A DNA stretch of 21,300 nt from a virus, in the IMG/VR virus record IMGVR_UViG_3300046001_001079, positions 1 through 21,300 of that record, one strand, 5' to 3'. Both the position numbers and the translations under genes were made by a program. How positions within the stretch are numbered: position 1 is the stretch's first letter; each line of letters begins with the position of its first letter. Below the pieces are notes generated by a model that saw nothing but the letters and a program-made list of their open reading frames with translations, made no database searches and was not told the origin of the DNA. Shown here in pieces: positions 1 to 21,300 of this stretch.

Positions 1-168
1 TGGAGTTATGAGGAGTACAACTACAAAGAGACCGGGTATACCAGGGAGCAGTTGTACTCGCAGAAACTTGCCAAGTTGATTGTGCTGGATTGCATTAACC
101 TACTTGTGTTTCATGGGTTTGATGATGCTGTGCAATACGTCAGACAACATTTTGGAGTTAAACAATGA
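1..168 (+). CDS. Small phage protein, 3' part of gene (paralogue of the next two)
   Basis: Frame 1 is open from the window edge and ends with TGA at 166-168, giving 55 residues of a C-terminal part; the start lies outside the window. The readable end has the pattern LAKLIVLDC ... VRQHFGVK, which matches in layout the C-termini of the two following genes (FADLIVREC ... HFGIEP and FTDLIVREC ... HFGIEP). It therefore looks like a diverged member of the same small family. The stop overlaps the next start as ATGA. The function is unknown; small soluble proteins of this kind occur in accessory regions of phage genomes. Confidence 0.7.
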   Translation, partial: WSYEEYNYKETGYTREQLYSQKLAKLIVLDCINLLVFHGFDDAVQYVRQHFGVKQ

Positions 169-365
169 ACGAACGAATCCGAACATTTATAGACGGTTGC
201 TTCGACGTTTACGTTGACCACCGTGGGCGGGAAGACTTCTCGACTGACTACGCCGGCATTGAGCGGTTCGCCGATTTGATTGTCCGGGAGTGCGCCGAGT
301 TGAGCGTCAACTACGGGGGAAACGTCAAGTTGCTGATCTGTAACCATTTTGGGATTGAGCCATGA
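165..365 (+). CDS. Small phage protein of unknown function, paralogue A
   Basis: This is a 66-residue soluble protein with no membrane segment or signal peptide. Its C-terminal half has the family pattern ERFADLIVRECAEL followed by a terminal HFGIEP. The ATG overlaps the preceding stop (ATGA), which supports the start by translational coupling. It shares its opening residues MNERI and its last residues with the next gene, and part of the match is near-identical at DNA level, so the pair arose by tandem duplication. The role is not known. Confidence 0.75.
   Translation: MNERIRTFIDGCFDVYVDHRGREDFSTDYAGIERFADLIVRECAELSVNYGGNVKLLICNHFGIEP
342..365 (+). repeat. 24-bp direct repeat, copy 1 (end of paralogue A)
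   Basis: These 24 bases, encoding the end HFGIEP plus the stop, recur exactly at 574-597. A second conserved block (276-302 versus 504-530, encoding LIVRECAEL) differs at only a few bases. The repeats mark a tandem gene duplication rather than a mobile element. Confidence 0.85.
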
Positions 366-393
366 ATAATCATATCAGTATAGGAATCAAGTG

Positions 394-597
394 ATGAACG
401 AACGAATTGAACAGTGTTTATACCTGTCAGGGCTAACTGCACAGGGATGCTGGGACGAATTGGATGATTATGCTAAACAGGGTATACACAAGTTCACTGA
501 TCTGATTGTTCGGGAGTGCGCTGAACTTGCGGAGGAATGTTACTGCGGCGATACCGTTAAGTCTTTGATAATGAACCATTTTGGGATTGAGCCATGA
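394..597 (+). CDS. Small phage protein of unknown function, paralogue B
   Basis: This 67-residue protein starts MNERIEQC and carries the same FTDLIVRECAEL and terminal HFGIEP segments as the preceding paralogue. The ATG at 394 is preferred over the GTG at 391 because AGGA at 382-385 lies about 8 bases upstream of it and because paralogue A begins with the same residues. A 28-bp gap separates it from paralogue A, the only visible spacer in this run. Its stop overlaps the next start as ATGA. No function can be assigned. Confidence 0.75.
   Translation: MNERIEQCLYLSGLTAQGCWDELDDYAKQGIHKFTDLIVRECAELAEECYCGDTVKSLIMNHFGIEP
574..597 (+). repeat. 24-bp direct repeat, copy 2 (end of paralogue B)
   Basis: This is an exact copy of 342-365. 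It encodes the shared C-terminus of the two tandem paralogues. Confidence 0.85.
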
Positions 598-863
598 GCG
601 TAAACCCAAACCCCTGGATCATTGAATCCCGCATTGCATGGTGCAAAGACAGGGCCGAACAAAATGGGTTCCGTCTTGAGCGCGGAGATGGTAGTAACAC
701 CATCAATGTCGTTGCGCAAAAAGAGCCTTACGGCAAGGATGTTGTTATCGCCCGGTGTTACGAATGGATGTTTGTAGAGATGTTCTTGATGGGGTATGAG
801 CAGGGCATACTAGAGGCAAACATTGTTGCTACGCTGGCAAGGAATAGGAAGGAGAAACCGTAA
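594..863 (+). CDS. Hypothetical small phage protein, 89 aa
   Basis: The protein begins MSVNPNPWIIESRIAWCKDR and is predicted soluble, with a mixed helix/strand pattern and a short basic C-terminus (RNRKEKP). It couples to both neighbours: its ATG overlaps the preceding TGA, and its TAA overlaps the next ATG as TAATG. I do not recognise the family. Its position in a run of small ATGA-linked genes suggests an early accessory gene made in step with its neighbours. Confidence 0.65.
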   Translation: MSVNPNPWIIESRIAWCKDRAEQNGFRLERGDGSNTINVVAQKEPYGKDVVIARCYEWMFVEMFLMGYEQGILEANIVATLARNRKEKP

Positions 864-1015
864 TGTCATGCGACTGGGGGAAAACTGAAGGGGAGGAAGA
901 CCTGCCCAAAGAACCTGAGCACATTGATAGTGAGAACTGCTGGTGTGAACCTGAATTAGTTTACACAGATCCTGACACAGGAGTATCGGTATACGTTCAC
1001 CGGAAAACGCAATGA
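863..1015 (+). CDS. Very small acidic phage protein, 50 aa
   Basis: This short frame starts at the ATG of a TAATG overlap and ends in an ATGA overlap with the next gene, so it exactly fills the 150-bp space between two coupled genes. The product is acidic and begins MSCDWGKTEGEEDLP. It has a central NCWCEPEL segment with a Cys-x-Cys pair and ends GVSVYVHRKTQ. A small phage family with an NCWC core followed by a short beta-rich tail is familiar to me, but it has no known function. The fit to both neighbours is the main argument that it is real. Confidence 0.7.
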   Translation: MSCDWGKTEGEEDLPKEPEHIDSENCWCEPELVYTDPDTGVSVYVHRKTQ

Positions 1016-1494
1016 CTAAACCCATAGCATATATGGTTTACACAGAAGACGGGAATTCTGTGTATGTAACCGATAACCCAACCGATATTAAAGAAAACCA
1101 AAGAGCTTTGCCGCTTTACACAAAACCGCAGGGGGACTGCTGCGGGGAAACGTGCAAACGAGCAATGCTTTGTTATGCCTGTTCAAAAGAGTTGGGGGGG
1201 ATAGCCCGAGGAGACGTTTTGCGCTGCATTGAAACCGACGAATTATGCACGGTGTGGGCTACATCCACATCTGGCAAAACGCTTGTTAAGTGGGCCGGTA
1301 ACGATTTTGGCGCGTACACGGCAGACCAGATTGGAGAGTTGTTCTGGGTCGAACCGAAACCCCAATGGCAAGGGCTGACGGATGGAGAGATACACGATTG
1401 CTTCCAGAACCGTGGCCGTGGCCGTGATGGGTTGAAAACACGCAAGCTAATTGCAGCGGCTATAGAAGCAATGCTTAGGGAAAAGAACACATGA
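1012..1494 (+). CDS. Hypothetical phage protein, 160 aa
   Basis: The N-terminal part (MTKPIAYMVYTEDG to ALPLYTKP, residues about 1-40) resembles the start of many small phage proteins whose first half runs to an ALPLYT motif. The middle has four cysteines in a short span (CCGETC and the CYAC near residues 43-57), possibly a metal site. The C-terminal part has WQGLTDGEI followed by a basic RGRGRDG stretch and a helix ending ALREKNT-like. Both ends couple to neighbours by ATGA overlaps. The function is unknown. Confidence 0.7.
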   Translation: MTKPIAYMVYTEDGNSVYVTDNPTDIKENQRALPLYTKPQGDCCGETCKRAMLCYACSKELGGIARGDVLRCIETDELCTVWATSTSGKTLVKWAGNDFGAYTADQIGELFWVEPKPQWQGLTDGEIHDCFQNRGRGRDGLKTRKLIAAAIEAMLREKNT

Positions 1495-1691
1495 CTGAAA
1501 CAGAACGCAAGCTAGACCTTCTGCTAGGCGATGCTTTAGCAGAGAACGAACGCCTAAAGCGAGAACTAAAATACCAAGATGCCCGAGAAGGCCACATCGG
1601 TACGCACGGGCCGGAGTGCTGGACGTTTGGTCCGCGTCACTACGAATGCGCGCTGCGGCACATCAACTCAATGACGGATGACGGAAAATGA
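1491..1691 (+). CDS. Small coiled-coil-like phage protein, 66 aa
   Basis: The first 30 residues are a charged helix with heptad-like leucines (METERKLDLL-type opening, then ENERLKRELK). They are followed by a His/Cys-containing tail (GTHGPECW, HYECALRH). The histidines and cysteines could form a metal site, but the spacing does not match a family I know. It sits between two ATGA overlaps, which supports the frame and start. Confidence 0.6.
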   Translation: MTETERKLDLLLGDALAENERLKRELKYQDAREGHIGTHGPECWTFGPRHYECALRHINSMTDDGK

Positions 1692-1984
1692 CACGCGAAC
1701 AAGTTACACAACCTTGGCCGGACACTTACTCATCAATTGATGTCGACTCGGCAGCGCGGGCTGCTCACCGGGCGGCGCAGGATAACGTAAAAAGCCCACC
1801 GCACTACAAGCAAGGGGCGATTGAGTGCATCGAAGCAATCCAGTCTGCGCTGACTGAGGAAGAGTTTCGGGGCTACTGCAAGGGCAACGCCATGAAATAC
1901 ATCTGGCGGGAACGGCACAAGGGTGGCAAAGAGTCCATCGAAAAAGCGGCGTGGTATTTAGACTATATGACGCAGTGTGTGTGA
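1688..1984 (+). CDS. DUF3310 family protein
   Basis: The C-terminal 65 residues carry the DUF3310 signature: SPPHYKQGAIECIEAI (about 36-51), a TEEEFRGY segment, GNAMKYIWR (66-74), then the Lys/Gly-rich turn and KAAWYLDYM (87-94). This domain is widespread in phages, often near nucleotide-metabolism or replication genes, and is sometimes labelled a nucleotide kinase without good support; its biochemical role is not established. The N-terminal 30 residues are a less conserved extension. The start overlaps the upstream stop (ATGA) and the stop overlaps the next start (TGATG). It is the last gene of the GC-richer left segment. Confidence 0.85.
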   Translation: MTREQVTQPWPDTYSSIDVDSAARAAHRAAQDNVKSPPHYKQGAIECIEAIQSALTEEEFRGYCKGNAMKYIWRERHKGGKESIEKAAWYLDYMTQCV

Positions 1985-2367
1985 TGTCACAGATACAAGA
2001 TAGCAGTCCAGATGTTGCGCGTTGTGCTTCCGTTGTTATGGGGTTACCTAATGGTTTACGTTCTGCAGAAATAGCAGCGTTGCTAGTAACATTTAGCAAA
2101 GACAAAGTAAACCGATTGCTTACAATCAACCGCAGGCTTGGAGTCCTGAAGCTGTACGGGGCACTGTGGGTTGAACCTCAGTTCTACGATGCGCTACGTA
2201 ATGATGAAATAGCGGAAGCTAAGATTCTCAAGAAGATGCGTGAAGCAAAACGTATTCTTGTAAAAAAGCTCAAAGCTCGTGAGTCTCTACCTCGCAATGC
2301 TAATAGACTTCATGCACCCAACAGTGTCTTTCAACTAGCAGAATTTATGGGATTAAGAATTGTTTAG
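1984..2367 (+). CDS. Possible winged-helix DNA-binding protein, 127 aa
   Basis: Residues about 22-63 read like a winged helix-turn-helix: NGLRSAEIAALL (first helices), SKDKVNRLLTINRRLGVL (recognition helix region), then a LYGALWVEP hairpin. The rest is basic and helical (ILKKMREAKRILVKKLKA). The chosen ATG forms TGATG with the preceding stop; an upstream in-frame GTG at 1951 would overlap the conserved DUF3310 end and is less likely. If the fold is right, this could be a phage transcription regulator; a structural role is also possible. Base composition becomes AT-richer from here. Confidence 0.55.
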   Translation: MSQIQDSSPDVARCASVVMGLPNGLRSAEIAALLVTFSKDKVNRLLTINRRLGVLKLYGALWVEPQFYDALRNDEIAEAKILKKMREAKRILVKKLKARESLPRNANRLHAPNSVFQLAEFMGLRIV

Positions 2368-2584
2368 TCAAAGAGCGTATACTTCTCGTCCTCCTAGTGT
2401 TGGTTGGTGGCCTACGGGTCACCACACTTTACGTTGGTGGGATGGTAAACATTGGAGTTGGACTTGTTTTGACTCTGATAACCTAAAACAAGTTACCAAG
2501 TATGCTGATAAGCATGAGGACAAACACATGGTTGTTCACTGGTATCACAGACCAAAACACTGGCCTGAAAGGAGTAAAACGTAA
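2360..2584 (+). CDS. Trp/His-rich small phage protein, 74 aa, TTG start
   Basis: The protein carries an SVGWWPTG motif followed by LRWWDGKHWS and a C-terminal RPKHWPERS. The spacing of tryptophans resembles a small uncharacterised family common in phages of proteobacteria. The only possible start in frame is TTG at 2360, because TAA occurs two codons upstream; it overlaps the preceding gene by eight bases. No cysteine cluster, membrane segment or catalytic motif is visible. Confidence 0.65.
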   Translation: MFSQRAYTSRPPSVGWWPTGHHTLRWWDGKHWSWTCFDSDNLKQVTKYADKHEDKHMVVHWYHRPKHWPERSKT

Positions 2585-2585
2585 A

Positions 2586-2699
2586 ATGAGTGAAGAACAG
2601 GATGCAGACTTGTTGTACTACCGATCTGCTTTTAAAAGTAGCTTGCTTTGGGCACTAATCCTAGTGTGTGTTATTGGGTTGATAATTGTTTTGTGCTAG
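2586..2699 (+). CDS. Small single-span membrane protein, 37 aa
   Basis: An acidic, soluble N-terminus (MSEEQDADLLYY) is followed by a basic residue and one strong transmembrane helix (LLWALILVCVIGLIIVL) running to the C-terminus. AAAGGAG lies about 11 bases upstream of the ATG, and the gene begins one base after the previous stop. The topology would be N-terminus in the cytoplasm. Candidate roles are membrane anchoring or a small lysis or exclusion factor; nothing in the sequence decides between them. Confidence 0.55.
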   Translation: MSEEQDADLLYYRSAFKSSLLWALILVCVIGLIIVLC

Positions 2700-2707
2700 A
2701 CACCACC

Positions 2708-2890
2708 ATGACTATCAAACAAAAGAAAGATCACAAAAACAAAGGAACAGAAGGAGGTTTTAACTGGAAGACAAAGACCTATAGGGTAAAGCATTCCCTT
2801 AGCTCCGAAGACATAAAGAAGTCTAAAAAATATAAAGACTTTTTACAAAAGGATTGTGTTGATGATGATGACCAAGACGATAGACGGTAG
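2708..2890 (+). CDS. Small charged hypothetical protein, 60 aa
   Basis: The product is strongly basic for its first 45 residues (MTIKQKKDHKNKG, then many Lys) and ends in an acidic DDDDQDD run. The ATG follows the preceding stop by eight bases, with no clear ribosome binding site. The 3' end overlaps the reductase gene by about 29 bases, and the acidic tail is the alternative frame of that gene's repeated ATG codons. It is plausible as a small nucleic-acid-associated protein, but the call rests mainly on position and open frame. Confidence 0.45.
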   Translation: MTIKQKKDHKNKGTEGGFNWKTKTYRVKHSLSSEDIKKSKKYKDFLQKDCVDDDDQDDRR

Positions 2891-4520
2891 CTTTAAGACT
2901 AGCTTTGCAGCTAACATTTTTAGATTTAAGTACGCACAAAACCCTAGTGACACCTGGGATCAGCTTGCTGACAGGTTGGTAGAGGATGTTTGTGGTACTC
3001 GTTGGGGTACTAGTAACAAGTTGATGTCAGACAGTGACCGTAAACAACTTGCACAGTACATTAAAGAGATGAAGTTTGTTCCAGGTGGTCGATACCTGTA
3101 CTACGCAGGTAGACCCTTCAAGGCATATAACAATTGTTATCTTCTTCGTGCTGAAGAGGACACTCGGGAAGAGTGGTCTTCAGTAACTTGGCGAGCTATG
3201 TCTTGCCTCATGACTGGTGGAGGTATTGGAATTGATTACTCAAGGCTTAGAGCAGCAGGTAAAACACTTAGCCGAACTGGAGGCACTGCTTCTGGACCTA
3301 TACCACTCATGTATGCGATCAATGAAATCGGGCGTAATGTCATGCAAGGAGGCAGCAGACGCTCGGCAATCTACGCGAGTCTTAATTGGCAACATCCAGA
3401 CGTTAATAAGTTCCTTGTTACTAAGAACTGGACACCAGAAGTAAGAGCTGCTAAAGAGAAAGACTTCAATGCTCATGCTCCTTTGGACATGACTAACATC
3501 AGTGTTAACTACGATGATGCTTCTTTAGATGGTGGACTAGCAGACAACCCTATTTTCCTACAGAATGTTCGTCAAGCAATGGAGACTGGTGAACCAGGGT
3601 TCTCCTTTAACTTCGGAGATAAGCAAAATGAAACGCTTAGAAATGCCTGCACCGAAGTTACGTCTGAAGATGATAGTGACGTATGCAATCTTGGCTCAAT
3701 CAATATGGGCAATATTGAGAGTCTGGAAGAGTTCAAATCGGTGGTTGAACTGGGAAGTAAATTCCTTGTCTGCGGGACACTACGAGCAGATCTCCCTTAC
3801 GAGAAAGTCTATAAGGTTAGAGAGAAGAACCGAAGGCTCGGGTTGGGCCTTATGGGTATACACGAGTGGCTCCTCAAAAGAAAAAGCTCCTACGAAGTAA
3901 CACCAGAACTACACACTTGGTTAAAGGAATACAAAGATGGATCAGAATCAGCAGCCAACAATCACTGTGACCGATTGTTTGTCTCTCGTCCAGCAGCATA
4001 TCGAGCAATTGCACCCACTGGGAGCATTGGAATCCTTGCAGGTACTACAACGGGAATTGAACCACTATTCTCTGTCGCTTATAAAAGGCGTTATCTCACC
4101 GATGGTACAAAGTGGAAATATGAATATGTTGTTGACTCCACCGCAGACCTCCTTATCAAAGAGTATGATCTTGCCCCAGAGTCGATTAATACTGCCTACA
4201 AATTAAGCCATAACTATGAGCAGAGAATTAAGTTCCAAGCAGACGTACAAGATTATGTTGACATGTCAATTTCATCCACAATCAATCTTCCTTCGTGGAA
4301 TGCAAAAGGGAACGAAGAAAGTTCAGTTGGAGTGTTTGCATCAATACTTGCTAAGTATGCTCCGAGGCTTCGCGGATTCACATGCTATCCAGATGGAAGT
4401 CGTGGAGGTCAACCCCTAACCGAAGTCCCTTACGAAGAAGCTATGAAGCACAAAGGTGTCATCTTTGAAGAACATGACATCTGTGACATCAGTGGTAAGG
4501 GTGGAAGTTGTGGTGTGTAA
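2862..4520 (+). CDS. nrdJ: Adenosylcobalamin-dependent (class II) ribonucleotide reductase
   Basis: This enzyme makes deoxyribonucleotides from ribonucleotides with a thiyl radical generated by coenzyme B12. Visible motifs are NNCYLL (one redox Cys) and GGGIGIDYS in the N-terminal half, then NACTE at about residues 261-265 with the Asn-x-Cys-x-Glu catalytic triad. These are followed by DVCNLGSINM (second redox Cys), APTGSIG at about 384-390 (phosphate-binding loop) and STINLPSW. The C-terminus GKGGSCGV, with a Cys 8 residues earlier (ICDIS), fits the mobile redox tail. At 552 aa it is short, without an ATP-cone. ATG 2862 is chosen because AGGA at 2850-2853 lies 8 bases upstream; two more ATGs follow at once and a GTG at 2856 is possible. 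The class II assignment rests on overall sequence style, the single-gene context and lack of a beta subunit gene nearby. It ends the plus-strand unit. Confidence 0.85.
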   Translation: MMMTKTIDGSFKTSFAANIFRFKYAQNPSDTWDQLADRLVEDVCGTRWGTSNKLMSDSDRKQLAQYIKEMKFVPGGRYLYYAGRPFKAYNNCYLLRAEEDTREEWSSVTWRAMSCLMTGGGIGIDYSRLRAAGKTLSRTGGTASGPIPLMYAINEIGRNVMQGGSRRSAIYASLNWQHPDVNKFLVTKNWTPEVRAAKEKDFNAHAPLDMTNISVNYDDASLDGGLADNPIFLQNVRQAMETGEPGFSFNFGDKQNETLRNACTEVTSEDDSDVCNLGSINMGNIESLEEFKSVVELGSKFLVCGTLRADLPYEKVYKVREKNRRLGLGLMGIHEWLLKRKSSYEVTPELHTWLKEYKDGSESAANNHCDRLFVSRPAAYRAIAPTGSIGILAGTTTGIEPLFSVAYKRRYLTDGTKWKYEYVVDSTADLLIKEYDLAPESINTAYKLSHNYEQRIKFQADVQDYVDMSISSTINLPSWNAKGNEESSVGVFASILAKYAPRLRGFTCYPDGSRGGQPLTEVPYEEAMKHKGVIFEEHDICDISGKGGSCGV

Positions 4521-4529
4521 CTAGTAACA
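4520..4529 (+). repeat. Dispersed 10-mer ACTAGTAACA, non-coding copy
   Basis: This copy lies just after the reductase stop codon. The identical 10-mer occurs on the plus strand at 3009, 6027, 8063, 10769, 13365 and 15655 and inverted at 20216-20225. The core CTAGTAAC occurs at five further places (2083, 5210, 16947, and inverted at 9168 and 13814). This is the only copy outside a gene. Confidence 0.6.
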
Positions 4530-4546
4530 CAGTTCCTAAAAGTAAG

Positions 4547-4571
4547 AAGCCCCTATTAAGGGGCTTTTTTT
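4547..4571 (+). terminator. Intrinsic terminator between convergent units
   Basis: An 8-bp stem (AAGCCCCT paired with AGGGGCTT, loop ATTA) is followed at once by a run of T on the plus strand, the standard form of a factor-independent terminator for the reductase transcript. Read on the minus strand the same hairpin is followed by a shorter, interrupted T stretch, so it may also stop the late transcript after the holin gene. Confidence 0.85.
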
Positions 4572-4577
4572 ATGTTA

Positions 4578-4970
4578 TTACTTAGCAGCTACATGATTAA
4601 TCTTTTCTAGGGTTCTTAGTCCACCTAAACCCAACATACCCATAAGAATAGGCATCATTTCTGATATGTCAGCAGGTGCTACTTCCAATTTGTAAGAAGT
4701 AAAACCTATAGCAACCTTAACAATAGGAAGACCAATCCAGTTCCAAGCACAAGCAGCACCACACACCCAACCTAAAGCTGGTCTCCAACCGGATACAAAC
4801 ACACTAGGATTACTAGCTTCAACCTTGTTGATGTCTAGTTGTCCTTGAACAACCATAACAGCAGCAGCTAGTTGTTGTTTCTCAGCTTCACTTTTGTCAG
4901 GCCATATCTTGTTGATAACTGTACCAGCAAGATCAGAGATAGCACTTAAACCAGTGGCATCAAGTCCCAT
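4578..4970 (-). CDS. Holin, 3-TM gene-transfer-release type
   Basis: The 130-residue protein fits the GTA-type three-transmembrane holin family: an N-terminal helical region with WPDKSEAEKQQLAAA (about 23-37), then FVSGWRPALGW (58-68), the most typical block, then hydrophobic segments at about 65-90 and 104-118. Holins form lesions in the inner membrane that release the endolysin. GGAGTTTAAG precedes the ATG and overlaps the lysozyme stop. It is the last gene of the late unit, directly after the lysozyme, which supports a lysis role. Confidence 0.85.
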   Translation of the reverse strand: MGLDATGLSAISDLAGTVINKIWPDKSEAEKQQLAAAVMVVQGQLDINKVEASNPSVFVSGWRPALGWVCGAACAWNWIGLPIVKVAIGFTSYKLEVAPADISEMMPILMGMLGLGGLRTLEKINHVAAK

Positions 4971-4971
4971 C

Positions 4972-5433
4972 TTAAACTCCTACAGGAGTGTTAAAGAGCT
5001 TCTGTTCAGCAAGCCTGCGATTAGTAAGACCAGCAACTTCTAAAAAAGCACCTTTAAACTTTACTTTGTTCCACACAAGAAATTGTTTACTAGCAGCTTC
5101 TAAATCACCAGCATTAAGCTTAGCTAACAAAGTAGAGTTTTGTAGAGCATGGTTACCTACGTTGTAAGCAAAGATTACCAAGGCATCAAACTGATTTTGG
5201 TTAATGGTCCTAGTAACACAATTGCTTACACAAGTTACAGCGTTCTGTACATCCTTAGTTAGAAGTTCAGTAGCTTTAACTTGGTCAATAGTGTTGTCTG
5301 TAGATACACCATCTCCTTTAACAATCAAATGACCATAGCCAACAGTCATCTTACCTCCAGAGTCAGGGTAGGGTTTACCCCTAAAACCTTCTAGAGTTTT
5401 AAGTAGAGACAAACCAGTATTAGATAAGTTCAT
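4972..5433 (-). CDS. T4-type lysozyme (GH24 endolysin)
   Basis: This 153-residue muramidase cleaves the glycan strands of peptidoglycan. The catalytic arrangement Glu-8aa-Asp-5aa-Thr is visible at E15, D24 and T30 (TLEGFRGKPYPDSGG then KMTVGYGH), followed by NQFDALVIFAYNVG and a C-terminal TNRRLAEQKLF typical of the family. There is no signal peptide or N-terminal anchor helix, so export would depend on the adjacent holin. The start at 5433 makes an ATGA overlap with the preceding gene; a longer in-frame extension to 5538 lies wholly inside that gene and lacks similarity to lysozymes. Confidence 0.93.
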   Translation of the reverse strand: MNLSNTGLSLLKTLEGFRGKPYPDSGGKMTVGYGHLIVKGDGVSTDNTIDQVKATELLTKDVQNAVTCVSNCVTRTINQNQFDALVIFAYNVGNHALQNSTLLAKLNAGDLEAASKQFLVWNKVKFKGAFLEVAGLTNRRLAEQKLFNTPVGV

Positions 5434-6197
5434 AATTGTTGTACAGTAAGAATCATGGATGGTGATTGAGGGTGTATCGGAGCCACTGTAGATGCCGGGT
5501 AGGTCAAGATTTGAGTTGTACCATTGTCGGTAATCCAATACAACTCAAAATAATCGTTGGAAGCGGCTTGAACAATGTAATTCCACCCAATAATTGTATG
5601 CCCATTGATTGCACCATGCTTTGGTGGTGACCCAACAATACCAGCAGAGTTGGATAAATCTACACCATTTTGCCGAAGCCAAATAGTTACATCATCAATT
5701 TGAGAAGAAGGGTTTGATATTTCTGCACTAAACTGGATGTTGTATACACCTGGATTTGTAATAACAATTCTAGATGTAGGAGAACCAATAGCTACACCTA
5801 CAGAAAGATCAGTTGCATTAAATGTGATAGCTTTAATCGTAGTAGCAGTAGAAGACTGGGTGGTAGTGTCATGAAAGGCACCATAGGATTTAATAGTTGT
5901 ACTAGACTGAGAAATAATAATAGTTGATGGTCCAGTAGCTATGGATACACCAGTACCAGCAGTAAGATAAGCAGGAGTAAACTTGTGGTCTGATGTCCTA
6001 CCTATCAGAAGCTGACCATCTTTACCACTAGTAACAGCTAGTGAATCTACCTTGATGCTACCACCAGTAATGGACACATCATTAGAGTTTTGGTCAGCCA
6101 TGTTCCCAAAGACTTTATTGCTAAGCCTTTGAAACCAATCTCTCCAAACAAAAGACTCTTCAATTTTATCTTGAGGGATAGGTGTGTTTAGGTTCAT
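5430..6197 (-). CDS. Virion protein with C1q/TNF-like C-terminal domain
   Basis: The protein has 255 residues. The N-terminal 30 residues (IPQDKIEESFVWRDWFQRL) look like a small attachment segment. A short beta-rich linker follows (GQLLIGRTSDHKF, LTAGTGVSI), and the C-terminal 140 residues form a jelly-roll-like domain: SYGAFHDTTTQSS, ITFNATDLSVGVAIGS, SRIVITNPGVYNIQFSAEI, VTIWLRQNGVDL and NDYFELYWITDN. This pattern is common in phage structural proteins, where C1q-like trimers act as head or tail decorations or receptor-binding tips. AGGTGAGC lies just upstream of the ATG, which overlaps the preceding stop (ATGA). Confidence 0.75.
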   Translation of the reverse strand: MNLNTPIPQDKIEESFVWRDWFQRLSNKVFGNMADQNSNDVSITGGSIKVDSLAVTSGKDGQLLIGRTSDHKFTPAYLTAGTGVSIATGPSTIIISQSSTTIKSYGAFHDTTTQSSTATTIKAITFNATDLSVGVAIGSPTSRIVITNPGVYNIQFSAEISNPSSQIDDVTIWLRQNGVDLSNSAGIVGSPPKHGAINGHTIIGWNYIVQAASNDYFELYWITDNGTTQILTYPASTVAPIHPQSPSMILTVQQL

Positions 6198-9100
6198 TGC
6201 TCACCTTTTTGTTCTTCAAGTTTTTTTCTACTACGTTCCAAAGATCTTTTAATTTGATCATGTTTTGCAGAAGGCTCTTCTCTACCTCTTTTTATTTCTT
6301 TTTCATGGTACTTCCAAGAGTTTTCTTTAAGAATTAGTTCTCGTTCTGCTCTAACTGTTTTCTTTTGTTCTGCTGTAGCACCATAAACAGGTAAGCCCAT
6401 TGTTCCTAGTATCGCTCTCTTAGTACCTTCTCCTGGAGGAGCAGCTATAGCAGCAGAAGCTTGGAAAGGTAAGAACATACTAGCAACAGCTTTAAGTCTA
6501 CCCAAAGCACTAGGATCAACTAGTTTTTGAGCAGAAGAACTAGCATACTCAACACCAGCAATACCAACAACAGTGGCTTTAGGAATAAACCCAAGTTTGT
6601 TAGAGAGTGTTTTAGCTGGGTCCATCATCCAATGATACGGTTCCATAGCGTGCTTCATAGCTTGCATGGATGTACCATCAGGCCACTCTATCCGGGTAGG
6701 ATCTTTGTTCTCCCAAACAGGACGATTGGCAGTCAGCAAGTTAATGGTATTGATCAAAGTAAAGTACGTCAAAGCAGTCTTGAATTGATACAACCTAGCG
6801 TAGTCTGCTTTTGTAGTGGGTGTCATCATACCCTTGATGCCTTCTACCGGTTGCCACTTAGTAGGATTGAGTTGCTTAGGTAGAGCAGCAGTAAAAGCAC
6901 GGACAGTAGATATGGTCCAGTCAGGAGCAAACAAAGCCAACTGAAGACCTCTACGACCAGCAGGACTAAATGCTGCCATAGAAGCTCTAGATTTAATTTC
7001 AGAAACTTTATCTAGTGCTTTGCTTGCTATCCCAGTGCCTCTAGTAGAGTCTGCCATTCTTCTAGCAAACTCTTGTCGAGCACTAGTAGCAGCATCAAAC
7101 CAATTGATACCACCAAAGCTATCGTTAACAAACCTAGCAATCTCTTTACGTTGTTGTGTCTCATCAAATGGTCTGCCTTCTTCAAAAGCTTTCATACGAG
7201 CTTTATCTAGATAAGCATCAGCAACCATAATCTTGCCACCAGTGTGCAAGTAATCCCAAGTGTATTTATCAAACAAACCTAGAGTGTATTTCTCAACAAC
7301 AGACAAAGACTTTTCAAGCACTCTAGTCTTAGGACCGTATTTACCAATCATTGAGTCAGCAAACTTACCGATAGAAGTAATAATTCCTTGTGCAACATCT
7401 TCAGGCATTTCTAGAACAAGACCATCTTGTCTAATCCACCTGTCTACGTTTGTTCCTACACCACCTTTTTTAAATTGTTCAACTGCTTTAGATACAGCAG
7501 ACAGTTGAAGGTTTTTTCCGGTAAAAGCTTTAACACCCTTCTCAACCAAAGGCAATACGAAAGCTTCTTTAAGTGGTGTCCAGATAGGTATCTGAGCACT
7601 ACTCATAACTTCCATCAAAGACTTAGCATGGAAGAAACTGCCAACAACGTTCATACGTTTAGACAGTTGAGAAACAAACCCCAAAGCTTTCATGAGGTCA
7701 CCAGGACCAGCATCAAAAACAAACTTCAAAGCTGGCATCATGTCTGGATGTACAGCATAACCAGAGAATTGAGGGATGTTCATCATCTCCCAACCATAAG
7801 GCATAGGATTGTCTTTGTTGACTTCCTTAATTGTGGATTCACCAGCAACGTTACGCACTTGTTTAAGACTATCTACAAGCTTCTTGTTCTCAATAGCTTT
7901 TTCCATTGACAAGGCATATTCTTTGTAGACTTCTGCAATGTCTTTAGTTTTAAGTTTAAGTCTCCAGGCGGTCTTACCTGAAGCAGCTATGCGTTCGTTA
8001 ACAGTGTCAAGCCAAGCTTCTAGTTGTTCAAAGGTAGGTAGCTTACGTTCTTTAGCAAATTTACTAGTAACATCCATACCCCTCATAGAAGGATCACTAG
8101 CACCTTTACCAAAGATCTCGTTTATAAACTGTTCACGAGCACCCTTGGGAGCACCAACCCAATCAAGAATGTGTGATACGTAGTTGTCCAAAAGACCTTT
8201 AACTACGCCTTCTTTAACAGCACGATCACCAATGTCTTTAACGAGATCTTGGTATTTATTAGCAATAGCTATTTCTTCTTTGCTAAGACCAGACAAGTCA
8301 CCCTTGTCAATAGCTTCAGCAACAGCTACACGACGATTAGCATCAGGGATGCCTTTAAGTATTTCTTCTTTTTCGTTGTGAATGATCCGTTCATTGGCTT
8401 GTTTATTTCTTATGTTGATGCCAACATACTTTTCAGTTTCACTGATGGGTTCTAACCAAGTCTTTTTGTACTCTTGGTAACCCTCAAAGAACTTAATAGC
8501 TTCTACTTCACCATGCTTCTCAAAGATCTCTTGTGAGATTTCAAAGAATTCTTGTGCATCCTTAACGTCACGAGGATTAGTTGTAGTGCGATCTACTTCT
8601 GGTGTAGGTTCAACTAAAACTTCTTTAGAATCTTTAGCTTTACCCCATTCAACAGCAGGTTCTTTATAAAGACCTGTAGCTCGTAGCTCTACAATTTCTT
8701 TTAATCTAGTTTTTTCTTCTGCTTCTTTTTTAGATAGTTCGTAGTGTTTAGCAAGTTTTTCAGGTTGCTCTGACCAAGCAGTCTCTAAATATCCTTCCAT
8801 AAAAACAGGGTTTTCTGCTGGTTCTCCACTAGCATACAACGACTCTTGTTCTAATTCACTATAGTTGTCATCGATATATTCACGTATTGTGTACTCTGGA
8901 TTTTCTCCAAGTTCTTTTCCACTAAGTGGATGTTCAATAATCTCAAACTTACCTTTGGGAATAACTGTAGGTTTGTCAGTGTTGAGTGCCCATTCTTCAC
9001 CACTTTCACGGCTTACACCTTCAGGTAGGGCATCAGAATGAATCTTAATAATCTTAGAATTTTTAAATGTAAAACCATCAGGACCACCACCTTTAACACG

Positions 9101-10828
9101 AGTAGCGTAATCAGTTGCTACATCTAGGTTGTGAGTCATTGAAAAGCTAGTTGTCTTACCACCAAAGTTACTAGATGGCATAAGAACAAGATCCCCATTA
9201 GGGGTAATCATTTGTTCTACATCAGCTCTAGTACCATGATAAAGATACCTAGGTGCAGTAGTGTCTCCAAGAGTAACTGGACGCTTACCAGTTAGATTAA
9301 AACGTTCATCACCAGCTTTACGGAGGTCACTACTTTTTAATCCAGACTCTTGTTTAGAAGCACTAGCTTGTAGTTCTTTTAATGTAATAGGTTTGTATTC
9401 TGGATTAACCAAACCATCTGCTCTACCAAGCAAGATAGTTACTGGTTTACCACGAATACCTTCAATGTCAGCTATAGTTTTAACTTGTTGTGCAGTAGGA
9501 GCTTGTCCTTCTGCCATATGTAGACTGACAACATACTCTCCAGTTACAGCATCTATGCTCATACTGGATCGTATTGCTCCAGTTTGATTCATAAAATCAC
9601 TGTAACCATTAGGCAAAGTTTCAATAAGGTTTCCTGCAAATCCTATGTGATCTTGTCCTGTACCTATTATTTTTCCGTCAGCCATAAGCCACGGAGACAT
9701 GATGTCATCACCTTCTTTTGCTACTTGATCAAGAGGCATTTTAAAGCCTCCTGCTTTTTCAACTTCAACATCAGTCAAAGTTCTTTTAGGAACATTTTCT
9801 AGAGTTTGATCTTTAGATATTTGACCACTGCGTTTAGCTTGGTCAACAGCTTCATCACGAGTGTGGAAGTTACCAGCATCATCTACAAAGCCTTGGTCAT
9901 AGGTATCAACAGTCTCAGCTATACGGGCTGGGTCATGCTTTGGACCCATGCGTTCAATCTCACCAGTCTCTTTGTTCCTAATAGCAGTTTCAACAAGAGG
10001 CCTAGTGCTATCCCTTTGAGCTTTAGCTTCTTGTAGGTTCTTAAGGAACTGTGTTTTCTCTTCTGGAGTAGCACCAGCAGGTGGTTGATCCGGTGGTGGT
10101 GGAGGTGGTTGACTAGTACTACTACTACGTGCAGATGTCTTAGGAAGCACAGCTCTAGCAGCACTTTCACCAGCTTCAAAAGCTTTTCTACCAAAAGGAT
10201 TAAACCCTGGCATAGCTGCACCTGCTGCGGCAGAAGCAAGTACTTTAATGGGATCTATTTTTCCTTCAGTAGCATACTCAGCACCAGCTTCAATACTGCC
10301 AGTGAGTCCAGCGGATACACCACGTTGGACTAGAGGCTTGGTAAATACTTTGCCAGCTACTTCAGGGATAGTCTTAGGTGACATCCCAGCAATATTAGTT
10401 AAGGTCTGAGCAGCAAATGTTCCGTAAGGATTAGCAGCTTTCTGAGCTTGACGAGCCTTGTAATCTTCTGGAGCAAATGCTTCGTGCATCAAATCAGTAA
10501 CTTTTTGAGCAGCACCAGAAGCTAAAAAAGCACCACCAAGACCACCACCAAACGTAAGTACACCAGCAGTAACAGGAGCTAGAGGACCAGTAAGAGGAGC
10601 AACTACAGTAGATAATTTAGCACCAGCAACCATACCAGCACCAAAGCCAGCAAGACCAGCAGTAGCAGCAGGCACAGTTTCAACACTAGTACGACCTATG
10701 TTCTTCCAGTCTATATCTGATTGTTTACTTTCTACAGCGTCACTAGGTGGTTTAAACGAAGATGTGCTACTAGTAACATCTTTAGACTCTTGAGTTTCAA
10801 CAGCATCTGATGGTGGAGTAAAAGCCAT
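6194..10828 (-). CDS. Large ejection / internal virion protein with ART-like domain
   Basis: At 1544 residues and in the third position after gp7- and gp20-like genes, this fits the P22 gp16-type ejection protein that enters the cell with the DNA. Residues 3-12 and 25-34 form a short repeat (F-x-PPSDAVE). Residues about 51-110 are Gly/Ala-rich and hydrophobic, suitable for membrane insertion. A Pro run lies near 240-250, and a GFVDDAGNFHTRDEA segment follows at about residue 315. Residues 528-616 hold an ADP-ribosyltransferase-like pattern: YHGT (H531), ATDYA (Y574) and GEEWAL (E611/E612). The C-terminal third is helical with a WENKDPTRIEWPDG / KHAMEPYHWMMDP block seen in large polyvalent phage proteins, and the end is highly charged. 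SD AAAGGTT precedes the ATG. Enzymatic activity is inferred, not shown. Confidence 0.8.
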   Translation of the reverse strand: MAFTPPSDAVETQESKDVTSSTSSFKPPSDAVESKQSDIDWKNIGRTSVETVPAATAGLAGFGAGMVAGAKLSTVVAPLTGPLAPVTAGVLTFGGGLGGAFLASGAAQKVTDLMHEAFAPEDYKARQAQKAANPYGTFAAQTLTNIAGMSPKTIPEVAGKVFTKPLVQRGVSAGLTGSIEAGAEYATEGKIDPIKVLASAAAGAAMPGFNPFGRKAFEAGESAARAVLPKTSARSSSTSQPPPPPPDQPPAGATPEEKTQFLKNLQEAKAQRDSTRPLVETAIRNKETGEIERMGPKHDPARIAETVDTYDQGFVDDAGNFHTRDEAVDQAKRSGQISKDQTLENVPKRTLTDVEVEKAGGFKMPLDQVAKEGDDIMSPWLMADGKIIGTGQDHIGFAGNLIETLPNGYSDFMNQTGAIRSSMSIDAVTGEYVVSLHMAEGQAPTAQQVKTIADIEGIRGKPVTILLGRADGLVNPEYKPITLKELQASASKQESGLKSSDLRKAGDERFNLTGKRPVTLGDTTAPRYLYHGTRADVEQMITPNGDLVLMPSSNFGGKTTSFSMTHNLDVATDYATRVKGGGPDGFTFKNSKIIKIHSDALPEGVSRESGEEWALNTDKPTVIPKGKFEIIEHPLSGKELGENPEYTIREYIDDNYSELEQESLYASGEPAENPVFMEGYLETAWSEQPEKLAKHYELSKKEAEEKTRLKEIVELRATGLYKEPAVEWGKAKDSKEVLVEPTPEVDRTTTNPRDVKDAQEFFEISQEIFEKHGEVEAIKFFEGYQEYKKTWLEPISETEKYVGINIRNKQANERIIHNEKEEILKGIPDANRRVAVAEAIDKGDLSGLSKEEIAIANKYQDLVKDIGDRAVKEGVVKGLLDNYVSHILDWVGAPKGAREQFINEIFGKGASDPSMRGMDVTSKFAKERKLPTFEQLEAWLDTVNERIAASGKTAWRLKLKTKDIAEVYKEYALSMEKAIENKKLVDSLKQVRNVAGESTIKEVNKDNPMPYGWEMMNIPQFSGYAVHPDMMPALKFVFDAGPGDLMKALGFVSQLSKRMNVVGSFFHAKSLMEVMSSAQIPIWTPLKEAFVLPLVEKGVKAFTGKNLQLSAVSKAVEQFKKGGVGTNVDRWIRQDGLVLEMPEDVAQGIITSIGKFADSMIGKYGPKTRVLEKSLSVVEKYTLGLFDKYTWDYLHTGGKIMVADAYLDKARMKAFEEGRPFDETQQRKEIARFVNDSFGGINWFDAATSARQEFARRMADSTRGTGIASKALDKVSEIKSRASMAAFSPAGRRGLQLALFAPDWTISTVRAFTAALPKQLNPTKWQPVEGIKGMMTPTTKADYARLYQFKTALTYFTLINTINLLTANRPVWENKDPTRIEWPDGTSMQAMKHAMEPYHWMMDPAKTLSNKLGFIPKATVVGIAGVEYASSSAQKLVDPSALGRLKAVASMFLPFQASAAIAAPPGEGTKRAILGTMGLPVYGATAEQKKTVRAERELILKENSWKYHEKEIKRGREEPSAKHDQIKRSLERSRKKLEEQKGEQ

Positions 10829-10830
10829 AG

Positions 10831-12222
10831 TTAACCTTTAGTGTAGGTCTTGCCATCAGGTGCGATTAGTTTTTGTCCAGCTTTAAGCTTAGCCCACTTA
10901 GAATCAAAATCAGATTGTGTAGTAGCTTTTTCTAGAGGTGCAGCAGGTTTAATGGGAGGAACATTAAGTGGTGGACCAGCTTTACCAGCACCACTAGATG
11001 CAGCAGCACTAGTAGGCTTAGACCCACTAGGAGTAGTAAAAGCAGCATTTGTTTGATCTAGAGGAAGAGTAGTAGGTTTAACCTTACTAGCTTTTTCATC
11101 ATCTTCTGTTGGTGCGTTCCTACCAGTAGCTTCAAACTCTCTATCATAACCTTCAAGAAGCCTATTCTTTTGTGGTCCTTCGGGCATCATTTCTATAGCA
11201 TCTATTTTCTTTTGAACAGCTTCTCTCTTAAGATCTTGGTATTTATTCCAAGCTTTAGTTGAAGCAAGTTCATTTTTAGCTTCACGAGTTTTAGCACTCT
11301 TTTCATCAGAAGCACCCATTCCCATCCAAGTGCTTGCTCGATCTATAACCGCTGCTTTTTCCCAAGCTGCTTTTGCTAGATCTATTTTGTCTCTGTACTC
11401 ATAGTCAACACGACCAGCAATTCTTAGTGAAGTATTGTGTTGACGATCTGCTCTACGATCTTCAGCATCTGAGCCACTACCTTTAGCTCTTCGTAGTTCA
11501 GCTATTTGAAGTTGAGTAGCGTTATTTCTTTCACGCCATTGATCTGATATTCTTGCTATTTCAAGACGAGTTTCATTTGTAGCAGCATTGTTTTGACCTG
11601 ATGCGTTCAAATGAAGTTGTTCAAGCTGCATTTTCTGAAGCTTCTGATCTGTTTGTTCAAAGAACCTTGGTATTTCTTTTTTAATAAGTTCTTTTGTTTC
11701 TGTAGGAAGATTGTCTATTAAAGATTGAAACGGAGTTGTTTCTTCTCCAGCTTGTGTTCCTGTCCTACTGCTTTCAGTACTAGCATTCTTTACAGTAGCA
11801 TAAGCGTTACCAATAACATTTCGAGTAACTTCTTGTTGTTTGAGATCTTTTAAGACCTCTTTCATTTCTAATTTTCCAACTGCATCTAAAGTGTTGACAC
11901 CATTAGTTATGTCACCAGATTGAAATTGAATAGCAGCAGCTAGCCTAAGCTTACCTTGATCATTAGCAGCTATAAATTCAGGAGAAGCTGTTAGTTGTTG
12001 TAGCTTAGTTTTAGATTGTTCAGCAGCTTTAAAGTTAGTATCAGTAACTAGATTAACAAGCTTAGTCTTCTCAATGTTAGCTTGTTCTTGTTGTAGGTCT
12101 AGTTGTATTTTTTGAGCAGCAGCATCAATGTTCTGTTGGTCGTATTGAGCACCATAAACATTCTGTTGCATCTGTCTAGCAGCAGTGCTACCAGCAGCGA
12201 CATCGGTCATTAGGAATGCCAT
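10831..12222 (-). CDS. Ejection protein, gp20-like position, coiled-coil rich
   Basis: This 463-residue protein is almost entirely helical and rich in Gln, Ala, Glu and Lys. Long stretches at residues about 25-75 (QQNIDAAAQKIQLDLQQEQ) and 170-330 (TELQIAELRR-like heptads) suggest coiled coils. The C-terminal 90 residues are a low-complexity Pro/Ser/Ala linker (PTSAAASSGAGKAGPP) ending in a short FDSKWAKLKAGQKLIAPDGK segment. Position between the 208- and 1544-residue genes matches the second ejection protein of P22-like phages. No catalytic motif is seen. The next gene follows with TAACTATG. Confidence 0.7.
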   Translation of the reverse strand: MAFLMTDVAAGSTAARQMQQNVYGAQYDQQNIDAAAQKIQLDLQQEQANIEKTKLVNLVTDTNFKAAEQSKTKLQQLTASPEFIAANDQGKLRLAAAIQFQSGDITNGVNTLDAVGKLEMKEVLKDLKQQEVTRNVIGNAYATVKNASTESSRTGTQAGEETTPFQSLIDNLPTETKELIKKEIPRFFEQTDQKLQKMQLEQLHLNASGQNNAATNETRLEIARISDQWRERNNATQLQIAELRRAKGSGSDAEDRRADRQHNTSLRIAGRVDYEYRDKIDLAKAAWEKAAVIDRASTWMGMGASDEKSAKTREAKNELASTKAWNKYQDLKREAVQKKIDAIEMMPEGPQKNRLLEGYDREFEATGRNAPTEDDEKASKVKPTTLPLDQTNAAFTTPSGSKPTSAAASSGAGKAGPPLNVPPIKPAAPLEKATTQSDFDSKWAKLKAGQKLIAPDGKTYTKG

Positions 12223-12225
12223 GAT

Positions 12226-12852
12226 TTAACTGTATCCAATTGCATTTTCACCAAAACCACCCATGTTGGTCCCAGCGTTGTTAATCGGAAGACCATCACC
12301 ACCGTAGTTACCACCACCACCAAACATTTTACTAATTCCACCACCTGGACCAAACTGTTGTTGAAGAGCACCAAACCCTTGAGCAACACCTTGTTGGTTA
12401 AGGTTGCCTTGGGCTAGACCCATACCAGCAGCTTGAGCAGGGTTCTGAGCAGCACCACTACCTTGAGCTAGTCGATTTAGATAATCCGTCATAAAGCCGT
12501 AGTAGCCCTGCTGACCTATCTTTTGAAGTGCTTGCTGCTCACCCCCTGAGTACAGTTGTCCAGAGGCAGCAGCAGCCCTTTGAGAGGCTTGCATAGCAGG
12601 TTGCATTACACCAGTGTTGAACTGGCTATATCCAGGCATATCTTGGATATTAGCTTGTGCTCCAGGTTGTAGAGCACCAGAATACATAGCACCTAGTTGA
12701 CTACGATAGTCCATAAAAGGATCAGCCATCCTTTGTGCTTCAGCACCAGAAGGACTGCCACCACCAAAGAGACTTCCACCAGACATGGCATTAACACTAC
12801 CTGCAATGCTCATTACTGAGCCAATAGTACTTAAAGAGATTCCAGCAGACAT
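12226..12852 (-). CDS. Ejection protein, gp7-like position, Gly/Gln/Ala-rich
   Basis: This 208-residue protein is dominated by Gly, Gln, Ala and Met. It starts with a hydrophobic Gly/Ser/Ala stretch (STIGSVMSIAGSVNAMSGG). The middle has DPFMDYRSQLGAMYSG and a YSGGEQQALQKIGQQGYYGF block, and the C-terminus is Gly-rich (FGPGGGISKMFGGGG). Small low-complexity proteins with this pattern occur next to gp20/gp16-type proteins and are taken as pilot or DNA-transfer proteins. GGGGA lies upstream of the ATG, and the start overlaps the end of the cupin-SET gene by 22 bases. Confidence 0.7.
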   Translation of the reverse strand: MSAGISLSTIGSVMSIAGSVNAMSGGSLFGGGSPSGAEAQRMADPFMDYRSQLGAMYSGALQPGAQANIQDMPGYSQFNTGVMQPAMQASQRAAAASGQLYSGGEQQALQKIGQQGYYGFMTDYLNRLAQGSGAAQNPAQAAGMGLAQGNLNQQGVAQGFGALQQQFGPGGGISKMFGGGGNYGGDGLPINNAGTNMGGFGENAIGYS

Positions 12853-13718
12853 TTGTTAGTCCCCTTCCAAAGATTATTTAGCTTCATAACTTGTCGGTAG
12901 TCTAAGGTTATTTCTTCACCTAGGTCACCACCAGCCATGCCATGTATGTCTCTAGTTGCTACTAGGAACATATCTCCAAGATCATTTTTAAAAGCTGCTG
13001 TATTCGGATTCTTTGAATGATTGATCAAGTATCCAGCAGGAGTTCTACAACCACCAAGCCTCATAGGAGCTAACAAACTCCCTTGTTTAATCTCAGCAGT
13101 AGAGAACATTCCCTTACCTTGGATAGGAGAATTTCCAGAACAGATGCTGTAGCTTCCATCAGGGAAAGGAACACAGTCTGTTCTATGCTTAGACACTAAC
13201 TCAATATCTTCAACAGTCCAACCAGACTCTTCAATCATCAGCAAGAAGTCTTGTCTATCTTCTTCATGCTTAGGATACTCTAAAGCTAGCTTTTCTTGTT
13301 GATGCTCTACAAGAATCCCTGGTACTTTAAACAAAGTTGATTCTAGGTATTCTACATCTGTGTTACTAGTAACATAAATGTTTTGCCACACAGTGTCTTC
13401 TAAAGTAAAACCTACCTTGCTACCAGCTTTAGCAACAAACATATGTGGAGCAACAAGAGTCTGTGTAGCACCATCTCCATCTATGACATTGATGCTTCCT
13501 TTAAGAAGCACATTCATGTGTTCAGACACATGCTCTTGTCCAATAATAAACGTACCCTTTGGGTAGTGTGCCTCTCTAATATACAACCCACCACCAAACC
13601 TATGAATGACTGAGTTGAGCACTTGTTCCTTAGTCATAAGTGCTTTAGCCAAAGCTAACTTGTCATTTGTAGTACGAAGGTCATAGCTTACTATAGGAGC
13701 TTCTACAACTTGATTCAA
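12831..13718 (-). CDS. Cupin-like / SET-domain fusion protein in virion operon
   Basis: Residues about 40-130 have a cupin-like beta pattern: GGGLYIREAHYPKG, then EHVSEHMNVLLKGSINV with H63 and H67 before the Gly turn, then PHMFVAKAGSKVGF. Residues about 195-275 carry SET-domain signatures: GKGMFST (201-207), AGYLINHSKNPN (228-239, with the N-H-S core) and GEEITLDYRQ (267-276, with the closing Tyr at 274). SET domains transfer methyl groups from S-adenosylmethionine to protein lysines. A helical linker (about 135-180) joins the two. The start is TTG 13718, supported by AGGGG six bases upstream and the next ATG being 28 codons in. It sits between the gp10-like protein and the first ejection protein, so a virion target or virion incorporation is likely but unproven. 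Confidence 0.75.
   Translation of the reverse strand: MNQVVEAPIVSYDLRTTNDKLALAKALMTKEQVLNSVIHRFGGGLYIREAHYPKGTFIIGQEHVSEHMNVLLKGSINVIDGDGATQTLVAPHMFVAKAGSKVGFTLEDTVWQNIYVTSNTDVEYLESTLFKVPGILVEHQQEKLALEYPKHEEDRQDFLLMIEESGWTVEDIELVSKHRTDCVPFPDGSYSICSGNSPIQGKGMFSTAEIKQGSLLAPMRLGGCRTPAGYLINHSKNPNTAAFKNDLGDMFLVATRDIHGMAGGDLGEEITLDYRQVMKLNNLWKGTNKCLLESL
13362..13373 (+). repeat. 12-bp palindrome GTTACTAGTAAC (copy 1)
   Basis: The perfect palindrome lies inside the cupin part of the cupin-SET gene (encoding VTSN). An identical 12-mer is at 15652-15663. Both contain the dispersed ACTAGTAACA word. Confidence 0.6.
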
Positions 13719-13720
13719 AG

Positions 13721-15634
13721 TTATCCCCTGTACCTACCACCACCAACATTTTGTTCTTGATCCATCTCACCAACCCTGAAATCAATTTCAGCACTATCTA
13801 AACGAAGAGGAACGTTACTAGTACACAAGAACTCCCAAGCTCTACGTCTATCAGCACCACTAAGATAGACCTGAGAACGAGAAACATTAAGATCTACACT
13901 ACGGTAGCTAGACCAATTATTGTAATCATCACCAGTGTGTCTAATCTGCATTAAACCAGCAACTTTATCACCAATGATTTCCAACCTACCATAAAACTTA
14001 CGCTTAGTAGTTCCATTATCAGCAATGTCTGTTACTGTCCTACAGTAGATAGCTTGTCCATCATCTTGGTAAGTGTTTGTATCTAGGTAGTAAAGTTTTG
14101 CAGTATCGTCATCAAGACAAAAAGGAATACCAGTTACTTCAGCATAGAAGCTAGGACGAAAGTAAGACTCTTGGTAAGTACCTGGGTTAGGTTGATCATT
14201 AGAAGCAAGAGCATACTGAGTCCAGGTATACCACATCTTTGCACTAATATCATAAACCAAGGTTTGGTTGGTGTTATGGAGAGTAAGGATGTAGCAAGTA
14301 TGACCATTAAACTTGTAGCAGAAGGCAGTGACTTTACTCATGTCATCAGCTTCTAGATGTTTGTCTACACTGTCCGTAGAAACTTTGACAGGACTAACAC
14401 CATCCATGATGTAGACACTACGTCCATGAGTCTTGGTAACTCCTATCCAAAGAACAGTGTTATCAGTAGACACAATGCTATCTCCGTTAGCACAACCAAC
14501 TTCATTGGTGTAGCTTTGGGACACAGCTAGTGGTGAACCAACAGCATTAGCAGCATCGTAATAGAACTGTGTAGAGTTAGCACCAAAAGCTATAAGATAG
14601 TTTAGGTGTTTAACAATGCCTACCAAAGTATCTGTAGTCTGTTCAAAAGTAATGTAACTAAGAGCATCCCAAGATGTAGGGTCACCTACATTAGAGTTGT
14701 ATATACGGTTACCAGTAATAGGAACACTAGAAGAAATACCTATGTACACATAGTTATTTAAAAATACAACACCAGGGACATAGGGTCCAGTAGGAAAAGC
14801 ATTGAGAGCTGGTGTAAGAATACCATTAGAACCTAGATCACTAAAAGTAATAGTTCCAGACACAGCATCTGTATGTGCTATATCAACAGTGATGGTTGTT
14901 CCATTAACGTTGGTAACTGTAGCATTAGGAGCTACACCAGTACCTGAAGCATTCATGCCTACATAGATACCTGTACCACTAGACACAGTGATGTCAAACA
15001 ACTCTACAGTGCCAGTACCTGTAGGAGTAACAGTAGCAGGTAATACAACAGTACACGTAGGAGCAGTAGCAAGTCCAGTACCAGCATTGGTAATGGTTAC
15101 AGTAGAAATGCTTCCATCAACAACAGTAGCTGTAGCAGTAGGACCAACAGGACTAAAGGTAAGGGTAATCCCTGTACTGTACCTAAGACCTTCATTAGCA
15201 ATACTGATCCTTACTAGCTTGTCATTAGTAATAGCACTGTAAACACCAGCTTTGCTATAGAGGTATGCGTTAATCTTGTTGTGAAAGAACAAGTAAGCAT
15301 CTAAGAAAGTCTTAATGAAGTAGCTTTGACTAGTAGAAGTAGATGTAGTACCTACAGTAGTAGTTGCATAGGGAGAGGTAGGATTAGTACTGTACACCGT
15401 GTTATTAATAACAGATATAACTTTGCTGTTAAAGCTAGCTAGACCTTGACTAGCAAGTACAGCAGGAGGTGTAACAGCTACAATTTGCTTAGCTAATACC
15501 AACCCAGGTCTCTTAACAAACTCACGTTTCTGATCCCTGAATTCAAAGACACAGTTAGAAGAATAAGAGTCTTTAGCAAAAGTCCCATTACGGGACTCTA
15601 TTGGTTGGGTTAGTGCTATACGCTCTGTAGCCAT
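13721..15634 (-). CDS. P22 gp10-like tail accessory / DNA stabilization protein
   Basis: The 637-residue protein starts MATERIALTQPIESRNG, with a KREFVKRPGLVLA segment near 37-49, as in head-closure proteins that follow a gp4-like protein. The remaining body is beta-rich with repeated motifs (NNYVYIGISS, NYLIAFGANSTQFYYD, VLWIGVT), consistent with a propeller-like fold. Residues about 146-267 look like an inserted Thr/Gly-rich beta domain (STVTITNAGTGLATAPT, GMNASGTGVAPNATVT). SD CAGGTAACT overlaps the preceding stop. It would sit below the portal and seal packaged DNA. Confidence 0.75.
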   Translation of the reverse strand: MATERIALTQPIESRNGTFAKDSYSSNCVFEFRDQKREFVKRPGLVLAKQIVAVTPPAVLASQGLASFNSKVISVINNTVYSTNPTSPYATTTVGTTSTSTSQSYFIKTFLDAYLFFHNKINAYLYSKAGVYSAITNDKLVRISIANEGLRYSTGITLTFSPVGPTATATVVDGSISTVTITNAGTGLATAPTCTVVLPATVTPTGTGTVELFDITVSSGTGIYVGMNASGTGVAPNATVTNVNGTTITVDIAHTDAVSGTITFSDLGSNGILTPALNAFPTGPYVPGVVFLNNYVYIGISSSVPITGNRIYNSNVGDPTSWDALSYITFEQTTDTLVGIVKHLNYLIAFGANSTQFYYDAANAVGSPLAVSQSYTNEVGCANGDSIVSTDNTVLWIGVTKTHGRSVYIMDGVSPVKVSTDSVDKHLEADDMSKVTAFCYKFNGHTCYILTLHNTNQTLVYDISAKMWYTWTQYALASNDQPNPGTYQESYFRPSFYAEVTGIPFCLDDDTAKLYYLDTNTYQDDGQAIYCRTVTDIADNGTTKRKFYGRLEIIGDKVAGLMQIRHTGDDYNNWSSYRSVDLNVSRSQVYLSGADRRRAWEFLCTSNVPLRLDSAEIDFRVGEMDQEQNVGGGRYRG

Positions 15635-15636
15635 AG

Positions 15637-16401
15637 TTACCTGCTGTAAGAGTTACTAGTAACAAATCTAAAATTTGGACTAAAGGATGTGCTAGAAGCT
15701 TCTACATCCCAATCTGAAAGCATAGTCTTGTAAGTTACTGCTCGTTGTGTAATCTCTTGTCTAAAGTTCATAGGTACACCATACTCAAGAGACAACTGAT
15801 CAGCTAGGTTCCACACCAAAGTATTCATCCACTCATTAGGGAAATCAGGAATAGAAGAAGCACTACTGATGTCATTAAGAGGAAGTTGAGCAACTAGGTG
15901 AAGCTGTGTAGTAGTACTAGTATTAGCATCAGGAGTCAAGTACACATACAAGATGCCATTGAGAGCTTTGACATCATAAAAGATAGTGTTGCTAGAACCA
16001 GTAGAAGCTTTAGACCCAAGTACGTTGTACTCTTGCTTAGAGATAACCAACACTGGTGTGTCGATGTTGGGTGTGACTTGGATGTTTCTGTAAAAGCCTT
16101 GAATGACCTTCAGAGGCCTGTCAGTAATAGCCACTGTAGGGTTCTGTGTGTCGTACATCAAGGCGCTTGTAGAGCCTCCTAGGATGTAGCTACTCTGTCC
16201 GTTAGTGAGAGGAACAACAAGTTCTGACACCTTCCACAACTTCAATCCTTCTGTACTCAATTGCTTGATAAGAAGGTTCAAAGACATTGCAGCGTTAGAG
16301 ATAGTGTCTGCATCAGGTACAGATCCTATTTCTAAAACACCTAGCTTACGAAGAGCTAGAGAGATGATCTGATCTCTTGTGACGGTATATGTTGAACTCA
16401 C
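15637..16401 (-). CDS. P22 gp4-like head-to-tail adaptor (tail accessory factor)
   Basis: The 254-residue protein opens with TVTRDQIISLALRKLGVLEIG, then DADTISNAAMSLNLLIKQLS, a helical start typical of gp4-type adaptors, followed by LKLWKVSEL and a beta-rich centre (QEYNVLGSKAS, LNGILYVYLTP). The C-terminal half has FPNEWMNTLVWNLADQLSLEYG, another family hallmark. These proteins bind the portal and recruit the gp10-like ring. The start is GTG 16401 with a strong AGAGGTGATTT just upstream. The C-terminus FVTSNSYSR contains a copy of the dispersed 10-mer. Confidence 0.82.
   Translation of the reverse strand: MSSTYTVTRDQIISLALRKLGVLEIGSVPDADTISNAAMSLNLLIKQLSTEGLKLWKVSELVVPLTNGQSSYILGGSTSALMYDTQNPTVAITDRPLKVIQGFYRNIQVTPNIDTPVLVISKQEYNVLGSKASTGSSNTIFYDVKALNGILYVYLTPDANTSTTTQLHLVAQLPLNDISSASSIPDFPNEWMNTLVWNLADQLSLEYGVPMNFRQEITQRAVTYKTMLSDWDVEASSTSFSPNFRFVTSNSYSR
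15652..15663 (+). repeat. 12-bp palindrome GTTACTAGTAAC (copy 2)
   Basis: The palindrome lies in the last codons of the gp4-like gene (VTSN near the C-terminus), about 20 bases before the start of the gp10-like gene in the direction of transcription. Confidence 0.6.
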
Positions 16402-16411
16402 AAATCACCTC

Positions 16412-16849
16412 TTAAACTGGAACAACGGTGTAAATAGCATTGGTGTCATTAAGTACATACAGACTTGTGTACACCATTCCTGGCATAAAGCAACCTGGAA
16501 TAGCCATGTTGGGAATGGCACTACCTCCTTGTAGAGTACAAGCAGGACGATAACCCCTATTTATATCTGCTGCTGCACAGTCTGCTGTACCGTAGTCTGC
16601 TATACCTTGTGAGGTTACAGGAGTACAAACAAGTAAGAAAATATCTTCTGATTCTGATCTAGTAAATGGTGGTGTTTGTATGTCTGCTACACCATGTACA
16701 AAATCTTGAGGTTGTCTGGGTTCCCAACAATCCCCATCAACCATTAAACCATCCCACCTCTGCCTTAAATCAGAAGCCTTGTATTCCCTACCACACACAT
16801 CACAGATAACATTCCAGCTACCTGGAACGTACATAGGGGAATTACTCAT
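16412..16849 (-). CDS. Small phage protein with N-terminal CxxC, 145 aa
   Basis: The N-terminal part has NVICDVCGREYKASDLRQRWDG (16 to 19 is a Cys-x-x-Cys pair) followed by DGDCWEPRQPQDF, a block that recurs in phage proteins next to tail accessory genes. The cysteines could hold a metal ion. The C-terminal half is beta-rich and uncharacterised (CFMPGMVYTSLYVLNDTNAIYTVVPV-like end). AGGTGCC precedes the ATG. A structural role is suggested by position only. Confidence 0.65.
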   Translation of the reverse strand: MSNSPMYVPGSWNVICDVCGREYKASDLRQRWDGLMVDGDCWEPRQPQDFVHGVADIQTPPFTRSESEDIFLLVCTPVTSQGIADYGTADCAAADINRGYRPACTLQGGSAIPNMAIPGCFMPGMVYTSLYVLNDTNAIYTVVPV

Positions 16850-16861
16850 TGAGGCACCTAA

Positions 16862-17095
16862 TTATTTGTCAGCTTTCTTTTCAAGCTTGTCAAAGATTTT
16901 GGCTAACATCTCTTTGATCCCTTTTATGTCTTCCCTGTAATCGTCCCTAGTAACATATGTCTTAGGAAGCTCTACAGAAAGCTTAACTAAGTCTGCTTGA
17001 AGATCCTTGACAGCAGTCCACAACTCTCGGGCTAACCACCCAATCACTGTACAAGCTACACCAAGCATTACATTGATCAGTGATTGAGAATCCAT
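16862..17095 (-). CDS. Small membrane-anchored coiled-coil protein, 77 aa
   Basis: A transmembrane helix at about residues 4-22 (LINVMLGVACTVIGWLA) is followed by a helical, charged tail with heptads (ELWTAVKDLQADLVKL, then IKGIKEMLAKIFDKLEKKADK). The ATG at 17095 is chosen because AAGGTATC lies just upstream; a longer frame to 17161 overlaps the neighbour. The architecture resembles i-spanins or holin-like proteins, but it is far from the lysozyme-holin pair, so a lysis role is only a possibility. No Cys for a spanin-type lipid link is present here. Confidence 0.65.
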   Translation of the reverse strand: MDSQSLINVMLGVACTVIGWLARELWTAVKDLQADLVKLSVELPKTYVTRDDYREDIKGIKEMLAKIFDKLEKKADK

Positions 17096-17106
17096 GAGAT
17101 ACCTTG

Positions 17107-17385
17107 TTAGAACAGACGTTGGATAACTAGAGGCAATCCAGCAAGGATACCACCAAAGCAAGTTGCTAGTGCATCAAGGATTTCTACACCATGAGGACCG
17201 TGCATAGGGTCTCCAGTAGTTCGATAGTTAATGAGGGCATCACTACCCTCTTTAGCTAAAGCAAAGAAGACAACAATGCAACCAGCTATAACAGCACTGT
17301 GTGAAAAAAAGAAAGTAACAATAAAGATTAGGGCACCATAAATAGCATGGTTAGCTTTGTCAATAGGAAGTTGAGGTAAGGTCAT
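17107..17385 (-). CDS. Small multi-span membrane protein, 92 aa
   Basis: After LPIDKANHAIYG come two adjacent hydrophobic segments (about 14-30 and 31-47). A polar loop with KEGSDALINY and HGPHGVEILDALAT follows, then a third hydrophobic segment near the C-terminus (FGGILAGLPLVIQ). The pattern DKANHAIYG ... KE ... DALAT is shared with small phage membrane proteins of unknown function. The start at 17385 follows the preceding gene's stop by two bases; an extension to 17433 would overlap that gene. Confidence 0.65.
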   Translation of the reverse strand: MTLPQLPIDKANHAIYGALIFIVTFFFSHSAVIAGCIVVFFALAKEGSDALINYRTTGDPMHGPHGVEILDALATCFGGILAGLPLVIQRLF

Positions 17386-17387
17386 GA

Positions 17388-17945
17388 TTACACCGAGGTG
17401 ATGGTCTGCCAGGCCGATCCAGAGTAGACGCAAAGTTTGGCGAGTGTCGAGTCGAAGATCACTAGGCCAGCAACAGGGCTGACAATGGCGTTCTTTTGCG
17501 TGGTGGTCATTACCGGGAACTTGAAGCCCAGTGTCGTCGAGGTGACATCCACAATGGCGCTAGATGCCGGAGTGCCCGTACCGATGCCCATCAGGCCGGC
17601 GCTGGTGATGCGCATCCGCTCGGTGCCGGAAGTGGTGCCCGCGGTGATCGAGACTGCCGTAGGGACGGTGCCAGCCGAAACAGCGCCGTCAACAAAACCG
17701 GTAATGGCGCCAAACGCTTGGTTTGACGTTCCGTCTGAGCCCAAGAACACCACTGACCCTAGAGTGTCGCCGCTTTGCACCGCAGTGGTAGACGTAGCAG
17801 TCGTCCCGCGAGTTTTGAGCAACAGAAGATTGGCGCCGGTTGTGGTGTCGGAAAACGCCCGTTGCAAGATGTTCTGCGCACCAGTGGAGGCCAGTCCGTA
17901 GACTTGAACACCTTGAGCGCCTGCGCTGGTAGTAGGACCACCAAC
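17388..17945. other. GC-rich island inside the repeat fibre gene
   Basis: The stretch is visibly GC-rich (about 70% in the 60 bases from 17581, against about 40% at 18061-18120). Its right edge falls at the LVGGPTT motif that begins the second protein repeat, where both repeats share the plus-strand string CCACCAACAAGAA. The boundary is estimated by eye to within about 30 bases. Confidence 0.75.
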
Positions 17946-18413
17946 AAGAAGTTTCTTTTGAATTGATACTTCACCAGAACTACCAACTCGAAACCGTTCA
18001 GTTGCAGAAGTAGAAATGGAAATAGCGGTATCAAGTGTAACTGGCGATGAAGATACTGTGCCATCAACAAATCCATTAATAGCAGCATAACTTGTTATAC
18101 CAGCAGAACCAACTGATCCGTAAAACCCAATTGCACCAAGAAAGTCATTAGTTTGAACTGGCGTAGTTGTATCAGATGCAGTTGCGCCTCGCGTTTTAAA
18201 TAGACCAAGAATTGCGCTATTTGTGTCTGGAGAAAACCTCCATCCCATGATGTCTGAAGCACGAGTAGTAGTGTTTCCATAAGTTTGCAAGCCCCATCCA
18301 TAAGTGCTAGTAGTTGGGCCACCAACAAGAACTTTAGAACTAGCATTTACTTGGGGAACATCAGAAGAAGTCAAACCAGAAATAGTTCCATTACCATTGA
18401 TAGTTATAGTCAC
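17388..18413 (-). CDS. Tail fibre protein with two internal repeats
   Basis: The 341-residue protein has a short N-terminal segment and two related blocks, at about 27-150 and 155-275. Each starts (K/L)LVGGPTTS and contains a KTRG(A/T)T segment, a GFVDG(T/A)V segment and an ER(F/M)R(V/I) end. The C-terminus (SAIVDVTSTTLGFKFPVMT, then NAIVSPVAGLVIFD and a VYSGSAWQTI end) is a common phage-fibre ending. The start is GTG 18413 with AAGGAAAA upstream. Base composition changes sharply near 17940-17960, so the first repeat is AT-rich and the second GC-rich. It likely contributes to host recognition. Confidence 0.78.
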   Translation of the reverse strand: MTITINGNGTISGLTSSDVPQVNASSKVLVGGPTTSTYGWGLQTYGNTTTRASDIMGWRFSPDTNSAILGLFKTRGATASDTTTPVQTNDFLGAIGFYGSVGSAGITSYAAINGFVDGTVSSSPVTLDTAISISTSATERFRVGSSGEVSIQKKLLVGGPTTSAGAQGVQVYGLASTGAQNILQRAFSDTTTGANLLLLKTRGTTATSTTAVQSGDTLGSVVFLGSDGTSNQAFGAITGFVDGAVSAGTVPTAVSITAGTTSGTERMRITSAGLMGIGTGTPASSAIVDVTSTTLGFKFPVMTTTQKNAIVSPVAGLVIFDSTLAKLCVYSGSAWQTITSV

Positions 18414-18424
18414 AATAGTTTTCC

Positions 18425-18661
18425 TTAAAAAATATAATAAAAAGATCCAGAAGGGATCGTAATAGAAACACCAGTGTCAATGGTAATAGGACCAGCACTC
18501 ATAGCGTTGTTGTTTGTACCGATAGTGTAACTAGTTGAAAGTGTGTTGTCATTTTCATAAACAACAACACCTGCTGGGTTATAAACAAAGTTGTTAACGT
18601 CATTTAACCAAGCAGCATTGACTGGTGGTCCAACAAGGTCAACATAAACAGTTGAGGCCAT
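18425..18661 (-). CDS. Mini tail-fibre protein: anchor plus C-terminal tip, 78 aa
   Basis: The N-terminus STVYVDLVGPPVNAAWLNDVNNFVY matches the start of the neighbouring tailspike (STVFV ... DWLNDVNAVVY), a recurrent fibre-to-tail attachment segment. The rest (NNAMSAGPITIDTGVSITIP then SGSFYYIF) resembles the short beta cap that ends many phage fibre proteins. No receptor domain lies between them. It may be a natural minimal fibre, an assembly adaptor or the remnant of a longer fibre. The ATG has AGGATTAATT upstream, so it appears translated. Confidence 0.65.
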   Translation of the reverse strand: MASTVYVDLVGPPVNAAWLNDVNNFVYNPAGVVVYENDNTLSTSYTIGTNNNAMSAGPITIDTGVSITIPSGSFYYIF

Positions 18662-18680
18662 AATTAATCCTAGTTAAATA

Positions 18681-20342
18681 TTAAACTTGCCACCAGTTGC
18701 TATTGGTATCTGATCTACAGAAACGCATTACTTGTCCAGTTGCCATAGTTACGTTAACACCACCTGACAACTTAAATGTATTGCCACCAGATGCAGAATG
18801 GTTAATTGTTAGGTTTCCATTAGTAGCCTCAATCAACAAATCTCCATTACGACCATAGTCAGATACAGTATTTGGGGTAGCATTAAATGTAGCTGTTGTA
18901 AGAGTAGTTCCTGGGGATGCTGTTACGATTACCTTAGTGTAACCAGTAACATCAATAGTTGTACCAGCACCTGATGGTGTTAGTGCTATTGGTGGCTCTG
19001 CATATCGAACCATCTGCACACTAAGACGCCTGGGTGAAATAGCATTAAAGTAGTGAGCATTATCACCATACACATCACCAGCTACCCATTGTCTCAAGAT
19101 TGGATAAACCGTAGAACCTTGCTTGAATGAAGTGATGCCACTAACGTAGAACTGGTCGTTGATGTCAAGGTAGAACGCTTGACCAGACGAATACAAGTTA
19201 GCCAACGATGGTGTGCCACCACCAAGGAACAGCGCTCCTATGCCTAGACGCACAGGCTCGGTACCGCCGTTGGACCCGGTGAAGCAGTTGATGATGGCAG
19301 AGTAATTGGTTGCCAAATCGAACCGGTCAATCTTCCCGCCTATGAACGTGAAGGAGCGGTAGGTGTTGACAACGCGAACTGCCTCGCCGCCGGTGGTCAG
19401 ACTGCCCCAACGCTCAAGGTTGCAATTCAACAGCGTGATGTCAGGGAAATCGTTGTCATCAAAATCGTTTTGGAACCCGTCAAGGTTTGAGGGGTTGCTG
19501 CCAAAGACGCCCCAGAAGTCACCTTCATTTAGGCCATTGCAGGCGTTCATCAGAATGCCGCCACGAAGCCTATAGCCTGCTTTGCCCGGTCCACATTGTA
19601 AGGCGTAGCAACCAATCCAATTTACTCCAGGACCACAAGCAACTCTAAAAGAATGTCCTGATCGACTAAGAGAAGATACATTGATCATAGACATAGAAAA
19701 GAAATGCGGGGCATAAAACCCATCATCTCCTGATTCAATGTATATGTTTTTTAATTCACCTAAATAAACTTGACCATCAAAAACAGGTGGTGACGTTATG
19801 TTTCCAAAATCAATACCTTTTCCTGTACCAGTATTAACAACACCAAAGTTGTTAAATACTGGACGAAGGTAGTTCATCACAGCAGTAGTTAAAGCACTAG
19901 TAGCTAAACCAACAGCATAAATTTGAGATTCCCACGGACCATCTCCATAAATAGTAAGAAACTCTTTACTAATAGTAAGAGATCCAGTTGTTATGTAGCG
20001 ACCACCAGGAATATAAAGGGCTCGACCACCATATTGAACACTAGATTCACAATAGGCTATGGCTGCTTGTATAGCAGCAGTATCATCTGTGTGTCCATCT
20101 CCTTCTGCTCCAAAATCTTTAACACTAACTACATCACGTAGTTTAGCTTGCACAGTTATGGTTGGTGATGGAGGTCCAGAAGCAGGAAGATAACCAACAA
20201 GAGATGAACCTTGTGTGTTACTAGTACCATTAGCTAAGGCATTAGGAAGAGGTGTTCCACTAGGAGTGTATACAACAGCATTGACATCATTAAGCCAGTC
20301 AGATGCTATGGTAGTACCAGATACAAATACAGTTGATGTCAT
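18681..20342 (-). CDS. Tailspike with pectate-lyase-like beta-helix
   Basis: The 553-residue protein has an attachment segment (residues 1-26, with WLNDVN), a linker, then SVKDFGAEGDGHTDDTAAI at about 73-91, the standard entry of pectate-lyase-fold (right-handed beta-helix) phage depolymerases. GGRALYIPGG and TGSLTI turns follow. The centre to about residue 404 is the helix body. The C-terminus (TGYTKVIVTA, LLIEATNGNLTINHS) is the common fibre ending. Such trimers bind or cut surface polysaccharide. Residues about 241-404 are encoded by GC-rich DNA, while both ends are AT-rich. SD GAGGTACA precedes the ATG. Specific substrate and catalytic residues cannot be assigned. Confidence 0.82.
   Translation of the reverse strand: MTSTVFVSGTTIASDWLNDVNAVVYTPSGTPLPNALANGTSNTQGSSLVGYLPASGPPSPTITVQAKLRDVVSVKDFGAEGDGHTDDTAAIQAAIAYCESSVQYGGRALYIPGGRYITTGSLTISKEFLTIYGDGPWESQIYAVGLATSALTTAVMNYLRPVFNNFGVVNTGTGKGIDFGNITSPPVFDGQVYLGELKNIYIESGDDGFYAPHFFSMSMINVSSLSRSGHSFRVACGPGVNWIGCYALQCGPGKAGYRLRGGILMNACNGLNEGDFWGVFGSNPSNLDGFQNDFDDNDFPDITLLNCNLERWGSLTTGGEAVRVVNTYRSFTFIGGKIDRFDLATNYSAIINCFTGSNGGTEPVRLGIGALFLGGGTPSLANLYSSGQAFYLDINDQFYVSGITSFKQGSTVYPILRQWVAGDVYGDNAHYFNAISPRRLSVQMVRYAEPPIALTPSGAGTTIDVTGYTKVIVTASPGTTLTTATFNATPNTVSDYGRNGDLLIEATNGNLTINHSASGGNTFKLSGGVNVTMATGQVMRFCRSDTNSNWWQV
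19140..19620. other. GC-rich island inside the tailspike gene
   Basis: Codons for roughly residues 241-404 are GC-richer (about 60% in the 60 bases from 19201) than both flanks (about 40%). The block covers the likely beta-helix body, so it may be a swapped receptor or substrate segment. Edges are estimated by eye. Confidence 0.65.
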
Positions 20343-20354
20343 GTGTGTTGTACC

Positions 20355-21300
20355 TCAGCGGGCATTACTAAATTTTAGCGGATTCTCGGCGAAGGCTGCG
20401 TAGATATATGTGCCACCGGATGCGTTGTATGAGACGTTAGAGTCCCGACACTTGAACCCATTTGACACCATGTCCATGTAGTTTGGAATGCCAGTATCTT
20501 CAGCATCTGAAAGGTTTGCAAACAGCCGCTTATTTGCTACGTTGTAAGTATCCCTAGACGTATCAACAATGATCCAGTTTTGCACTGCGTCTGTTCGTTT
20601 AATCATCAACCACCGTGGCCTAAACCCAGTGTAGATAAACGGACCATCCGCACTGCCATTGCCCGTGTAACTACCAAATGCGCTGTAACCTGCTACTGGT
20701 GCCCAGCAGTATGCGACGTAAGTGGCTGCAGCACCTGCATTTACACCCGACCCATTGCCTATATTTACAACGGTTGAGGATGGTGCAGAAGCCCAAAGAG
20801 ACGTAGCCAAGAAAGCCGCATTGGTTCCTTGCAAGAACAAAGCGTATTGGGAAGCTAAAGAAACATGGTACACATCCCAATACCCAGCATCCGCACTACC
20901 ATTGTTTCTGGATTTGCTGATGATGAATTGTGGCGTTGTGCCAAGCCCATGCCCATAGGAAGCAGTAGCCGAGCCATTCCCCGTATACGTCACCACACTG
21001 AACCCAGCAGTGGTGTTAGCACTCACCGACGAGGTGATAGTCCCCGCAGTGTTGCTGACCGCTGTGCCACCGGCTTTCCATTGCCAACCGACGTAAGTAA
21101 TACCGTTTGAATTACAGCTACCCGCCCCGCTAAAATCACCGGACAAAGAAAATCCACTGCTACCAAAAGCAGTCAATCCGGTTCCTACACCATTTGCTTC
21201 TGCGTTTGTTGCATTGGGGTTTAACCCGTAACCTGCCCCCCTAATAACATCCTGGGCCAAATGATTAGTAATTGTGTTACGCCCCTTAAACCAAATAAAA
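20355..21300 (-). CDS. Tail fibre protein with repeated YTGNG blocks, 5' end outside window
   Basis: The frame runs open off the right edge; 14 further codons before the TTG at 21260 read FIWFKGRNTITNHL, a WxKxR-type block that fits the family, so the true start is beyond 21300. Inside are two related blocks: FSVVTYTGNGSATASYGHGLG with QFIISKSR, and FGSYTGNGSADGPFIYTGF with WLMIKRTD. The C-terminus GGTYIYAAFAENPLKFSNAR is a frequent ending of this uncharacterised phage fibre family. The whole visible part is GC-richer than the backbone. It is probably a receptor-binding or side fibre. Confidence 0.78.
   Translation of the reverse strand, partial: FIWFKGRNTITNHLAQDVIRGAGYGLNPNATNAEANGVGTGLTAFGSSGFSLSGDFSGAGSCNSNGITYVGWQWKAGGTAVSNTAGTITSSVSANTTAGFSVVTYTGNGSATASYGHGLGTTPQFIISKSRNNGSADAGYWDVYHVSLASQYALFLQGTNAAFLATSLWASAPSSTVVNIGNGSGVNAGAAATYVAYCWAPVAGYSAFGSYTGNGSADGPFIYTGFRPRWLMIKRTDAVQNWIIVDTSRDTYNVANKRLFANLSDAEDTGIPNYMDMVSNGFKCRDSNVSYNASGGTYIYAAFAENPLKFSNAR

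Follow-up and report, generated by a model that had tools for sequence, protein, structure and literature searches.

What does a SET domain do inside the structural operon of a bacteriophage? SET lysine methylation of proteins is regarded as mainly eukaryotic and linked to chromatin. We considered this question for a gene in a viral stretch of 21,300 nucleotides (the window; IMG/VR record IMGVR_UViG_3300046001_001079), which encodes a SET-like domain joined to a cupin and lies between a tail gene and genes for presumed ejection proteins.

Gene position and domain architecture

Genes around the cupin-SET gene, in the direction of transcription, were arranged as follows.

13721 to 15634, minus strand: upstream gene, P22 gp10-like / Hc3 tail protein (phrog_578, E=5.7e-40)
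13725 to 13729, minus strand: AGGGG ribosome-binding site, shared with the 3' end of the upstream gene (direct sequence reading)
12831 to 13718, minus strand: cupin-SET fusion protein, 295 aa, TTG start (Pfam, PHROGs, AlphaFold2)
12226 to 12852, minus strand: downstream gene ej1 (208 aa), presumed first ejection protein (role by synteny)
10831 to 12222, minus strand: second presumed ejection protein, 463 aa (gene order)
6194 to 10828, minus strand: third, large presumed ejection protein, 1544 aa (gene order)

The gene is tightly packed at both ends. Its TTG start codon, replaced by ATG in relatives, follows AGGGG by 6 nt and the stop codon of the upstream gene by 2 nt, and the ATG of ej1 lies inside its 3' end, giving a 22-nt overlap (window 12831-12852). 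The sequence-only reading had placed the gene between a tail accessory gene and the first ejection gene, and the neighbours agree: the upstream gene matches phrog_578, and the downstream protein is presumed to be an ejection protein from gene order rather than from its sequence. Vibrio phage VPMS1 has a counterpart of this 208-aa protein whose annotation reads "DNA ejection." Many members of the cupin-SET family also share a conserved C-terminal Cys, which we set aside as a functional residue, because by sequence reading its codon holds the ATG with which the following gene starts in another frame.

Other genes in the window showed features of their own. The 1544-aa presumed ejection protein (6194-10828, minus strand) contains, at residues ~525-640, a stretch (YHGTR...SFSMTHN...ATDYA) that by eye resembles an ADP-ribosyltransferase signature; searches of Pfam and PDB gave no match. 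A ribonucleotide reductase large-subunit gene is encoded at 2856-4520 on the plus strand (Pfam PF02867, 7e-51); it also matches, weakly, the B12-dependent insertion domain. A pectate-lyase-like protein, possibly a tailspike or depolymerase, is encoded at 18681-20342 on the minus strand (1.3e-15).

Within the cupin-SET protein, we recognized three regions and several conserved SET-domain stretches. Residue conservation was counted in 105 non-redundant cupin-SET fusions, with the sequences aligning at each position as denominators.

13326 to 13652, minus strand: cupin (jelly-roll) domain, residues ~23-131, metal ligands degenerate (phrog_12032, phrog_24280, Foldseek, residue counts)
13161 to 13325, minus strand: helical linker, residues 132-186, with helices 134-165 and 169-176 (AlphaFold2 model)
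12870 to 13160, minus strand: compact SET domain, residues ~187-283 (Pfam SET, model, Foldseek)
13104 to 13118, minus strand: SET motif I, GKGMF (201-205); G201 in 101/103, G203 in 103/103
13041 to 13046, minus strand: R225-T226 within RTPAG, at the place of the SET-I region; R in 100/103, T in 102/103
13002 to 13022, minus strand: SET motif III, NHSKNPN (233-239); N233 and H234 in 103/103, P238 in 95/103, N239 in 101/103
12897 to 12920, minus strand: SET motif IV, GEEITLDY (267-274), with catalytic Tyr274; E269 and Y274 in 101/101

Profile and structure searches agreed on this architecture. The Pfam SET profile (PF00856) matched the window protein at 26 bits (E=1.3e-5; cut-off 22.4 bits) and five relatives at 27-34 bits. 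The match to the family phrog_34170 covered the entire protein (E=1e-69), and the N-terminal half matched the cupin-only tail families phrog_12032 (1.5e-23) and phrog_24280 (2e-22). An AlphaFold2 model of the full protein, built with 34 family sequences (pLDDT 89.9, pTM 0.85), contained in order a beta-barrel (34-116), a long helix (134-165), a helix (169-176) and a beta-rich C-terminal domain. Foldseek matched the N-terminal half of this model to cupins (E down to 7e-6) and the C-terminal half to the SET enzymes SETD8 and MLL1. The SET half modelled alone, with a 46-sequence alignment, had a pLDDT of 92.9; the 50 PDB matches listed for it by Foldseek were SET enzymes only, with PBCV-1 vSET second among those listed (TM 0.63/0.64). 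Against PDB sequences, a SET profile matched MLL/KMT2 (~4e-7) and vSET (1e-5). A sequence search of PDB with the cupin domain alone gave no significant match, while the fold search found cupins, and there was no match in PADLOC or NCBIfam.

Together, the predicted fold, motifs and profile score place the C-terminal domain in the SET superfamily, and the N-terminal domain is predicted to have a cupin (RmlC-like) fold. The cupin-SET architecture first proposed from the letters alone has thus held, with a Pfam SET score above the cut-off; it also came through a check of fold topology and profile family, since the predicted fold and the profile search both gave SET. The three stretches on which it had been based, GKGMFST (201-207), AGYLINHSKNPN (228-239) and GEEITLDY (267-274), are all present in SET order.

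The domain is a compact form of SET. Its GxG and NHS motifs are separated by 30 residues, compared with ~65 in MLL1 (profile alignment), so the SET-I insert, which shapes the substrate groove of eukaryotic SET enzymes, is missing. A CxCx4C post-SET motif was sought in the C-terminus of the window protein and was absent. RTPAG (225-229), just N-terminal of NHS, is an additional signature of this compact subfamily. Catalytic and SAM-site residues were near-invariant among sequences down to ~35% identity.

The metal ligands of the cupin part are degenerate. Position 61 is His in 61 of 105 fusions and position 63 in 56 of 105 (Q61 and H63 in the window protein), and the motif-2 His is replaced by Lys101 in 102 of 103 fusions, with cupin motifs placed by eye. 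The HxH...E and H ligands of metal-dependent cupin enzymes were therefore not found as a set, and this degeneracy suggests that the cupin part is probably not an enzyme. The idea that it is the virion-binding part gained indirect support: cupin-only homologues (phrog_12032 and phrog_24280) occupy the same operon place in related phages, and several carry names such as "short tail fiber" or "tail fiber adhesin" or are annotated as structural, although the tail fiber names are annotation only.

A widespread fusion with an optional SET domain

The same fusion was found in dozens of distinct contigs in scans of viral contigs, which gave hundreds of SET candidates with 80 per scan retained, and over a hundred distinct phage sequences carry it. 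Two cultured phages have it, P26218 of Rhodoferax and PH1 of Pseudoalteromonas. Among the collected loci, 212 of 215 SET ORFs of the compact type carry the cupin, a count in which some contigs were entered twice under two locus ids. Two of the three ORFs without a cupin are truncated by contig ends. The third (L147:5860-6417) is a linker-SET without a cupin in a Rhodocyclales genome, within an element that has genes for a primase and an SSB-like protein and lies next to genes resembling rpoD and dnaG. One narrow pattern, searched across 84,980 bacterial and archaeal genomes, gave eight loci, of which seven were fusions. Since the same fusion with kept catalytic residues is so widespread, the particles of many uncultured phages probably bear or contain an enzyme that methylates proteins.

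Relatives kept the gene order, with the gp10-like gene followed by the cupin or cupin-SET gene and then the ejection genes. A cupin without SET occurs at this same place, after the gp10-like gene and before the ejection genes, in proteins that stop 6-54 residues past the barrel. The cupin alignment was too divergent to serve as a scan query for the whole collection, and single cupin-only proteins were used instead. Overlap with the next gene was observed in 66 of 94 cases with SET and 16 of 19 without.

On the cupin tree, presence or absence of SET changed ~10 times, with at least six changes forced by well-supported branches, and there were fewer changes than in any of 500 shuffles; we note that this tree rests on ~107 columns and that its deep branches are weak. 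Two loci illustrate such a change: L273 and L275 have cupin DNA that is 86.7% identical and diverge at the cupin end, and only one has SET. Two members, at L275:2239-3099 and L290:3974-4846, have partly degraded SET motifs (NHSPGCS; KKG for GxG and NHAFFEN), possibly reflecting module decay. Median dN/dS in 15 pairs was 0.16 for SET, 0.09 for the cupin and 0.17 for the linker. The ~10 gains or losses indicate that SET is an optional module, and its dN/dS indicates that it is maintained, so that, as judged from sequence comparison, we regard the domain as an optional module under purifying selection.

This combination bears on whether the protein is an enzyme at all. The sequence-only reading had raised structural reuse of the SET fold, and a non-catalytic binding or structural tail domain, such as a receptor-binding knob, would fit the annotation of cupin-only relatives as short tail fibre or adhesin and the fact that optional domains of tail proteins are often receptor-binding. 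However, receptor-binding domains usually diversify fast, whereas the SET domain has a dN/dS of 0.16 and catalytic and SAM-site residues that are near-invariant at identities as low as ~35%. Because these residues are kept and the domain is optional yet selectively maintained, we find structural reuse improbable and favor an active accessory enzyme.

Gene position also bears on whether such an enzyme belongs to the virion. A late cytoplasmic enzyme that stays outside the virion, in an operon place that is historical, would agree with our literature search, which found no virion proteomics for any family member, and with the fact that the tail fiber names come from annotation. Against this, a cupin-less SET of this type was observed outside a phage structural operon only once (the Rhodocyclales locus), and the cupin gene stays next to the ejection genes whether or not SET is present. 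An enzyme outside the virion appears even more doubtful than structural reuse. That SET is almost always fused to a presumed virion part suggests that the enzyme must be in, or beside, the particle, and we consider it likely that the protein is an active, virion-attached methyltransferase, whatever its target.

Possible delivery into the host or modification of the virion

SAM is cytoplasmic, so the enzyme could work only within a cell, either after delivery or at assembly. Our preferred reading, held tentatively at a probability of roughly 0.45, is that the cupin-SET protein is an active SAM-dependent lysine methyltransferase on a virion part that enters the host with the DNA. The cupin would be a virion part of P22-like podophages, produced beside the ejection proteins, and the fused SET domain would be its optional cargo, an active SAM-dependent protein-lysine methyltransferase. 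The enzyme would enter together with the DNA and the ejection proteins and may then methylate a host protein early in infection, as is thought for PBCV-1 vSET. Virion presence, activity, delivery and a host target are our inferences; the analysis itself shows a predicted SET fold, kept catalytic residues, a near-obligate fusion, a fixed place of the gene, the optional occurrence of SET and purifying selection.

Three points led us to favor delivery. There is coupling between the gene and the ejection module, an enzyme that served only to modify host proteins in the producing cell would need no fusion, and no lysine in the gp10-like protein or ej1 tracks SET. The last comparison had low power: no lysine separated phages with SET from those without in the gp10-like protein (10 versus 20 sequences) or ej1 (7 versus 18), and gp37 and ej2 each gave one weak candidate from few sequences.

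Alternatively, an active SET domain could methylate lysines in tail or ejection proteins of its own phage at assembly, with the cupin positioning it by its substrate. The nearly constant fusion with a presumed virion part, the translational coupling with ej1 and the invariant catalytic residues are consistent with this, SAM is present in the producing cell, and even an external tail location of the protein would be compatible. However, SET is optional, so such modification is not generally needed for assembly, and the lysine comparisons above yielded, at best, a single weak candidate in gp37 and another in ej2. Modification of the virion itself is, in our judgment, rather unlikely but a serious rival, and it gains weight if cupin-only relatives are correctly annotated as "short tail fibre." Delivery, by comparison, fails if the protein remains outside the cell, as the annotation of these relatives as short tail fibres or adhesins could imply. 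As a first guess, we rank host delivery first and virion self-modification second.

In either case, a presumed virion part of phages repeatedly carries the compact SET domain as a cargo maintained by selection. If it is active, these phages form a defined set in which to probe protein modification by the virion, of the host or of the tail, and natural pairs with and without SET provide controls.

Comparison with known systems

The family itself is already known as PHROG 34170, without a function, and a few database records name the SET domain. Members such as PH1 ANY29560.1 and Rhodoferax phage P26218_30 share the full-length cupin-linker-SET architecture and gene place of the window protein. 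The family is listed with unknown function and its cultured members are annotated "hypothetical protein," while one metagenome record is named "pbcV-1 histone H3-lys 27 methyltransferase structure." No paper on the cupin-SET family emerged from our literature search, which covered SET proteins of phages and cupin-tail proteins; a "SET domain protein" is listed among the unknown genes of Stenotrophomonas phage Ps15 (PMC9025141).

Two phage groups each resemble one half of the fusion. PHROG 12032 / 24280 (Shewanella phage X14 gp38, VPMS1 MS_018) has a homologous cupin at the same operon place but no SET domain. PHROG 28741, the stand-alone SET of cyanophages (P-SSM7 PSSM7_204, P-RSM6 CPXG_00131), has the same compact SET with RTP(A/L)G and NHSxxPN and cross-matches PHROG 34170, but it lacks the cupin, is ~99 aa long, occurs in T4-like cyanomyophages and is 26-31% identical to the window SET. 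In cyanophage P-RSM6, this stand-alone gene (L354:2968-3267) lies directly before gp25-like baseplate wedge genes.

Eukaryotic enzymes such as MLL1/KMT2A and SETD8 share the GxG, NHxxPN and GEExxxDY motifs with the phage SET domain and were matched by profile and fold. However, the phage domain differs from conventional histone lysine methyltransferases (MLL, SETD8 and EZH2 types) in lacking the SET-I insert and the post-SET cysteines.

A viral precedent is PBCV-1 vSET (A612L), an H3K27 methyltransferase that is, like the window domain, a small viral SET, and that the virus packages in its virion and is thought to use to repress host transcription (PMC7019647). The two also differ: vSET is a stand-alone protein of an algal virus with a histone target, whereas the phage SET is fused to a cupin, carries the RTPAG motif and is found in phages of bacteria, which have no nucleosomes. 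A specific form of our preferred reading, which we hold more tentatively than delivery in general, is that P22-like podophages may inject a virion-cupin lysine methyltransferase that methylates host proteins, for example of the nucleoid or of transcription. Such an enzyme would be the bacterial counterpart of packaged vSET, built on a compact SET domain without the usual substrate-binding insert.
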